NCBI GenBank assembly: GCA_001777915.1
Contig: MFFN01000003.1
Coordinates: 62,001-126,000 of the forward strand
Length of the DNA: 64,000 bases
Direction of reading: 5' to 3'
Origin: Candidatus Edwardsbacteria bacterium RifOxyA12_full_54_48
Lineage (GTDB): Bacteria; Edwardsbacteria; AC1; EtOH8
A model generated the notes under the pieces. The model saw only the letters and a list, made by a program, of their open reading frames with translations, was not told the DNA's origin and ran no database searches. Of the stretch, positions 1-64,000 are shown one piece after another. Made by a program: the position numbers and the translations under genes. Position 1 is the stretch's first letter. Each line of letters begins with the position of its first letter.

Positions 1-397
1 CTTTCAACTCATACAAAAGTTTTCCATCACCGCAACCGACATCCAATATCGAAGTATCATTATTTATGGCGACTTCGGATAAAAAAGCAAGCTCTTTATT
101 TGGCACAATATCGTTTATAACTTTACCAATTCCTTTTTTTTTAAACACTGCGCTCTGATTTCTTTTTCTTCTTATGAACCTGCCTATTCTGCCGTGTTTC
201 GCTTTTGAGCTTTGCATGTTATAACTGTAATAATTGGGTGGATACTTAAAATCAAGATCTTTTGTCATCTCGGATATTTGTAAACATTTACAGACTGAAC
301 ATTGGAAATAATCATATATATCACCCAAACCAAACATCATATCCCGAACATTATATGATGCATTTTTTTGACCATTACCACATATTCTACATTTCAT
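1..397 (-). CDS. Class I SAM-dependent methyltransferase with N-terminal zinc-binding motif (3' end cut by window)
   Basis: The first 132 residues are visible and the rest lies beyond base 1. Residues 3-6 (CRIC) and 33-36 (CSVC) form two CxxC pairs, as in the N-terminal zinc-binding module of sugar and small-molecule methyltransferases. A stretch resembling the family's 'L.P.P..YYSY' segment follows near residues 48-60. The SAM-binding motif I is seen as ILDVGCGDGK around residues 117-126. The start at 397 is set by a GGAG box eight bases upstream of ATG; an internal ATG at 268 would remove the cysteine pairs. It is the last gene of the exopolysaccharide operon, 86 bases after the flippase, so methyl decoration of a glycan or sugar precursor is likely. 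The substrate cannot be told. The stretch is AT-rich. Confidence 0.75.
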   Translation of the reverse strand, partial: MKCRICGNGQKNASYNVRDMMFGLGDIYDYFQCSVCKCLQISEMTKDLDFKYPPNYYSYNMQSSKAKHGRIGRFIRRKRNQSAVFKKKGIGKVINDIVPNKELAFLSEVAINNDTSILDVGCGDGKLLYELK

Positions 398-483
398 ATA
401 TCTCCATCGTTAATATATTTATAAGATCAGTAACGATTTATGTTTTCGGTTATCGCCAATATTAAGGGGCATTTATTAATGGG

Positions 484-1785
484 TTAAAAGGTTTTTGCAT
501 ATTGTTTATGCGCAGCGAATAAATTCGAAATTGAATAACCCAGCCTATGTGCGGGAATGACCATCATAAACATGATTACCATTTCAGTCGAAATGACTAC
601 AATTGCAGCGCCATTTAAGTTCCAATAAGGGATTACAATGAACGACAAGATCATGGACACAATACTGCCAGACAACAAGGCTCTCATATACTTGTTTTTG
701 TGCCCAATATTCAAAAGAATCTGAGTCCCAAATATATTGTCTATAAAAACCATTAACGGCATCAAAGACATGATTTTAATTAGGCTTGAAACTTCCGGCA
801 GCCGCTCTCCAGCAATAAGTAACACTAAATAGTCGGACGCGGCCCATAATCCAATCGATAATAAAACAAATGCGACCAAACCAACAAATAGCACCTTGCG
901 CAACAACATGAGCGCTTGTAATTTTGCGGTGTGAAACAACAATCCTACCCTGGGAAATAAAGCTGCCGAAATGGGATTGCACACATTGACTGCTGCGGAT
1001 ATGATTTTTTGGGCGATAGAATAATATCCAACAATTTGATAAGAGGCAAACATTCCAAGTGTTATTATCGGGCTGTTACTATATATTATCATTGATATTT
1101 GGGATACAAATACGTGCCAACCGTCAATTAATTGATCCTTTATTTCCCTTACTGTTGGTATCTGCAATTTGATCTGATACTTGGTAACACAATGGACCAT
1201 AGAAACGATTCCCGGAATAATAATACCGCAAACCTGAATAATTATTGCCAACCTGTAATCACTTTCCCCTCTAATAAATACAAATATCCCGAGCGTGGAT
1301 AACACCTTTCCAGATAAATTAAATAACGCAATGTACTTCATTTTTTCAATGCCTTGGTAAAACCATTGAGGCAATAATACATTTCCGATGACTGCGCCAA
1401 AAGCAATTGAATACAAAAACCAATTTTCATGTAATTTGGGTATTAATAATACCAATAACGCAACGACTATGCCGCAAATAAACATCAACAATGTTTTAAC
1501 AAACAGCACTTCATTGAATATTTTCAATATCTTTGCCGGATCAGATCTATTAACAGCTATCTGTTTAGTAGCGGTAAGATTAAATCCATAATCTACAATA
1601 ACCACAAAATAATATATGAATGCAAATACAAATGCCATCAAACCAAAGTTTTTCGGACCCAACATACGCACTAAAAATGGGAACGTTATAAATGGTAACA
1701 CATAGTTGGCTATCTGGACAACATACAAATAAAAAAGATTCTCGATTAATACTTTCCTCAAGACATCACCACTCCTATCCTTCAT
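484..1785 (-). CDS. Wzx-type lipid-linked oligosaccharide flippase (polysaccharide biosynthesis protein)
   Basis: About 433 residues with roughly twelve hydrophobic segments spread along the chain and few charged residues between them, the layout of the MATE/MVF-like polysaccharide flippases. The N-terminal part (LFYLYVVQIANYVLPFI, then FPFLVRMLGPKNFG) is typical of the Wzx family, where the P..R.LGP..FG segment is well conserved. It would move undecaprenyl-linked repeat units across the inner membrane for polymerisation. The ATG at 1785 overlaps the stop codon of the upstream polymerase gene as ATGA, implying translational coupling; a GTG at 1791 is a less likely alternative. It is AT-rich relative to the rest of the window. 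Confidence 0.88.
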   Translation of the reverse strand: MKDRSGDVLRKVLIENLFYLYVVQIANYVLPFITFPFLVRMLGPKNFGLMAFVFAFIYYFVVIVDYGFNLTATKQIAVNRSDPAKILKIFNEVLFVKTLLMFICGIVVALLVLLIPKLHENWFLYSIAFGAVIGNVLLPQWFYQGIEKMKYIALFNLSGKVLSTLGIFVFIRGESDYRLAIIIQVCGIIIPGIVSMVHCVTKYQIKLQIPTVREIKDQLIDGWHVFVSQISMIIYSNSPIITLGMFASYQIVGYYSIAQKIISAAVNVCNPISAALFPRVGLLFHTAKLQALMLLRKVLFVGLVAFVLLSIGLWAASDYLVLLIAGERLPEVSSLIKIMSLMPLMVFIDNIFGTQILLNIGHKNKYMRALLSGSIVSMILSFIVIPYWNLNGAAIVVISTEMVIMFMMVIPAHRLGYSISNLFAAHKQYAKTF

Positions 1786-3164
1786 TTCCACTTAACGATA
1801 CCTGTATTATTATCGATTTCACAGTCTATCATTTTATTAAACAATGCATATAATATCCAGAAAATAGCACCGTACGCAAATGAAGTGATCACGATCTCAA
1901 CCGAACTGTTTATTATTGATAAAAGAAACACCGGCAATAATAAGGAGCCAAAGGGTATAACATCTTTTTTGTTAATTTTACTTCTCCGTGCTATTTTAAT
2001 AAATGGCAGAAGGAATAGGGTGCATATTGCAGACAACCCTATAACGCCAAATGAAACAGCATATGATAAAAACACATTGTTAGGGTCGGTCTCTTTATAA
2101 GAGAATAATTGTTTAAAATAATGTTGGTCCGGGCCAACACCCGTCAACGGGTTATGGAGAAATGTATTTAAGCCATCGCTATACATATAAATACGCACCA
2201 GAAAAGATGCGTCTGTCTTCATGTGAATAAAGCGTTCTATCAAGTACAAAACAAAAGCCTTGAAAACAAAATAAAGGGGTACAGTGATAAGTATTGCATA
2301 AATAACATAAGATAACTTAAATTCCATCTCCTGCTGAAACGAGTATTTCCTATATATATAATATAATAACAACGCGCCTAAAAATGAGACTATCGGTGCA
2401 CGGGCCATAATTAGTATAAGAACAACTGCACTTACGCAATAGTCGAAATAAACAAGATTTCTTATTGTTGTTTTTTTGTTCCACAGTTTTCTGGTTCGAT
2501 ATAACAAAAACACGAAAAAGGTCAATACTGCCGAAACAAACACTGACTTGCCCCAACCCAGGTCAAAACCAGTATGAAATTCCATATACGATTTCCCGGT
2601 AACAGCCGTTCCTTGATATATGATAAAAATCAGTTGTCCAATTATGTATGTATAGATCAATGGAAAATATAAAGTAAAATACCTCTCCGCCCCTTTTCTT
2701 GACACATAACCCGAGTTAAATATAATATAAATTAGCAACGGCAAAATATAAAGTGGCAATGATCCTCGTATGCCTCTATAGAGACTAACCCATTTTGCGA
2801 AAGAAGCCACAGATAGAAGGAAGAATAAACTGAAAACAATAACAATAAAATCGATTTTAAAAATCGGTTTGCGTAAAATAATATTTTTAATAAATAAGAC
2901 TATTGCCAAAAATATTATCATATAAAAATGAATACTAACAGATCTTTCAACTGGTGTAAAAGCCAATATTACGCTTAGAAATATTATTAAATCTGGATAT
3001 TTAATAGATATAATTATATAAGGTATAATTACTACCAGTGTCGTCAATAAGATTAAAGGGGTCCACAACTGATAAGAGAATAAGCATACATTCAGACAAG
3101 ATAAAAGATAAAATATGCCCAAAAACCATTTTCTTTTTAATGTGGTTTTACTAATATTTTCCAT
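1782..3164 (-). CDS. O-antigen ligase/polymerase family membrane protein (Wzy-like)
   Basis: The 460-residue protein has about ten to twelve hydrophobic helices and one long extracytoplasmic loop. The loop contains GVGPDQHYF followed by DPNNVFLSY, which is the conserved signature of the Wzy/WaaL (Wzy_C) family. Sitting between a Wzz-like chain regulator and a Wzx flippase, polymerisation of the repeat unit is more likely than ligation to lipid A, though the two activities share the fold and cannot be separated from sequence alone. Its stop overlaps the flippase start by four bases. AT-rich coding, as expected for variable polysaccharide genes. Confidence 0.82.
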   Translation of the reverse strand: MENISKTTLKRKWFLGIFYLLSCLNVCLFSYQLWTPLILLTTLVVIIPYIIISIKYPDLIIFLSVILAFTPVERSVSIHFYMIIFLAIVLFIKNIILRKPIFKIDFIVIVFSLFFLLSVASFAKWVSLYRGIRGSLPLYILPLLIYIIFNSGYVSRKGAERYFTLYFPLIYTYIIGQLIFIIYQGTAVTGKSYMEFHTGFDLGWGKSVFVSAVLTFFVFLLYRTRKLWNKKTTIRNLVYFDYCVSAVVLILIMARAPIVSFLGALLLYYIYRKYSFQQEMEFKLSYVIYAILITVPLYFVFKAFVLYLIERFIHMKTDASFLVRIYMYSDGLNTFLHNPLTGVGPDQHYFKQLFSYKETDPNNVFLSYAVSFGVIGLSAICTLFLLPFIKIARRSKINKKDVIPFGSLLLPVFLLSIINSSVEIVITSFAYGAIFWILYALFNKMIDCEIDNNTGIVKWK

Positions 3165-3241
3165 AATTTATCAAAATTAGTAGTATTTAAGCACGCTTTT
3201 AATAACCCAAACTATGCGCAGTTAATGGCACAAAGATTTAT

Positions 3242-4417
3242 TCACTGGAACAAATTTATTAGATTTTTATATTTATCATCTTTACGTATGGCTAATAACC
3301 AAGACAGCCAAACCATTGATCCCGCACTCACAATGAAACCAATCAACATACCAAAGATTATTATCAACAAACGTTTCGGCCAGCTCTTCTTCCAGGGCGG
3401 ACTGGCCCTTTCCAGGAACTGGATCTTAGGCGTGTCCTTGGCCTCCAATATCTTGGCATGCTCCAGTTGTTCCACCAACAGGGCATACACCTCCTGGTGT
3501 ATCCTCACCGCACGCATCCGGCGGGTCAGCTCGGTACCTATATCCGGCGCCTTGGCAAATGGGATGAACAGCGTTTTGTCCTTACCACCCACCATCAGGT
3601 TGTTCAACTGTTGTTCGGCCTTGTCTATCTCGGTGGTTAAAATTTTTATCTGGGAGTTATCCTTGGTATTGTATGATTTAAGGGCCTCCAGCTCTATTCT
3701 TTTGGTCATGATGTCCGCCTCTATTTTGGCCGACATCTCTATCAGGGCCTTCATCTCCTCGGTGATGGATACCGTCCGGAAGCGTTTCTGGAACACCCTC
3801 AGTGAGTCCTCCATCTCCCTTAACAAAACCTCCTCCTGGGCCACCCGGTTCTCGATGAACTCCCGGGCCCTCTGGCCCTGCGACATGTTGAGCTGGCTGT
3901 AGATGCTGTTCAGCACGTCCCCATAGCAATTGGCTATCTCGGCGGCCTTGTCCGGGCTTTTGTCCTCAACCGTGACGGTTATAAAACGCTCATCGGTCAC
4001 TTTTATGGCGGTGACCTTGTCCAATTTCTTGTTCACGTTGTACAGGGCTTTCCCGGGATCCTTGGCCAGTTGTTTGTCCTTCTTGTAATGCTTCACCAGG
4101 CCGCATTGATCGATCACCCGGCCGGTGACAGCCCCGTTCTTAAGCATGAAGGCGAAGACGTCAGACGGGGTCACCATACCGGGCATAAAGCCCACCCCGC
4201 CCACTTCGGGATCGGACGGCATGCCGGCCTTGAAGGCCAGGCTCATCAGGCTCATGCTCTGGCTGGCCGGGGGCATCAAGGTGGCGGTGGCCTTGTATTT
4301 CTTGGGGATCAGCAAGCTTAAGACCAGGGCGAATACGGTGAACCCGGCCGTGATCCAGATGATGGTCCTGCGGTTCTTGACCAGGATATAAAGCAGGTCA
4401 TAAAAGCTGTTTATCAT
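3242..4417 (-). CDS. Polysaccharide co-polymerase / chain-length determinant (Wzz family)
   Basis: About 391 residues with an inner-membrane helix near the N terminus (TIIWITAGFTVFALVLSLLI) and a second at the C terminus (RLLIIIFGMLIGFIVSAG), bracketing a long periplasmic, partly coiled-coil region. This is the two-helix PCP architecture. A proline-rich segment (FLERASPPWKKSWPKR) just before the second helix is typical. No BY-kinase domain follows, so this is the kinase-less form. The ATG at 4417 is preferred because AAGGTG lies just upstream; a GTG at 4450 would add 11 residues. It probably controls glycan length together with the adjacent SLBB protein and polymerase. Confidence 0.88.
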   Translation of the reverse strand: MINSFYDLLYILVKNRRTIIWITAGFTVFALVLSLLIPKKYKATATLMPPASQSMSLMSLAFKAGMPSDPEVGGVGFMPGMVTPSDVFAFMLKNGAVTGRVIDQCGLVKHYKKDKQLAKDPGKALYNVNKKLDKVTAIKVTDERFITVTVEDKSPDKAAEIANCYGDVLNSIYSQLNMSQGQRAREFIENRVAQEEVLLREMEDSLRVFQKRFRTVSITEEMKALIEMSAKIEADIMTKRIELEALKSYNTKDNSQIKILTTEIDKAEQQLNNLMVGGKDKTLFIPFAKAPDIGTELTRRMRAVRIHQEVYALLVEQLEHAKILEAKDTPKIQFLERASPPWKKSWPKRLLIIIFGMLIGFIVSAGSMVWLSWLLAIRKDDKYKNLINLFQ

Positions 4418-4500
4418 TGCGTCACCTTCAAAGGTTTTTATATTGGGCACCAGGTCAATTTATTTTCGGGTGTTTCGCGGGCAATATCCCCGGGAACTGT

Positions 4501-5418
4501 TTAATTGGCCACCGTCCAGACGATATAGAACATGGTCATCAGCTGGCCGGTGACGGATATGTAATCCCTCCAGCCCTTGATCTGCATCTCGCCCACGATG
4601 ACCACGTCGCCGGGCTCGATGGGGGTGTCCTCCCTGGCCTTCAGGCTTTTACCGCCCCAGCGGTTGATCTTGATATTGCCGGTGCTGGCCCGCTCGCCGT
4701 AGCCGCCGGCCATCCCCAGATAGTAGCTTAAGACCGTGCCCGGTTCAAAAATGAATGTCCCGCCCTTCTGGACCTGTCCCACCACAGTCACCGAGGTGGG
4801 GGCGGTGGGGACAGTCACCACATCACCCTCCTTCAAGCTAACGTTCAGGGACTGGTCGCCATCTATAAAAAGTTTTTTATAACTGATGCTCTGAACCACG
4901 TCTGGCGTGGCGACGTTCTCGATCTTGATGTCCTCTTTGGTGGCCACCGGAGTGATCCCTCCGGCCATTTCGATGATATCCAGCAATCTCTCCCCCGGCT
5001 TGATCTCGAAGATCCCGGGGCGGAAAACCTGTCCCACCACCTTGATGTTGTTACTGTTCACCGGAACGAACAATACATCACCGTCCTCCAGCATCGGGTT
5101 CTCGGACTGCCGGTTCTGGTATAGAAAAAGATACATATCCAAAGTATCCACGGCTTGCCCGTCACGGATCAACAGGATACTGCGGGGCGAGCCCTGTTCG
5201 TTGGTCCCGCCGGCGGCAGCCAGGGCCGAAGAGACCCGCTCCATAACCGGCAGGGGGTATATGCCCGGGGTGCGGACCTGGCCCAGCACCTGGATCTTCA
5301 TCATCGGCTGGCTCCGCAGCTGGTATAGATCCCTGCCATCTGTCCGCTGCTGGGCCACCGACACCCCGGCAAACACAGCCAGCAGCGCGGCCAGGATCAA
5401 TTTGGACTGGTATGACAT
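4501..5418 (-). CDS. Periplasmic SLBB-domain polysaccharide export protein (Wza-like)
   Basis: The 305-residue protein begins with a signal peptide (hydrophobic LILAALLAVFAGVSVA, AxA-type cleavage before QQ). Three SLBB-type repeats follow, each opening with a V.GQV..PG or similar segment: near residues 40 (VLGQVRTPGIY), 120 (VVGQVFRPGIF) and 215 (VVGQVQKGGTF). The canonical Poly_export domain and a lipobox cysteine were not found, so it is not a standard Wza lipoprotein and may be a soluble or peripheral part of the export channel. It is the first gene of the distal exopolysaccharide operon, with a promoter about 225 bases upstream. Confidence 0.83.
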   Translation of the reverse strand: MSYQSKLILAALLAVFAGVSVAQQRTDGRDLYQLRSQPMMKIQVLGQVRTPGIYPLPVMERVSSALAAAGGTNEQGSPRSILLIRDGQAVDTLDMYLFLYQNRQSENPMLEDGDVLFVPVNSNNIKVVGQVFRPGIFEIKPGERLLDIIEMAGGITPVATKEDIKIENVATPDVVQSISYKKLFIDGDQSLNVSLKEGDVVTVPTAPTSVTVVGQVQKGGTFIFEPGTVLSYYLGMAGGYGERASTGNIKINRWGGKSLKAREDTPIEPGDVVIVGEMQIKGWRDYISVTGQLMTMFYIVWTVAN

Positions 5419-5449
5419 TCTGCCTCCGTTATATTAATGCATAATAAAA

Positions 5450-5480
5450 TGGCCGGAACGCTTCTATAGACGCCCGGCCA
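5450..5480 (-). promoter_or_regulatory. Hairpin with U-rich tail in the leader of the exopolysaccharide operon
   Basis: On the transcribed (minus) strand a stem with arms TGGCCGG and CCGGCCA (seven pairs plus a possible G-U) encloses about seventeen bases and is followed by TTTTATTA. It lies between the promoter at 5642-5670 and the SLBB start at 5418, so it could act as an attenuator or processive-antitermination target. No ops/JUMPstart-type GGCGGTAG sequence was found. The rest of the 5419-5641 leader shows no other clear element. Confidence 0.4.
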
Positions 5481-5641
5481 AATTAATTATTAATTTGGGA
5501 ATACACTATGGGCGCCGTATTAAAACCTGCGGCAAAAAGCAATCAAATAGAACAACCGAAAAGCGCGACTATAATTGATTGACCGGGCCACAAACTTTAA
5601 TACAGCAACTTGTTTCCCCTCATACTGTTAAACTTTATCGA

Positions 5642-5670
5642 ATTGTATCTCAAAAATCGTTTTTTGTCAA
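5642..5670 (-). promoter_or_regulatory. Sigma-70-type promoter for the exopolysaccharide export operon
   Basis: Minus-strand TTGACA (5665-5670), a 17-base spacer and TACAAT (5642-5647), one mismatch from consensus. Predicted transcription start is near 5635, giving a leader of about 215 bases before the SLBB gene. It lies immediately after the terminator of the nucleotide-sugar operon, so the export and polymerase genes are probably transcribed separately from the sugar-precursor genes. Confidence 0.75.
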
Positions 5671-5684
5671 GGAAATTATTCAAT

Positions 5685-5718
5685 AAAAAGATACCCCGGA
5701 TATCCGGGGTATCTTTTT
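5685..5718 (-). terminator. Intrinsic terminator, perfect palindrome
   Basis: A 34-base perfect inverted repeat (AAAAAGATACCCCGGAT and its complement) ends in a T-run on both strands. It begins nine bases past the stop codon of the UDP-sugar dehydrogenase gene, ending the gmd-to-dehydrogenase transcript. Symmetry means it could also stop antisense transcription. Confidence 0.9.
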
Positions 5719-5726
5719 CAAAGTAT

Positions 5727-7034
5727 TTATTTGCGGCCGATCTTGACCACCTTGCCGCTTTTTATCTTCTTGGTGGCATTCCGGGTGTCCACCACCAGCT
5801 TGGCATTCTTGACTATCATATTATAATCATAGACGGTATGATCGGTGGTTATCAGGATACAATCAACCGACTTGATCAGCTGTTGGGTCAGCTTGGTGGA
5901 TCGCATCTTTTTCCATCCCGTCTCCAGCTCCGGCACGAAGGGATCGTTGTAGATCAGGGTTTTCACCTTGGGGGCCAGCAGTTCGATCACCTTGATGGCC
6001 GGGGAGCTGCGGACATCATCGATGTCCCTTTTAAAAGCTACTCCCAGTACCAGTACTTTTGATTTTGAGGCGGCCATTCCCTTGTCGCTTAAGGCGGCGA
6101 TCACCTTGTTGACCACGTGGTACGGCATGTTCTCATTGGTCTCGGCCGCCAGTTCGATGAAATCGGTGTGAAAATCGTACTCCTTGGCTTTCCAGGCCAG
6201 GTAGTAGGGATCGATGGGAATGCAGTGCCCCCCCAGCCCCGGCCCGGGATAGAAGGGCATGAATCCGTAGGGTTTGGTGGCGGCGGCATCCACCACCTCC
6301 CACATGTCAACCCGGTCCATCCTTTCGCACAAACAGGCCAGCTCGTTGACCAGGGCGATGTTGACGCTGCGAAAGATGTTCTCCAGCAGCTTGGTCATTT
6401 CGGCGGTGGACGGCGAGGAGACCATCACTATCTTCTCGATGATCTGTCCGTACATCAATTTGGCCAACTGGCCGCAGGCCGGGGTGTAGCCGCCGACCAC
6501 GGTGGGGGTGGTGGCGGTGGTGAATTTCTGGTTGCCGGGATCTATCCGCTCCGGGGAGAAGGCCAGGTAAAAATCCTTGCCGGCTTTAAGGCCGGTCTTC
6601 TCCAGTATCGGTTTTACCACCTTGGTGGTGGTCTCCGGATAGGTGGTGCTTTTCAGGATGACCAGCATTCCCTTGTGAAGGTGTTTGGCAATGCCCTGGG
6701 TCGAGTTGACTATGTAGCTGATATCGGGATCCTTGGTGGCGGTGAACGGCGTGGGAACGCAGATGTGGACGGCATCGCATTTTTTAAGGAGGCCGTAATC
6801 GGTGGTGGCCTTAAGCTTGCCTTGGGAGATCACCTCCTTAAGTTGTTTGTCATCGACGTCGATTATGTAATTCTTTCCCTTATTGATGTTGGCAACCTTC
6901 CTGGGGTCCAGATCAATGCCGATCACCTCAAAGCCCGCCCTGGCAAATTCCACCGCCAGAGGCAACCCTACGTAACCCAATCCTATCACTGCCACCCTGG
7001 CCTGGCGGGTCTGGATTTTTTGCTTAAGTTCCAT
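5727..7034 (-). CDS. UDP-N-acetyl-hexosamine (UDP-GlcNAc/ManNAc) 6-dehydrogenase family
   Basis: A 435-residue NAD-dependent nucleotide-sugar dehydrogenase that oxidises C6 of the sugar to a uronate. It has the N-terminal Rossmann motif GLGYVG, the segment AFSPERIDPG typical of the WbpA/WecC branch, and the catalytic cysteine in GPGLGGHCIPIDPYYL. The third domain carries VLVLGVAFKRDIDDVRSSPA. These features favour a UDP-GlcNAc or UDP-ManNAc enzyme over UDP-glucose dehydrogenase, but the exact substrate is not certain. AAGGTG precedes the ATG. Last gene of the nucleotide-sugar operon; the product likely enters the polysaccharide made by the next operon. Confidence 0.9.
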   Translation of the reverse strand: MELKQKIQTRQARVAVIGLGYVGLPLAVEFARAGFEVIGIDLDPRKVANINKGKNYIIDVDDKQLKEVISQGKLKATTDYGLLKKCDAVHICVPTPFTATKDPDISYIVNSTQGIAKHLHKGMLVILKSTTYPETTTKVVKPILEKTGLKAGKDFYLAFSPERIDPGNQKFTTATTPTVVGGYTPACGQLAKLMYGQIIEKIVMVSSPSTAEMTKLLENIFRSVNIALVNELACLCERMDRVDMWEVVDAAATKPYGFMPFYPGPGLGGHCIPIDPYYLAWKAKEYDFHTDFIELAAETNENMPYHVVNKVIAALSDKGMAASKSKVLVLGVAFKRDIDDVRSSPAIKVIELLAPKVKTLIYNDPFVPELETGWKKMRSTKLTQQLIKSVDCILITTDHTVYDYNMIVKNAKLVVDTRNATKKIKSGKVVKIGRK

Positions 7035-7070
7035 GTTAGAACACCTTAAAATGTATTTTGCTGTTTATTG

Positions 7071-8081
7071 TTATCTCTCCTTGTACCAGCGGTCCTTGAA
7101 ATCCTTGAACTCCCGTTTGCCTTCTTTGATATTGCGCCACCACGCTTCGTTCTCCCTATACCATTTGATGGTCTCCTTGATGGCCGCATCAAAAGTGTGC
7201 CGGGGCTTCCAGCCCAGCTTCTTTATCTTGGAGATATCCAATGAGTATCGCCTATCGTGTCCCGGCCGGTCCTTGACGTATTTTTTGAGGCTGGCCGGCT
7301 TGTTCAACTCTTTCAGGATGATATCGGTGATCTGGATATTCTCCATCTCCTGCCCGCCCCCGATATTATAGATATTCCCGGCCTGCCCGTGGTGCAGGAT
7401 GAAATCTATGGCCTGGCAGTGATCCTCCACATACAGCCAGTCCCGGACATTCTTGCCGTCGCCATATACCGGAAGCTCCTTGTCCTCCAAGGCATTGGTG
7501 ACGAAGAACGGAATGAGTTTTTCGGGAAATTGATAAGGTCCGTAATTGTTGGTGCAGCGGGTGACCCGGACATCCATCCCGAAGGTGGTGTGATAGGAAA
7601 GGGCCAGCAGATCCCCGGCCGCCTTGGACGATGAGTAGGGGCTGCGGGGATCAAGAATATCTGTCTCGACCGAAGAACCCGTCTCCACGCTGCCGTAGAC
7701 CTCGTCGGTCCCTATCTGGATGAACCCCTTCACCCGGTGGCGGCGGGCATATTCCAGCAGGATGTGGGTGCCGATGACGTTGGTCTGGGTGAAGACGAAG
7801 GGATCGTCCACCGAGCGGTCCACGTGGGTCTCGGCGGCAAAATTGACCACCCATTCCACCCCCGGCATCAGACCCTCGACCAGTCCGGCATCGCAGATAT
7901 CGCCCTGGACGAACCGGTAATTCTTGTGGGATCGGATATCCTTGAGGTTCTCCAGGTTTCCGGCATAGGTCAGCTTGTCCAGGTTGATGATATTATGATC
8001 GGGGTATTTGCCGAGCATCAAACGGACGAAATTGCTGCCGATGAACCCCGCCCCGCCGGTAATTAAAATTGTTTTGGCCAT
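7071..8081 (-). CDS. rfbB: dTDP-glucose 4,6-dehydratase
   Basis: An extended short-chain dehydrogenase of about 336 residues that converts dTDP-glucose to dTDP-4-keto-6-deoxyglucose. It shows GGAGFIGSNFV, the TDEVYG segment and the catalytic YSSSK, plus NNYGPYQFPEKLIP and YGDGKNVRDWLYVEDH that are typical of RmlB. The start MAKTILITGGAG at 8081 fits the family; an in-frame ATG at 8144 would add 21 residues of unlike sequence, although neither start has a strong ribosome-binding site. No rfbA or rfbD is in the window, so the final sugar need not be rhamnose. Confidence 0.93.
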   Translation of the reverse strand: MAKTILITGGAGFIGSNFVRLMLGKYPDHNIINLDKLTYAGNLENLKDIRSHKNYRFVQGDICDAGLVEGLMPGVEWVVNFAAETHVDRSVDDPFVFTQTNVIGTHILLEYARRHRVKGFIQIGTDEVYGSVETGSSVETDILDPRSPYSSSKAAGDLLALSYHTTFGMDVRVTRCTNNYGPYQFPEKLIPFFVTNALEDKELPVYGDGKNVRDWLYVEDHCQAIDFILHHGQAGNIYNIGGGQEMENIQITDIILKELNKPASLKKYVKDRPGHDRRYSLDISKIKKLGWKPRHTFDAAIKETIKWYRENEAWWRNIKEGKREFKDFKDRWYKER

Positions 8082-8158
8082 GATCGATACAGTTGGAAGT
8101 TTACAGTTCAGCGTTTTTCGTTCCCCATGATCTGTTCCCTGCACTTAGGTCCCTAAAA

Positions 8159-8614
8159 TCACCCGTCCTTGCGGTCCCATTTATAGGGCACATCGTTCTG
8201 GTGGGGGTCGAGCCGGTATTCGTCGGGCTGGGAATAATTGTAGGCCTCGGAGGGGCAGTTGATCACCATGGCCTCCTCGTCGGAGACGCATTTCCATCCG
8301 TGGTAGACGCCCCGGGGAACCTGCACCAGCAGGGGATTGTGCTCGCCGATGAAGAATTCGTTGACCTCGCCGCTGGTGGCCGAGCCTTCCCGGTTGTCGA
8401 ACAGCACCAGCTTCAGCATGCCTTTTACGCAGACGATGTTGTCCGTCTGGACCTTATGATAATGCCACCCCTTGACCACTCCGGGATAGGTGGTGCTCAG
8501 ATAGACCTGTCCGAACTTTTCAAAGACCTCCTCGTCGCAGCGTAATATCTCCATCAGCCGGCCGCGCTCATCGGGAATGACCTTCAGTTTTTTTGTTTTG
8601 ACGCCTTCGATCAT
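8159..8614 (-). CDS. dTDP-4-dehydrorhamnose 3,5-epimerase-like cupin
   Basis: The 151-residue protein has the RmlC-type cupin pattern: DERGRLMEILR near the N terminus, GVVKGWHYHKVQTD with the active-site histidine, and PRGVYHGWKC. It is shorter than typical RmlC (about 180 residues) and matches the shorter RmlC-like group, including enzymes that act at only one carbon. It directly follows the GDP-sugar genes and precedes rfbB, supporting a role on a dTDP-4-keto-6-deoxy sugar. Whether it epimerises C3, C5 or both cannot be said. Confidence 0.82.
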   Translation of the reverse strand: MIEGVKTKKLKVIPDERGRLMEILRCDEEVFEKFGQVYLSTTYPGVVKGWHYHKVQTDNIVCVKGMLKLVLFDNREGSATSGEVNEFFIGEHNPLLVQVPRGVYHGWKCVSDEEAMVINCPSEAYNYSQPDEYRLDPHQNDVPYKWDRKDG

Positions 8615-8643
8615 TTTACTGCTCCCAAACAGATTGTTTTAAA

Positions 8644-10547
<1,904 letters not shown>

Positions 10548-10613
10548 TTACCTGTTTTTATATTTATTGATATTTAAATCTGTCGTTAGTGATATCCATT
10601 CCTAAAATTTGGA

Positions 10614-11404
10614 CACCGCCCTGCCGGGGGAAGCCAGTCGTTCAGCTATGCTGGCACGCCGGATGAAGCCTGCTTGATCGGCAGGCCCATGGGGCGAATT
10701 CTGGCGGAGAGACTGCCGACTTCGTCAATAAAGCAATAATAACAGCAGACTATGTCGGCCAAGGGGATCTGTTTGATAATAAATGCTTATTGATAAATGC
10801 GCGTCCCGAACCACCTTTTAAATATCTTTCAAATGCGAACGCTGCCTCATGATCCTGAAAACAGCAATACCAAACGACTTCAAAAGGGCCTTTATCTTTT
10901 GTAAATTCCGATTCCCCCTGATTATGTTCTTCTAATCGGTGATTTAGATTTGTGGTGCACCCTACGTATGACTTCTTCTTTTTAGGATTCTGTAAAATAT
11001 ATACAAAATATTCCATTGTTGTTTATTGCACGGTTATTTTACAGTTTCTGCCTTGTCTGCCAAACGTAAACTAGTAGGTATAAATCCTTTGCCCTGTCCT
11101 GGCTTGTCAGACGAAGCCTGCTGTTATTTGAGCCCTCTTGGGCGAAGTCTGCCGACTACATCCTGATGAGCCTTACTAAAAGCAGGGCGGTTTCGTCACC
11201 CAAGGGCGGAGAGACAACCTCCTTACCTGGGAAATAAAAGTCTGGCCTGCCAGACGAAGCCTGCTGTTATTTAAGCCCCCTTGGGCGTAGTCTGGCGGAG
11301 AGACTGGGATTTTGCACCTTCGGCGCATCCGCCGCCGCTTTGCCTCCCCTTTTCTTGCAGGCGGAGAACCCTTCCGCTCCGCTATCCTGGGTTCAAACTA
11401 TAAT
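10614..11404. repeat. Degenerate repeat cluster carrying tRNA-Ser fragments around a GIY-YIG gene
   Basis: A unit containing 'gaagcctgct', 'gggcgaa/gta' and 'tctggcgga' occurs at about 10665-10716, 11105-11158 and 11248-11310. The 22-base end of the unit at 11291-11312 is identical to 11404-11425, which is the 3' end of the real tRNA-Ser gene; 10701-10716 repeats 16 bases of it. An inverted copy of the tRNA T-arm lies at 11383-11398. A block at 11327-11371 shares GGGTTCTCCGCC and AAGCGGCGGCGGAT (on the minus strand) with the tRNA-Gln locus at 50965-51009. Confidence 0.7.
10750..11016 (-). CDS. Solo GIY-YIG domain endonuclease
   Basis: An 88-residue protein that is essentially one GIY-YIG nuclease domain: FVYIL near the N terminus, SYVGCTTNLNHRLEEHN with the second motif and catalytic arginine, a conserved FE.YLKGGSGR segment with the metal-binding glutamate, and a short tail. 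Proteins of this size (UvrC N-terminal-like) are common in FCB and candidate-phylum genomes and their biological role is not established. It lies between copies of the tRNA-Ser 3' end rather than in an operon. A second family member is at 51061-51303. Confidence 0.85.
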   Translation of the reverse strand: MEYFVYILQNPKKKKSYVGCTTNLNHRLEEHNQGESEFTKDKGPFEVVWYCCFQDHEAAFAFERYLKGGSGRAFINKHLLSNRSPWPT

Positions 11405-11405
11405 C

Positions 11406-11493
11406 TGGCGGAGAGACTGGGATTTGAACCCAGGATACCTTGCGGTATACACGCTTTCCAGACGTGCTCCTTCGGCCACTCGGACATCTCTCC
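11406..11493 (-). tRNA. tRNA-Ser (anticodon GGA)
   Basis: On the minus strand the acceptor strands GGAGAGA and TCTCTCC pair, followed by discriminator G and an encoded CCA. The anticodon loop CTGGAAA gives GGA. A long variable arm (TATACCGCAAGGTA) and the T-loop GTTCAAAT are as expected for tRNA-Ser. The 3' end is repeated nearby at 11291-11312 and 10701-10716. Confidence 0.95.
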
Positions 11494-11523
11494 GTTAATT
11501 TCCTATTATGTTGTATTATCAAA

Positions 11524-11539
11524 GCCCCGACCATGGGGC
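11524..11539 (-). terminator. Possible weak terminator downstream of the PmbA-like gene
   Basis: GCCCC and GGGGC pair around a six-base loop and on the minus strand are followed by TTTGATAAT. It sits between the PmbA gene and tRNA-Ser. The stem is only five pairs, so this is tentative. Confidence 0.3.
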
Positions 11540-11616
11540 ATCTTTCCGTTTTGTGTTATCAGCTATAGATATCAGATTTTCCAGATCCCGCCTGTTTTGC
11601 CGGGTTATATTTAAGA

Positions 11617-12978
11617 TCAGAATTCGGTGGCCCCGCTGAAATTGAAACTCTCCAGCTTTAAGGCCGGGACCAGTATCCCATTGGCAAAGCGATTGCCATA
11701 AGCATTGTCCTCGGTTACCAGGCTGGTCCTCTTGGAGATGGCCGATACCTTCGACAGGGTTTTTAAAACGCTCTCGGTGAACCGAAGGTTCTTGATCGGC
11801 TTGGTTATCCGCCCGTCCTCTATCAGGAAGGTCCCATCGCGGGTCATTCCGGTCAGGGACACCTGCATGGGGTCGATCAGGTTGCAGTAATGGAACCGGG
11901 TCACATAGATGCCGCGCTCGGTGGTCCTGACCATTTCTTCGATTGATGACTGGCCACCCTTCATCTCCAGGTTCAGGGCCATGGGAAAGTAGGCCGGGGC
12001 CGGCAGGGCATGGCCGGTGGATTTCCGGTTCTGTTTGTTGGCGGTGTAGGAATCGTAGACCACGCCACGGGCAACGCCCTTCTCTATAAGGGTCACTTTC
12101 TGCTTGGGCACCCCCTCGAAATCGAAGGGAAAGGCAAAGCCTTTTTTATTGTAAGGATCATCTAAAATGGTGATCTTGGGATCGACCACCCGCTGGCCCA
12201 TGTTCAGGCCGATGAAGCTGCGCCCCTCCTGAACCGCCATGGCCGAGAATCCGGTGTAGTTCATAAACTCCACCAGAGTGTACACCGCCATGTCCTCCAG
12301 GATCACCGGATAGCGCCCGGGCTTGATGTCGACCGGGTTCCGGCTGTCCACCGCTTTTTTGACCGCGCTGTCGGCGATGGCGTTGATGTTTATCTTTCCT
12401 ACGTCGCGGGAGGCCCCCTGGCCGTATCCCGAACCGGTATCGCTCATCACCACGGTGTTGAGATTGGCGTCGGTGGAACAATTGTACCGCATGAGGCCCA
12501 GCGAATTGGCGATGCCGATCTCCACGGTTCCGGTGCTGAAAGCCCCGAAAGCCCTGGTCTTATGCTTCTCCGCTTTGCGGCAAATTCTGCCCACCGCTTC
12601 GGCCCTTTGGGCCGGAGTGATCTTGGCCGTTTCCTCCACATAAAGATCGGCCGACTGGCGGCCGGCCTTCTCCGGACCGGGCAGGGAGACGAAATCTGGA
12701 TTATCGTGCTGCAAGCGGGCGATGCGACAGGCCTGCGACGCCGTTTCCCTGATGCTCTGTTCGGTCAGTATGTTGCTGGAGGCCATCCCTATCTTTAGGC
12801 CGAATACGGCCCGCACCGATATGGTCCCGTTGCGCTGGGCCACATTCTGATGAATGTAGGAATTGGCAAACCGGGTCAGGGCCGAATCCTCGGCGGTTAT
12901 GAAGACCTCGGTCTGGTCGGCCCGGGAGGCGGACAGCGCCAGCCGGAGCATCTTTTTTATTTTAGCCTGACCGTACAT
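11617..12978 (-). CDS. TldD/PmbA family protein, PmbA/TldE type
   Basis: The 453-residue protein belongs to the TldD/TldE family, whose partners form a heterodimeric metalloprotease that trims small peptides. Seen here are an N-terminal ALSASRADQTEVF segment, a central GVARGVVYDSYTA and the late FHYCNLIDPMQVSLTGMTRDGTFLIEDG region typical of the family. No HExxxH zinc motif is present, so it corresponds to the non-catalytic TldE/PmbA partner; no TldD gene is in the window. The gene has its own near-consensus promoter and a GGGAG box before the ATG. Confidence 0.88.
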   Translation of the reverse strand: MYGQAKIKKMLRLALSASRADQTEVFITAEDSALTRFANSYIHQNVAQRNGTISVRAVFGLKIGMASSNILTEQSIRETASQACRIARLQHDNPDFVSLPGPEKAGRQSADLYVEETAKITPAQRAEAVGRICRKAEKHKTRAFGAFSTGTVEIGIANSLGLMRYNCSTDANLNTVVMSDTGSGYGQGASRDVGKININAIADSAVKKAVDSRNPVDIKPGRYPVILEDMAVYTLVEFMNYTGFSAMAVQEGRSFIGLNMGQRVVDPKITILDDPYNKKGFAFPFDFEGVPKQKVTLIEKGVARGVVYDSYTANKQNRKSTGHALPAPAYFPMALNLEMKGGQSSIEEMVRTTERGIYVTRFHYCNLIDPMQVSLTGMTRDGTFLIEDGRITKPIKNLRFTESVLKTLSKVSAISKRTSLVTEDNAYGNRFANGILVPALKLESFNFSGATEF

Positions 12979-13011
12979 AAAAATATCTCCCGGATGTAAC
13001 GAAGAAATGTG

Positions 13012-13040
13012 ATTATATCAATAATTGAATTTAAGGTCAA
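13012..13040 (-). promoter_or_regulatory. Sigma-70-type promoter of the PmbA-like gene
   Basis: Minus-strand TTGACC (13035-13040), 17-base spacer and a perfect TATAAT (13012-13017). Predicted start near 13005 gives a leader of about 27 bases containing GGGAG. Confidence 0.8.
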
Positions 13041-13091
13041 GTAGAATAAACGAGTTATGGGGAGGTTGGGCTGAAATCATGGCCCAACGGT

Positions 13092-14447
13092 TCACCATTT
13101 GCTGCGGTAGGTGTAGTTCAGCACCGTCTCCCCGTCCCTGGCCACCGGGATGGTGAATTCCACGGTGGCGGCATCCTTCTTGCTGTATTTATGGTTGCTC
13201 TGGGTGATCTTCCAGTCGCCGGATAGGTGCTCCACCACCACAATCTCGGCCGATTCATCCTTGTGGTTCCGCAGCTTGACCTCGATGGTCTGCTCCTGGG
13301 TGCGGTCGTTTATCCTTTTGTAATCCTTCTGGCTCCTCTCGCCCACCAGATCAAAGGCATTGCCCAGAAATATCCGCAGCTTTTCGTCTTTGGGGGTGTG
13401 GCCTATCAGGTCCTCGCCGATGAACTGCTGGGTCCCGTCGCTGTCGAGCTTATAGGTGCGCACCTTGCCGGCCGGCAGGGCCATCCCCAGCCCCGAAGCC
13501 TTGTCGTTGCGGAATTCCAGGTTGACCCTGATGTCCCTGGCGTTATAGGCTCCGTCGTATATATAGACCTTTTTGATCTTGACCTCGGCGTTGGGGAACA
13601 GCGACACCTGCTTGATCTGGTTGTCGGACACCGTGGCCCGGCGCTGCAGGGTGTACAGGTGATATTCGAAGAAAGCCTTCTCCTCGAACTGCGGGGCGGC
13701 TTCGGCCAGCGAACTCTTGGCCATGCGGTCGTAACTCCGCTGAGGCCGGGCCTCCACCCGGTTGACATCGCCGGCTATCAGCTTGATTTTGGCATTTTCG
13801 TAGGAGGCCCCGGAGCGGTTGTCCAGCGACACCCAGGCCCCCAGGTTGAGGCTCTTCTCACTCTGGTCCAGCACCGCCACATACTCGGCGTGCCATCTGA
13901 TCCCGCCGGTCATGTAGGATATCTGGCATTCCTGTTCCTTCGGCCCTCGGTTGTCGGCCAGCCAAACCAGGGTGGGTTTGGTGATCAGGCCCTGGGGCAG
14001 GCTGGGGAACTCGATATTCTGCAGGTTGTCGGTCAGCCGCAAGGTGATGATGTTCCCCCCGATGTTGAGCACGATATTGGAGCCGTCATGGGACATCAGG
14101 ATTCCCTCGTAGGTCTTGCCCAGGGAGGAGATCACCTTTATTTTCTGGTCTATATACCGCTCCATCAATTTGGCCGGGCTGACCAGGTCGAACTGGTAGT
14201 TCTGTTCCAGGATGGTGACCTTTTCCGGCGAGGTCAGCGATTTGAAGTGCACCGAGGTGGGGTCGATCTGCGATGGCACGTCGCTTAGCCGGAGTTCCGA
14301 TTTGCCGCTGCCTATCCTTAGGTTTCTGACCTCGGTGACCAGCCCCAGGTCGCTGTTATATACGGTCAGGCTGATTTCCTTCCTCTCCTGGCCGGCTGCC
14401 GGCAGGCAGGCCAGGATTGTCAAACCGGCGATCAATAGCTTCTTCAT
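13092..14447 (-). CDS. DUF4139 / mucoidy-inhibitor MuiA-like exported protein
   Basis: A 451-residue protein with a signal peptide (KKLLIAGLTILACLPAAG, cleavage before QE). The body matches the DUF4139 layout: an N-terminal YNSDLGLVTEVRNL segment with LSDVPSQIDPTSVHFKS, a middle WLADNRGPKEQECQISYMTGGIRW..Y, a NRSGASYENAKIKLIAGDVN segment, and C-terminal beta-rich repeats ending VARDGETVLNYTYR. The biochemical role is unknown; the MuiA name comes from an effect on mucoidy and should not be over-read. Transcribed from its own promoter, back to back with the Rnf-like operon. Confidence 0.8.
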   Translation of the reverse strand: MKKLLIAGLTILACLPAAGQERKEISLTVYNSDLGLVTEVRNLRIGSGKSELRLSDVPSQIDPTSVHFKSLTSPEKVTILEQNYQFDLVSPAKLMERYIDQKIKVISSLGKTYEGILMSHDGSNIVLNIGGNIITLRLTDNLQNIEFPSLPQGLITKPTLVWLADNRGPKEQECQISYMTGGIRWHAEYVAVLDQSEKSLNLGAWVSLDNRSGASYENAKIKLIAGDVNRVEARPQRSYDRMAKSSLAEAAPQFEEKAFFEYHLYTLQRRATVSDNQIKQVSLFPNAEVKIKKVYIYDGAYNARDIRVNLEFRNDKASGLGMALPAGKVRTYKLDSDGTQQFIGEDLIGHTPKDEKLRIFLGNAFDLVGERSQKDYKRINDRTQEQTIEVKLRNHKDESAEIVVVEHLSGDWKITQSNHKYSKKDAATVEFTIPVARDGETVLNYTYRSKW

Positions 14448-14480
14448 TATACCCCTTCCTGATTTGATTGTTGGGTTTTA

Positions 14481-14509
14481 AGTATAGGTTATAAATTTTC
14501 ATTAGTCAA
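14481..14509 (-). promoter_or_regulatory. Promoter of the DUF4139 gene
   Basis: Minus-strand TTGACT (14504-14509), 17-base spacer, TATACT (14481-14486). Predicted start near 14474, with a leader of about 27 bases containing AGGAAGGGG. Confidence 0.8.
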
Positions 14510-14565
14510 GGGATATCATTGGCCGTTGGCTTTGCCCAAGCTGCCGTTAGGTCGTTCGTTTTGCC

Positions 14566-14594
14566 TTGACTTTAAATTATAAAAAACATATACT
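14566..14594 (+). promoter_or_regulatory. Promoter of the Rnf-like operon
   Basis: TTGACT (14566-14571), 17-base spacer, TATACT (14589-14594). The hexamers are identical to those of the divergent promoter at 14481-14509. Predicted start near 14601. This rules out the TTG at 14566 as a start codon and supports the ATG at 14635. Confidence 0.8.
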
Positions 14595-14634
14595 TAGATG
14601 TGAATTTATATCTAACCACCTGATCGGATGTCCA

Positions 14635-15240
14635 ATGCGGCTACCTTCAGAGACCAAACAACAGCTTTTCATCAAGAACCTGTTCTCCGAGAACGGCCTA
14701 TTGTTCTCGGGCACCGGGATATTCCTGGCGGTGGCCGGGACCCAGACCACGGAACAGGCCTTCTTTCTGGGCAGCATCTGCCTGGCTCTTATACTTGTCA
14801 ACAGCATCGCCTCCTCCATTGCCGGCGACATATTCCGTTGCCGGATACCCCTGTGGGCCATGGCCCTGGCCTCGGCGGTGATGCTGGCGATCATCAGTTC
14901 CGCTTTTGCCGTCAGGCTGTCGCATCTTCCCCAACACACGGTGATCATCATGTATCTTCTGGCCGCCGGCCCGGTGGTATTCTCCCGGGCCCAGGCCTTC
15001 TCCCACACCACCTCCCTGGGCCGGGCGGTATTCGACGCCTCCGGCCAGGGCGCCGGCATACTGCTGGTGATGATGGCCGTGGCCTTCGTGCGGGAGCTGA
15101 TCGGCAGAGGCTATCTGTCAGGCGGCTTGCTTTTCAGCCGTCCCCCCTGGCCCATGCTGGGCATGGCCTTCGGCGGGATGCTGTTTACCGCTCTGGCCAT
15201 AGTGATCTACCGGATCTCAGTCCCGGGAGGCCGAAAATGA
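14635..15240 (+). CDS. RnfE/NqrD-like membrane subunit lacking the cluster cysteines
   Basis: About 201 residues with six hydrophobic helices in the RnfA/RnfE/NqrD/NqrE pattern. The second half carries PVVFSRAQAFSHTTSLGRAVFDASGQG, which lines up with the family's NCAVLGRAEAFA region, and GILLVMMAVAFVRELIGRG, which matches the conserved RE.(I/L).(R/G)G segment of RnfE. In known RnfE/NqrD a cysteine sits in each half (LCP and TNCAVLGR) and helps bind the intramembrane [2Fe-2S] cluster. Here the first site reads FSGTGIF and the second AAGPVVFSR, both without cysteine. The stop overlaps the next start by ATGA. Confidence 0.75.
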   Translation: MRLPSETKQQLFIKNLFSENGLLFSGTGIFLAVAGTQTTEQAFFLGSICLALILVNSIASSIAGDIFRCRIPLWAMALASAVMLAIISSAFAVRLSHLPQHTVIIMYLLAAGPVVFSRAQAFSHTTSLGRAVFDASGQGAGILLVMMAVAFVRELIGRGYLSGGLLFSRPPWPMLGMAFGGMLFTALAIVIYRISVPGGRK

Positions 15241-15803
15241 CAGCTCATATAGCCATCGCCTTCCTGTCCGGCCTGTTCCTGTATCAGCCGCTGATAAGTT
15301 TCGGGTTGATCCCCTCCTCGGCCGAGGGCATGTCTGGCCAGCCCTATCGGGCTCTGGGATACAGCCTGGCCGGCGGGATACTGATAGCCCTCTTCGGCTT
15401 CTCATCATGGATCCTGCATTACCTGGTGTTGGGTCCGCTGAAAGCCCTGCCCCTGGAGCTGCCCCTGCTGATGCTGTTGATGTGGGGCTGGCACTATCTG
15501 ATGAAGCGAACTTTCGGCCGCCGCTCTTTGGTCGGCCGCCACCTGCCGTTCTATTTTTTGAACATTGCCGTGCTGGGCTCCGGCCTGCTGCTGATACACT
15601 ATACCCCGGACGGAATTCTGTCCGCCCTGAGCCGCGCTATCGGCATCTCCCTGGGCTTCATGATATCCAACCTGCTGATATCTTTCTTCCGGGAAAAATC
15701 CGAACGGGGATCGTTCAGCCGGACCCTTCGAGGATGGCCGGTATACCTGCTGCTCTGCTCGGTGGTCTGGCTTTCATATCATGGGATGTCTCTTTTATTT
15801 TAG
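15237..15803 (+). CDS. RnfA/NqrE-like membrane subunit lacking the cluster cysteines
   Basis: A 188-residue, six-helix protein. Family landmarks remain: LPFYFLNIAVLG corresponds to the LP.ITTNCAVLG of RnfA, ISLGFMISNLLISFFREKSE corresponds to GFS....LF..IRER, and the early FLYQPLISFGLIPSS corresponds to VNNFVL..FLGLCPF. In both signature sites the cysteine is replaced by isoleucine (GLIP for GLCP, NIAVLG for NCAVLG). The true start is the ATG at 15237 inside a longer frame; upstream residues of that frame are an out-of-frame reading of the previous gene. It is translationally coupled to the E-like gene. Confidence 0.75.
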   Translation: MTAHIAIAFLSGLFLYQPLISFGLIPSSAEGMSGQPYRALGYSLAGGILIALFGFSSWILHYLVLGPLKALPLELPLLMLLMWGWHYLMKRTFGRRSLVGRHLPFYFLNIAVLGSGLLLIHYTPDGILSALSRAIGISLGFMISNLLISFFREKSERGSFSRTLRGWPVYLLLCSVVWLSYHGMSLLF

Positions 15804-15818
15804 GGAATTGATTCTGCC

Positions 15819-16736
15819 ATGCCTACAAAATTTACCGATAGTTTTTTGAAACTTCTGCCCGGCCTGGACTGCGGGCTTTGCCGGCTGGAGGACGGCTGTC
15901 TGGGATATGCCCAAAGGCTGGCCCAAGGCGAGCCCGATATCAGCCTCTGTCTGCCCGGCGGCGAGAACCTCAAGGCCAAACTGGCCGAACTGCAGGCCGA
16001 GACGGTGATGCCCAGGGCCAACGTGGCCTCGTTCGTCAACTGCCAGGGATCGGCCGAGAACGCCCGGAACCGTTTCAATTATTTCGGAGTGGACAGCTGC
16101 CGGGGGGCCACGCTGTTATATGGAGGGAGCCTGGAGTGCCTCTACGGCTGTCTGCGTCTGGGCGACTGCGTCACGGCCTGCCCTTACGGGGCCATCAGCC
16201 TGACGCCCCAGGGCCTGCCCAAGATCGACTACTCCAAATGCACCGGCTGCGGACGCTGCACCAACGCCTGCCCCAAGGGGATCCTGAAACTGGCCCCCAA
16301 GACCCAGCAGATATACCTGGCCTGCATCTGCCAGGCCAAATCGGAGGATCTATCCGGGCAGTGCCGGCAGGGCTGCTCCACCTGCGGAGACTGCTTGAAA
16401 GAATGCCCCTACGGGGCCATTGCCTGGGACGGCTCCCTGCCAAAAATAGATTATGAGAAGTGCCGTTCCTGCTCCATCTGCGTTTATAAGTGCCCCCAGA
16501 GATCATATCTGGACCGCATTCCCAACCGGCCCACCGCCTTCATCGGCCTGCAATGCAACGGCTGTCAGCAGTGCAAATCGGTCTGCCCCACCGACTGCAT
16601 CATCGGCAAGAAGGGCGAGCACCACAAGGTGATGCGCGGCCAGTGCATCGGCTGCGGTTTGTGCTTCGAGGTCTGCCCCACCAAGGCCATCACCATGCTG
16701 GGGGCCCTGGGGCATGTAGACCTCACCCGATTTTAA
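15819..16736 (+). CDS. RnfB-like polyferredoxin without membrane anchor
   Basis: The 305-residue protein opens with LPGLDCGLCRLEDGCLGYAQ and, about 20 residues on, SLCLPGG, the Fe-S domain (PF04060 type) of RnfB and related proteins. Several CxxCxxCxxxCP ferredoxin motifs follow: CTGCGRCTNACP, CSTCGDCLKECP with CRSCSICVYKCP, and CNGCQQCKSVCP with CIGCGLCFEVCP. Enough cysteines are present for several 4Fe-4S clusters. The N-terminal transmembrane helix of ordinary RnfB is missing, so it should be cytoplasmic or peripheral. It starts 15 bases after the A-like gene in the same operon; RnfC, D and G homologues are not nearby. Confidence 0.85.
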   Translation: MPTKFTDSFLKLLPGLDCGLCRLEDGCLGYAQRLAQGEPDISLCLPGGENLKAKLAELQAETVMPRANVASFVNCQGSAENARNRFNYFGVDSCRGATLLYGGSLECLYGCLRLGDCVTACPYGAISLTPQGLPKIDYSKCTGCGRCTNACPKGILKLAPKTQQIYLACICQAKSEDLSGQCRQGCSTCGDCLKECPYGAIAWDGSLPKIDYEKCRSCSICVYKCPQRSYLDRIPNRPTAFIGLQCNGCQQCKSVCPTDCIIGKKGEHHKVMRGQCIGCGLCFEVCPTKAITMLGALGHVDLTRF

Positions 16737-16788
16737 TGGGACACGGATATAACGGATTTAGGCCGATTCACACGGATGACGAATAATC

Positions 16789-17442
16789 ATGATGATCACG
16801 AAAATATTTTATTTGGCGCTGTCTTTTTTATTCTGGGGCACACTCGGCAATATAAATGTCAATGCCGAAAGTCTTGATCAGAGGTTGTTCGATCAGATCC
16901 ATACCCGCTGGCAGCGGGATTGGCTGGACGGCCCCATGCAGTTCTGCACCGATGCCGGCGAGGCCGAGATGGGCATAGCCATCTGCGCCGGAGTGGGCCT
17001 GTTCGGAAGCCAAAAGGCCCGGCACAGCGCCAAGCTGGCCCTGACCGCCGACGGCGCCTCGGCCGTCATGACCTACGGGCTGAAGAACCTGGTCAATCGG
17101 GACCGGCCGGAGGGCCCCACCGAACGATCCAATTCATCCTTTCCCTCCGGGCATGCCACCGGCGCCTTTGCCCTGGCCACGGTCTTCTCCCATCAATATC
17201 CTAAGCTTTCCATACCATTGTATACGGCGGCTGCCGGCGTTGCAGTGTCGCGGATATACCTGGGACGGCACTATCCGTCGGATGTTCTGGCCGGCGCCGC
17301 GGTGGGATTTGGCACCGCCAAGCTGACCCTGCACTACAAGGACAAGATACTGGGATTCGAGTTCGATACTTTTTTGCATGACCTGTTCTGCAAGGAGGAG
17401 AACCCGGACCCACCCAGTCCCGAGAAAACCGATTTGCAATAG
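16789..17442 (+). CDS. PAP2-family membrane phosphatase
   Basis: A 217-residue protein with an N-terminal signal-like hydrophobic segment and the three acid-phosphatase motifs: KNLVNRDRP, PSGH (in SSFPSGHATGAF) and SRIYLGRHYPSDV, giving the catalytic histidines. Such enzymes dephosphorylate undecaprenyl pyrophosphate, phosphatidate or other lipid phosphates at the outer face of the inner membrane. A role in recycling the polysaccharide carrier lipid is possible given the locus at 0-10 kb, but the gene is not linked to it. No clear ribosome-binding site before the ATG. Confidence 0.88.
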   Translation: MMITKIFYLALSFLFWGTLGNINVNAESLDQRLFDQIHTRWQRDWLDGPMQFCTDAGEAEMGIAICAGVGLFGSQKARHSAKLALTADGASAVMTYGLKNLVNRDRPEGPTERSNSSFPSGHATGAFALATVFSHQYPKLSIPLYTAAAGVAVSRIYLGRHYPSDVLAGAAVGFGTAKLTLHYKDKILGFEFDTFLHDLFCKEENPDPPSPEKTDLQ

Positions 17443-17511
17443 ATCTTATCACATTGGCATAAATTCATTTTTGATTTTTGATATTTAATTTTACGTTTTA
17501 AAAGGAATCAA

Positions 17512-18351
17512 ATGTCCAAGAGACGCAATGAGACCATCGTGGGCATGGTGGTGCTTTCGGCCATCGCCCTTTTGATAATCGGACTGCTGTGGTTAAACCG
17601 GGTGGACATCGGACGCCAGAGCTACCTGGTGAGCGTGGCCTTCGAGGACGCCGGCGGCCTGCGGGGCGGCGACCCGGTGACGGTGTCCGGCTTCGACAAG
17701 GGCAAGGTGAAATCCATCGCGCTTAACCCCGCCAAGCCCGGCGTGATAGCGGTGCTGATGGTGGACCACGACGTGGCCTTGAAGAAGGACGCCCGGTTCT
17801 GGCTGTCTGACGCCAGTCTGATGGGCGACAAGCGGATCGCGGTCTACCCCGGCAGCTCCAGCCAGCCCTTCGATCCATCGCAGACCGTCGATGGCGACCG
17901 CTCCCCCGGTCTGATGGAGACCATGGTCAAGATGGGCTACCTAGGCGAGGAAGCCGCCAAGGTGGTGACCGAGATGCGAAAGAACCTAGCCACCCCGGAC
18001 AATTACAAGAACGTCTCGCTGGCTTTAAAGAACTTGAACACCGCCACCGCCCAGCTTGCGGCCATGGCCTCCGAGAACCGGGCGGCCTTGAAGGAAACCG
18101 TCCGGGACGTCAACCAGTTGGTCTCGCCCAACAAGGACAAGCTGGACAGCACCATCCAGCATCTGGCCAAGGCCAGCGCCAATCTTGATTCCATAGCCGG
18201 GAAGATAAACTCCGGTCAGGGCACCGCCGGTCAATTGGTGAACAATAAGGAACTGTACGAGCAGTTGAGCAAGACCAACAAGGACCTGCAGGCGCTGATT
18301 GCCGACATAAAGGCCAACCCCAAAAAGTATCTGACGGTGGAGATATTTTAA
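17512..18351 (+). CDS. MlaD/MCE-domain protein
   Basis: The 279-residue protein has one N-terminal membrane helix (VGMVVLSAIALLIIGLLWL), then the MCE domain (YLVSVAFEDAGGLRGGDPVTVSGFDKGKV, residues about 38-115), then a helical tail rich in alanine and leucine with SIAGKINSGQGTAGQLVNN, a motif common at the C terminus of bacterial MCE proteins. It would be the substrate-binding subunit of a lipid transporter between membranes. The permease and ATPase genes (mlaE/mlaF) are not adjacent. Confidence 0.88.
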   Translation: MSKRRNETIVGMVVLSAIALLIIGLLWLNRVDIGRQSYLVSVAFEDAGGLRGGDPVTVSGFDKGKVKSIALNPAKPGVIAVLMVDHDVALKKDARFWLSDASLMGDKRIAVYPGSSSQPFDPSQTVDGDRSPGLMETMVKMGYLGEEAAKVVTEMRKNLATPDNYKNVSLALKNLNTATAQLAAMASENRAALKETVRDVNQLVSPNKDKLDSTIQHLAKASANLDSIAGKINSGQGTAGQLVNNKELYEQLSKTNKDLQALIADIKANPKKYLTVEIF

Positions 18352-18366
18352 TAAAGGTGAATCAAC

Positions 18367-19212
18367 ATGAAAAAATCTTCAATTTTATTGCTTTTCATAT
18401 TATCCTATGCTACTTGTTTTGCGCAATTAACAGAGATACCATGGAATGATTACATTAGAACATTAAAACCAAGTGTACCACTAATACAAATAATTTCCGG
18501 AACCGAAATAATACATGGAACTGGTATTTGCGTTTTTTATAATAATATTCCATTTATTATTACGTGTGAACATGTAGTGGCTAAAAAAGATAGCAATAAT
18601 ATTACAATAGATTATGCTAAAAATATAACATCTTACTTTAATACAAAAGAAAATAAAACAATCAATTTCCCCATGATTTTACTTTACGCAAATGAAAAAG
18701 AAGATTTTGCTATTTTAGGATTTTATAATACACCTGATATAACTGATAAATTATCACAATCACAAATACTGTTAATACAGAATGAATTATGGCAAACAAT
18801 AGATTCACTTGAAGAAGGAGCGAACATTCTCTTTATTGGTTACCCCATGAATCTTTGGGAAGGTAAACAAAATTATCCATTATCTAGAAAAGGAATGATT
18901 TCACAAATCATTAAAGATAAAAAACGCATTTTAATAGATGGTTTTGTTCAGCATGGTCATAGTGGGTCACCTGTTTTTTTAATAAGTTCTAACAATAATC
19001 TCCCTCCAACATGGTATTATAAATTAATCGGCATTACAACTTCATTTCCAAGTGAATTCGGTGAAATATACAAAACCAAATACAGCAAAGTTGATAGTTT
19101 GATACCTTTATTAAATCCTGGTTTTACAATCGTTACACCTATGGACGAAATTATTATAGCTTTTGATGATGTTATAAATAAAGAATTGAAGAAAATCAAG
19201 AAGAAAAAGTAA
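18367..19212 (+). CDS. Secreted trypsin-like serine protease, AT-rich insertion
   Basis: A 281-residue protein with a signal peptide (KKSSILLLFILSYATCFA, cleavage before QL). The chymotrypsin-fold triad is visible: His in IITCEHVV, Asp in EKEDFAILGF and Ser in QHGHSGSPVF. A charged lysine-rich tail ends the protein. Base composition is strikingly AT-rich between GC-rich neighbours, so it is likely a recent acquisition. Its stop codon coincides with the start of a 30-base copy of the 5' part of radA (19211-19240). Substrate unknown. Confidence 0.75.
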   Translation: MKKSSILLLFILSYATCFAQLTEIPWNDYIRTLKPSVPLIQIISGTEIIHGTGICVFYNNIPFIITCEHVVAKKDSNNITIDYAKNITSYFNTKENKTINFPMILLYANEKEDFAILGFYNTPDITDKLSQSQILLIQNELWQTIDSLEEGANILFIGYPMNLWEGKQNYPLSRKGMISQIIKDKKRILIDGFVQHGHSGSPVFLISSNNNLPPTWYYKLIGITTSFPSEFGEIYKTKYSKVDSLIPLLNPGFTIVTPMDEIIIAFDDVINKELKKIKKKK

Positions 19213-19240
19213 AACCAACTTCATCTGCCAGTCCTGCGGG
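19211..19240 (+). repeat. 30-base duplicate of the radA zinc-finger coding start
   Basis: This stretch matches 19396-19425 inside radA at 29 of 30 bases, 185 bases upstream of the original. It sits exactly at the end of the AT-rich protease gene, suggesting a duplication made when the insertion arrived. Confidence 0.85.
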
Positions 19241-19283
19241 GTTTGACCGCCCCGACCCCTGGGGGTCTTGACCGCCCCCCTAC

Positions 19284-19337
19284 CCCCCTCCGCTGCGGAG
19301 GGGGAATCCCAAAACCCCTTCCCCAATGGGGAAGGGG
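19284..19337. repeat. Two GC-rich perfect hairpins before radA
   Basis: Arms CCCCCTCCG/CGGAGGGGG (19284-19304) and CCCCTTCCCC/GGGGAAGGGG (19315-19337). Read on the minus strand the pair encodes the 'TPAPSPLGKG' type of spurious peptide typical of widespread intergenic palindromic repeats. Neither hairpin has a T-run, so they are not obvious terminators. Confidence 0.7.
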
Positions 19338-19374
19338 CAGGGGTTAGGTCGGCAATAAAATTAATTACGAGTAA

Positions 19375-20751
19375 ATGAAAAACAAACTGATCCCCAAAAC
19401 CAACTTCGTCTGCCAGTCCTGCGGGTTCGAAAGCTCCAAGTGGCTGGGCAAATGCCCGTCCTGCGGAGGCTGGAACACCTTGGTGGAGGAGATCAAGCGG
19501 GCCGACCTCCGGCCGGGCAAGAACAAGGCCTCCCGCCAATCCGCCCCCACCCTGCCCCAGACCCTCAAGGAGATCGAGATCCGGGACGACCAGCGTTTGA
19601 TGTCCGGCATCTCCGAGTTCGACCGGGTCACCGGCGGCGGCCTGGTATCGGGCTCGCTCACCCTGATCGGCGGCGACCCGGGGATCGGCAAATCCACCCT
19701 CACCCTGCAGTTGGTCGACCGGCTGGCCGCCTCCGGCCAAAAGGTCCTTTACGTTTCCGGCGAGGAATCGCCGGCCCAGATCAAACTGAGAGCCCAGCGT
19801 TTGCAGGTCAACTCGGATAACCTATTATTGCTGTCCGAGACCATATTGGAGAACGTCCTGGAGACGGTGCACAAATTAAAGCCCGACATCCTGGTGATGG
19901 ATTCCATCCAGACCATCTATCGCACCGATCTGGAATCCGCCCCCGGTTCGGTGGGACAGGTGCGGGAATGCGGGGCCGAGCTGATGCGGCTGGCCAAGAC
20001 CGACAACCTGGCCACCATACTGATCGGACACGTCACCAAGGAGGGCGTCATCGCCGGGCCCCGGACCCTGGAGCATATGGTGGACACCGTGCTGTATCTG
20101 GAGGGGGAGCGGCACCACGCCTATAGGATTTTGCGATCGGTCAAGAACCGCTTCGGCTCCACCAACGAGATCGGCGTCTTCGAGATGCAGGAGTCCGGCA
20201 TGGTCGAGGTGGCCAATCCCTCCCAGGTGTTCCTGTCGGAACGGACCAGAGAGATACCGGGCTCCACCGTGGTCTGTTCGCTGGAGGGCACCCGTCCCCT
20301 GCTGGTGGAGATCCAGGCCCTGGTGGCCCCGGCCTCATACGGCAACCCCCAGCGGGTGCCCACCGGATTCAACCATCGCCGCCTTTCGATGCTGCTGGCG
20401 GTGCTGGAACGCCGGGCCGGTTTGAATCTGGGAATGCACGATGTCTTCGTCAACATCGCCGGGGGATTAAAGCTGGATGAACCGGCCATAGACCTGGGCA
20501 TCGCCGCGGCGGTGGCCTCGGCCTTCAAGAACCAGAATGCCGACCCGGACACCGCGGTGGTGGGCGAGATCGGCCTGGGCGGGGAGATCCGCAGCGTGGG
20601 ACAGCTGGACAAACGGATAAACGAAGCCCAAAAGCTGGGTTTTAAAAGGATGATCATCCCGGCTCATAATATCAAGGACCGATATTCGGACAAGATCAAG
20701 CTGGTTGAGGTCCGCTACCTGTCCGATGCCCTCCAGTCTTTGATATTTTAA
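19375..20751 (+). CDS. radA: DNA repair protein RadA
   Basis: The 458-residue protein has the N-terminal C4 zinc finger (CQSCG and CPSCG), the Walker A GDPGIGKSTL near residue 100, the Walker B-like DILVMDSIQTIY, the RadA-specific KNRFG motif, and a C-terminal Lon-protease-like domain (LNLGMHDVFVNIAGGLKLDEPAIDLGIAAA). It is a RecA-like branch-migration helicase for recombination intermediates. Length and motifs are complete. No strong Shine-Dalgarno is visible before the ATG, perhaps because the insertion at 18.4-19.3 kb replaced the original upstream region. Confidence 0.97.
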   Translation: MKNKLIPKTNFVCQSCGFESSKWLGKCPSCGGWNTLVEEIKRADLRPGKNKASRQSAPTLPQTLKEIEIRDDQRLMSGISEFDRVTGGGLVSGSLTLIGGDPGIGKSTLTLQLVDRLAASGQKVLYVSGEESPAQIKLRAQRLQVNSDNLLLLSETILENVLETVHKLKPDILVMDSIQTIYRTDLESAPGSVGQVRECGAELMRLAKTDNLATILIGHVTKEGVIAGPRTLEHMVDTVLYLEGERHHAYRILRSVKNRFGSTNEIGVFEMQESGMVEVANPSQVFLSERTREIPGSTVVCSLEGTRPLLVEIQALVAPASYGNPQRVPTGFNHRRLSMLLAVLERRAGLNLGMHDVFVNIAGGLKLDEPAIDLGIAAAVASAFKNQNADPDTAVVGEIGLGGEIRSVGQLDKRINEAQKLGFKRMIIPAHNIKDRYSDKIKLVEVRYLSDALQSLIF

Positions 20752-20835
20752 GCACTGGCAAAACGAGCGGTCTCAATTTCTGATTTTAGACATCTTGGTG
20801 TCTTTGTGGTTTACAGTTCAAGGAAAGGAATTCAT

Positions 20836-21264
20836 ATGAAGATCCGAAAACTCACCATAAAAGATTATCCGGAGCTGATGAAGCTCTGGTCCCGGGCCAA
20901 ACTGCCGGCCAAGCCCAAAGGGCGCGACAGCCGGGCTCATATCGCCAAGGAGATGAAACAGAACCCCGATTTTTTCATCGGGGCCTTCGACAAGGACCTG
21001 ATGATCGGATCTGTCATCGCCTCGCACGACGGGCGCAAGGGCTGGCTCAACCGGGTGGCGGTGGGCCCGGACTACCGGGGCCAGGGCGTGGCCCAGGCCC
21101 TGACAGTGGCCGGAGAAAAGGCCTTAAGGAAGCACGGCATCAAGATATTCGGGCTTTTGATACATGAATACAATCAGGCCTCACTCAATCTGGCCAAGAA
21201 GATGGGCTACCTGGTCCATACCGACATACTATACCTGACCAAACGCGACGGGGATCATATTTAA
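20836..21264 (+). CDS. GNAT-family N-acetyltransferase
   Basis: About 142 residues. The GNAT core is seen in LNRVAVGPDYRGQGVAQALTVAGEKALRK, which contains the acetyl-CoA binding Q/RxxGxG/A loop, followed by ASLNLAKKMGYLVHTD. The ATG at 20836 is chosen because AAGGAAAGG lies just upstream; an in-frame earlier start at 20806 falls in repeat-like intergenic sequence. The acceptor is unknown. It stands alone between radA and ispD. Confidence 0.82.
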   Translation: MKIRKLTIKDYPELMKLWSRAKLPAKPKGRDSRAHIAKEMKQNPDFFIGAFDKDLMIGSVIASHDGRKGWLNRVAVGPDYRGQGVAQALTVAGEKALRKHGIKIFGLLIHEYNQASLNLAKKMGYLVHTDILYLTKRDGDHI

Positions 21265-21318
21265 CCATTTCGCACAGATGGCCCCGATGATTTAACGAAT
21301 ACCTTTATTGATAATGGA

Positions 21319-21426
21319 ATGGACATAGAAAACAAAATCTCCTATGATATAAGGGGCGCAGCTTTTAAGATTAACAAATTTAATGCTCCGTCACTAAAAA
21401 ACAGTATCGTCAGGGTTGTAAATTAA
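21319..21426 (+). pseudogene. Remnant of a GxxExxY-family gene (internally deleted)
   Basis: A 35-codon frame begins MDIENKISYDIRGAAFKI, which resembles the N terminus of GxxExxY proteins (PF13366 type), and ends FNAPSLKNSIVRVVN before a stop, which resembles their C terminus. The central two-thirds, including the GxxExxY motif itself, is missing. The following 'aatctgtgtaatctgtgag' segment is a repeat often met around such genes. The family identification comes from recalled consensus, so it is tentative. It fills much of the 21265-21476 gap. Confidence 0.45.
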
Positions 21427-21476
21427 AAGACATTAATATCACCGTTTTAATCTGTGTAATCTGTGAGAAAAACCTT

Positions 21477-22154
21477 ATGTTCGTTTCCTGCATCATAGTG
21501 GCCGCCGGCAGCGGTCTCAGACTGGGAGCCAAGATCCCCAAGGCTTTCGTCAAGATCAATGGCAAACCAATGCTGGAATATTCACTTGAAGCATATCAGG
21601 ATTGCAAGCATATAAAGGAGATCATCCTGGTCAAGCCTCCCTCCCATCAGTTCAAGGGCCTGAAATATTTCGACCGGTTCTCCAAGCTGGCCGCCATAGT
21701 CTCCGGAGGCAAAGAAAGGCTGGACTCGGTCAGGGCCGGGCTCAATTCCGTCTCTCCCCAAGCCGATATGGTGATGATCCACGATGCCGCCAGACCACTC
21801 ATCAGGCCAGAACAGATACATTCGGTGATATCGGCCGTAAAAAAGCACGGCGCGGCCATACTGGCCTCGCCGGTGACCGACACCATCAAGAGTGCCGACA
21901 AGCATATCATCAAAAGAACAGTCGATCGTGCCGGATTATGGAAAGCTCAAACCCCGCAGGGGTTCAGAAAAGAGATCCTGGAAAGGTCGCATTTTGATCA
22001 GAGGATAAGATCCGTGACCGACGACAGCCAGTTGGTGGAGATGATAAAAGGAAAAGTTTTCATCGTCCCCGGAGACGATAGCAACATTAAAATAACCACC
22101 CCCATAGACCTGGAGATAGCTTCATGCCTGTTAAAAAAGAAAAGATCCGCGTAG
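21477..22154 (+). CDS. ispD: 2-C-methyl-D-erythritol 4-phosphate cytidylyltransferase
   Basis: The 225-residue nucleotidyltransferase has the CTP-binding AAGSGLRLGAKIPKAFVKINGKPMLEYSL and the conserved VMIHDAARPLI and AQTPQGFRKE segments. It makes CDP-methylerythritol in the non-mevalonate isoprenoid pathway. The end overlaps ispF by 31 bases, so the two are co-translated. A promoter-like TGGACA-17-TATGAT pair at 21320-21348 lies inside the upstream pseudogene and may drive it, but is uncertain. Confidence 0.95.
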   Translation: MFVSCIIVAAGSGLRLGAKIPKAFVKINGKPMLEYSLEAYQDCKHIKEIILVKPPSHQFKGLKYFDRFSKLAAIVSGGKERLDSVRAGLNSVSPQADMVMIHDAARPLIRPEQIHSVISAVKKHGAAILASPVTDTIKSADKHIIKRTVDRAGLWKAQTPQGFRKEILERSHFDQRIRSVTDDSQLVEMIKGKVFIVPGDDSNIKITTPIDLEIASCLLKKKRSA

Positions 22155-22621
22155 GCTTCGGCTACGACATCCACCGCCTGGCAAAGGGCCGCCGCCTGAT
22201 CCTGGGCGGGGAGACTATCCCCTTCCATCTGGGACTGCTGGGCCACTCCGACGCCGACGTGCTGTGCCACGCCATTGCCGACAGCCTGCTGGGAGCGGTG
22301 GCCGCCGGAGATATCGGAATGCATTTCCCCAACACCGATCCCGGGTTCAAAAACATCTCCAGCCTGCTGCTGCTGAAGAGAACGGCGGCCATAATCAAAA
22401 AAGCCGGCTACCGGGTGGCCAATATCGACGCCATGTTGATCGCCCAGGCCCCCAAGCTGGCGCCGTACATCGAGGACATGAGAAAAAATATCGCCCTGGC
22501 CCTGGGGATCGATGGAACGAAAGTATCGGTAAAAGCCACCACCAATGAAGGGCTGGGGGACATCGGAAGAGGCAAGGGCATCTGCGCTTTTGCCAATGCG
22601 CTGGTAGAGAGGATAAAATGA
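22124..22621 (+). CDS. ispF: 2-C-methyl-D-erythritol 2,4-cyclodiphosphate synthase
   Basis: 165 residues with GFGYDIHRL (metal-binding Asp and His), HSDADVLCHAIADSLLGA, DIGMHFPNTDP and the late ATTNEGLGDIGRGKGI. It closes the cyclic diphosphate in the MEP pathway. It overlaps ispD at its start and dedA at its end (ATGA, four bases). The kinase ispE is at 49.4 kb in this window rather than here. Confidence 0.96.
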   Translation: MPVKKEKIRVGFGYDIHRLAKGRRLILGGETIPFHLGLLGHSDADVLCHAIADSLLGAVAAGDIGMHFPNTDPGFKNISSLLLLKRTAAIIKKAGYRVANIDAMLIAQAPKLAPYIEDMRKNIALALGIDGTKVSVKATTNEGLGDIGRGKGICAFANALVERIK

Positions 22622-23214
22622 ATCTGGACCTGGAGGGGATCACCAAGTCATTCGCCGCCCAGGGCGGGCTGTGGGCCTACCTGACGGTTTTCGCCACCAC
22701 CTTCATCGAGGGCATCTTCCCGATCATCCCCAGCGACGTGGTGGTGCTGTTCTGCGCCCTGCTGGTGGCTAAAGGAACCCTCCATTGGCTGCCGCTATTC
22801 CTTTCGGCTTTTGTGGGCGGGGCTTTGGGAGCCTTGTTGGTCTACTGGATCGGGGTCAGCAAAGGCCGGGAATTCTTTCTGGCCAAGCCCCGGTTTTTCC
22901 TCTCCCCCAAAAGATTGCTGGAGATGGAGGGCCATTTTAAGAAATACGGCAACATCATCCTGGCCCTCAACCGGGCGGTGATCGGCGGCCGATCATTCGG
23001 GTTCCTGATCGCCGGCCTGACCGATTACCAGTTCAGGAAAGTGGTTATCTACGGCACCCCCGGCATCTTACTATGGTATGCCCTGGTGATCGCCCTGGGC
23101 ATATACTTCGGAGAGCGGGCCAAGCAGATGGTAAACGGGATCATCATGGTGGTGATGATCATAATGGCCCTTTCGGCGCTGTCCCTGCTGGTCACCAAGA
23201 AACTCTTTAAATAA
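22618..23214 (+). CDS. DedA-family membrane protein
   Basis: A 198-residue protein with about five hydrophobic segments. TFIEGIFPIIPSDVVVLF and ALGALLVYWIGVSKGREF are characteristic of DedA, as is ALNRAVIGGRSFGFLIAGL, corresponding to the F.RF.PG.R...AG motif though here with NRAVIGGR. DedA proteins act in membrane homeostasis; some transport undecaprenyl phosphate or phospholipids. It is coupled to ispF by a four-base overlap, a link to the isoprenoid carrier that may be meaningful. Confidence 0.88.
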   Translation: MNLDLEGITKSFAAQGGLWAYLTVFATTFIEGIFPIIPSDVVVLFCALLVAKGTLHWLPLFLSAFVGGALGALLVYWIGVSKGREFFLAKPRFFLSPKRLLEMEGHFKKYGNIILALNRAVIGGRSFGFLIAGLTDYQFRKVVIYGTPGILLWYALVIALGIYFGERAKQMVNGIIMVVMIIMALSALSLLVTKKLFK

Positions 23215-23243
23215 TGACGGTTCTTTCCCCGGTAAAATAAAAA

Positions 23244-23271
23244 GGGTCTTGTATCATCCGATACAAGACCC
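23244..23271 (-). terminator. Intrinsic terminator of the HU gene
   Basis: A 12-pair perfect stem (GGGTCTTGTATC and complement) with a four-base loop is followed on the minus strand by TTTTTATTTT. It lies in the convergent gap between dedA and HU and may stop both, with the stronger T-run serving HU. Confidence 0.88.
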
Positions 23272-23289
23272 TAACTTTTCCAACGATAA

Positions 23290-23559
23290 TTACCTTACGG
23301 TGTCTTTCAGCTCTTTGCCAGGCTTGAAGGCGGGGACCTTCTTGGCGGCGATCTTGATTTCCTTGCCAGTCTGCGGATTCCTTCCGATTCTGGCTTTTCT
23401 CTTCTTGACGCTGAAGGTACCGAAACCAACCAGGGTAACGGAGTCGCCCTTCTTCAAAGCTTTGGCAATGTTGTCGATCACGGCGTTAACCGCGTTGCCA
23501 GCCTCTGCCTTGGTGCAGGTAACCTTGGCCACTGCTTCGATCAATTCGGCTTTGTTCAC
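23290..23559 (-). CDS. HU/IHF-family DNA-binding protein
   Basis: An 89-residue histone-like protein with MNKAELIEAVA at the start, VTLVGFGTFSVKKRKARIGRNPQTGKEIKI including the DNA-contacting arm, and KVPAFKPGKELKD at the end. The start codon is GTG, preceded by AAAGGAGG at good spacing. It is a single-gene transcript with a strong promoter and a strong terminator, as expected for an abundant nucleoid protein. Confidence 0.96.
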   Translation of the reverse strand: MNKAELIEAVAKVTCTKAEAGNAVNAVIDNIAKALKKGDSVTLVGFGTFSVKKRKARIGRNPQTGKEIKIAAKKVPAFKPGKELKDTVR

Positions 23560-23617
23560 TACTTTATCCCTCCTTTCGTTTAATGAAATATAAGAATGTT
23601 ATTTCAAACTTAACGAT

Positions 23618-23646
23618 AGTATAGCATTTGCAGGCATTACCGTCAA
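23618..23646 (-). promoter_or_regulatory. Promoter of the HU gene
   Basis: Minus-strand TTGACG (23641-23646), 17-base spacer, TATACT (23618-23623). Predicted start near 23611 leaves a leader of about 50 bases. Confidence 0.82.
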
Positions 23647-23668
23647 GTATTTTTTTTAAATATTTTCT

Positions 23669-26038
23669 TTACAGCATGTTCACCGGGTCGATGTCTACGG
23701 ATAATCTTATTTTTTCGTTCCGGCCCGAGGCGATCCCCTCCAAAGCTTTTTTGATCTCCGAAGGCGAACCGGCCTTTAACATCAGCTGCCAGCGGAACCG
23801 ACCCTTGATCTTGGCCAGCGGAGCCGGGGCGGGACCCAGGACCTCGGCCCGGCCGGCGCCGGATTTTATTTTTTCAGCGACACTATCGGCGAAGTCCTCC
23901 AGGTCAGCCTGGCTGCCAGAGGTGAAGGTCAGCAGGGCCAGGTGCCGGTGCGGCGGATAGCCGCACTCCTCCCGGCCCGCCAGTTCATGCTCGGCAAAGG
24001 AATAATAATCGTTCTCCCGGCACCATTTGACCACCGGGTTATCGGGCATTCTGGTCTGGATGACCACCTTTCCCGGATGCCGCCCCCTCCCGGCCCGGCC
24101 CGCCATCTGCACCATCAGTTGGAAGGCCCGTTCGGCCGCCCGGAAATCGGGCAGTCCCAAAATGTCGTCCAGGTTTATTATCCCCACCAGCGAAACGTTG
24201 GGAAAGTGATGCCCTTTGGAAATCATCTGGGTGCCCAGCAGTATCTGCGAACCGCCTGACAGGAAATCCTGCAGTATCCGGTGATGCTCCCCCTTGCGCC
24301 CGGTGGTGTCGGCGTCCATCCGGCTGATCCTTCCCTTCGGAAAAACGTTCTTCAACTCCGCCTCCAGCCGCTGAATGGCATAGCCCCGGTGCTCCAGCAT
24401 CAGGCTGCCGCAGGCCGGGCAGGCTTCCGGCAGTCTGGCCTGGTATCCGCAATAATGACACAGCACCGATTCCCCGCTACGGTGATAGGTGAGGCTGACG
24501 CTGCAATTGGGACAGGTTATCAGGCTGCCGCATTTCCCGCACTGAAGATAAGGCGCGAACCCCCGGCGGTTAAGAAGGATCATGGCCTGGCGCCCGGCCT
24601 GCAGGCAGGCCCCGATCTCCCGGCCCAGCAGCGGCGAGATCAGGCGGTCCTCCCTGGGCAGTTTTTTAAGATCCACCACCTCCACCATCGGCAGATCGGC
24701 TGACCCGACCCGTTTTTCCAGCCGGAACAGCTTGAACTTGCCCATCCTTGCTTTATAGTAACTCTCCACTGAAGGGGTGGCCGATCCCATCAGCACCACG
24801 GCGCCGCTCTTCCGGGCCCGAATGATGGCCAGATCCCTGGCATGGTACAGGGGAGCCAGGTCGGATTGCTTGTAGCAGGCGTCGTGCTCCTCGTCTACGA
24901 CTATCAGACCCAGATCATCAAAGGGGGTGAAGACGGCCGACCTGGTGCCCACCACCACCCGGAAGTCTCCGCGCCTCACCGCTCTCCAGGCATCATAGCG
25001 TTCCCCGCTTCCCATTTCGCTGTGCCAGACCGCCACCTGGCCCAGCCGGGACCTTACCCGGTGCAGCATCTGCGAGGTCATCCCTATCTCCGGCACCAGT
25101 ATCAGCACCTGGCGGCCCTGGGCCAGGGCCCGTTCGGCGGTCTTCAGGTAGATCTCGGTCTTGCCGCTGGAGGTGACCCCGGATATCAGGTTCACCGAAA
25201 ACATTCGGGAATTGATGTCCCTTGATACCGAATCCAACACTTGCTGTTGTTCGGCATTCAAGGTGACCTCGGCATCCTCCTCGGCCCAGCCCTGCTCCTC
25301 CTGGCCCCTGAATTTCTCCCGCCACTCCCAGCCAGCCAGGCCCAGGGCCACCAGCCTGAGGGCCGCAGGCCTTTTGCTTTTGATCGCTGACGGAGGCACT
25401 GCCCCCTTCTGCTCAACAAGATCCAATAGTTCGGCCTGTCCTTTGGAGAGCTTCAAGCTTGTTTTATCGGCCGGACTGCGGCCAGACAGCCAGCGTTCCT
25501 TTCTGACCGCGATCCTGGCTTTCTGCCACACCGGCTCGGAAAACAGCAGCCCCATCCGGCAGTATTCCTCGATGCCCTTTTCGGCGGAGGGGGCGAACTT
25601 CTTTAAAAGATACTGGTGCGACACCGAGCCCTTCTCGATTATATGATCCAGCATAGGTTCGGCCGGGATCTGGCCGGAATAATTTCCGTTGAGCCACACC
25701 ATCCTCAGCTGTTTGGCATCCATCCCCGGTGGCAGCGCCGCCCGGATGGCCTCCCCCCAGCCACAGCGGTAATATTTGGAGACCCACTCGGTCAGCTCCA
25801 ACAGCTCGCGGCTGATGACTGGCTTAATATCTATCACCTCCAGAATGGGCTTGACCGGAAAATCGCAGGTTTCTTTCAGATGCACCACATATCCGATGGC
25901 CTCCCTTTTGCCCAGGGGAACCCGCACCCTGATCCCCGCGCCATCCACCGTCAGGTGACCGGGGATCAGGTAGGTAAAACAGCGGCCCTGGGGGATGGAC
26001 AGCGCCACATCAGCGTATTTCAAACTTTTGCTTGACAA
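23669..26038 (-). CDS. priA: Primosomal protein N' (replication restart helicase)
   Basis: A 789-residue helicase. An N-terminal DNA-binding domain contains the LKYADVALSIPQGRCFTYLIP opening. Walker A is GVTSSGKTEIYL, the DEAH-type box DEEHDACYK, and the zinc-binding insertion holds four cysteine pairs (CGKCGSLITCPNC and CHYCG with CPACGS). The C-terminal helicase motifs ILLGTQMISKGHHFPNV and QMAGRAGRG are intact. It reloads the replisome at stalled forks. The frame opens with TTG at 26038 with no clear ribosome-binding site, so the exact start is uncertain. Confidence 0.95.
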   Translation of the reverse strand: MSSKSLKYADVALSIPQGRCFTYLIPGHLTVDGAGIRVRVPLGKREAIGYVVHLKETCDFPVKPILEVIDIKPVISRELLELTEWVSKYYRCGWGEAIRAALPPGMDAKQLRMVWLNGNYSGQIPAEPMLDHIIEKGSVSHQYLLKKFAPSAEKGIEEYCRMGLLFSEPVWQKARIAVRKERWLSGRSPADKTSLKLSKGQAELLDLVEQKGAVPPSAIKSKRPAALRLVALGLAGWEWREKFRGQEEQGWAEEDAEVTLNAEQQQVLDSVSRDINSRMFSVNLISGVTSSGKTEIYLKTAERALAQGRQVLILVPEIGMTSQMLHRVRSRLGQVAVWHSEMGSGERYDAWRAVRRGDFRVVVGTRSAVFTPFDDLGLIVVDEEHDACYKQSDLAPLYHARDLAIIRARKSGAVVLMGSATPSVESYYKARMGKFKLFRLEKRVGSADLPMVEVVDLKKLPREDRLISPLLGREIGACLQAGRQAMILLNRRGFAPYLQCGKCGSLITCPNCSVSLTYHRSGESVLCHYCGYQARLPEACPACGSLMLEHRGYAIQRLEAELKNVFPKGRISRMDADTTGRKGEHHRILQDFLSGGSQILLGTQMISKGHHFPNVSLVGIINLDDILGLPDFRAAERAFQLMVQMAGRAGRGRHPGKVVIQTRMPDNPVVKWCRENDYYSFAEHELAGREECGYPPHRHLALLTFTSGSQADLEDFADSVAEKIKSGAGRAEVLGPAPAPLAKIKGRFRWQLMLKAGSPSEIKKALEGIASGRNEKIRLSVDIDPVNML

Positions 26039-26093
26039 ATTTGTTTTTTTAAATTAACCTTATGCCTTGAACTAGGATTTATTGAGGGATGAA

Positions 26094-26966
26094 ATGACAG
26101 CGAAACATTTCTTCTTGGCGGCTCTATTGGCCCTCGCGGCCGGAGGAACCGCCTGGGCCGACTTCGGCGACGGACCCGGCGAATTCATCTTTCCCAGCGG
26201 GATAGCCCTGGACCGGGAGGGGAACATCTATGTCAGCGAGATCGGCAATGACCGCATCCAGAAGTTGGATGCCGACCAGCAAGGGCTGAACAGCTGGGGC
26301 CGCTTCGGGCGGGACAGCGCCGACTTTGACGACCCCACAGCGCTGGCCTTCGGTCCCGACGGCAACCTGTATATCGTGGACAGCGGCAACCGGCGGGTGG
26401 TGGTCTGCGACACCGCGGGAAATACGCTATGGCACATCCCTCTGCCGGATTCCTCAAAGCCCTGGGGCATTGCTTTCGCTGCCGAATATTTTTATGTTTC
26501 GGACCGTCAGAACAACCAGATCTACCTTTTTAACCAGAACCGGAATCTGATCTCGGCGCTGGGACAGAGCGGATCCCTTAACGGCCAGTTCCTTCAGCCC
26601 AAGGGCCTGGCGGCGGATGGAAATAAAAGGCTGTATGTGGTGGATGCCGGGAACAACCGGATTCAGGTTTTCTCGCCGGAGGGCATTTTTATCCGCAGCT
26701 GGGGCGGCTATGGCGAGGGCGAGGGCGAGTTCGACAATCCGGGGTGCATTTTCAGCGGGCCCTCCGGCCAGCTGATGATCACCGACTCCGGCAACGACCG
26801 TTTTCAGGAATTCACCGCCGAGGGTCTCTTTTCCAGCTACGGCGGAGGTCCCGGCACCGAACCCGGCCAGTTCCTGAACCCCAACGGCATCGCCATAGAC
26901 AGCCGGGGCACCCTCTATATCGTGGACACCGATAACCACCGGATCCAGGTCTTCAGTTCCCAGTGA
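26094..26966 (+). CDS. Secreted NHL-repeat beta-propeller protein
   Basis: About 290 residues with a signal peptide (AKHFFLAALLALAAGGTAWA, cleaved before DF). Six NHL blades of about 45 residues follow, each with a pattern like P.GIA.D..G.IYV.D.GN.RIQ.F; examples are PSGIALDREGNIYVSEIGNDRIQ and PNGIAIDSRGTLYIVDTDNHRIQ. Six units fill a complete propeller, so this is the whole protein. The ATG at 26094 follows GAGGG; an upstream TTG at 26082 is unlikely. A TTGACA at 26032-26037 with a weak -10 may be its promoter. Binding partner unknown. Confidence 0.85.
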   Translation: MTAKHFFLAALLALAAGGTAWADFGDGPGEFIFPSGIALDREGNIYVSEIGNDRIQKLDADQQGLNSWGRFGRDSADFDDPTALAFGPDGNLYIVDSGNRRVVVCDTAGNTLWHIPLPDSSKPWGIAFAAEYFYVSDRQNNQIYLFNQNRNLISALGQSGSLNGQFLQPKGLAADGNKRLYVVDAGNNRIQVFSPEGIFIRSWGGYGEGEGEFDNPGCIFSGPSGQLMITDSGNDRFQEFTAEGLFSSYGGGPGTEPGQFLNPNGIAIDSRGTLYIVDTDNHRIQVFSSQ

Positions 26967-26977
26967 TATTGGCCCGC

Positions 26978-27466
26978 CTACCAGGACTCGAAGGATTGCC
27001 TTATGATCTCGGCCGCCAGGTTTTCGGCGGCTTTTTTCATTCCGGATTCCTCATCGGATTCGCTGACCTGATAGGTGCCCCACCCGGAGAGGCTTGCCGA
27101 CTCCCATAGAACCTTCCCGGCCGCCGATCTCAGCTTGGCTTTGGCGGCGATGGTGGTCTTGTACTGGTTGACCTGCTCCTGGCTGGTGTATTCAAAAGGA
27201 GCCCGGGTATATCCGGTCACCGCCAGTTCCAACACCGCCTCCGCCTTTTCCGGGTCGCTGACCTTGACCCGGCCGTCGTTGTTGACCGCCGTTATCATGG
27301 TGGTGGTCATGATCTCCGACAGGCGGTATTCGGCGGTGGTGTTCTCGACCACCGGTATCCCCACCGTCTGAAAATCCAGCCGCCCTCCGCTGAAAGAGTA
27401 ACATCCGGACAGCATCAAGGCCAGGGCGCCGGCAGCCATAAAAAATATTTTGACGCTGGTCTTCAT
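26978..27466 (-). CDS. LptE-like LPS-assembly lipoprotein
   Basis: The 162-residue protein has a lipoprotein signal peptide with lipobox LSGC (Cys at residue 22). The mature part begins YSFSGGRLDFQTVGIPVVENTTAEYRLSEIMTTTMITA, which fits the LptE family pattern of P.F.N.T....L...LT..L...., and continues with a beta-rich region and a closing helix with AAENLAAEIIRQSF. LptE plugs the LptD barrel in the outer membrane. The family is divergent, so the assignment rests on architecture plus the N-terminal motif. It follows the rRNA methyltransferase gene by four bases in the same direction. Confidence 0.75.
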   Translation of the reverse strand: MKTSVKIFFMAAGALALMLSGCYSFSGGRLDFQTVGIPVVENTTAEYRLSEIMTTTMITAVNNDGRVKVSDPEKAEAVLELAVTGYTRAPFEYTSQEQVNQYKTTIAAKAKLRSAAGKVLWESASLSGWGTYQVSESDEESGMKKAAENLAAEIIRQSFESW

Positions 27467-27470
27467 TTTC

Positions 27471-28802
27471 TCACCTGGTTAAAATTGCCAGATTCTCTAT
27501 GTGATAGGTCTGAGGGAACATGTCCGCCAGAAAAAGTTTCTGCAGTTTATATCCCCGGCCGACCAGCAAGGCCGCATCCCTGGCCAGGGTCGAGGGGTTG
27601 CAAGACAGATAGGCGATCCGGGCGGGGTTCAGACCGGCGATGGCTTCGATGACCCCGGGGGCGGCCCCCTGCCGCGGCGGGTCCAGCACCAGAGCGTCAG
27701 CGGATTTCAGTTTGATCAGCTGGTCCTCCGCCCGGCCGCAAAGGAACTCACAGTTGCCGATGTTGTTAAGCGCGGCGTTGACTCTGGCATCATCCACCGC
27801 CGGAGCGAACTCCTCAATGGCCGTCACCCTTTTGGCCTGCCCGGCCAGCTGCAGGGCGATGGACCCCATGCCGGAATACAGGTCGGCCACCTCATCGCCG
27901 GGAGACAGCTGCAGACTTTCCTTTATGTTTTGATAAGCCATCTCGCTGGTCCGAAGATTTGACTGCAGGAAAGAGCCGGGCGACAGGCGACAGGTTATAT
28001 GGCCGATCCGTTCCGACAGATATTCCACCCCGCCCAGGTGGGTCCATTTTTTGCCCAGGATGACGTTGCCCCGGGCGGGATTCACATTCTGCCAGACGGA
28101 TTTTATATTTGGAACTTCCGCCAGGATCCTCTGGGCTATCTTGTGGAGGTCCGGCTCATATCTGGTGACCAGGACCAGGGACAGGGCCTCTTCGCTTTTG
28201 CTGTACCGCAAGATCAGATGGCGCAGGTTTCCACTGTGCCCGGCCGGAGTGCTGCCCTTTAGCCCGCTTTTGTTGATGACCTCCTTCACTTTTCGGAAGG
28301 CCTGGGTTATCGGTTCCTCCAGCAGGGGACACTCCTGGATGTCGACCAGATCGTGGCTTTTTAGCCGGTAATATCCCATCCCATTGCCATTTTTTGAAGC
28401 CTGGACAGGGTACTGGGCTTTATTGCGGTAATGCCACTCTCCGGCCGGCGGCAAAACGGCTATCTCATCGATCTCGATCTTCCCCAGCCTTTTGAATATC
28501 TCCCGGGTTATGTTCGTCTTCTGCTCCAGCTGGTATTGGTAGTCCATCATCTGCCACTGGCAGCTGCCGCAGATCCCGAAATGCCTGCAGGCCGGCTTTA
28601 CCCGGTGGTCCGACGGCTTTATTATCTCATGGACCTCCCCCCGGCTGTAGGTCTTGTGCGGCTCGATTATTTTTACCTTGAGTTCGTCGCCCGGAACGCC
28701 GTAGGGCACGAAGACCGCCTGGCCCTGATGATGCCCCACCGCATCGCCGCCGTAGGCCAGATTCTCCAGAGAGATATTCAGGACCTGCCCGGCCCTCAGC
28801 AT
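27471..28802 (-). CDS. 23S rRNA (uracil-5-)-methyltransferase, RlmD/RumA family
   Basis: About 443 residues. A TRAM domain (GQVLNISLENLAYGGDAVGHHQGQAVFV) is followed by the 4Fe-4S cysteines CRHFGICGSCQWQ, a SAM-binding segment VADLYSGMGSIALQLA and the catalytic cysteine in YLSCNPSTLARD. It methylates a uridine of 23S rRNA or another structured RNA. The start at 28802 overlaps rimI by seven bases; a frame extending to 29012 is the wrong reading of rimI. It ends the tsaE-tsaB-rimI-rlmD series. Confidence 0.9.
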   Translation of the reverse strand: MLRAGQVLNISLENLAYGGDAVGHHQGQAVFVPYGVPGDELKVKIIEPHKTYSRGEVHEIIKPSDHRVKPACRHFGICGSCQWQMMDYQYQLEQKTNITREIFKRLGKIEIDEIAVLPPAGEWHYRNKAQYPVQASKNGNGMGYYRLKSHDLVDIQECPLLEEPITQAFRKVKEVINKSGLKGSTPAGHSGNLRHLILRYSKSEEALSLVLVTRYEPDLHKIAQRILAEVPNIKSVWQNVNPARGNVILGKKWTHLGGVEYLSERIGHITCRLSPGSFLQSNLRTSEMAYQNIKESLQLSPGDEVADLYSGMGSIALQLAGQAKRVTAIEEFAPAVDDARVNAALNNIGNCEFLCGRAEDQLIKLKSADALVLDPPRQGAAPGVIEAIAGLNPARIAYLSCNPSTLARDAALLVGRGYKLQKLFLADMFPQTYHIENLAILTR

Positions 28803-29251
28803 GAATTCACCGGAACAATATCGGACATCATAACCAATGCATCCTCGTTGTGATAATATTTTTTCCGGATGGCGACCGGCCTGAATCCGAAAGTTTTGTA
28901 CAATTCGATGGCGGCTTCGTTGGAACTTCTGACCTCCAGGCTGGCCATCCGGCAGCCCAGCCGATATGCCTGTTGCAGGATCTCCTGAAGCAGGCGCCGG
29001 CCGCATCCCCACCTTCTTTTTTCGGCAGCCAAGGCGATGTTCCCCAGATGGAACTCGTCCAGCACCACCCAGCCGACGGCATATCCGGAAATCTTCCCGT
29101 CGATTTCCAACACCAGAAATATCCGGCGGCCGTCATCCTTCGTCTCCTCCCGGAACATATTCTCCGACCAGGGGTCGGGAAATGAGCGCTTTTCGATATC
29201 CAGTATCTCCGGCAGATGCTCCGGCCGCATTTTAAGGATTCTTTGGTTCAT
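28796..29251 (-). CDS. rimI: Ribosomal-protein-alanine N-acetyltransferase
   Basis: A 151-residue GNAT enzyme with IEKRSFPDPWSENMF near the N terminus, LGNIALAAEKRRWGCGRRLLQEIL holding the acetyl-CoA loop, and the RimI-typical LEVRSSNEAAIELYKTFGFRPVAIRKKYY. In bacteria RimI acetylates the N terminus of ribosomal protein S18. It overlaps tsaB by ATGA and follows the usual tsaB-rimI order. Confidence 0.92.
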   Translation of the reverse strand: MNQRILKMRPEHLPEILDIEKRSFPDPWSENMFREETKDDGRRIFLVLEIDGKISGYAVGWVVLDEFHLGNIALAAEKRRWGCGRRLLQEILQQAYRLGCRMASLEVRSSNEAAIELYKTFGFRPVAIRKKYYHNEDALVMMSDIVPVNSC

Positions 29252-29925
29252 TTCTTCAGCTCAGCGTCAGCCGGTCGGACATAGAAAGCGTCCAATTGTT
29301 GGGGATCCACTGCCTGATCCTCTTGGTACAACCGGTGGGCCAATCCCGCCAGGCCGGACAGCACCCGGCCCGACGCGAGAAAATCCTCGTCCTGGCGGAA
29401 CTTTTTGGCGGAGGTCCGGAACAGATCCCGGTAGCTCAACTCTCCGCTACCGAACAGCAGGGCATCCTCCGGCAGCATTGCCAGCCACTTCTCCGGCCCG
29501 ATAGACAGATAATCGCTTTCCCTGACCGGCTGACCATCTTTCATTTTATATAAGGCGGTGTAGATCTCCTTTTTCTTGGCATCGATCATGGGCGACACAT
29601 ACCCTTCTTTTGATTCCTGCGAGCCGGCCATCGCATCCAGGGTGTTCAGGGAAAGGGCTGGAAGTTTAAGCCCGGCGGCCAGGCCCTTTATAAAAGCTAT
29701 GCCCACCCGCAATCCGGTGAAAGATCCGGGCCCGGTGGCCGCCGCCAGCAATCCGATATCCGACAACTTGATATCATGGCGTTTAAGCAGTGCCCCCAGT
29801 TCAGCCGCCAGAATTTCGGAATGCCCGGTGCCGGCCTCCCGGGAAAGGCCCGCCAGCACCTTCCCCTGGCGGCAGAGGGCGATATTAAGATAGATCCCGC
29901 TGGTATCCAGGCATAAATACATCAT
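29248..29925 (-). CDS. tsaB: tRNA threonylcarbamoyladenosine biosynthesis protein TsaB
   Basis: About 225 residues of the ASKHA fold, with LCLDTSGIYLNIAL at the start and AAATGPGSFTGLRVGIAFIKGLA, the TsaB hallmark. TsaB scaffolds TsaD and TsaE for t6A37 synthesis in tRNAs that read ANN codons. The ATG at 29925 overlaps the tsaE stop (ATGA); the longer frame starting with TTG at 29937 is unlikely. tsaD is not in the window. Confidence 0.93.
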   Translation of the reverse strand: MMYLCLDTSGIYLNIALCRQGKVLAGLSREAGTGHSEILAAELGALLKRHDIKLSDIGLLAAATGPGSFTGLRVGIAFIKGLAAGLKLPALSLNTLDAMAGSQESKEGYVSPMIDAKKKEIYTALYKMKDGQPVRESDYLSIGPEKWLAMLPEDALLFGSGELSYRDLFRTSAKKFRQDEDFLASGRVLSGLAGLAHRLYQEDQAVDPQQLDAFYVRPADAELKK

Positions 29926-30374
29926 AAAATATCCCAATCCATTGGAAACCCGCCTATCGGGATCATTTTAAATTCCCTTTCATCCGGTGATCTGATGGTG
30001 ATGTAAACATCCAATCTGTCCTGGGGAAGCTCACCCCCTGCGTTCTCCGGCCATTCTATCAGCACCAGACCCTCGCCGTAAAGATATTCTTCATACCCGA
30101 TGTTCAGCAGCTCAGATGGCGATTTCAATCGGTACAGATCGAAATGATAGATGGGATGCTTGGCGGTGTATTCATTTAGCAGGGTGAAGCTGGGGCTGAC
30201 CACCGGCTCCTGCACCCCCCAGCCCCGGCAGATGCCCTGGGCCAGGCAGGTCTTGCCCGAGCCCAGGTTGCCATAAAGACAAATCACTTGGCCGGGTTTT
30301 AAATGGACCGAAAGCTTCTGGCCAAAGTTTTTGGTTTCCACCGCAGAATGAGTAATTAGTTTATTAGTCATCAT
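29922..30374 (-). CDS. tsaE: tRNA threonylcarbamoyladenosine biosynthesis ATPase TsaE
   Basis: A 150-residue P-loop ATPase with YGNLGSGKTCLAQGI (Walker A), SPSFTLLNEY, YHFDLYRL and LVLIEWPENAG, all typical of TsaE. It assists the t6A complex through ATP hydrolysis. Its start lies within the last 11 bases of an AT-rich upstream gene, which suggests the original upstream region was replaced. Confidence 0.95.
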   Translation of the reverse strand: MMTNKLITHSAVETKNFGQKLSVHLKPGQVICLYGNLGSGKTCLAQGICRGWGVQEPVVSPSFTLLNEYTAKHPIYHFDLYRLKSPSELLNIGYEEYLYGEGLVLIEWPENAGGELPQDRLDVYITIRSPDEREFKMIPIGGFPMDWDIL

Positions 30375-30954
30375 TATTGCCTGCTATATTATAACCAAGA
30401 CCCATACTAACATAAGGTTCTTTAGTGTTGTAATAACCTTTATTCCAGGGAATACATATATTGGAATTCAATAAAAATGATTTATATGATACTTTAACAC
30501 CGAAATTACTTTGTGAACATATGCGTGACATTCGATAAAAAGGATAAAAATCTGTATTTTGACCAGCTGACAAGAAAATATTTTTATTGATTTTATATCC
30601 AACCTTTAAATTTGCCAGCCATACAGCAGGTACTACAATGAAAATAATATCATATAAATGTTTTTTACCATCTTCAAGCATAAAACCAGATAAAGCCATA
30701 ATAGAAGCAATGCCATTCGAAGAAATGTAATAGATATTATCCTGTTTTACAGATGAAACACTAAATGCTTCAATCCCACGATAAAAGCGATTACCTTTAA
30801 TAACTGTTAATGACGTACGCAGGTTAAACTGTTCTATATATGAAGAAGAAACTGCCATTTCTGTAATCGTTTCAGAAAACGCGTAATTTAATGGCAACAA
30901 CAAGACAATGCAAATAAATATATATTTATTTATAAACATTTTATAAATCCTCAT
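30364..30954 (-). CDS. Hypothetical exported protein, AT-rich
   Basis: A 196-residue protein not recognised. It has an N-terminal signal sequence (INKYIFICIVLLLPLNYAF, cleavage near SE). The mature part alternates hydrophobic and polar residues with many tyrosines, GYKINKNIFLSAGQNTDFYPFYR and a final YVSMGLGYNIA, which suggests a small outer-membrane beta-barrel, but no family could be named. Codons are far richer in A/T than the flanking genes. The start overlaps the stop of the PorX-like gene by four bases, and its end overlaps tsaE by 11, so it is tightly packed into the series despite looking foreign. Confidence 0.6.
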   Translation of the reverse strand: MRIYKMFINKYIFICIVLLLPLNYAFSETITEMAVSSSYIEQFNLRTSLTVIKGNRFYRGIEAFSVSSVKQDNIYYISSNGIASIMALSGFMLEDGKKHLYDIIFIVVPAVWLANLKVGYKINKNIFLSAGQNTDFYPFYRMSRICSQSNFGVKVSYKSFLLNSNICIPWNKGYYNTKEPYVSMGLGYNIAGNNDD

Positions 30955-32510
30955 TTCGGCGTCATCACCGCCACCGGCAGTATCATCTCCTCCATGGAGA
31001 TCCCGCCGTGCTGGAAGGTGCCTTCGTACCGCTTGCGGTATTCCTCGTATTTGGTGGGGTACACCAGGTAGAAATCCTCCTTGGCGATCAGGTACTGCAT
31101 TCCCTTATATTCCTCCGGCAGTAGATAATCTGCCGGGTTCTTTATCCACAGCACTTGGCGGTGATCCCCGGAGATATTGTTGCCGGACTTGTAGCGCAGA
31201 TTGGCGGTGGTGTTCTGCCCGGCCTTGATCTCGCTCCCCCGCCGGCCCTGAATGGAGCCATGGTCTGTCGTTATGATCACCTCCCGTTTCTGGTGGGCGG
31301 CCATCTGCAGGATGTGGAAGATGTCGGAATTGGAGAACCAGGTCAGGGTCAGCGAGCGGAAGGCCTTCTCATCCGGGGTTATCTCCTGAAGGACCTGGGA
31401 GTCGGCCCGGGAATGCACCAGGATGTCCATGAAGTTCACCACCAGGCTGATCAGTGGGACGTTCTGGTAGGAGCCGAAGTTCTTGCGCACCTCCCGGCTT
31501 TCGTCAATGTTGAAGATCTTGATATAGCGGGGATCGGGTGAGGTTTTGCACTTGAGCCGGGCCAGGTTGATGTCCATCAGCTGATGTTCGTAACGGTTGC
31601 GGCTGGCTTCGTTGGCCGCATCGCTCTTCTCCCAGTACTGGGGATAGCTCCTGGCGATCTGGGACGGAAAAAGTCCGCTGAATATGGCGTTACGGGAATA
31701 AGGGGTGGCGGTGGGCAGCACCGAATAATAATAATCGGTGTGGATGTCGAAATAATTCTTGATCACCGGTTCGATGGTCATCCACTGGTCCAGCCTCATG
31801 CAGTCCAGGATAAGGAACAGGCATTTTTTGCCGGCTTTGGCCGGAGGCACCACGTAGCGCTCCACGATGTCGGTGGACAGCAGAGGCCGCGACTGGCCGT
31901 GCAGCCAGCCGGAATAGTTCTCCTCCACGAAACGGGAGAACTCCAGATCGGCCTCCCTGAGAGTTCCCTCATGGCTGGCATGGAGGCCGTCGTCCCGCAG
32001 CAAAGAGAGCCGCAGGTCCCATTCTATCAGATTGCGATAATGGCGGCACCATTCCTGCCAGTCCAGGGTGCGATAGTCAAAACTGCGCAGGTCCTGGGAG
32101 GCCTGAACGTACTCCCTGACCGTCTGCTCCTCCACCAGCTTGCGGCCGTCCAGCACCCGGCGGCAGGAGGCCAGCACCTGGGCCGGATTCAGGGGCTTCA
32201 GCAGGAAGTCGTCTATTCTCTGACCCAGGGCCTGCTCCACCAGTTCCTCCCGCTCGCTCTTGGTGGCCATGATCACCGGCAGGTCGGGGTTTATCTGCTT
32301 GAGCCGAGACAGGGTCTCCAGCCCGTCCATGCCGGGCATCATCTCATCCAGCAGCACCAGGTCGAAGTTCGATGTCCCGATCTTTTTTACCGCCTCCTCC
32401 CCGGAGGCGGCCGGCGTCACCTTGAAGTTCTTACCCTCCAAAAAAATGATCTGCGACTTAAGCAGATCTATCTCGTCGTCGACCCACAGGATCCTGTAGC
32501 CCTCATCCAT
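30951..32510 (-). CDS. PorX-like response regulator with PglZ/alkaline-phosphatase-like domain
   Basis: About 519 residues. The receiver domain shows ILWVDDEIDLLK, the phospho-acceptor in LVLLDEMMPGMDG, IMATKSER and LLKPL. A helical linker leads to a PglZ-type alkaline-phosphatase-superfamily domain with metal-binding residues in FLILDCMRLDQW, the NAIFSGLFPSQ segment, EVIITTDHGSIQG and the late FQHGG. Length and order match PorX, the regulator that with PorY controls type IX secretion in Bacteroidota and acts on oligonucleotides through this domain. The ATG at 32510 follows AAGGGG. No type IX secretion genes are in this window. Confidence 0.87.
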   Translation of the reverse strand: MDEGYRILWVDDEIDLLKSQIIFLEGKNFKVTPAASGEEAVKKIGTSNFDLVLLDEMMPGMDGLETLSRLKQINPDLPVIMATKSEREELVEQALGQRIDDFLLKPLNPAQVLASCRRVLDGRKLVEEQTVREYVQASQDLRSFDYRTLDWQEWCRHYRNLIEWDLRLSLLRDDGLHASHEGTLREADLEFSRFVEENYSGWLHGQSRPLLSTDIVERYVVPPAKAGKKCLFLILDCMRLDQWMTIEPVIKNYFDIHTDYYYSVLPTATPYSRNAIFSGLFPSQIARSYPQYWEKSDAANEASRNRYEHQLMDINLARLKCKTSPDPRYIKIFNIDESREVRKNFGSYQNVPLISLVVNFMDILVHSRADSQVLQEITPDEKAFRSLTLTWFSNSDIFHILQMAAHQKREVIITTDHGSIQGRRGSEIKAGQNTTANLRYKSGNNISGDHRQVLWIKNPADYLLPEEYKGMQYLIAKEDFYLVYPTKYEEYRKRYEGTFQHGGISMEEMILPVAVMTPK

Positions 32511-32543
32511 CAAACACCCCTTCTTTCGACGTTACCCTGAAAA

Positions 32544-33794
32544 TCAATGGCCGTGCCTTTTGAGGGGCAGGGTTATCAGAAAGGCCGATCCCTGTCCCGG
32601 ACGGCTGCCGGCCAGTTTGATCTTCCCCTGGTGGTAATCCTCTATGATCCGCCTGACCAGCGAAAGCCCCAGCCCCCATCCCAGGGTCTTGGTGGTGAAG
32701 CCGGGAGAGAAGATCTTTTTCTGGTGACCCGGCTGTATCCCCCGGCCGTTGTCGCTGACGGTGATCTCTATCTTTTTGGCGGCAACCGCGGTGCTTATCG
32801 ATATCACACCGTCGGGGCCGTCGATGGCGTCGATGGCGTTCTTGATCAGGTTCTCCACCGCCCAGGTGAACAGGTCCCGGTTCAGCAGGACCCCGGGATC
32901 GTGGTGGTAGTTTTCCTCAAAGCGGATCTTCTTGCCCATGTTGGCCACCCGGTGGGTGAAATATTCCACCGCCTGATGCAACAGTTGATTGATATCGGCC
33001 TCGGCCAGTTTGGGAATGGAGCCCACCTGGTTGAAACGGTTGAGCACCCTCTCCAGGTGGGCCAGGTCGTTCTCCATCTCGGGGATTATCTCCGGCGGGG
33101 TCTTGGTGCCGTCCTGGAGCAAGGTCAGCCAGCCCATCAGGGAGGAGATGGGGGTGCCCAGCTGGTGGGCCGCCTCCCGGGCCAGCCCCACCCACACCGC
33201 CCGCTCCTCGCCGGCCTTGATGGCCCGGAAACCTATGAACCCTATCCAGACGAACAGGGCGATCATGCCGATCTGGATGAAGGGGACGTAGCCCAGCTCC
33301 TTCAATATCTGGGGATTGCCGTAATGCACGTAGCCCACCACCGTGGAGTCGGAGTTGAGCATCATGGGGATGGGCTGGTTCTCGCCGTCCAGTTTCAGGA
33401 TGGCGGTCTTGATCCCCGTCAGCGGATCGCCGGGCGGCAGCGAGTCCCACTGCTTCATCTGTTCGGTGGTCATGGGGTAGGGCTCGATGCCGATATTCTT
33501 CCAGGCCAGGGGAACGCCCTTCCGGTCGGTGACCACCACCGGGAAATTTATCTTCTGGATGATCTCCTCGAAGATGATGCCGGTCTCCGGAACGTCACCC
33601 ACCACCTCCGGCACCGCCGCCGTCATGCAGAAGCGGGCGAACACCCGGGACATGATCCGGGGCTCCTCCTCCAGCTTGCGGATCAGCAGGGTGGTGTAGA
33701 TCAGGGAGACCAGCACCAAGCTGGCGGCGCCCACGAACAGGTAGGAGCGCCAGATCCCGGTCCATCTGGAATGCGGTTTGACGAAAGAGACCAT
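32544..33794 (-). CDS. Sensor histidine kinase, probable PorY-like partner
   Basis: A 416-residue membrane kinase: helix near residues 16-38, an extracytoplasmic region of about 140 residues with VVVTDRKGVPLAWKNIG, a second helix (IQIGMIALFVWIGFIGF), then the dimerisation box REAAHQLGTPISSLMGW with the phospho-histidine and the ATPase motifs NLIKNAIDAIDG, DNGRGI and TKTLGWGLGLSLVRRI. It lies 33 bases upstream of the PorX-like gene in the same direction, so it is the likely cognate kinase. The assignment as PorY rests mainly on this neighbourhood. Confidence 0.85.
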   Translation of the reverse strand: MVSFVKPHSRWTGIWRSYLFVGAASLVLVSLIYTTLLIRKLEEEPRIMSRVFARFCMTAAVPEVVGDVPETGIIFEEIIQKINFPVVVTDRKGVPLAWKNIGIEPYPMTTEQMKQWDSLPPGDPLTGIKTAILKLDGENQPIPMMLNSDSTVVGYVHYGNPQILKELGYVPFIQIGMIALFVWIGFIGFRAIKAGEERAVWVGLAREAAHQLGTPISSLMGWLTLLQDGTKTPPEIIPEMENDLAHLERVLNRFNQVGSIPKLAEADINQLLHQAVEYFTHRVANMGKKIRFEENYHHDPGVLLNRDLFTWAVENLIKNAIDAIDGPDGVISISTAVAAKKIEITVSDNGRGIQPGHQKKIFSPGFTTKTLGWGLGLSLVRRIIEDYHQGKIKLAGSRPGQGSAFLITLPLKRHGH

Positions 33795-33871
33795 AAATGA
33801 TTTTAATTAATGAAGTTTAATCCTGGACACTAAATTCTAAACCTTAACAACTGTACATTTCAAATATATTA

Positions 33872-36800
33872 TTAGATCTTTACCTGGTTCCGCCCCCCGG
33901 CCTTGGCCCGGTACAGGGCCTTGTCCACCTTGTCGATGATCTCGTCCTTCTCGGAGCCGTCATCCGGAAAACCGGAGACCCCCAGGCTGATGGTCACCCG
34001 GCCGATATTTTTCGCCCCCTCGGCCTCGAACCGGTTCTTCTCCACCGCCACCCGGATCCGCTCGGCCAGCAGCCGAGCCTCGGACTTCTTGGTCTCGGGC
34101 AGCACCAGCATGAACTCCTCGCCGCCGTAACGGGCCACCAGGTCCACGTCGCGGGCCTGCTCCATGAGCAGCCGGGACACCTCTTTCAGGACTATGTCCC
34201 CCACCGGATGTCCCAGGGTATCGTTGATCTTCTTGAAATGGTCGATGTCCATCATTATCAGGGACAGCGGATGACTGTACCTCCGGGCCCGGTTGAGCTC
34301 CCGGTCAAAGAAAGATTGGAAGAAACGGTGGTTGTTCAATCCGGTCAGGCCGTCGGTCACCGCCAACTGCTCGGTCTCCTCATACAACCGGGCGTTCTCC
34401 AGAGCCACCGCCACCTGGCTGGCCAGGGTGGTCAACAGCCGCTGGTCCACCTGGTCGAAGGCGTTGACGTTGTCGCTCTCCACGTTGAGCACCCCCACCA
34501 CCTGCTGTTTGATCTTCAGCGGCACCGCCAGCTCCGAACGGGTCTTGCCGTCTATGCTTACATAGTGCTGGTTCTGGGCGACGTCCTTGACCATGATCGG
34601 CTCGCCGGTGGCCGCCACCATTCCGGTGATGCCCTCCCGGCCTATCTTCAGCCGGCGTCCCATCTCGCCCAGGATGTTCTGGTACCCCAGGCTGGCCTTG
34701 AACACCAATTCGTCGGCATTGCGATCCACGATCATTATGGCGATCTTGTTGTAATGGAAGGTATCACTCAGGATGCGGCAGACCTGATCCAGCAGCACAT
34801 CCAGCTTCAAGGTGGAGCTGACCGTGGTGCCCACATTGTGCAGCGCCGAAAGTTCGCTGATCCGGCGGTTGGCCTCTTCATACAGCCTGGCGTTATCCAG
34901 GGCTATTGATACCTGGCTGGCCAGGGTGGTCAGCAGCCTCAGGTCGGACTCGGTGAAGGCGTCGGTCTTGTCATCCTCGATATTGAGCACCCCGACGGTC
35001 TTTCCTTCCCGCTTGATGGGCACTGCGATCTCCGAAAGCACCCGGGGATCGATGGCGCTGTAGCGCGGTTCCTGGCGGACGTCGTTGACGATCTGGGGTT
35101 CCCCGTGCTCGGCCACCCAGCCCACCACGCTGTTGCCGCCCACCGTGAAATAGAGCATATTCAGCTCCTCGCCGTATCCGGACTGGGCCCCGATGAAGAT
35201 GCTCTTGCTCTGCGGCTCCACCGTGAAGATGGCCACCTTCAGGTAATGCAGGGTATCCCGGATGACCCCCACCACCTTTTCCAGCAGTTTTTCCCTTTCG
35301 ATGGCCGAGGAGATCACTATTCCAATATTGTGCAGGGTGGAAAGTTCGGAGATGCGGGCCTGGGCATCGTTATAGAGTGTGGCGTTGGCAATGGCCAGGG
35401 CCGCAGTGTTGGCAAAGGCCTCCAGCGATCGCACCTTCCGTTTGTCGGGAACCTTGCCGTCGGTCGGCTTATCTATCTGGATGATGGCCAGCAGCTTCTT
35501 CTCCTTGGAATATAGTGGCACTATCAGCAGGTTGCCGGCCTGCCAATCCTCACCCTTGCCTTCTTTATTGGGAGGAGGGCTGTCGCCGTTGCCATCATCT
35601 TTGCCGAAAGGCAGAAAAAAGGAATTTCCTATCCTATATTCAGGTTTCATCAGGTTCAGATATTGCTCCAGGCTGGAATGCACCTGCCGGATGTTCTCGA
35701 ACTCCTCGGGGCTGAAACCGGAGGACGCCTTGTGGGTAAGCAACTGGCCGCCGCCCTCAACCAGACTGATCAGGACCGCCTCGAAACCCAAGCTGCTGTG
35801 AATGCCTTCCACGATAACTGACAGGATCTCCTCCAGTTTGAGCGAAGAAAGAATGGTGCTGGACAGGTACTGCAGGGTGGAAAGCTCGGTGTTGACCTCG
35901 ATCTGCCGTTTTAAGGCCAGATTAAGCCGAGTGTTGGTGTCGGCCAGCTTGTTCTCGCTGTTTCTTATCTCAGAGAACAGGGCCGCATTCTTCCAGGCCA
36001 CTGCGGCCTGGTTGGTGAACAGCGAAGCCAGTTCGAACTCCCGGTCGGCAAAGCCCCGGGATACTTCCCGCCCTATGACCAATACCGCTTCGGCCCGTTC
36101 CTGGACCATCAACGGAAGCACCAGCAACGACTCGGCCTCCGCGGTGGTGCCAGGCACCACCGCGGTCCTCTGGTCCTGGTCGGTATTTTTGATCATCTCC
36201 GCCGTCCCGCTCCTGGCGATGGCCCCTGTCAGTCCGGTGTCCACAGAGAATGGCAGGTCGGCCATTATCTCCTGGGCGTTTGGCCCCCTGGCCAGAATGG
36301 GGCTAAGCTGCCTTCTCTCCCAATCGGCCCGATATATGGCCAGCCGTTCAAACGGGATCAACTGTTCGATCTGGCCGGCGATCTGCTCCAGCATCTGGTT
36401 GACATCCAGTGTCCCCAGCAACAGGGAGCTGGTATCCAGCAGGGCCTTTTGGGCCGTGACCCTTCCATCCAGGGCGGTCACCAGTTCGGCCCTTTCCAGG
36501 GCCATGGATAGTGAGTTGCCCAGGGTCAAAGCCAATTCCATATCTTTGCGGCCAAAACGGCGGTGGTTGCCGGAATAGTTGTTGATGTTCAGCACCCCGA
36601 TCACCCGGTTCTTGGCCATCAGAGGAACGGATATCGTGGAGGCCAGTTTTTCCTCCTGCCCGGTCAGTTTGAAACGCTTGTCCTGGCTCAGGTCGTCGGT
36701 AAGCACCGGCTGCATTTTCTCCGCCACCCAGCCGGCCAGCCCCTGCCCTATAGAGAAGGCCGCCTTGGCTGTGGTTGCCGGGGACAGCCCCTTGGAAGCT

Positions 36801-38611
36801 TTTATTCTCAGCTTTTGGTCGTGGGGATCCACCAGCATTATCGAAAGGGTATCGGCGGTTATCACCTGGGAGATGGTGTCCATCCCCAATTTTAATATCT
36901 CACTGGCGTTGGTGAACGAGGTGATGGCCTGGCTGAACTGGTACAGAATGGACAGTTGTTTCAGGCCCTCCACCATATCGTGATACAAACCGGCGTTGTC
37001 CAGCACCAGGGCCGCCTGAAAGGCCAGGGCCTCGGCGGAGAGCACATCCTGATCCGAGAAATCCCCGCCATCCTCTTTGTCGGCCGCATAGATCAGCCCG
37101 ATGATCCGGTTCCGGGTGGAAAGCGGGATGACGATCAGCTTGGATATCTCGAACAGCCTGGCGAAATCCCTCAGGACATACGGGTCGTTGGCCACGTCGT
37201 TGCTGTAGTACGAACGGCCCTTCTCGAAGACCGTCGCGGCGATGCCTCCCTGGTCCAGTTTAAAATGGAACTGCCTGGCCAGGGTCTCGATATCCCGGTA
37301 TTTTTCCCTCTGGACCTTGGACAGAGGCTCGGAATAATGGATCGGGAGTTGGGCCTCGACCTCGTCGCTCTCCTGGTTGTAAAGGCTGATCAGGCATTTC
37401 TTTACTGATAGAGCGGAGGCTATCTTCTCCACTATCTTGCCGGTGACCATCCCCAGATCGCTGCTGACCGTAAGGCTCTGGGAGATGCTGTTGATATCGG
37501 AGAGCTCCCGGATCCTCTTCTCGGCCAGCTCCTCCAGCCTGATCTTGTTGATGGTCAGGGCGGCCTGCCCGGCAAAATTCTCCAGCAGCCTGACGTCATT
37601 TTCGTCGAAAGCATCGACGGCGGGACTTTCGATGTCCAGCACCCCTATCACTTCATCCTTGGACCATAACGGAATAGCCACCTCAGAACGGCATCCCGGG
37701 ACGCCCTCCAGATATCTCTGGTCCTTCAAAACATCAGGCGCATAAAGGGTCTTGCCGCAAGACGCCGCCCAGCCGCATATACCCTGCTGGCCTATCTTCA
37801 GCTTCAGCCCCATCTGTTTTTGAGGATACCCCACGGCCGCCTTGATAAAAAGATTTTGTCCCTTCTCGTCTTTTAACAGGATGGCGCAATTCGGGTATCC
37901 CAAAGAATTGCTGATGATCTCCAGAATGGTGTTCAGAACCTGCCCCAGGTTCTGCTGATTTACCGCGGCGTTGGTGACCTGGAAAAGGGTGGACAGTTCC
38001 TTGATGTTCTGTTTTGATTCTCCATGCATTTTAGCGTTATATATGGCCCCGGCCGCCTGGTTGGCCAGGATCTCGGACAGCCTCAAGGTATCGCCGGTCA
38101 GGGTGTCGTGGTGCTGGTCGTCCCAGATCATCAGGATGCCCAGGCAGAGATTCCCGGCCAGCAACGGCACCCCCAGCCAGGCCTTGGTTTCCGGAGCGGT
38201 GGTCTTCAGCCTGCGTTTTCGGCATTCCACTTTATAGTCGTTGCTGAGGATCGGCTCCCTTTTTTCCCAGACATAGGTCGCCAGCCCCTGCCCCAGCGGA
38301 AAACTCTCCGGCCTTACTTTCCGGCCGTTTCGGTATTCAAAGATCACCGTGAATATTTTTTTCTCAGGCTCCGCCAGGGCCAGCAGCATGTTCCGGGGTT
38401 TGATGAACCTGATGATCCGGCGGTATATCTCCTCAAAGATGCTGTCGGAATCGGCACAGGTGGCGGCGGCCCGGCTGACCTTGACGATGGTGTCCAGCAG
38501 GATATCATTGTCGCCGGTTCCTGGAAGGTGGCTGCGGTCCCCGGCCTGGGGTGCCTTGCGCCGGGCGACCCTTTTTTGCAGAGAGCGCTGGTCGCTTTTT
38601 TTTGAGATCAT
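33872..38611 (-). CDS. Giant multi-GAF diguanylate cyclase (eight GAF + GGDEF)
   Basis: About 1,579 residues. Eight consecutive GAF-type domains of roughly 170 residues, separated by short helical linkers such as RISELSALHN, are followed by a C-terminal GGDEF domain. The cyclase site is ARYGGEEF, preceded at the usual five-residue spacing by RDVD, the RxxD inhibitory site, so c-di-GMP product inhibition is expected. No membrane helix is seen, so it should be cytoplasmic. GAFs 7 and 8 are closely similar and look duplicated. GAF 6 holds a low-complexity insert (GDSPPPNKEGKGED). The ATG at 38611 follows the upstream stop directly; the frame extending to 38722 is spurious. Confidence 0.88.
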   Translation of the reverse strand: MISKKSDQRSLQKRVARRKAPQAGDRSHLPGTGDNDILLDTIVKVSRAAATCADSDSIFEEIYRRIIRFIKPRNMLLALAEPEKKIFTVIFEYRNGRKVRPESFPLGQGLATYVWEKREPILSNDYKVECRKRRLKTTAPETKAWLGVPLLAGNLCLGILMIWDDQHHDTLTGDTLRLSEILANQAAGAIYNAKMHGESKQNIKELSTLFQVTNAAVNQQNLGQVLNTILEIISNSLGYPNCAILLKDEKGQNLFIKAAVGYPQKQMGLKLKIGQQGICGWAASCGKTLYAPDVLKDQRYLEGVPGCRSEVAIPLWSKDEVIGVLDIESPAVDAFDENDVRLLENFAGQAALTINKIRLEELAEKRIRELSDINSISQSLTVSSDLGMVTGKIVEKIASALSVKKCLISLYNQESDEVEAQLPIHYSEPLSKVQREKYRDIETLARQFHFKLDQGGIAATVFEKGRSYYSNDVANDPYVLRDFARLFEISKLIVIPLSTRNRIIGLIYAADKEDGGDFSDQDVLSAEALAFQAALVLDNAGLYHDMVEGLKQLSILYQFSQAITSFTNASEILKLGMDTISQVITADTLSIMLVDPHDQKLRIKASKGLSPATTAKAAFSIGQGLAGWVAEKMQPVLTDDLSQDKRFKLTGQEEKLASTISVPLMAKNRVIGVLNINNYSGNHRRFGRKDMELALTLGNSLSMALERAELVTALDGRVTAQKALLDTSSLLLGTLDVNQMLEQIAGQIEQLIPFERLAIYRADWERRQLSPILARGPNAQEIMADLPFSVDTGLTGAIARSGTAEMIKNTDQDQRTAVVPGTTAEAESLLVLPLMVQERAEAVLVIGREVSRGFADREFELASLFTNQAAVAWKNAALFSEIRNSENKLADTNTRLNLALKRQIEVNTELSTLQYLSSTILSSLKLEEILSVIVEGIHSSLGFEAVLISLVEGGGQLLTHKASSGFSPEEFENIRQVHSSLEQYLNLMKPEYRIGNSFFLPFGKDDGNGDSPPPNKEGKGEDWQAGNLLIVPLYSKEKKLLAIIQIDKPTDGKVPDKRKVRSLEAFANTAALAIANATLYNDAQARISELSTLHNIGIVISSAIEREKLLEKVVGVIRDTLHYLKVAIFTVEPQSKSIFIGAQSGYGEELNMLYFTVGGNSVVGWVAEHGEPQIVNDVRQEPRYSAIDPRVLSEIAVPIKREGKTVGVLNIEDDKTDAFTESDLRLLTTLASQVSIALDNARLYEEANRRISELSALHNVGTTVSSTLKLDVLLDQVCRILSDTFHYNKIAIMIVDRNADELVFKASLGYQNILGEMGRRLKIGREGITGMVAATGEPIMVKDVAQNQHYVSIDGKTRSELAVPLKIKQQVVGVLNVESDNVNAFDQVDQRLLTTLASQVAVALENARLYEETEQLAVTDGLTGLNNHRFFQSFFDRELNRARRYSHPLSLIMMDIDHFKKINDTLGHPVGDIVLKEVSRLLMEQARDVDLVARYGGEEFMLVLPETKKSEARLLAERIRVAVEKNRFEAEGAKNIGRVTISLGVSGFPDDGSEKDEIIDKVDKALYRAKAGGRNQVKI

Positions 38612-38612
38612 T

Positions 38613-41600
38613 TCAATCGCCCTCCTTGATGCCCGATTCCCGGCGGAACAGCTCGGTGAAGGCGTTGACGATCTTATGATCGAACTGGGTGCCCGCGGCA
38701 TCCTGCAGCCGCTGCAGCGCAACCTGGAAGCTGAAAGCCTTGCGGTACGGGCGATCGGAGGTCATGGCCTCAAAAGCGTCGGCCACGGCTATGATCCTGG
38801 CCTCCAGGGGGATGTCATCGCCTTTTATGCCCCGGGGATATCCCGAACCGTCGTAATACTCGTGATGGCAGTAGATGACCTCCCCGGTATGGCTCAGGGC
38901 ATCGATCTCCAGCACCAGCCGGCTGCCGATGACCGGATGCAGCTTGACCTCCTGGAACTCGGCGGTGGACAGCACATCCGGCTTGGCCAAAATGTCCTCC
39001 CTGATACCCAGCTTGCCGATATCGTGAAGCAGCGAACTGTAATCGACCAGCCTGAGCTTGTCCTCGGACAGTCCGATATGCCTGGCTATCTTCAGAGCGT
39101 AATGCCGTACATTCTCGGAATGACCCTTGGTGTAGGGGTCCTTGGCGTCCATGGCGGCCACGAAGGCCTTAAGGGTGTCGTAGTAGCTGCGCTCCAGATC
39201 GTTGTACAGCCGGATGTTCTCGATGGCGATGGCCGCCTGATTGGCAAAAAGCTCCAGCAGGTGCACCGTTTCGATGCCGGGGATATTGCCGTCCCAGGGC
39301 TCGTCTACCGACAGGTATCCTACGGTGACCCCCTTTATAACCAGGGGGACTATCAGCACGTCATCCCGGTGCCAGGTCCCGTTCGATTGGTAGTTTTGGC
39401 TTACGAACCGGGCGGCGAAATTTTTATGGACCTCGGCATCGCCGTGAGGGATAAAATAGGAATTGCTCCTGCGGTATTTATCCAGGAATATCTTGGCCTT
39501 GTGTGGGGCGTCGTTGACCGGGGATTTTTCTATATTTTCCACCTCTTCCGCTCGCAGACCGTATTGGGCGATGTGGCTGCGGTACCCGTTGTCCTCCAGC
39601 ACCATCACCGCCTTATGGAACAGCCGGCAGTCGGCTATGCCCTTGATGGTCAGGTCCAGTTTTTCCTGCAAGGTCTGGGCCCGGGCCACCGACAGGCCGA
39701 CCTTGAACAGGTGCTCCAGTTTGTCCTTTTCGCCTTTCAGAGAAAGCTCGGCCTTCTTCCGGACGGTGATATCCTCCAGGGTCCCTTCGTAATAAAGGGG
39801 CTTGCCGCTTTCATCCTTGACCAGCCTGGCGTTCTCCCTCACCGTTCGAACCGTGCCGTCCCTGCTGCTCAGCTCGGCTTCAAATCCCACTACCTCGCCG
39901 TTCTTCTCGATCTGCCTGATAAACCTCTCCCTGGTCTTCTTGTCGAGATAGACGCTATTGTTGAGATCCAGCCCCTGGACGTCCTCCGGGTTTTTATATC
40001 CCAGCATCCGGATAAGGGAGGGATTGGCGAAAAGAAGTTTGCCTTCATTGGTGCTGCGGTAGATGCCCTCGGAGATTCCCTCGAATATCTGGCGGTACTT
40101 CTCCTCTGAATCCTTCAGGGCATTCTCCATGTTGATCCGGTCGGTAAGATCACGGCACACCCCCATCACTTCCTGGACCGTTCCGCCCTCATCGTTCAGC
40201 GGCACCAGCCAGGTCTCCAGCCACATCACCCGGTCCCCCACCGGGGTGGGCAGCTCGTAGTGAGCCGCCCGGCCCTTTTCGAAGACCTCCCTCAGCTGCT
40301 CCTGCTGGACCTGGTTGATGTGCTGGGGGAAGAATTCGGTGAGGTTGCGGCCGATGGCCTGTTCTCCGGCCAGGCCCACCAACGACGCCGCCCGGTTGTT
40401 GGCGTACTTTATTCTGTCCTGGCGGTCTATCACGAACACCAGGTCCGGCGATGAATCGGCCAGGGCCTTGTACCGCTGCTCGTTCTGTTTGCCGGCAGAT
40501 TCGGCCTCCTTCTGTTCGGTGATATCCTTGATCAGGGTGATCACCCTGATCACCCGGCCATTCTCCAAGATCGGCACCTTTCTGGTCTCGGTGACGACGG
40601 ATCTTCCGGCCACCTCATTTTTTTCCTGGGACACGAACACCTTCTGGGTGCGAAAAACCGTTTCATATTCCTCCCTGACCTGCTGGGCCAAGAAGGGACA
40701 CACCTCGAAGACGTCCTTGTTTATGACCTCAGGGGTCAGCTTCATGTCCCGGCACCACTGTATGAACAACCGGTTGGCTAAAATGATCCTCAGATCGCGA
40801 TCCACCACATGGATGGCATCCCCCAGCGAATCGATGGTGGTGCGGTACTGATATTCGCTGGCCCTCAGGGCTTCCTCGGCCCGGCTCTTCTCCGTGATAT
40901 CCTCCACCGTGCCCTCGTAATACAAGGTATTGCCGGAGGGATCCCTTACGGCATGGGCGTTCTCCCTGGAGACCATCAGGCTGCCGTCCTTGCGGCGCCA
41001 TTCGCTGACCAGATCGGTTACCGCTCCGTCCTTTTCGATCCGGGACAGGAACTGCTGGCGTATCTTCATATCCGCATAACCCTCGCTGGCTATGTCCCGC
41101 TGCATCAGCTCCTCTGCCGAGGAGTAGCCCAGCATCCGGACCAGGGCCGGATTGACCATCAGCACTTTCCCCTCCGGGGTGCTGCGGTAAATGCCCTCGG
41201 CCACACCGTTGAAGATCTGGCGGTATTTTTCCTCCGACTCCTTGAGGGCGCTTTCCATTCCCTGCCTCTCGGACAGGTCATGAAATATCCCCTGCAGCAG
41301 TTTTCGGCCCCTGATATCCACCAGGTTGGCGCTGATCTCCACCGGGATCTGGCGGCCGTCTTTATGTACCACCACCAGATCGGGGAGAATGGCTTTGCCG
41401 TCCTTGATATGCTGCCGGAATATTTTCTGGTATTTCTCCCTCTGGTTGGCGGGATGCAGTTCCGCCTGGTTCATTTTCAAAATCTCATCCAGGGTGCGCC
41501 CTATCAACTGCTGGGCTTTCAGATTGGCGTCCACCAACCTGCCCGTCTCGGGATCCCCGACGAAGATGGCATCGTTGGCCTGGTCCATCAGTATCCGATA

Positions 41601-44600
41601 TTTCATCTCCGATGAACGCAGTTCATCCTCGGCCAGCTTGCGCTTGCTGATATCCTGATGGAAACCTAGAAAGTATGATTGCTCCCCTATTCGAATGACA
41701 CTGCATGAAACCTGCAGGGAGAAGGGGTGGCCGTCCTTATGGAAATGCTCCGCCTCGAATTGCAATGACTCGCCGGCTATCATTCTCCGCAAGCGTTCCG
41801 GAGCCAGCTTCGCAGACTCTGGAGTGTCCAGGTCCTCCAGACGGATGTGCTCCATCTCCGCCCGGCTGCCGTAACCGTGCATTCGGGCGAATGAGTCGTT
41901 GACTATCAGCCGGGAGCCATCGATCGACATGAACATGATGCCGTCCGAGGCCTGATCGAAGAGGGCCCGGTAATTGGCCTCCGATTCTTTCAGTTTCTCC
42001 TGGGCCAGCTTGCTCTCGGTGATGTCGATCTCAATGCCGTCCCACGACAGGTGCTTATTGGGCAGCCGCCGGGGCGAGGATATGAAAAGAGACCACCGGA
42101 CTATACCGGATGGCATCCGCATGCGCACTTCGGCGCTGAAGGAGGACATCTGCTTCACGGCGGCCGCCTCGCGCTCGATAAGCATCTCCCGGTCCTCCTG
42201 GACCACCTGCCCGTAAATGGCCTCGGCGTCTTCCATAACCTCCTGGGCAGTGACCCCGTGCAGGTGCTCGACCCCGGCGCTGATGTAGGTGAAATTCCTT
42301 TGCTGTCCGTCCACCCCCGAATCTATCTGGTAGACTAAGCCGTTGGGGATATTGTCGCTCAGCGCCACCAGGCGGGTCTCGGTTTCCCGCAGCGCCTCCT
42401 GGGCCAGCTTGTTTTCGGTGATATCCCGGACCGCGGTGATGACCCGGACCACTTTGCCGTTCTCTGATATGGGTATCTTCCTGGTCTCGGTGATTATCCG
42501 GTTTTTGTTGAAGCTGTTCTCCTCGATGGTCACCATCACCTGGCCGCCCTGGAACACCTTTTGGTATTCCTTCAGCACTTTGTCCTTGGGCAGATAGGGA
42601 TAGATGTCAAAGATGTTCCGGCCCACCGCTTCGCTGGTCAACCCCATCTTTTTGTTCCAATCCTTGAACACCTGGTTGGTAAGCATGATCGACAGCTTGG
42701 CGTCCACCACATGGATGCTGTCCCCCAGGGAGTCGATGGTGGAGCGGTACTGGTACTCCGAGGTATGCAGGGCATCCTCGGCCCTCTTGCGCTCGCTGAT
42801 ATCGCTGATGAACCCCTCCAGAGCCTGCAGGGATCCCTGGTCGTCATAGACCCCCTGGCCCTGCTCCCAGACCCATTTCTCGGTGCCGTCCCGGGCGATT
42901 ATCCGGTATATCAGCTGGTAGGCTTGCTTCTTCTGGACCGCGTTCTGGATCTCATCCCACACCATCTCCCGATCCTGGGGATGTATCATCTGGGAAAAGG
43001 ATACGGTCTTATTGGCGATGATTTCGTCCGGCTGGTAGCCGGTCAGCTCCCGGCAGTTTTGGTTGGTTATCTCCATGGGCCAGCCCTTGTCATTGCGGCA
43101 GCGGTAGACCATCCCCGGCAGGTTGCCCATCAGGGTCTCCAGCTTGCGCCGGCTCTCCTCCAGCTGCTCATGGGCCAAACGGCTTTCGGTGGCGTCGTCG
43201 GCCACCGCCAGCAGGCCCCATTGGGTGGGGTATACCGCTATCTTCAGGTACCGGTTGTTGAATTTTCCCTCGACCTGCTGGGACTGGCCGGTCTCCAGGC
43301 ATTTCAGGTACGCCTGGTAGGACTTGGTGGCTTTGAAGCTGGGATACGCCTCCAGAAGCTTCTGGCCCACCAGCTCCCGGGTCCGCTTGCCGATGATGTC
43401 GAAATATCCTTTGTTGCAGTACAGCACCCGCATGTCCCGGTCCAGCGCCAGGATCGGGGAATGGATGCTGTCCAGCAGCACCCGGTGCTTCTCTTCGCTG
43501 TCCTTGAGGGCCGCCTCCATCCGCTTCCGCTCCCCCACGTCCCTGATGGTGCTGACGAAGAAGGCCGAATCGCTGCCGGCCTCCCGCACCAGGCTGATGG
43601 TGGCCTCGGTCAGGATCCGGCCGCCCTTCTTCCCGACCAGGATCAAGGACAGGTCCCGGAAAGAGCCGCTCTTCAGGATGTGCTTTTTGATCTCCGAGAA
43701 CCTTTCCCGGCTGATGTTCTCCACCATGGAGATGATATTGGCCTGGCCCGGCTCCAGCGGCCCCGCCATCCCCAGCATCTTCAGGGCGGCTTGGTTGCAG
43801 TCCCGGATGTTGCCGTCCAGGTCGGATACGATCAGGGCGTCGGGGGAGGAATCGAAGATGCTTTTGACGATGTCCCGTTCGTTCACCAGGCGGTCCTCGA
43901 CCTGCTTGAGGTCGGTGATGTCCACCAGATACCCGATGCCCTCGGAAGGCTGCCCCTGGTTCCCGTAGATCATCCTCATGCCGTCCCGGAGCCACCGGTA
44001 GCCTCCGTCCTTGTGGCGCAGCCGGTATTCGAATATGTGATGCCCCTGGCGCAGCAGTATCCTCTCGTCTGACTTGAACTTTTTGATGTCATCGGGATGG
44101 ATCCGCTCGGTCCAGAAATGGTCCTCCTTCAGGAATTCCTCGGCCCCGTAGCCCAGCACGCTGCTGACGTTCTCGCTGACGTAGGTCACCTGAAAATCCT
44201 TCTCGGGGATCACACTGTAGATCACGGCCGGGCTGGCGGTCAGCAGGTGTTTCAGCCTCAGCTGGATCTTTTGCAGCTCTTGGCTGTATGCTTTACTGTC
44301 GCTGATGTCGACCACCACCCCCCGGAATCCGTCGAACTTTCCGTTCTTTAGCACCGGGGTGGCATAGATGCTGGCGGAGAACATCCGGCCGTCCTTGGTC
44401 AGGGCGGTGTATTCCTGTTCCTCGGCCTCGCCCCCCTGGGCCCGCCGGTTGAAGTTCTCCCGGGCCCTTTTCCGGTCCTCGGGGATGACCATTTGGAATA
44501 TGTTCAGCCCCCGGTCCAGGTCGGCCCGGGTGTAGTTAAATTTTTCCAGGGCCACCAGGTTGCCGTAGGTCAGGTTCCCGGACCGATCGGTCTCGAAGAC

Positions 44601-46040
44601 CGACTGGGGCAGCGCGTCGGCCAATTCCCGGTATTTCAGCTCGCTTTCCTTAAGGGTGGCCTGGGATAGTTTGAGCTCCAGCTCGTTGTTCTTCCTTTCG
44701 GTGATGTTGCGCGAATTTATGACCAGGCCCTTTACCGCAGGATTGTTTAACAGATTGATGCCGGTGGCATCCAGGGTTTGCCAGGATCCGTTTTTATGCT
44801 TGAACCTCAGCTCCAGCCTGATTGATTTCCCGGGAGCCAGCAGCTCCTGGTTGAATCTCACTATCAATCCCGGGACATCCCCGGGATGGATGAAATCGAA
44901 CACATTTTTTCCCACCAACTCCTCGGGCTGGTAGCCCAGCTCGCGGGCGGCCGAGCGGCTCTTGAATTTGATGATCCCGTCCGAATCGAGTATGGTGATG
45001 ATCTCGGAGGTGTTGTCTATGATAGCTTTGAAGTAATCCTGGGCGAATTTGATATCCTCCTCGGCCCTGACCCTAGCCAGGGCCATGGCCGACTGGTTGA
45101 CGAAATTCTCTATCAGGTCCTGGCACAGTCCATCGTCCTTCCCCAGTTGGCAGATGATCACGGCCCCCAGGATATGCTGCCCGCAGTAGAGCCCCATCCC
45201 GTAGACCTGGGCGATCCCCAGGCCCGAGATCAGGGCATTTATCAGCTTGGCGGGAAACCCGCCGAATGAGGCCTCGGCCAGCCCGCCCTTAAGACTTTGC
45301 ATCCGCCCCATCCGGAAATTCTTGATGATCCTGGGCGGGATGTCACTGAATTTCAGCCGGCCGGCCTTTTTCCCCAACAGCTCATTGACCTTTTTCAGGC
45401 TGGCCGAGGAGCCCCCCAGCTCCCTGACGGTCAGGCTGGAATCCGCGCTGTCGAATGAGCTGACCGCGGTGACGGCATTGCCGGCCAGTTTGCCGATGCC
45501 CTGGCTGATCAGCTTGAATATCTGCCCCTCGTCCGTGGTCTTGGCCAGCTGCATGGCGATCTCCGAAATGGCGCCCTTCTCGTGCAGCCGCCGGGTCTCA
45601 TTCTCCAGGGCCCTTTTGCTCTGGGTTATCTCCCGGCTGACCTCCACCACCGATACTATCTTGCCCTTATCATCCTTTATGGGGTGGCTGCTTACTTGCC
45701 ATACCCGGCCGTCCTGGGAGGTCATCTCATTTGACTGGGTCTGGCCGGTCTTCCGGGCCAGCACCGTGGGACAATCCTGACAGTCGGAGGAGGTCCTGCC
45801 CCAGAGTTTATAGCATTGCTGACCTATGATATCATCGGCTTTCCTGCCCAGAGAGGCAACCGCCGCCGGGTTGGCCCAGGTCACCCTGTTCTGCAGGTCC
45901 AGCTGGATGATATTGTCCGAGATATTTTCCAGGACCACATCGGGACAGGGGGCCGCGGCAACGGCTGCTTTCATTTTAGACTTGCCCTTGGCAGGGCTTG
46001 TCGCTTTGGGTCTTTTCACTTTGGGGTCTTTTTTGATCAT
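38613..46040 (-). CDS. Giant multi-PAS/GAF HD-GYP phosphodiesterase
   Basis: At 2,475 residues this is the largest gene in the window. A lysine-rich N terminus leads to a PAS domain with CYKLW and CQDCP cysteines, a GAF domain (about 165-345), then about fourteen more PAS domains, each starting with a pattern like SE.KYR.L.D and ending near DITE.K. A second GAF precedes the C-terminal HD-GYP domain, with HDIGKLGIREDIL, HHEYYDGSGYPRG and VADAFEAMTSDRPYR. HD-GYP proteins hydrolyse c-di-GMP. No membrane helix is visible. Several PAS pairs (SEYQYR.TIDSLGD, and EEKYRQIF.G..EGIYRST) are near-duplicates. It overlaps purD by four bases and is directly followed by the GGDEF gene. Confidence 0.88.
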   Translation of the reverse strand: MIKKDPKVKRPKATSPAKGKSKMKAAVAAAPCPDVVLENISDNIIQLDLQNRVTWANPAAVASLGRKADDIIGQQCYKLWGRTSSDCQDCPTVLARKTGQTQSNEMTSQDGRVWQVSSHPIKDDKGKIVSVVEVSREITQSKRALENETRRLHEKGAISEIAMQLAKTTDEGQIFKLISQGIGKLAGNAVTAVSSFDSADSSLTVRELGGSSASLKKVNELLGKKAGRLKFSDIPPRIIKNFRMGRMQSLKGGLAEASFGGFPAKLINALISGLGIAQVYGMGLYCGQHILGAVIICQLGKDDGLCQDLIENFVNQSAMALARVRAEEDIKFAQDYFKAIIDNTSEIITILDSDGIIKFKSRSAARELGYQPEELVGKNVFDFIHPGDVPGLIVRFNQELLAPGKSIRLELRFKHKNGSWQTLDATGINLLNNPAVKGLVINSRNITERKNNELELKLSQATLKESELKYRELADALPQSVFETDRSGNLTYGNLVALEKFNYTRADLDRGLNIFQMVIPEDRKRARENFNRRAQGGEAEEQEYTALTKDGRMFSASIYATPVLKNGKFDGFRGVVVDISDSKAYSQELQKIQLRLKHLLTASPAVIYSVIPEKDFQVTYVSENVSSVLGYGAEEFLKEDHFWTERIHPDDIKKFKSDERILLRQGHHIFEYRLRHKDGGYRWLRDGMRMIYGNQGQPSEGIGYLVDITDLKQVEDRLVNERDIVKSIFDSSPDALIVSDLDGNIRDCNQAALKMLGMAGPLEPGQANIISMVENISRERFSEIKKHILKSGSFRDLSLILVGKKGGRILTEATISLVREAGSDSAFFVSTIRDVGERKRMEAALKDSEEKHRVLLDSIHSPILALDRDMRVLYCNKGYFDIIGKRTRELVGQKLLEAYPSFKATKSYQAYLKCLETGQSQQVEGKFNNRYLKIAVYPTQWGLLAVADDATESRLAHEQLEESRRKLETLMGNLPGMVYRCRNDKGWPMEITNQNCRELTGYQPDEIIANKTVSFSQMIHPQDREMVWDEIQNAVQKKQAYQLIYRIIARDGTEKWVWEQGQGVYDDQGSLQALEGFISDISERKRAEDALHTSEYQYRSTIDSLGDSIHVVDAKLSIMLTNQVFKDWNKKMGLTSEAVGRNIFDIYPYLPKDKVLKEYQKVFQGGQVMVTIEENSFNKNRIITETRKIPISENGKVVRVITAVRDITENKLAQEALRETETRLVALSDNIPNGLVYQIDSGVDGQQRNFTYISAGVEHLHGVTAQEVMEDAEAIYGQVVQEDREMLIEREAAAVKQMSSFSAEVRMRMPSGIVRWSLFISSPRRLPNKHLSWDGIEIDITESKLAQEKLKESEANYRALFDQASDGIMFMSIDGSRLIVNDSFARMHGYGSRAEMEHIRLEDLDTPESAKLAPERLRRMIAGESLQFEAEHFHKDGHPFSLQVSCSVIRIGEQSYFLGFHQDISKRKLAEDELRSSEMKYRILMDQANDAIFVGDPETGRLVDANLKAQQLIGRTLDEILKMNQAELHPANQREKYQKIFRQHIKDGKAILPDLVVVHKDGRQIPVEISANLVDIRGRKLLQGIFHDLSERQGMESALKESEEKYRQIFNGVAEGIYRSTPEGKVLMVNPALVRMLGYSSAEELMQRDIASEGYADMKIRQQFLSRIEKDGAVTDLVSEWRRKDGSLMVSRENAHAVRDPSGNTLYYEGTVEDITEKSRAEEALRASEYQYRTTIDSLGDAIHVVDRDLRIILANRLFIQWCRDMKLTPEVINKDVFEVCPFLAQQVREEYETVFRTQKVFVSQEKNEVAGRSVVTETRKVPILENGRVIRVITLIKDITEQKEAESAGKQNEQRYKALADSSPDLVFVIDRQDRIKYANNRAASLVGLAGEQAIGRNLTEFFPQHINQVQQEQLREVFEKGRAAHYELPTPVGDRVMWLETWLVPLNDEGGTVQEVMGVCRDLTDRINMENALKDSEEKYRQIFEGISEGIYRSTNEGKLLFANPSLIRMLGYKNPEDVQGLDLNNSVYLDKKTRERFIRQIEKNGEVVGFEAELSSRDGTVRTVRENARLVKDESGKPLYYEGTLEDITVRKKAELSLKGEKDKLEHLFKVGLSVARAQTLQEKLDLTIKGIADCRLFHKAVMVLEDNGYRSHIAQYGLRAEEVENIEKSPVNDAPHKAKIFLDKYRRSNSYFIPHGDAEVHKNFAARFVSQNYQSNGTWHRDDVLIVPLVIKGVTVGYLSVDEPWDGNIPGIETVHLLELFANQAAIAIENIRLYNDLERSYYDTLKAFVAAMDAKDPYTKGHSENVRHYALKIARHIGLSEDKLRLVDYSSLLHDIGKLGIREDILAKPDVLSTAEFQEVKLHPVIGSRLVLEIDALSHTGEVIYCHHEYYDGSGYPRGIKGDDIPLEARIIAVADAFEAMTSDRPYRKAFSFQVALQRLQDAAGTQFDHKIVNAFTELFRRESGIKEGD

Positions 46041-47305
46041 TGCAGGCCCTTTCGACCGATATCCTTGCGGAAATGCATATCCTTGAAATGTATTTTCGAC
46101 AATGCGCTGTATCCTTTGTCTAGAGATTCTTTCAGGGTTTTCGCCACGGCGGTCAGGCCCAGCACCCGGCCGCCGGAGGTCACTATGTTCCCGTTCCCCC
46201 TTTTGGTCCCGGCCTGGAAAAGCACCACAGTATCTTCCTCCCCGGCCTGGTCGAGGCCGCTGACTTCAAACCCTTTTTGATAACTGCCGGGATACCCGCC
46301 CGAGGCGGCCACGATGCAGCAGGCGGAATCATTGCTCCATTTGATATCCAATTCGGACAGCCGCCCGTCGATGCAGGCTTTTATTATCTCCAGCAGATCC
46401 GTCTCCAGCAGCCGCATATAGCTCTGGGTCTCGGGATCTCCGAACCGGGCGTTGAATTCCAGGACCTTGAAACCCTCTTGGGTATATATCAGCCCCGGAT
46501 ACAGACAGCCGGTGAAGGGGTTGCCGTCGTCGGCCAGGGCCTTGAGGATGGGATCGACTATGCGGGTTTTGATATCGCCTATCATCTCTGCGCTGACCCA
46601 CGGCACCGGGGCATAGGTCCCCATCCCGCCGGTGTTCGGCCCCTGGTCGCCGTCATAGGCCGCCTTGTGGTCCTGGGCGGTGGGGAACAATTTGGCGGAA
46701 CGCCCGTCGCAGAAGGCATGGATGGAGACCTCCTGCCCCTGCAAAAATTCCTCGATGATCACTTTGCTGCCGGCTTTGCCGAAACTACCGTCCAGCATCA
46801 TGGATTTGATCGCCGGTACGGCCTCGTTGGAGGAATGGCAGATGAACACCCCCTTGCCCAGGGCCAGTCCGTCGGCCTTTATCACCAAAGGGTATTTCTG
46901 CGAAGCAAGATATTCCAGTGCTTTCTGATGATCGTCGAACTCGGCATATTTCGCCGTGGGAATGCCGGCCTGGGCCATCAGCCGCTTGGCATAGCTTTTG
47001 GAGGATTCTATCCGGGCGGCCTTTTGGGTCGGCCCGAATGTTTTCAGCCCGGCCTTTTGGAAGACGTCCACCACCCCGGCGGCCAGGCAATCGTCCGGGC
47101 CGATCACGGTGATATCCACCCTCTGTTTCAGGGCAAAATTCCTCAAGGCTTCCAGTTTGTCGGCAGAAATGTCCACGCATTCGGCGATCTGGGCCATGCC
47201 GGGATTGCCCGGTGCACAGTATATTTTCTTTATTTTGGGGCTTTGCGACAGCTTCCAGGCCAAGGCATGCTCCCGCCCTCCGGAGCCTATGATTAAAATT
47301 TTCAT
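46037..47305 (-). CDS. purD: Phosphoribosylamine-glycine ligase
   Basis: A 422-residue ATP-grasp enzyme making glycinamide ribonucleotide in purine synthesis. It has MKILIIGSGGREHALAWKL, VIGPDDCLAAGVVD, PLVIKADGLALGKGV, GGMGTYAPVPW and LEFNARFGDPETQ, all conserved. The product end overlaps the start of the giant HD-GYP gene by four bases, so a housekeeping purine gene leads a c-di-GMP signalling operon. Its promoter lies so close that the mRNA may be nearly leaderless, and no ribosome-binding site is seen. Confidence 0.96.
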   Translation of the reverse strand: MKILIIGSGGREHALAWKLSQSPKIKKIYCAPGNPGMAQIAECVDISADKLEALRNFALKQRVDITVIGPDDCLAAGVVDVFQKAGLKTFGPTQKAARIESSKSYAKRLMAQAGIPTAKYAEFDDHQKALEYLASQKYPLVIKADGLALGKGVFICHSSNEAVPAIKSMMLDGSFGKAGSKVIIEEFLQGQEVSIHAFCDGRSAKLFPTAQDHKAAYDGDQGPNTGGMGTYAPVPWVSAEMIGDIKTRIVDPILKALADDGNPFTGCLYPGLIYTQEGFKVLEFNARFGDPETQSYMRLLETDLLEIIKACIDGRLSELDIKWSNDSACCIVAASGGYPGSYQKGFEVSGLDQAGEEDTVVLFQAGTKRGNGNIVTSGGRVLGLTAVAKTLKESLDKGYSALSKIHFKDMHFRKDIGRKGLQ

Positions 47306-47313
47306 AACATTTT

Positions 47314-47343
47314 ATGATATCACGAATTAAATGGCAATGTCAA
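47314..47343 (-). promoter_or_regulatory. Promoter of purD and the c-di-GMP operon
   Basis: Minus-strand TTGACA (47338-47343), 18-base spacer, TATCAT (47314-47319). The predicted start at about 47307 is only two or three bases before the purD ATG. Confidence 0.65.
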
Positions 47344-47374
47344 ACAAAAAAGTCATCGAAAAGCCAACAGAAAC

Positions 47375-47394
47375 GGCGCAGGTTGCCCTGCGCC
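47375..47394. terminator. GC-rich hairpin between purD and the membrane-protein gene
   Basis: Perfect eight-pair stem GGCGCAGG/CCTGCGCC with a TTGC loop. It is downstream of the 47562-48311 gene on the minus strand and could end that transcript, but only a mixed T-rich stretch follows. The rest of 47400-47560 is AT-rich with nothing recognisable. Confidence 0.4.
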
Positions 47395-47561
47395 AATATA
47401 TCTTTATCCCAAGGTAGACTTCTTTCCTTTTTTAAGTCGCCAAAACAGTACCCTGTTTCTTTTAAATCACATAAAATATTATTTCTTTTTGTTTAAAAAT
47501 ATTAATAAATAACCAATAAATATAAAACCCAACGCAACCAGTGTATTTAAATACCTCCCGT

Positions 47562-48311
47562 TTATGAAAAACCTAACAGCGGCAATAAATGCCAACAACG
47601 AAAGGATCCATCCAGAAAATATAAAACGTTCTTGAATTTCATACCTCTGGTATAATTTTCCCCACCATCTAGAATAACAGATAACGCTTCTTCCTGCGGT
47701 GAAACAATATGTTCCTCCCCGCCATCAGATAATATTTTTTCCTTCACCTTTTTGCTTGCTCTTTCCGGCCAAGGCGGGTAGTTTTCTTGTATGTATTTCC
47801 ACTTTTTGATTATAATATGACTATTATAATAACCGACCGTGAAATAACAACTAAAATTCCAGGCCATGCTTGCAACAATAAACCTACGCCATATGTTTTC
47901 ATGTGATTTTATAACTTGAAAATAATCACCAACAGGAGATAATGCTATTTTGTCGTATATTATAGAAAAAAGCGGCACCAAAATCATTGGAGCTATAATA
48001 TGAAATAATGCGCCCTTGACCAATACGACATTTCTTTCATTACTGCTATAGTAGGTTTTTAATCGCTTTAAAGAGTCTGGCAGATCAATGTCCTTTCCCC
48101 TATGCCCAAAACCAACCTTCGCAGTCAATCTATCGAATATTACAGCCGGCAGTGTGCCAAAAATACTTAAATACAATATTTGCCATATATCATATTTTTT
48201 TACAATTATACTTAACAATGCTAAAATAAAAAAAGGCAAACTTAAAAATACTAACACGGCCTTAGAGCCATTTAATCTAATACTCCCGGGTATTTTGGAT
48301 ATTTTCTTCAT
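47562..48311 (-). CDS. Hypothetical AT-rich membrane protein
   Basis: A 249-residue protein not recognised. Hydrophobic stretches are AVLVFLSLPFFILALLSII and ILYLSIFGTLPAVIF near the N terminus, FHIIAPMILVPLFSIIYDKIA in the middle and FIVASMAWNFSCYFTVGYYN later, giving about four helices, and a charged C-terminal third with NYPPWPERASKKVKEKIL. Base composition is AT-rich, and it sits beside a transposase and palindromic repeats, so it probably belongs to an acquired patch. No function can be offered. Confidence 0.55.
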   Translation of the reverse strand: MKKISKIPGSIRLNGSKAVLVFLSLPFFILALLSIIVKKYDIWQILYLSIFGTLPAVIFDRLTAKVGFGHRGKDIDLPDSLKRLKTYYSSNERNVVLVKGALFHIIAPMILVPLFSIIYDKIALSPVGDYFQVIKSHENIWRRFIVASMAWNFSCYFTVGYYNSHIIIKKWKYIQENYPPWPERASKKVKEKILSDGGEEHIVSPQEEALSVILDGGENYTRGMKFKNVLYFLDGSFRCWHLLPLLGFS

Positions 48312-48379
48312 TTTGCCTTTAAATCAATATTTAAAATCATAACCTTTGCCAGGCACATATCTATAAACTTGACCGCTTG

Positions 48380-48460
48380 TTATTTGCCATTGACCTTTTG
48401 TTTATTTGCCACTGCCTTCAGTTGCCACGGACTTTATTTGCCACGACCTTTCGCTTATGC
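48380..48460 (+). repeat. Short tandem-like 'TTTGCCAC' repeats
   Basis: Four loosely spaced copies of a unit like 'tatttgccac(g)acctt' occur here, a degenerate form of the arms of the palindromes at 49051 and 49205. A GAGGCC/GGCCTC hairpin follows at 48481-48506. Confidence 0.5.
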
Positions 48461-48549
48461 TACATATTTGCCTTCCCTTGGAGGCCGTAGCTTCAGCGAA
48501 GGCCTCAGGTCGTGGTGGTTGTAAGATGAAAATATGGCTTTAGCCGAAA

Positions 48550-48978
48550 TCATTTTATCTCAAAACTATGCGCCTTTATAAACGCCTCATATTCTTCTGA
48601 AAACAACGCTTTTCTATAATGCTCTACCTGGTTTGCAATATACATTCGTACCTTTTCCTCCCCCGATTGGCTGACCGACAGGGCGATATACTCATCCTGC
48701 CATTCAAATTTATGTTTCAACAGACCTTGTTTGTTTACCCAAAACGACGATTCGCCTTTTATCAGCATTACCGTTTTAGCAATGGTCTGCTCCGTGCCGA
48801 GCGAAACCAGAATATGAATATGGTCCTTTACGCAGTTTATGGCGTTTATGAAAATGCCCTTTTGTCTGCTGTTTTCCTTGATGTGCTGAAGCAACAGGAC
48901 CCTTAACTGTGGCGTAATGATCGGCTGCCGGTTCTTGGTGGACCAGATCAAGTGTATCATCACTTTGGTGTAGGGCAT
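48550..48978 (-). CDS. REP-associated (RAYT) Y1 transposase, IS200-like
   Basis: A 142-residue protein with the single-strand transposase fold: MIHLIWSTKNRQPII at the start, the HUH pair in CVKDHIHILVSLG and the catalytic tyrosine in RMYIANQVEHYRK. WQDEYIALSVS matches the WQ..Y...V.. segment of this family. Such enzymes cut single-stranded DNA at palindromic repeats. Two perfect 13-pair palindromes and further repeats lie just upstream (49051-49232), fitting the RAYT-REP partnership. Confidence 0.87.
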   Translation of the reverse strand: MPYTKVMIHLIWSTKNRQPIITPQLRVLLLQHIKENSRQKGIFINAINCVKDHIHILVSLGTEQTIAKTVMLIKGESSFWVNKQGLLKHKFEWQDEYIALSVSQSGEEKVRMYIANQVEHYRKALFSEEYEAFIKAHSFEIK

Positions 48979-49050
48979 TTTTTCTCTCTCTTGTTCCTGC
49001 GGCTCAGTTCCAGCTTTGGTTTCGGCTTAAGCCGGGGTGATCCCTTTTCC

Positions 49051-49078
49051 ATTGCCACGATCTGAAGATCGTGGCAAT
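49051..49078. repeat. REP-like palindrome 1
   Basis: A perfect 13-pair inverted repeat with arms ATTGCCACGATCT/AGATCGTGGCAAT and a two-base loop. It shares the core TTGCCACGA with palindrome 2 and the 48.4 kb repeats. Confidence 0.85.
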
Positions 49079-49204
49079 TCATTATGGTTTGCCCAGCGGA
49101 ATCCCCTTATTTTCTATATGCCGCAAGCTATTTGTTAGATGCCACGCATTTACGCCTATAAGCCAGATTTTTCAATTGATGCGCCCCTTTGTTGCCACAA
49201 CCTA

Positions 49205-49232
49205 GTTGCCACGACCTTCAGGTCGTGGCAAC
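49205..49232. repeat. REP-like palindrome 2
   Basis: A perfect 13-pair inverted repeat, arms GTTGCCACGACCT/AGGTCGTGGCAAC, two-base loop. The spacer 48979-49402 otherwise holds a CGGCTTAAGCCG palindrome (near 49024), a TTTGGCTTTAGCCAAA hairpin (near 49250) and the ispE promoter, and no gene. Confidence 0.85.
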
Positions 49233-49365
49233 ATTTCTCCTAAATTCCTTTTGGCTTTAGCCAAAGTTCCGTATTACGGCAACCCACCCATTTATTTGTG
49301 CAATTGTAATTATCCCGCCTGTTTTTGTCAAGACAAATAAACGCATGGAACATTTAACATTTCCA

Positions 49366-49395
49366 TTGAGTTTCCCCGGCTCCTTATGCTACAAT
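49366..49395 (+). promoter_or_regulatory. Possible promoter of ispE
   Basis: TTGAGT (49366-49371), 18-base spacer, TACAAT (49390-49395). The predicted start is at about 49402, next to the ATG at 49403, implying a leaderless message. Confidence 0.5.
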
Positions 49396-49402
49396 CAGGG
49401 TT

Positions 49403-50302
49403 ATGCGAAAACTGAAGATCAAAGCCTACGCCAAGCTCAACCTGACCCTCAAGATCCTGGGGCTTCGCCCCGACGGATATCACGATATCGATTCCGTCTT
49501 CCACTGCATATCACTGCATGACGAATTGGCCCTATCTCCCCGAAAGGACGGCAGGATAATCCTCAAATGCAATGACCCCAAACTGCCGACCGATGGTTCC
49601 AATCTGGCCTACCGGGCAGCCCTGACACTCAGGACCCTGGCGCTAAAAAAGCATCCTGATAAAAGGGCCCTCGGCGCAACCATCTCACTTAAAAAGAACA
49701 TTCCGATAGGAGCCGGCCTGGGCGGCGGGTCGTCGGATGCCGCCGCTGTCCTGCTGGGGCTTAAAGAACTGTGGGGACTGGAGGATCTGACCCCGCCTCG
49801 CCTGAAGAAAGCAGCCGCATCCCTGGGATCGGACGTCCCCTTCTTTTTAAGGGGAGGCACCGCCCATGTCACCGGAAGGGGCGAAAAGGTCAGGGTCCGG
49901 AAATGCCCGAAGGAATACCATTTCGTTTTAGTATATCCGGGATTTCCGGTATCCACCGCCTGGGCTTATAAAAATCACAAAATCACAAAAAACTGGTTGA
50001 CAAAAGGACCTAAATTTAGTAAAATGTTTGTGGAATCCTGCGGAATGGGAAAACCCGCCATTGACCTCTCCGGTTATTTGAGCAACGATCTGGAACCGGC
50101 GGTTATCCCATGTCATCCGCTGATCTCCAGGGTAAAAGCCGATCTGCTGGAAGCCGGAGCTTTGGGCAGCCTGATGTCTGGCAGCGGCTCTTCTGTTTTC
50201 GGCCTGTTCCCCGATGCCGATTCGGCCGAAAAAGGTTATAGTAAAATTTCAAAGATCTGGCCCGGCAGTTTTCTGGCCCACAGCGTATCCTCGGGAAAAT
50301 AA
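49403..50302 (+). CDS. ispE: 4-diphosphocytidyl-2-C-methyl-D-erythritol kinase
   Basis: A 299-residue GHMP kinase with AYAKLNLTLKILGLRPDGYHDID at the N terminus, the ATP loop PIGAGLGGGSSDAAA and the late LMSGSGSSVFGLF. It phosphorylates CDP-methylerythritol in the MEP pathway, between the IspD and IspF steps encoded at 21.5-22.6 kb. It is followed by spoVG, an arrangement also known in Firmicutes. Confidence 0.95.
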   Translation: MRKLKIKAYAKLNLTLKILGLRPDGYHDIDSVFHCISLHDELALSPRKDGRIILKCNDPKLPTDGSNLAYRAALTLRTLALKKHPDKRALGATISLKKNIPIGAGLGGGSSDAAAVLLGLKELWGLEDLTPPRLKKAAASLGSDVPFFLRGGTAHVTGRGEKVRVRKCPKEYHFVLVYPGFPVSTAWAYKNHKITKNWLTKGPKFSKMFVESCGMGKPAIDLSGYLSNDLEPAVIPCHPLISRVKADLLEAGALGSLMSGSGSSVFGLFPDADSAEKGYSKISKIWPGSFLAHSVSSGK

Positions 50303-50373
50303 TTCGATAGATTTATACCGAACCAATCCAAATAACTCAACTACTAACATCGGCTACGGAAGGTAAAACATCT

Positions 50374-50673
50374 ATGCAGATCACCGAGATCAGGGTATCG
50401 CTGCGCCAGGGCGGCAACGACAAGCTGTTGGCTTTTGCCAACGTGACTTTCGACAACGCCTTTGCAGTAAGGGGCATCAAGATCATCCAGGGGAACAACG
50501 GGCCGTTCATCGCCATGCCCAGCCGCAAGATGGCCGACGGAACCTACAAGGATGTGGCCCACCCCATCAACGCCGAGACCCGGCAGATGCTGGAAAAGGC
50601 CATCCTCGACGAGTATCACAAGACCCTCAAGGAAGCTCCGGCCGCCGCCAGGGAGGAAGTTCCGGTAGACTAA
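50374..50673 (+). CDS. spoVG: SpoVG-family RNA/DNA-binding regulator
   Basis: A 99-residue protein with MQITEIRVSLRQGGNDKLLAFANVTFDNAFAV, then GIKIIQGNNGPFIAMPSRK and YKDVAHPINAETRQMLEKAILDEY, an almost textbook SpoVG. Homologues bind nucleic acids and act as broad post-transcriptional regulators. Located 70 bases after ispE in the same direction, with AAGGTAAA before the ATG. Confidence 0.95.
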   Translation: MQITEIRVSLRQGGNDKLLAFANVTFDNAFAVRGIKIIQGNNGPFIAMPSRKMADGTYKDVAHPINAETRQMLEKAILDEYHKTLKEAPAAAREEVPVD

Positions 50674-50721
50674 ATTCGCTGATCTTTGGATTGAAATAAA
50701 TTTCCGGACCGGGAAACCGAC

Positions 50722-50826
50722 GGTTGACAGTAGGTCGTCGCGTTCCCTGCTGTTAGGCAGGAAACATCTCCATGCGGCTTACTTATAGCTTGACTATTGC
50801 AAGCAACCTGTTGTCAGCTTTTTTAT
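50722..50826 (+). ncRNA. Candidate structured RNA or extended 3' UTR with intrinsic terminator
   Basis: Bases 50722-50737 pair with 50804-50819 in a 16-position stem with one mismatch (C50736 with A50805) and several G-U pairs. Inside, GTTCCCTGC and GCAGGAAAC (50742-50765) form a nine-position hairpin with one mismatch, and CTTG/CAAG near 50790-50803 may form another. The closing stem runs directly into a T-run (TTTTTTATTT). Many G-U pairs keep the stem while altering sequence, which favours RNA function. It resembles no family I know (not SRP RNA, 6S or tmRNA). No clear promoter was seen, so it may be the 3' UTR of spoVG. Confidence 0.5.
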
Positions 50827-50852
50827 TTCCCCCGGCACGGCTTAACCCTGGT

Positions 50853-50959
50853 TAAAATATTCAAGACCGGCCAGAGCCGCAAGTTTTTGGACAAAGTAAT
50901 AGGATAAAAATATTCGGGGGTCGTCCAATTGGCAGGACACCAGCCTTTGGAGCTGAGAT
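50853..50959 (+). pseudogene. Truncated duplicate: 3' end of GIY-YIG gene plus first 46 bases of tRNA-Gln
   Basis: This stretch parallels about 51246-51355 with a handful of differences. It holds the last codons of the GIY-YIG gene (encoding KTGQSRKFLDKVIG-like sequence) and tRNA-Gln bases from 50914 through the anticodon arm, then diverges into 'taccttgggttctccgcc'. The T-arm and 3' acceptor strand are absent, so no functional tRNA results. Confidence 0.85.
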
Positions 50960-50964
50960 ACCTT

Positions 50965-51009
50965 GGGTTCTCCGCCGGCTGAAATGATACAAGTGAAGCG
51001 GCGGCGGAT
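50965..51009 (+). repeat. Shared motif of the two GIY-YIG/tRNA loci
   Basis: GGGTTCTCCGCC (50965-50976) and AAGCGGCGGCGGAT (50996-51009) recur in the same order, at similar spacing, on the minus strand at 11327-11371 near the tRNA-Ser. In both loci the motif lies upstream of the GIY-YIG gene in its orientation. Confidence 0.75.
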
Positions 51010-51060
51010 CTGCCGTCGCCCTACTGCAAAAACTAACTGCCGGCAGAGAGTCCCTGAAAA

Positions 51061-51303
51061 ATGTCATATTTTGTTTATGTTTTAAAAAGCATCTCAGTTG
51101 AAACAAGATATATCGGTTCCAGCGCAGACATCAACGAAAGATTAGTAGCGCATAATAATGGAAAATGCAAATATACCAGAAACCGGCGCCCGTGGGTTTT
51201 GGTCTATAGCGAAGAATTTGCCACACTGGCTGATGCCATGAAACGCGAAAGATATTTGAAGACCGGCCAGGGCCGGGAGTTCTTGGATAAAGTAATAAAA
51301 TAA
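51061..51303 (+). CDS. Solo GIY-YIG domain endonuclease
   Basis: An 80-residue single GIY-YIG domain: YFVYVLKSI, TRYIGSSADINERLVAHNNGKCKYT with the conserved arginine, RPWVLVYSEEF and a final KRERYLKTGQGREFLDKVIK. It is related to the 10750-11016 protein but clearly diverged. It ends six bases before tRNA-Gln, and a fragment of its 3' end is repeated 390 bases upstream. AT-richer than the following genes. Confidence 0.87.
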   Translation: MSYFVYVLKSISVETRYIGSSADINERLVAHNNGKCKYTRNRRPWVLVYSEEFATLADAMKRERYLKTGQGREFLDKVIK

Positions 51304-51309
51304 AAATAT

Positions 51310-51384
51310 TCGGGGGTCGTCCAATTGGCAGGACACCAGCCTTTGGAGCTGAGAACCAGGGTTCGAGTCCCTGCCCCTGAGCCA
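51310..51384 (+). tRNA. tRNA-Gln (anticodon TTG)
   Basis: Acceptor strands TCGGGGG and CCCCTGA pair (U1-A72 is typical of tRNA-Gln), discriminator G and encoded CCA. The anticodon loop CTTTGGA gives TTG. T-loop GTTCGAGT is normal. A truncated copy lies at 50914-50959. Confidence 0.94.
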
Positions 51385-51415
51385 TAATTAAGATATGTTT
51401 AGTGAGGATCGAAAA

Positions 51416-52354
51416 GTGAACGGTGATTTGAAGGTATTCTCCGGGACCGCCAACCCCGACCTGTCGGTGGATATCGGCCGGGAACTGGGCCAGGCCCTGG
51501 GCGAATGCACCATCGGAAGGTTCTCCGACGGTGAGATCAGGGTTCAGATCAACGAGAATGTCCGGGGCGCCGATGTGTTCATCCTCCAGCCCACTTTCAT
51601 GCCCTCCGACAACCTGATGGAACTGCTGATCCTGATGGATGCCGCCCGCCGGGCCTCGGCCAAGCGGATCACCGCCGTCATCCCCTATTTCGGCTATGCC
51701 CGGCAGGAACGCAAGGACATGCCCCGGGTGCCCATCTCGGCCAAGCTGGTGGCTAACTTGATAACCGTGGCCGGAGCCCATCGGATTCTGAGCATGGACA
51801 TGCATACCGAGGCCATCCAGGGGTTCTTTGACATCCCGGTGGACCACCTCTATGCCTCGCCGGTGCTGATCAAACATTTTCAGCAGCTGGGGGTTCAGGA
51901 TTTCGTAGTGGTGTCCCCCGATACCGGCGGCGTCAACCGGGCCAGGGCCTTTGCCAAGCGGCTGGGAGACCTTCCTCTGGCCTTCATCGACAAGCGTCGG
52001 CCGGGGCCCAACAAGATCGAGGTGTTGAATATCATCGGCGAGGTGGCCGACAAGAACTGCCTGATCGTAGATGATGTCATGGACACCGCCCGCACCATCT
52101 GCGAAGTGGCCGGCATCTTGAAGCAGAACGGGGCAAAGTCCATCTACGCCACCGCCACCCACGGGGTGCTGTCCGGCCAAGCCATAGTCTCCATCTCCGA
52201 TTCTCCCATCACCGAAGTAGTGCTGACCAACACCATCCCCCTGCCGCCGGAGAAACGGATAGCCAAGATCAAGGTGCTTTCCATATCCAAACTCCTGGCC
52301 GATGCCATCAAGCGGATCCACAACGAAGAGTCCGTCAGCAGCCTTTTCAACTGA
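51416..52354 (+). CDS. prs: Ribose-phosphate pyrophosphokinase
   Basis: About 312 residues that make PRPP from ribose 5-phosphate and ATP. It has LKVFSGTANPDLSVDIGRELG at the start, PYFGYARQERKD, VSPDTGGVNRARAFAKRL and the PRPP-binding loop LIVDDVMDTARTICEVAGIL. The GTG at 51416 is preferred because GAGGA lies just upstream; an ATG at 51395 has no ribosome-binding site and is only 11 bases after the tRNA. First of a long run of translation-related genes. Confidence 0.95.
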   Translation: MNGDLKVFSGTANPDLSVDIGRELGQALGECTIGRFSDGEIRVQINENVRGADVFILQPTFMPSDNLMELLILMDAARRASAKRITAVIPYFGYARQERKDMPRVPISAKLVANLITVAGAHRILSMDMHTEAIQGFFDIPVDHLYASPVLIKHFQQLGVQDFVVVSPDTGGVNRARAFAKRLGDLPLAFIDKRRPGPNKIEVLNIIGEVADKNCLIVDDVMDTARTICEVAGILKQNGAKSIYATATHGVLSGQAIVSISDSPITEVVLTNTIPLPPEKRIAKIKVLSISKLLADAIKRIHNEESVSSLFN

Positions 52355-52413
52355 TCTAAGAAAAACGAGCTTAATAAACTGCCAAACCATTAATATTAGG
52401 AAGAAAATCAACC

Positions 52414-53070
52414 ATGCATGAAGTCACTTTAATTGCTCACCGCAGGGAGGAGCAGGGAAAACAGAAGGCCAAGGCCTTAAGGAAGAATGGCAAGATACCG
52501 GCCGTGGTCTACGGCCAGGGCAAGCCTGCCATTCCCTTGATGTTCGAGGCCAAGGACCTTCTGCCGCTGTTCAAATACGCCTCCAGCGAGAACGTCATCA
52601 TCACCCTCAAACTGGCCGAAGAAAAAGGGGAGCTCAAGGCTATCATCAAGGAGGCCCAGACCGAGCCCATCCACAACGTACTGCTGCATCTGGACCTGCA
52701 GGAGATCCAGCTCAAGGAGAAGATCCGGGTAAAGATACCCCTGGCCCTGACCGGGATCCCTGACGGTGTCAAAAACGGCGGAGGAATATTGGAGCATATT
52801 CTGGACCTGGTGGAGATCTCCTGCCTCCCCACCGATATCCCCGATCAGATAACCCTCGACGTGCAGCACCTCAAGATTGGGCAGTCCCTTCATGTCAGCG
52901 ACATCAAGCTGGAGAATGGCGAAGTGATCTCCGATCCATCCAAGGTCATCACCACGGTCATCGCCCCGCTGGTGGAAGCCGCGGCGGCCGAGACCCCAGC
53001 CACTGCCGAAGCGGCCAAAGAACCCGAGGTGATCGTCAAGGGCAAGAAGGACGAGGAAGCGGCAGAATAG
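52414..53070 (+). CDS. rplY: 50S ribosomal protein L25 (CTC/TL5 form)
   Basis: A 218-residue two-domain protein. The N-terminal 5S-rRNA-binding domain has GKQKAKALRKNGKIPAVVYG, and the C-terminal TL5-type domain contains GGILEHILDLVEISCLPTDIPD. An alanine- and glutamate-rich tail ends it. A GGAAG box precedes the ATG. It sits between prs and pth, a common bacterial order. Confidence 0.95.
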   Translation: MHEVTLIAHRREEQGKQKAKALRKNGKIPAVVYGQGKPAIPLMFEAKDLLPLFKYASSENVIITLKLAEEKGELKAIIKEAQTEPIHNVLLHLDLQEIQLKEKIRVKIPLALTGIPDGVKNGGGILEHILDLVEISCLPTDIPDQITLDVQHLKIGQSLHVSDIKLENGEVISDPSKVITTVIAPLVEAAAAETPATAEAAKEPEVIVKGKKDEEAAE

Positions 53071-53086
53071 CCTGCTGGCCGCATAA

Positions 53087-53674
53087 ATGCCTAACAGACA
53101 TCCCGACAGCAACACCTGGTGCATAGCCGGCCTGGGAAACCCGGGCCGGGAATACGGCAGCACCCGCCACAACCTGGGATTCTCGGTGCTTAATCATCTG
53201 GCCAGCCAGAACGGCATCACCTGGCGCTATAAAGACAAATTCAGCTACGGCATCAGCCGAACCCCCCGGTTCTTTTTATTGCGCCCCCTGACCTATATGA
53301 ACTTAAGCGGGCAGGCGGTCAAACAGGTTATGAAGGAACGCAATTTCGGCACCGATCGGCTGCTGGTGGTCTGCGATGACATCAATCTTCCTTTGGGGCA
53401 GCTTCGTTTAAGGCTAGCCGGGTCACACGGTGGGCAGAAAGGCCTTAAATCCATCATCGACAGCCTCAAGACCGATAATTTCGCCCGGCTGCGACTGGGA
53501 GTGGGGCCCCTTCCCTCCTCCTGGGATGCCAGCGACTTCGTGCTGGGCAAATTCACCGCCCCGGAATACCCGGTGGCCAAAGAGATGACCGCCCGAGCGG
53601 CCGACTCGATAATAAAAATAATCAACCTAGGCCTGGAAACGGCCATGAATTCCATAAATCAGAAAACCATTTAG
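53087..53674 (+). CDS. pth: Peptidyl-tRNA hydrolase
   Basis: A 195-residue enzyme that frees tRNA from stalled peptidyl-tRNA. It shows CIAGLGNPGREYGSTRHNLGF with the catalytic histidine, LRPLTYMNLSGQAV, CDDINLPLGQLRLR and GSHGGQKGLKSII. Complete and normal length. Confidence 0.96.
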   Translation: MPNRHPDSNTWCIAGLGNPGREYGSTRHNLGFSVLNHLASQNGITWRYKDKFSYGISRTPRFFLLRPLTYMNLSGQAVKQVMKERNFGTDRLLVVCDDINLPLGQLRLRLAGSHGGQKGLKSIIDSLKTDNFARLRLGVGPLPSSWDASDFVLGKFTAPEYPVAKEMTARAADSIIKIINLGLETAMNSINQKTI

Positions 53675-53685
53675 GGAGCAACACC

Positions 53686-54042
53686 TTGAACGCATACGAA
53701 ACAGTGATCATTTTAGATCCGGCCACCGACGATGCCGGACTGGAGACCGAGATCCAGAAGGTCTCCGAACTCATCAAGCAACAGGGCGGAGAGACCGTCA
53801 ACGTGGAGCGTTGGGGCCGCCGGAAGATGGCCTATCCCCTTAACAAACGACATGACGGCAATTATTTGTGCATCCAGTTCAATGCCCCGGCCGGCGCCCC
53901 CAAGGCCCTGGACCGGATTTGCCGCCTGAACGAGAACGTGGTGCGGCATCTGATAATCAAGGGGCATATCGCCACCACCACCCCGGTGCCCGTCGAAGCC
54001 GTTCCGGTTGAAAGCAAAGCCCCGGCCAAGGGCAGCGAATAA
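53686..54042 (+). CDS. rpsF: 30S ribosomal protein S6
   Basis: A 118-residue S6 with YETVIILDPATDD at the start, WGRRKMAYPLNKRHDGNY and NENVVRHLIIK. The start codon is TTG, with AGGGAG eight bases upstream. First gene of the rpsF-ssb-ssb-rpsR-rplI cluster; the alanine- and proline-rich C-terminal tail is an add-on. Confidence 0.95.
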   Translation: MNAYETVIILDPATDDAGLETEIQKVSELIKQQGGETVNVERWGRRKMAYPLNKRHDGNYLCIQFNAPAGAPKALDRICRLNENVVRHLIIKGHIATTTPVPVEAVPVESKAPAKGSE

Positions 54043-54055
54043 TTAGGAGGGTAAA

Positions 54056-54511
54056 ATGCCTGATCTCAAACTTGCCGAATTAAACCGGGTTTTTATCATC
54101 GGCCGGCTGACCAAGGATCCGGAGGTCCGCCAAACCTCCAACGGCACCCCGGTCACCAATTTCACCATCGCCATCAACCGCAAATACAAGAGCCTCTCCG
54201 GAGAACTCAAGGAGGACACTACCTTTGTGGGCATAGTGGCCTGGCAAAAGCTGGCCGAACTATGCAAGCAGTTTTTGGCCAAAGGCCGGGCGGTGCTGGT
54301 AGAGGGCAAGATGCAGAACCGTTCTTGGGAGACCGAGGACGGCCAAAAACGCAGCACTTTGGAGATCAGGGCCGACCGGATAGAATTCCTGGACCGCGAG
54401 CCCCGGGCCGCCGGAAGCTCCGCCCCCTCACCGGACGGCGGCAGTCCCGAGGGACAGCCCAACGGGCCAGAGATCTCCCCGGATAAAAGCGACGACGATC
54501 TCCCCTTTTGA
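54056..54511 (+). CDS. ssb: Single-stranded DNA-binding protein, copy 1
   Basis: A 151-residue SSB with an OB fold: LNRVFIIGRLTKDPEVRQT, TNFTIAINRKYKS, FVGIVAWQKLAELCKQFLAKGRAVLVEGKMQNRSWE and IRADRIEFLDR. A flexible proline/glycine-rich linker leads to the acidic tip DDDLPF that recruits partner proteins. It is the complete, canonical copy, between rpsF and a second ssb. Confidence 0.95.
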   Translation: MPDLKLAELNRVFIIGRLTKDPEVRQTSNGTPVTNFTIAINRKYKSLSGELKEDTTFVGIVAWQKLAELCKQFLAKGRAVLVEGKMQNRSWETEDGQKRSTLEIRADRIEFLDREPRAAGSSAPSPDGGSPEGQPNGPEISPDKSDDDLPF

Positions 54512-54528
54512 TTTAAGAGGAAAGTAAT

Positions 54529-54909
54529 ATGAGTGAACTACGCGTTCCCACCCTTAACCGGGTCCTGCTGTCGGGCCGGCTGACCCGTGACCCGGAGTTG
54601 AGATATACCCCCAACGGAAGTGCGGTCTGCAATTTCTCGCTGGCGGTCAACCGGAGGCATAAGGACCAGTCCGGGCGCTGGCAGGATGACACCACCTTCA
54701 TCAATGTGGTGGCCTGGCAGGCCATAGCCGAGAACGTGAACAAGTATCTGCATAAAGGCAGCCCGGTGATGGTGGAGGGCCGGCTGGAAAGCCGTTCCTG
54801 GGAAACCGAAACCGGCCAGAAAAGGACCGTCATCGAGATCCGGGCCGACAGCGTCCGCTTTTTGGAAAAAAGCGAAACCGGCCAGGACTCGGCGCCCGAG
54901 GCCGATTGA
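54529..54909 (+). CDS. ssb: Single-stranded DNA-binding protein, copy 2, without acidic tip
   Basis: A 126-residue paralogue directly after copy 1. The OB-fold is intact (LNRVLLSGRLTRDPELRYTPNG, FINVVAWQAIAENVNKYLHKGSPVMVEGRLESRSWE), but the protein ends SAPEAD and lacks the DDLPF-type tip. It should still bind single-stranded DNA and perhaps mix with copy 1, but could not recruit SSB-interacting enzymes by itself. RBS AGAGGAAAG precedes the ATG. Confidence 0.93.
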   Translation: MSELRVPTLNRVLLSGRLTRDPELRYTPNGSAVCNFSLAVNRRHKDQSGRWQDDTTFINVVAWQAIAENVNKYLHKGSPVMVEGRLESRSWETETGQKRTVIEIRADSVRFLEKSETGQDSAPEAD

Positions 54910-54972
54910 CAGCGTCCGGCCGACCTTAAGAAAAACTCAATCTAACATATATTTAAGGAAGACATTCAAATC

Positions 54973-55239
54973 ATGTTGAAAAGAGAAACCAAAGACAACC
55001 CCCGCAATCCCAAAGAACGCAGGGTGTTTCACCGCAAGGACTGCAAGTTCTGTTTGGATAAGGCCGTCCACATCAACTATAAGGACGACAAAAAGCTCCG
55101 CCACTTCATGACCGAACGCGGCAAGATAGTCCCCCGCCGGGTCTCCGGCAACTGCGCCAAGCATCAGCGGATGCTGACCACCGCCATCAAAAGAGCCCGC
55201 CATTTGGCGCTGCTCCCGTTCATTTCCGAACACCGTTAA
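54973..55239 (+). CDS. rpsR: 30S ribosomal protein S18
   Basis: An 88-residue S18 with [45 protein letters not shown], a very conserved core that keeps zinc-ribbon-like cysteines (CKFC and C..H). Such C+ forms bind zinc. The likely RimI substrate encoded in the same window. Confidence 0.96.
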
Positions 55240-55262
55240 TCAAGCATTTTAGGAGTAACAAT

Positions 55263-55706
55263 ATGAAGGTCATACTGACCCAGGATATTCCCTCCCTGGG
55301 CAAAAAAACCGAAGCTGTGGAGGTCAAGCCGGGCTACGCCAGGAATTACCTGATCCCCCAGGGCAAGGCCCTTCCGGCCAACGAAAACAGCCTGAAGCAG
55401 CTGCAGATCAAGATCAAGAAAGAGGAACTGCACCTCAGCAAAAAGAAGCAGGAGGCCGAAGAATTGGCCAAGAAGCTCAACGAGGTATCCTGCACCGCCA
55501 CCGTTCAGGCCGGCGAGGATGACAAGCTCTATGGATCGGTCAGCATCCCCGATATCGTGAAGCTCTTGGGCGACCAGGGGGTGGATATCGATAAAAACAA
55601 GATCATACTGGAGGAGCCGATCAAGGCCCTGGGGGTATACAACATACCGATCAAGCTCCATCCGGAAGTGGAGGCCACGATAAAATTATGGGTAGTGCGT
55701 CAGTAA
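55263..55706 (+). CDS. rplI: 50S ribosomal protein L9
   Basis: A 147-residue L9 with MKVILTQDIPSLGKKTEAVEVKPGYARNYLIPQGKA, a long central helix rich in Lys/Glu and a C-terminal domain with LYGSVSIPDIVKLL. AGGAGT precedes the ATG. It overlaps the PTS-like gene by 19 bases. Confidence 0.96.
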   Translation: MKVILTQDIPSLGKKTEAVEVKPGYARNYLIPQGKALPANENSLKQLQIKIKKEELHLSKKKQEAEELAKKLNEVSCTATVQAGEDDKLYGSVSIPDIVKLLGDQGVDIDKNKIILEEPIKALGVYNIPIKLHPEVEATIKLWVVRQ

Positions 55707-56161
55707 AAATATCGTCCTTGCTCAAGGCGGAACGGATTCACCTGAACCTCAAGGCCGCCGGGCGGGATTCCGCCCTCAAAGAGCTGGTGGGCCGGACCGG
55801 GCTGGAAGAGAAAGAGCAGAAGATCCTTCTGGTCAGCCTCAAACAGCGGGAGGAACTGGGCTCCACCGGGATCGGAAAGTCCGTGGCCATCCCCCACTGC
55901 CGCTCCCTGCTGCTTAATTCCCTGACCCTGATCGTGGGACGGTCAAAAGCCGGGGTGGATTTCGACTCCATCGATAAAAAGCCGGCCAAGCTTTTTTTCC
56001 TGATCATAGCCCCGCCCCACGACCCCCAGAACCAGTACCTGATCACCTTGGGCAGGATCGCCCAGCTGGCCAAGGAGCTGTCCCCGGCTGATGCGCTGTT
56101 CACTGCTGACCAGCCGGCTGAATTCATCTCCCGGATAACGGAATTAGAAAAAAATATTTAA
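55688..56161 (+). CDS. PTS EIIA type-2 domain protein (PtsN-like)
   Basis: A 157-residue protein of the fructose/nitrogen EIIA family. The phospho-accepting histidine is in GIGKSVAIPHCRS; the FFLIIAPPHDPQNQYLITLGRIAQLAKEL segment is conserved. No EI, HPr, EIIB or EIIC gene is nearby, so a regulatory PtsN-type role is more likely than sugar uptake. It overlaps the L9 gene and precedes the zinc-ribbon gene by 13 bases. Confidence 0.85.
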   Translation: MGSASVKISSLLKAERIHLNLKAAGRDSALKELVGRTGLEEKEQKILLVSLKQREELGSTGIGKSVAIPHCRSLLLNSLTLIVGRSKAGVDFDSIDKKPAKLFFLIIAPPHDPQNQYLITLGRIAQLAKELSPADALFTADQPAEFISRITELEKNI

Positions 56162-56174
56162 CGATGAGGTCATC

Positions 56175-56522
56175 ATGCATCCCCAAATGGAATTATTGGT
56201 TACGCTGCACGACCTGGAGCTAATGATCAAGGAGACCACCGAAGACGCCGCCAAGGAGAAAGCCATGGGATTCAAGATCGACAGCCTGGAGCACCTCACC
56301 AAGGCCCAGTCCGACGTGGCCAAGCAGGTGGACAAGGATATCTTCTCCCGTTACCAGAAGCTCAAGATCAGATACGGCCGCCCGGTGGTCCCGGTGATCA
56401 ACGGGGTGTGCTGCGGCTGTTACATCAGAATGCCGACCGCCCAGGCCACCAAGGTGGGCAAAAACCAGTCTCTGACCACCTGCGGCAATTGCGGCCGTTT
56501 TCTTTACTGGCTTTCCGAATAA
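56175..56522 (+). CDS. Short C4 zinc-ribbon protein with coiled coil
   Basis: A 115-residue protein. The N-terminal half is helical and charged (LVTLHDLELMIKETTEDAAKEK). The C-terminal half has CCGCYIRMP and CGNCGRFLYW, the C4 zinc-ribbon pattern of the DUF164/CT398-like family, whose full-length members have a longer coiled coil. It is a shortened version of that family. Function unsettled; it is placed in a ribosomal-protein series. Confidence 0.75.
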   Translation: MHPQMELLVTLHDLELMIKETTEDAAKEKAMGFKIDSLEHLTKAQSDVAKQVDKDIFSRYQKLKIRYGRPVVPVINGVCCGCYIRMPTAQATKVGKNQSLTTCGNCGRFLYWLSE

Positions 56523-56545
56523 AATAATCACGAAAGGAGCATACA

Positions 56546-56737
56546 TTGTCTCAAATATGCAATATCTGCGGCAAAGGGGTGGACTTCGGCCATACCATCA
56601 GCCATGCCCATAACGTGGGACCCCGCCGCTGGAATCCCAATATTCAAAAGGTCCGGGTCCTGACCGACGGAAAGGTAAAGCGCATTTCCGTCTGCACCCG
56701 CTGCATTCGTTCCGGCAAGGTTCAAAAGGCCAAATAG
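56546..56737 (+). CDS. rpmB: 50S ribosomal protein L28
   Basis: A 63-residue L28 with CNICGKGVDFGHTISHAHN and RRWNPNIQKVRVLTDGKVKRISVCTRCIRSG, including zinc-binding cysteine pairs. TTG start codon with GAAAGGAG upstream. A terminator follows. Confidence 0.95.
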   Translation: MSQICNICGKGVDFGHTISHAHNVGPRRWNPNIQKVRVLTDGKVKRISVCTRCIRSGKVQKAK

Positions 56738-56750
56738 CACCATCACCTTT

Positions 56751-56785
56751 GGGCTGCAAGGATGATAACTTGCAGCCCTTTCACA
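56751..56785 (+). terminator. Intrinsic terminator after rpmB
   Basis: Stem GGGCTGCAAG/CTTGCAGCCC with an eight-base loop, followed by TTTCACATCATTTTT. It ends the prs-to-rpmB series. Confidence 0.75.
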
Positions 56786-56813
56786 TCATTTTTCAGGAAC
56801 ACCATAGCGGCTT

Positions 56814-57311
56814 ATGAAATATAAATTCTGTCCCCTCTGCAAATCGCCCCTTAAGCATAAAAAGATCGATGCCCATAAACGGCAGGTCTGTCTGGACTGC
56901 GGTTTCATCTATTACCAGAACCCCACCCCGGCGGCCGCCGCCATCATTTTGATCGACGGGAAGCTGGTGCTGGTCAAGAGGAAATACGAGCCTTTCGCCG
57001 GATTATGGTCCCTGCCCTCCGGTTTCATGGAATACGGCGAGAGTGCCCAGGAATGCGCCGTCCGGGAGTCCAAGGAGGAGACCAACCTCAAAATAAAGCC
57101 CGGCCCCCTGGTGGGCGTATACAGCGGGGTCGACGATCCCCGGTGCCACGTCATCCTGGTGGTCTATCAGGGACAGGCCATGACCGGTAATATGATGGCC
57201 GGGGACGATGCCAGCCAGATCGAGCTGTTCAATCCCAAAAACCTCCCCCGGGACATCGCTTTCAAGGCCCACCGCTATGCCATCCGGGACTTCCTGTCCC
57301 GCCAGAAATGA
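56814..57311 (+). CDS. NUDIX hydrolase with N-terminal zinc ribbon
   Basis: A 165-residue protein. An N-terminal CPLC and CLDC pair forms a zinc ribbon as in NADH pyrophosphatases. The Nudix box reads GFMEYGESAQECAVRESKEE with all key glutamates. It probably hydrolyses a nucleotide diphosphate derivative such as ADP-ribose or NADH; the substrate is not fixed by the sequence. It overlaps ruvX by four bases (ATGA). Confidence 0.88.
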   Translation: MKYKFCPLCKSPLKHKKIDAHKRQVCLDCGFIYYQNPTPAAAAIILIDGKLVLVKRKYEPFAGLWSLPSGFMEYGESAQECAVRESKEETNLKIKPGPLVGVYSGVDDPRCHVILVVYQGQAMTGNMMAGDDASQIELFNPKNLPRDIAFKAHRYAIRDFLSRQK

Positions 57312-57739
57312 GAGGCCGGATCCTGGGCCTGGACCTGGGGCGGCGCCGGGTGGGCCTGGCCCTTACCGACGAATTGCTGATCACCGCCCAGCCCCTCCCT
57401 CCCCTGGAGATCAGGGGGATTCCCGACCTGATGAAACAACTGCTTCCCATAATAACTCAGAACAATGTCACCGAGGTTGTAATGGGAAGACCGACCGGGC
57501 TGGACGGCAGCGACACCCACCTGACCGGCTTGGTGGATAAAGTCAGGTCCCGGCTGGAGGATGAATTCAAGCTGCCGGTGCATCTGTACGACGAACGGTT
57601 CACCAGCAAGATCGCCCAGCGATCGATCCATCTGGCCGGAAAAAAATTAAAGGATAACAAGAAAGCCCTGGACAGCATTTCCGCATCCTTGATATTAAGC
57701 GATTTTTTAAAACTTCATGCTGAAAAAAACAGCGATTAA
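57308..57739 (+). CDS. ruvX: Putative pre-16S rRNA nuclease / Holliday-junction resolvase YqgF
   Basis: A 143-residue RNase-H-fold protein with RILGLDLGRRRVGLALTD (first catalytic Asp), VVMGRPTGLDGS, YDERFTSKIAQ and the last acidic segment DSISASLILSDFL. It matches YqgF/RuvX, which matures the 16S rRNA 5' end. The gene overlaps mltG by 23 bases, a common ruvX-mltG arrangement. Confidence 0.93.
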   Translation: MRGRILGLDLGRRRVGLALTDELLITAQPLPPLEIRGIPDLMKQLLPIITQNNVTEVVMGRPTGLDGSDTHLTGLVDKVRSRLEDEFKLPVHLYDERFTSKIAQRSIHLAGKKLKDNKKALDSISASLILSDFLKLHAEKNSD

Positions 57740-58724
57740 AATAACACTGGCGGCCTTGTCGGGCCTTTTTATTTATCTGCTGGCGATAACCTTCGGCACC
57801 AGATCCATCGACCGGGACTGGCAGACCAAAATTATTACCGTCAGGCGCGGGGCTTCGGCCGGGCAGATAGGCAACCTGCTGCATCGCAACGGCGTCATCG
57901 AGCATCCGGCCGTATTCAAATACCTGGCCCTGGCCGGCGGACTGAACCGCAGGCTGAAGGCCGGGCGCTACCGTTTTGACTACCCCCTTTCGGCCTGGGA
58001 GGCATTGGACAAGATCCATAGCGGTGCGGTGGTCTACCACCAGGTCACCATCCCCGAGGGCCTGACCATGGCCCGGATCGCCGGCATCCTGGCCAACGAA
58101 GCCGGGGCCGACAGCCTGGAAATGATCCGGGCCTTCCGGGACACGGCGCTGATGGGTACCTACGGAATAAAGGCCGCCTGGCTGGAGGGCTACCTTTTTC
58201 CGGAGACCTATGATTTTGAGTGGGGGTCTTCGGCCGATCTGGTCGCCCGGAGGCTGGTGGAGAGCTTCTTTGCCAATTTCAAAGCGGAATGGATGGATGA
58301 TATCCAGAGGCAGAAACGGGACCTGCACCAGACGGTGATCATGGCCTCGCTGGTGGAGCGGGAGGCCCAGGTGGATTCGGAGAGGCCGGTGGTGGCCTCG
58401 GTGTTCTACAACCGCCTTAAGGCCAGGCGGCCTTTGGAATCATGCGCCACCGTTGAATACGCCCTGCCCCGGCACAAGAACCGCCGGCTGACCTACGACG
58501 ACCTGGAGATCGACTCCCCCTACAACACCTACCGGCGGCAGGGCCTGCCGCCCGGCCCCATCTGCAACCCAGGCCGAAGATCCCTGGAGGCCGCGGTCTA
58601 CCCGGCCCAGACCAATTACCTCTATTTCGTTTCCAAGGGGGACGGCAGCCATATTTTCACCAGGACCCTGGAGGAGCATAACCGGGCCAAACGCCTGGTC
58701 CAGGAACTGAAAGACCGCCGCTGA
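57717..58724 (+). CDS. mltG: Endolytic murein transglycosylase
   Basis: The 335-residue protein has an N-terminal membrane anchor (IKITLAALSGLFIYLLAI), a LysM-like region and the YceG core: WLEGYLFPETYDF, SLVEREAQVDSERPVVASVFYNRL with the catalytic glutamate, and SPYNTYRRQGLPPGPICNPG. It cuts nascent glycan strands to end peptidoglycan synthesis. Its stop codon lies inside a bidirectional terminator. Confidence 0.95.
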   Translation: MLKKTAIKITLAALSGLFIYLLAITFGTRSIDRDWQTKIITVRRGASAGQIGNLLHRNGVIEHPAVFKYLALAGGLNRRLKAGRYRFDYPLSAWEALDKIHSGAVVYHQVTIPEGLTMARIAGILANEAGADSLEMIRAFRDTALMGTYGIKAAWLEGYLFPETYDFEWGSSADLVARRLVESFFANFKAEWMDDIQRQKRDLHQTVIMASLVEREAQVDSERPVVASVFYNRLKARRPLESCATVEYALPRHKNRRLTYDDLEIDSPYNTYRRQGLPPGPICNPGRRSLEAAVYPAQTNYLYFVSKGDGSHIFTRTLEEHNRAKRLVQELKDRR

Positions 58725-58740
58725 TCCAGCGGCGGTCTTT
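58710..58740. terminator. Bidirectional terminator between mltG and era
   Basis: A perfect 14-pair stem (AAAGACCGCCGCTG and complement) with a three-base loop spans the mltG stop codon and ends in T-runs on both strands. It serves mltG on the plus strand and era on the minus strand. Confidence 0.9.
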
Positions 58741-58743
58741 CTC

Positions 58744-59616
58744 TTATCCCAGCCCCAGGTCCCTCAGGTCGCTGTCCCGCGAACGCCATTTCTTCTTGAC
58801 CTTGACGAACAGCTCCAGGAACACCGGCCGGTCCAAAAACTTCTCTATGTCCCGCCGGGCCGACGAGCCGATGGCCTTCATCTTGTGGCCGCCCTGGCCG
58901 ATCAGGATGGGCTTTTGTGACTCCTTCTCCACCCAGATGGTGGCCGAGATCACATCCTTGCGGCCGGGCTGCTCCTTGAACTGGTCGATCACCACCGCTG
59001 TGGCATAGGGCACCTCGGCCCCGCACAGCTCGAAGATCTTCTCCCGGATGATCTCCGATACGAAGAATTTCTCCGGCTGGTCGGTCAGGGAATCCTGGTC
59101 GTAGAAGGCCGGGCCCTCCGGCAGTTTCTCCAGGATGCCCTGGCGCAATTCATCAATGCCGAACCCCTTCAGGGCGGCTATGGGATAGATGTCTTCGATG
59201 GCCGTCAGGCGGTGAAACTGCGCTATGGCTTTCAGCACCCCCTCCTTTTCCAGCAGGTCGATCTTGTTCAGGACCCCGATCACCCTGCCCTTCTTGTTTT
59301 TTCCCAGGAAGGCCGCATCCTCTTGGGAGATCCCGGCCTGGGCATCGGTCATGAACAGCAGCAGGTCAGCCTCTTCGATGGAGCGGTGGGCGATCCTCAG
59401 CATTTTCTCCTGCAGGGCGTAGCCGGGGTCCAGCAGCCCCGGAGTGTCCAGGAATATTATCTGATAGTCCGGACCGTTGTCTATCCCCAGCACCCGCTGC
59501 CTGGTGGTCTGGGGCCGGCGACTGACGGCCGAGAGCTTCACCCCTAGAAATTTGTTCAGCAGGGTGGATTTGCCGACGTTGGGCCGGCCGGCGATGGCCA
59601 CATAGCCTGTCTTCAT
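58744..59616 (-). CDS. era: GTPase Era
   Basis: About 290 residues. GTPase motifs are GRPNVGKSTL (G1), DTPG (G3) and NKID (G4); a C-terminal KH domain holds GQGGHKMKAIGSSARRDIE. Era binds 16S rRNA and helps 30S assembly. The ATG at 59616 follows GGAG at six bases; an upstream TTG at 59631 is less likely. Confidence 0.95.
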   Translation of the reverse strand: MKTGYVAIAGRPNVGKSTLLNKFLGVKLSAVSRRPQTTRQRVLGIDNGPDYQIIFLDTPGLLDPGYALQEKMLRIAHRSIEEADLLLFMTDAQAGISQEDAAFLGKNKKGRVIGVLNKIDLLEKEGVLKAIAQFHRLTAIEDIYPIAALKGFGIDELRQGILEKLPEGPAFYDQDSLTDQPEKFFVSEIIREKIFELCGAEVPYATAVVIDQFKEQPGRKDVISATIWVEKESQKPILIGQGGHKMKAIGSSARRDIEKFLDRPVFLELFVKVKKKWRSRDSDLRDLGLG

Positions 59617-59695
59617 GCGCGGCTCCGGCAAGGCCGGCCGGAACGCAGCTTTGATCGATCGATCCTCCGGACAGCCGGATTTATACTAAACTTGT

Positions 59696-60205
59696 TCATT
59701 TCTTGTTCGGCAGAAACATTTCGAATATCTCTTTACCGCTGTCCACATCATAGCCGGACAGCCTGATTGAATCGGGCTTGGAATCCCCCTTGGCATAGAT
59801 GAACATCTTTTCGAAATAGGCCGGCCGGCAATTGATGGTCATCTCGGCCTTGGCCACATTGCCCTTAAGATAGACCGTGATCAGCCGCTCCTTAAAAGGT
59901 TTAAGGGTCATTTTGAACATCTTCCCGGTGCTGTCGGGATTGATGTTGTATCCGTAGACCTTGGCCCGCTCGATGAAATTCATGCCCTCGGTGGTCTTCC
60001 CGGTGGAATCCTTGGCCCACATGATCCAATAGACCTTGATGGGGTCTTCGGCGTCAATCTTTCCGTCGGCCCCGATCCGGGCCTGGTAGTAAAGCTTGTT
60101 GGCGTTCTTGGTCCGCTCGATATGGAACAGGGGCTGGGTGCTTTGGGCCAGAGCCGGGCCGCAAAAGGCGGACAACGCCAGGATTGCTATCATCAACTTT
60201 CTCAT
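59696..60205 (-). CDS. Exported DUF4833-like protein
   Basis: A 169-residue protein with a signal peptide (MIAILALSAFCGPALA, cleaved before QS). The mature chain begins LFHIERTKNANKLYYQARIG and continues PIKVYWIMW.KDS, which matches what I know of DUF4833, a family of unknown function common in Bacteroidota and related phyla. AGGAGG precedes the ATG. It lies 12 bases after the NapH-like gene in the same direction, so the two may be linked. Confidence 0.65.
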   Translation of the reverse strand: MRKLMIAILALSAFCGPALAQSTQPLFHIERTKNANKLYYQARIGADGKIDAEDPIKVYWIMWAKDSTGKTTEGMNFIERAKVYGYNINPDSTGKMFKMTLKPFKERLITVYLKGNVAKAEMTINCRPAYFEKMFIYAKGDSKPDSIRLSGYDVDSGKEIFEMFLPNKK

Positions 60206-60217
60206 ATAGGCCTCCTT

Positions 60218-61312
60218 TTATTGTTTTTTATTGGATCGGTCCCATTTTATAGCTTTTACCGGACAATTGCTGAGGCACTGGCCGCAGGCAAAGCAGTCGG
60301 CATGAATTTTCCGGTCATTATAGATTCCCTCCATGGCCCGGGTGGGGCATACCCTGACGCAATTCAGGCATTTGATGCATTTTTGGCGGTTTATCCGGGG
60401 GGATAACAGGCTGAGCTGTTCCACCAGCCAGCCCGCCAGGCCGAAGGGGCAGAACAGCTGGCACCAGGGCCGGTAGAAAAACAGGCTCAGTATCAGCATC
60501 AGCGATATGAAAATCACCCCTCCCAGACCGATATCCGCCAATTCAAGGTTGAACACCTTGAACGGATCGATCAGCCCCACCCAATCCAGGCCCCAGGCAA
60601 AAACACCCAGGACGATGCCGGCCAGCACCGCTATCCGGATGCCGTTGGTCAGCCAGAATGGCAGCTTGAATTTTTCGACCGGGCTGAAGCTGACGGCATC
60701 CTGTAGGGCCCCGAAGTGGCATCCCCAGCCGCAGATGGATTTGTTGGAAACCAACACCAACACCAGGAATACCGCCAGGGCCGCCATCCGGGGAGGAAAG
60801 AGAACCCCTTCTCTCCCATACAGTACGATGGCATCCTTGACAGTGCCCATGGGATTGGGATCGCTGCCCAATATGAATCCGAAGAGGAGAGCCGTGCCGA
60901 TCATCCATACCAGGCGGATCCGGCCGGTGACCAGTTTTTTTACCAGCATGGTGGTGGCCGCCGTCAAAACGGCTATCCACAGGGCGAACTTTGACAATAT
61001 CAGCCGCCAGTCCTTAGCCTTCTCGGTGGCTTGCACCACCTTTATTTTACGGATCACCGATGAAGCCTGCTCGGCAGTGCGGCCGGTCTGGGGTAATTTC
61101 AGCGATGCGGAGGCCGGCTCCAAGCTCAGTCCCTTGAGCAGTTTGGCCTCCGGGATCCCGTTGGCCCGGGCCATTCCCGATATTGTCATTGTGCTGTCAA
61201 CCAGTATGCCGCCAATCCTGACCTCCTCGGCAGAGACCACGCCCAAGGACACCAAGATAGAGGCTGCAACAGCCGTCAGTATAAATATTTTACCCTTCAT
61301 GATATCTACCAT
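60218..61312 (-). CDS. NapH/NosR-like membrane ferredoxin with exported N-terminal domain
   Basis: About 360 residues. A signal sequence (IFILTAVAASILVSLGVVSA) is followed by a soluble periplasmic region of roughly 90 residues (GILVDSTMTISGMARANGIPEAKLLKG), then several membrane helices. Two NapH-type motifs lie at helix ends (SICGWGCHFGALQD and PWCQLFCPFGLAGW). The cytoplasmic end holds two 4Fe-4S motifs (CIKCLNCVRVCP and CFACGQCLSNCP). It could pass electrons across the membrane; the partner is not identified. The start could be the ATG at 61300; AAAGG lies immediately before the ATG at 61312. Confidence 0.82.
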   Translation of the reverse strand: MVDIMKGKIFILTAVAASILVSLGVVSAEEVRIGGILVDSTMTISGMARANGIPEAKLLKGLSLEPASASLKLPQTGRTAEQASSVIRKIKVVQATEKAKDWRLILSKFALWIAVLTAATTMLVKKLVTGRIRLVWMIGTALLFGFILGSDPNPMGTVKDAIVLYGREGVLFPPRMAALAVFLVLVLVSNKSICGWGCHFGALQDAVSFSPVEKFKLPFWLTNGIRIAVLAGIVLGVFAWGLDWVGLIDPFKVFNLELADIGLGGVIFISLMLILSLFFYRPWCQLFCPFGLAGWLVEQLSLLSPRINRQKCIKCLNCVRVCPTRAMEGIYNDRKIHADCFACGQCLSNCPVKAIKWDRSNKKQ

Positions 61313-61323
61313 CCTTTACAAGA

Positions 61324-63018
61324 TCATCGGACGCCGCCGCTGGCCGATCTCATGACCGCCCTCAGGTTGGTCTGGTATGACCGGTTGCCGGGATCGAGCG
61401 TCAGCGCCTGCTCCAGGTATTTTTGGGCGGAATCTGGAAGGTTTCGCCGATAGTAGACGATGCCCAGGTTGTTAAGGGCCTGGTGATCATCCGGCTGGAA
61501 TTCCAGCATTCGGGTGAAGCTGGTCCCAGCGCGACCCAGGTCGCCGAGCTCCAGATACAGAGTGCCCAAATTCATCCGGGCGTCCCGGAAGGAAGGGGAT
61601 ATCTCCAGGGCCTTGTTGAAGCCGGCCTCCGCTTCCCGGTACCGGCCCTGTGACATCTGGGCTATTCCCAGGTCATTGTAACCGTGAGGATAATCACCCT
61701 TCAGAGCGACAACTTTTTTAAAGGCTCTTTCGGCCTCCTTCAGCCGGCCGTTCTGCAGAAAGAGCCGGCCCTGCATATCGTGAACATAATACAGGCTGGG
61801 GGAGGACCTGACGGCGTAATCCCAAAAGACATTTTCGTTCTTGAAATCTTCGGCGTGAACCACGGTTTTGACCCCCAGCAGGATCAGGACTATTGAATAT
61901 ATCGCATAGGACACGGCCGGCCTCTGGGCCGCCATCAACCAGATATTCAGTTCCAGGACCATTATGATAAAGCCGATCAGCGGCAGATAAAGGCGATGCT
62001 CCATGAAATTGGCATAATCGGTGCTGCTGAAGAAATTGGGGGCCAGGAACAGCAGAAACCAGCCTAAACCTAACAAAAACGACCTTCGGTTCCTGAGGCC
62101 CATCAATATCCCGCTTACCAATATCCCGGCTCCGGCCAAAGCTATCACCAGGCTGGTGTCCCGGGGGACCGGGATGGCGGCGAATTTCAACGGGATGACG
62201 ATCTTGCCGATATAGCCCAGCAGGCCGCTGGCGATATCGGGCAGACTGTTGACCGTGGTCTCCCCCAGTCCCGGGGCGGCCGTCATTTTCATGAACAGCC
62301 ACAAACTGCCTATGACCAGCCACCCGGCAATCAGCTGGAAATACATCTTAAAGACTGCCTCCCTTTTCCCCAGCCAGGCGAACAACAATAGCAGCGCCGG
62401 AAGCAACAACGCCGTCTCCTTGGCAAAGACGGCCAGCAGGCCGGAGGCAAAATGCAGGAACAGCCACAGGACCTTCTTCTTTTCCAGATATCTGTCCCAG
62501 AATATGAAAGAAGCCAGGACCCAGACGGTCAAAATAATATCGTTGCGCCCCGGGATCCAGGCCACCGCCTGCACCAGGACCGGGTGGATCGAAAAAATGG
62601 ATGACGCGATGAAAGAGGCCCTGGCGGAATATTTGAGCGTTACCAGCAGATAGAACAGCAGGCAGCAGCAGGCCGCGTGCAGCAGGATATTGGTCAGGTG
62701 ATAGCCCCAGGCGTTTTTTCCGCTGTACAGGGAATCCAGTATGAAGGAGACCGTCAGCAGCGGGCGGTACAGGGCGCCGTTGCCCCCATAGGCATCGGCT
62801 TTGAAAGCCCCGACAATGTTGCCGATATCGCCTATCAGGCTGTAATTCTCCACTATCAGTCCGTAGTCATCCATCAGGGTGTAGCCGTGCCGCATAACGG
62901 GCAGATATACGGCTATGGCAAGAACCGCCACCGCCAGGCAAAGGACCAATCTCCGGCCAGCCCTCGGCTTGGCATTGGTTTTTATTTTATCTGTTTTTCT
63001 AGGCAAGGCCCGTTTCAA
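61324..63018 (-). CDS. GT-C-type membrane glycosyltransferase-like protein with C-terminal TPR repeats
   Basis: A 564-residue protein with about ten to twelve membrane helices. An acidic first loop (YTLMDDYGLIVENY) resembles the Asp pair of GT-C mannosyltransferases, and LTNILLHAACCCLLFYL and HPVLVQAVAWIPGRND are family-like segments seen in TMTC-type proteins. The C-terminal third holds at least four TPR units (for example GYNDLGIAQMSQGRYREAEAGFNKALEISP). Transfer of a lipid-linked sugar to exported proteins is plausible. Not assigned to a named enzyme. Confidence 0.75.
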   Translation of the reverse strand: MKRALPRKTDKIKTNAKPRAGRRLVLCLAVAVLAIAVYLPVMRHGYTLMDDYGLIVENYSLIGDIGNIVGAFKADAYGGNGALYRPLLTVSFILDSLYSGKNAWGYHLTNILLHAACCCLLFYLLVTLKYSARASFIASSIFSIHPVLVQAVAWIPGRNDIILTVWVLASFIFWDRYLEKKKVLWLFLHFASGLLAVFAKETALLLPALLLLFAWLGKREAVFKMYFQLIAGWLVIGSLWLFMKMTAAPGLGETTVNSLPDIASGLLGYIGKIVIPLKFAAIPVPRDTSLVIALAGAGILVSGILMGLRNRRSFLLGLGWFLLFLAPNFFSSTDYANFMEHRLYLPLIGFIIMVLELNIWLMAAQRPAVSYAIYSIVLILLGVKTVVHAEDFKNENVFWDYAVRSSPSLYYVHDMQGRLFLQNGRLKEAERAFKKVVALKGDYPHGYNDLGIAQMSQGRYREAEAGFNKALEISPSFRDARMNLGTLYLELGDLGRAGTSFTRMLEFQPDDHQALNNLGIVYYRRNLPDSAQKYLEQALTLDPGNRSYQTNLRAVMRSASGGVR

Positions 63019-63041
63019 AGTATTTTGCTGTTAAGATGTGG

Positions 63042-63743
63042 TCATTCGGCGAAGGCCTTGGCGGCGGCGCTCAAACTATCCAGCAGTTTTTGGTAAGCGG
63101 CCAGATCGGTCAATACCTTTTTCTCCCGGTAGGTGATGCCCTGATCGTCGACCCTGACCCCGGGATACTTATTATAAAGGGACAGCAATGTTTGCTGGAA
63201 CTCGGAGCGCTTTACCAGATACTTGATCTTCATCTCATCCTGGCCGGAGATGTAGACCTTGTTGTCAAGGTCGGGGTTGCCGGTGCTGATGGATTGCTTG
63301 CCGAAAATATTTTTGCCCATCTTGGAAAGGAAGTTGCCCACCACGATGTTCAACCCCATTCCCAGTGGTTGGCTGAACAGCAGCTGCACCACCGTAAAGC
63401 TCTTCTTGTCCTTCTTCTCGGTCCGGATGATGACCTTATAGCCATGGTATTTTCCGGCCACCCGCCAGGGGGAGAATCCCGACACCACCTTTTTGACCAG
63501 CCCCTGGAGGTCGATCCCGGCATCTCTGGGACGATGATAGGCGGGACGGACCGGTTTGCCCTGGCCCATGAATGACAGCGGGTCGGTCTGGCTGAACTCC
63601 AGCCCCAGCTTCAGGGCGATATCCCTCATCTTCTCTTTCTGTTTTTTCAGGCTGAAATAGCTTCCGATAAGGGCCACTGCGAATATTATCGAAAAGAGAA
63701 GAAAGGGGAACAGATCATTTATCATCCCGGGATCGATCTTCAT
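63042..63743 (-). CDS. Hypothetical membrane-anchored protein
   Basis: A 233-residue protein not recognised. One N-terminal helix (LFPFLLFSIIFAVALIGSYF) is followed by a basic stretch and a soluble domain beginning IALKLGLEFSQTDPLSFMG. The domain has the look of small membrane-tethered DUF proteins with a KYHGYKVIIRTEKKDKK segment. It sits between the TPR protein and the rmuC end, 12 bases after the latter, and may be co-transcribed with rmuC. Confidence 0.6.
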   Translation of the reverse strand: MKIDPGMINDLFPFLLFSIIFAVALIGSYFSLKKQKEKMRDIALKLGLEFSQTDPLSFMGQGKPVRPAYHRPRDAGIDLQGLVKKVVSGFSPWRVAGKYHGYKVIIRTEKKDKKSFTVVQLLFSQPLGMGLNIVVGNFLSKMGKNIFGKQSISTGNPDLDNKVYISGQDEMKIKYLVKRSEFQQTLLSLYNKYPGVRVDDQGITYREKKVLTDLAAYQKLLDSLSAAAKAFAE

Positions 63744-63755
63744 AAACCACCTCTA

Positions 63756-64000
63756 TTAGGTTATCTCCTTGGTCTGCTCCAGATGTTTTCCCTCCACGCT
63801 CTCCAGCCGGTCCTCGAAGCGGAGCAGCCTCTTCTCGGCCTCCTCGTATTTCTTCCAGGCGTTGCCGATATGGGTGCCCACCACGTCGAACTCCCCCCGG
63901 AATTTGCCCAGGTCCCCGGCCAGTCGGGACAATGATTCGATTATCTCCTGGGCCCTCTCCTCCACCTTCATGCCCCGCAGGCCCAGGATGATGGCCTGCA
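63756..64000 (-). CDS. rmuC: RmuC-family DNA recombination protein (N-terminal part outside window)
   Basis: Only the last 81 or so residues are visible, ending in KTKEIT-like sequence. The segment QAIILGLRGMKVEERAQEIIE and the helical GDLGKFRGEFDVVGTHIGNAWKKYEEAEKRL match the C terminus of RmuC, a coiled-coil protein with a restriction-nuclease-like core. The reading frame stays open to the end of the window, so an internal ATG at 63971 is not the start. Confidence 0.75.
   Translation of the reverse strand, partial: QAIILGLRGMKVEERAQEIIESLSRLAGDLGKFRGEFDVVGTHIGNAWKKYEEAEKRLLRFEDRLESVEGKHLEQTKEIT

Follow-up and report, generated by a model that had tools for sequence, protein, structure and literature searches.

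Small GIY-YIG nuclease genes and T-loop double hairpins at tRNA genes of Candidatus Edwardsbacteria suggest a little-known class of selfish element

In the stretch of Candidatus Edwardsbacteria DNA analysed here (64,000 nucleotides, hereafter the window), two tRNA genes were found to be accompanied by a partial copy of themselves, by a gene for a small solo GIY-YIG endonuclease and by a short double-hairpin element, here called X, which lies in the T-loop of the broken tRNA copy. These arrangements look like the traces of selfish elements of a little-known class, by which essential genes are attacked and yet made whole again, and we think it likely that they represent free-standing homing-endonuclease elements of tRNA genes together with non-autonomous hairpin derivatives. 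A wider proposal is advanced only tentatively, namely that such miniature, integrase-free mobile elements occur domain-wide, with GIY-YIG enzymes specialised for individual tRNA genes, and that in one phylum they spawned non-autonomous double hairpins in the T-loops of about 20 different tRNA genes, where each has taken on its host's T-stem and one tRNA is always left in working order.

The Gln locus (50853-51384) was found to contain the following features:

50860..50907, + strand: 3' remnant of a former GIY-YIG gene copy (direct repeat of 51256-51303, 92% identical)
50914..50958, + strand: broken tRNA-Gln, first 45 nt, same as in the intact copy; X interrupts its T-arm
50965..51054, + strand: T-stem 5' strand GGGTTC, double-hairpin X, T-stem 3' strand GAGTCCC (covariance-model match)
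51061..51303, + strand: solo GIY-YIG endonuclease gene, 80 aa, Gln sub-clade (PF01541 E 2.6e-14; tree)
51310..51384, + strand: intact tRNA-Gln(TTG) (ARAGORN)

It was claimed in a first-pass annotation of the window that the end of the nuclease gene and the first 46 bases of tRNA-Gln are repeated upstream, so that the gene lies between a broken and an intact tRNA copy. This description was borne out, with 45 nt as the length of the tRNA part: a 99-nt direct repeat (50860-50958 against 51256-51354, 92% identical, with the complete copy 396 bp downstream) comprises the end of the GIY-YIG gene and the start of tRNA-Gln. The repeated nuclease tail would be a leftover from an earlier round of insertion. 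The intact enzyme keeps the invariant residues Y6, Y17, G19 and E63 and the near-invariant R27 of the alignment, its pN/pS against the G001 counterpart is 0.29, and no curated NCBIfam match was found for it. Upstream of the locus, 5' of tRNA-Gln, a conserved hairpin-rich stretch with a T-run at its end was noticed at 50715-50835 (+); at least six genomes of the family carry a counterpart upstream of tRNA-Gln, with apparent compensatory changes and no Rfam match, and it is possibly an undescribed small RNA or leader.

The Ser locus (10651-11493), read from the tRNA, contains:

11406..11493, - strand: intact tRNA-Ser(GGA) (ARAGORN)
11366..11397, - strand: fold-back, TTTGAACCCAGGATA (the tRNA-Ser T-arm region in reverse complement) then GGGTTC (15-nt perfect inverted repeat)
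11306..11371, - strand: GGGTTC, element X and the beginning of the second tRNA 3' half (covariance-model match)
11288..11312, - strand: second copy of the tRNA-Ser 3' end, T-loop through CCA
11249..11293, - strand: palindrome of a second family, AGACTNCGCC..GGCTTCGTCTGGC, directly 3' of the tRNA 3' copy
10750..11016, - strand: solo GIY-YIG endonuclease gene, 88 aa (PF01541 E 2.1e-16; tree)

In the tree the Ser enzyme shares a sub-clade with a Ser-GCT-linked enzyme of another genome of the family (G003), and it has a weak match to the phage family phrog_314 'homing endonuclease' (E 1.9e-6), the Gln enzyme having none. Degenerate further copies of the second palindrome lie at 11099-11154 and 10651-10706. 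Members of this family were recorded at these two places, at 11242-11297 and also at G000:C4:957846, G000:C4:958300 and G000:C2:8167 (G000 being the window genome); only four exact copies exist in the genome, and the sites are tRNA 3' copies or flanks of GIY-YIG genes.

It was also claimed that GGGTTCTCCGCC and AAGCGGCGGCGGAT recur in the same order at the two loci, beside different tRNAs and diverged nucleases. This holds at 50965-51009 (+) and 11327-11371 (-), and the two open reading frames both match PF01541 and fall in separate sub-clades. Each half of the motif is unique within the window; the two halves together were found at these two places only in the 2.74 Mb genome, and nowhere in a reversed control. 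The motif is part of X, which measures roughly 55-100 bp, and a second hairpin follows it, ending near 51054 at the Gln locus and near 11306 at the Ser locus. From these observations a single element type had been proposed, made of nuclease, motif and partial tRNA, which targets tRNA genes while leaving one working copy. The targeting and the working copy were supported; the fixed unit was not, as the duplicated tRNA part is a 5' one at the Gln locus and a 3' one at the Ser locus, the two nucleases belong to different sub-clades, few X copies have a nuclease gene near them, and the hairpins at tRNA-linked GIY-YIG genes of other phyla are different ones.

An alignment of 17 X cores, in which the second-hairpin loops of the Gln and Leu types were trimmed by hand, supported two adjacent hairpins with a conserved GCGRC bulge: 92% of cells are paired, seven pairs have changed on both sides, and the covariation score is 0.208 against 0.117 for shuffled alignments and at most 0.070 when the structure is slid. 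The Gln copy (G000:C3:112965-113054, covariance-model E 2.4e-14) has a fold z of -5.2, and its minimum-energy fold is a single long hairpin; as a structure for X this fold was rejected, having zero pairs with changes on both sides and no covariation. The Ser copy (G000:C3:73306-73371, E 6.6e-17) folds no better than shuffles. No Rfam family matching X was found.

X sits where a T-loop would be opened between positions 56 and 57, in the order GGGTTC, X, (G/A)A(A/G)TCCC. The T-stem on either side has no fixed sequence and matches the neighbouring tRNA (for Tyr AGGTTC..GAATCCT, for Phe CAGTTC..AACTCTG). Two mirror layouts were recognised. In layout U the order is tRNA 5' half, X, remnant of the T-stem 3' strand, GIY-YIG gene and intact tRNA, as at the Gln locus of the window, in G001 and G005, and at the Gln-CTG genes of G001 and G003. 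In layout D, found at the Ser locus of the window and many others, the order is intact tRNA, fold-back, X and tRNA 3' half to CCA, and the fold-back often has as its left arm the T-arm region of the same tRNA in reverse complement. Both layouts occur together at Gln-CTG of G001 (L117), and tandem doubles were seen among the D units (L166 Ser, L214 and L215 Ala, L227 Glu, L229 Met).

The distribution of X was followed in ten genomes of the family (G000-G009) and, with a covariance model, in 193 genomes, where strong matches were confined to Edwardsbacteria. There were 51 strong places (E up to 1e-8), in G000, G001, G002, G003, G005 and G008, and 46 of them lie within 300 bp of a same-strand tRNA, against about 1.3% expected; four of the remaining five are at contig ends. 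X is thus not a general dispersed palindromic repeat, whose copies would be scattered irrespective of gene class; a common repeat with no preference for tRNA or GIY-YIG genes was what the first-pass annotation had named as fatal to its proposal. Some 20 tRNA species bear X, namely Ser (four anticodons), Gln (two), Ala (three), Gly (three), Arg (two), Met, Leu, Tyr, Val, Glu and Phe. The model includes three T-stem pairs and may be biased toward T-arm contexts; a pattern restricted to the X core, which avoids this bias, gave 29 matches in the family, 28 of them on X copies known at tRNA halves. The nine exact copies of GGGTTCTCCGCC...AAGCGGCGGCGGAT in the family are all at tRNA genes, if the copy at the start of G003:C8 is counted with the contig end bearing tRNA-Ser from which it continues. 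Only about a fifth of the X copies have a GIY-YIG gene within 1 kb, so that X and the nuclease are linked yet separable. Strong X is absent from four of the ten genomes, among them G004, G006 and G007, which do have GIY-YIG genes.

The exact-pattern matches that lie at tRNAs in named genomes belong to Candidatus Edwardsbacteria / UBP2. Those in Nanopelagicales, Rhizobiales and a viral contig have no tRNA within 300 bp and look like GC-rich chance, and the weak model matches outside Edwardsbacteria are mostly short dispersed TCCGCC..GGCGGA hairpins, with the exception of a T-loop case at tRNA-Pro (L190, genome G064). In the window genome one X copy (L220, G000:C5:129946-130034) is joined to a decayed Gln-CTG 3' half, with no tRNA in the stretch examined; its setting resembles the Gln-CTG locus of G001, and it is perhaps an orphan left after tRNA loss or move. 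On contig C11 of G003 (L166 and L131) three X copies, one 114-bp tandem double included, and a GIY-YIG gene crowd into about 1 kb beside tRNA-Ser(TGA) and tRNA-Ser(GCT). Since several assemblies break at or beside X (G003:C8 start, G003:C11 end, G002:C1 start, G005:C17), the counts per genome are lower bounds.

Comparison with relatives shows which tRNA half is the native one. In G002, a genome of the same genus, tRNA-Ser and tRNA-Gln lack X, and both loci are thus represented by empty sites. In G003 the DNA 3' of the second tRNA-Ser 3' copy matches the DNA 3' of the plain G002 tRNA; therefore the downstream half is native, and the half that completes the working tRNA arrived with the insertion, as in integrative elements. 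In a census of the tRNA genes of G000, eight were found to have a downstream copy of exactly their final 20 nt, from the T-loop to CCA, whereas tRNA-Gln alone has a 5' copy upstream. The intervening DNA is 57-347 bp long and, in the loci read, carries an X-like hairpin at its end; these intervals, the window loci included, hold no integrase and have no room for one. Housekeeping genes lie on both flanks of the window. Nearly all tRNA species of G000 are single copy, and the intact tRNA-Gln(TTG) (51310-51384) and tRNA-Ser(GGA) (11406-11493) are the sole genes found with their anticodons; the intact copies are therefore probably essential. In these loci the tRNA gene is divided at a loop, the element supplies the part that makes it whole, and the native end is displaced.

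Like X, the nuclease genes are tied to tRNA genes. Of the 55 solo GIY-YIG stretches placed in the ten genomes, 16 have a tRNA no more than 400 bp away and a further two have one at 1.1-1.3 kb, every linked stretch being on the tRNA's strand (about 2.4% expected within 500 bp, p 1e-13). A tree of 54 of the enzymes has one clade (98/97) that holds 15 of the 16 linked members, its only other member being cut off by a contig end, and the sub-clades follow tRNA type; on the other side of the tree 1 of 38 is linked, which is the background rate. The same genomes have a large group of unlinked solo GIY-YIG genes (L105, L106, L109, L111, L115-L122 and others). Enzyme pairs gave pN/pS of 0.16-0.35, and the protein is therefore under purifying selection.

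A similar linkage was found beyond the phylum, among 78 solo GIY-YIG genes of many other families, taken as the strongest PF01541 matches and not as a random draw. Within this set 27 lie no more than 500 bp from a tRNA (p 3e-24), each of them on the strand of that tRNA, which brings the tRNA-linked total, with the two at 1.1-1.3 kb, to 45 of 45 on the tRNA's strand. At 15 of these loci the nuclease gene has direct partial copies of the linked tRNA next to it; some are 5' parts on the upstream side (Met, Asp, Pro, Gly, Lys and Arg, for example), others are 3' parts on the downstream side (Ser, Leu, Asn, Asp), and at Ala there are both. The Arg locus L321 has two tandem nuclease copies and resembles the Gln locus of the window. 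In many of the broken copies a local perfect hairpin (TCCCGATGGTTCGGGA, TCCGCCGGAGGCGGA and CCGCCTTTTGGCGG, for example) replaces the anticodon arm. Of the 15 broken copies, 12 contain an inverted repeat of 6 bp or more, against 30% of background stretches, which is moderate evidence, as at least one (L276) is the native variable arm of a tRNA-Leu and some others are not junction hairpins.

In a tree of 128 proteins most of the tRNA-linked enzymes fell together. One clade of 40 (97/96) has 35 tRNA-linked members, and two of its five unlinked members adjoin tmRNA and one lies at a contig end; outside the clade 7 of 88 are linked (Fisher p 4e-19). Five of the six Asn-linked enzymes form a group, although they come from four families, Edwardsbacteria among them; the five Gln enzymes of Edwardsbacteria and the three Phe enzymes likewise form groups, and the clade appears partly sorted by tRNA type across phyla; the trees rest on 70 columns and their deep order is unsure. 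In one genome (L314, G172) two tandem GIY-YIG genes of this clade were seen directly downstream of a tmRNA gene.

We propose that each small GIY-YIG enzyme is a specialist for a single tRNA type and would cut the gene of that tRNA in a loop, either the T-loop at 56/57 or the anticodon loop, and that recombinational repair would copy the element and a partial tRNA copy into the break. One tRNA would thereby be regenerated, and the displaced half would persist as a fragment beside a hairpin, X in Edwardsbacteria and other palindromes elsewhere, which would give the two mirror layouts of 5' fragment, X, nuclease and intact tRNA, or intact tRNA, fold-back, X and 3' fragment. The TTC/GAA of the T-loop and the arms around it form inverted repeats and might be a plausible target for a small dimeric nuclease. 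As the intact tRNA keeps the presumed target loop, self-cutting must somehow be avoided. Most X copies have no nuclease nearby, which speaks against homing; such units may have spread across many tRNA genes in trans, by way of shared T-arm sequence. X itself might be a trans-mobilised cargo hairpin, might keep the broken copy from being cut again or, in layout U, might serve as a leader of the nuclease gene.

Tyrosine-integrase islands split and restore tRNA genes by the same logic and at the same sub-sites, the anticodon loop and the T-loop (PMC4383910), and there too the downstream half is the native one, so it might be asked whether the 20-nt T-loop-to-CCA repeats are att cores of islands whose bodies were deleted, with X as a conserved island end. 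We regard this as rather unlikely, given the short intervals, in which no integrase was seen, the housekeeping flanks of the window and the internal hairpins of the fragments. Layout U, moreover, duplicates the 5' half, which is rare in integrase islands (159/3919; PMC4383910), and both the one-strand linkage of the GIY-YIG genes and their sorting by tRNA type would be left unexplained. That X is a host functional RNA or regulatory element of tRNA genes, acting in processing, in termination or as a tRNA-like decoy, with the GIY-YIG genes as bystanders or users of X as a leader, is in our judgement quite unlikely. Its covarying double hairpin and conserved bulge, its retention in vertical descent and the complementarity of the fold-back arm to the tRNA T-arm would agree with such a role; its patchy presence among close relatives, the lack of strong matches in four of the ten genomes, the tandem doubles and the Ser copy that folds no better than shuffles would not, and in several D loci a terminator-like hairpin and T-run separate the tRNA from X.

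Chance decay, by which tandem tRNA duplications would have collected dispersed palindromes in the redundant copy, with the GIY-YIG genes nearby by accident, is already disfavoured and seems to us very unlikely. Although tRNA fragments are common in prokaryotes (PMC9897764) and short TCCGCC..GGCGGA hairpins are dispersed away from tRNAs in some other genomes, the junctions described here are exact and repeated, X is confined to T-arms in Edwardsbacteria, and neither the same-strand rule, nor one mostly tRNA-linked clade, nor selection on the enzyme would be expected. A self-splicing intron was rejected as well: no Rfam match to a group I or other self-splicing intron was found, and the anticodon arm is lost or replaced in several broken copies, from which removal of the insert would not restore a tRNA.

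Homing into tRNA genes thus remains the reading that we prefer. Integrases that carry kilobases of DNA are known to split and restore essential tRNA genes; here elements of 0.1-0.4 kb, with an 80-residue nuclease or none, appear to do so. If this is true, many orphan tRNA fragments would be explained, a large clade of unnamed small GIY-YIG proteins would gain a function, very small natural nucleases with differing tRNA-gene preferences would be at hand, and the question of how selfish DNA attacks essential genes without death of the host would become testable. No description of such elements on bacterial chromosomes was found in the open-licence full-text literature. We group them with the free-standing homing-endonuclease elements, and there is a real chance that X makes up a separate kind.

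Insertions of short hairpins into genes, RNA genes included, are known from the Rickettsia palindromic elements and the mitochondrial double-hairpin elements; X in Edwardsbacteria differs from these in being confined to tRNA T-arms and in coming with duplicated tRNA parts. Judged by published description, the closest precedent would be SegB of phages T4 and T6, a free-standing GIY-YIG homing endonuclease that adjoins tRNA genes (PMC2988022, PMC13096335) and cuts inside them at the motif RAWTSGAAC (PMC13096335), which on the other strand, GTTCSAWTY, can by our own reading be taken as the T-loop consensus. Breaks made by SegB give rise to tandem repeats of truncated segB and tRNA, by way of the homology that the 3' end of segB shares with the 5' region of the tRNA (PMC13096335), and the repeat at the Gln locus, a nuclease tail and a tRNA 5' half, has the same form. 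As in SegB-like elements, the gene lies at or beside its presumed target, relatives carry empty alleles (in G002 for both loci), and an intact catalytic domain under purifying selection is present. SegB differs in belonging to phage genomes, in its larger protein and in having neither a split tRNA with a regenerated copy nor an X hairpin; the enzymes described here have 70-100 residues, lie on bacterial chromosomes, mostly one per tRNA type, and lack the extra DNA-binding region usual in SegB-like enzymes.

The mobile ORFs of fungal mitochondria that carry duplicated gene ends, in Allomyces atp6 and in Glomus atp6, atp9, cox2 and nad3 (PMC3630166), are alike in that an endonuclease element supplies a replacement end and the native end is left downstream; theirs are mitochondrial protein genes, whereas here bacterial tRNA genes are affected, in 5' and 3' versions and with hairpins. 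Like the tyrosine-integrase islands found by Islander, the elements described here split and restore a tRNA at the anticodon loop or T-loop and leave a fragment at the far end (PMC4383910), but they have no integrase, measure 0.1-0.4 kb against at least 2 kb, bear X or another hairpin at the fragment and commonly duplicate the 5' part. Island finders accept only stretches of 2 kb or more that carry an integrase, and loci of the present kind are discarded by these filters (PMC4383910), which may explain how they came to be overlooked.
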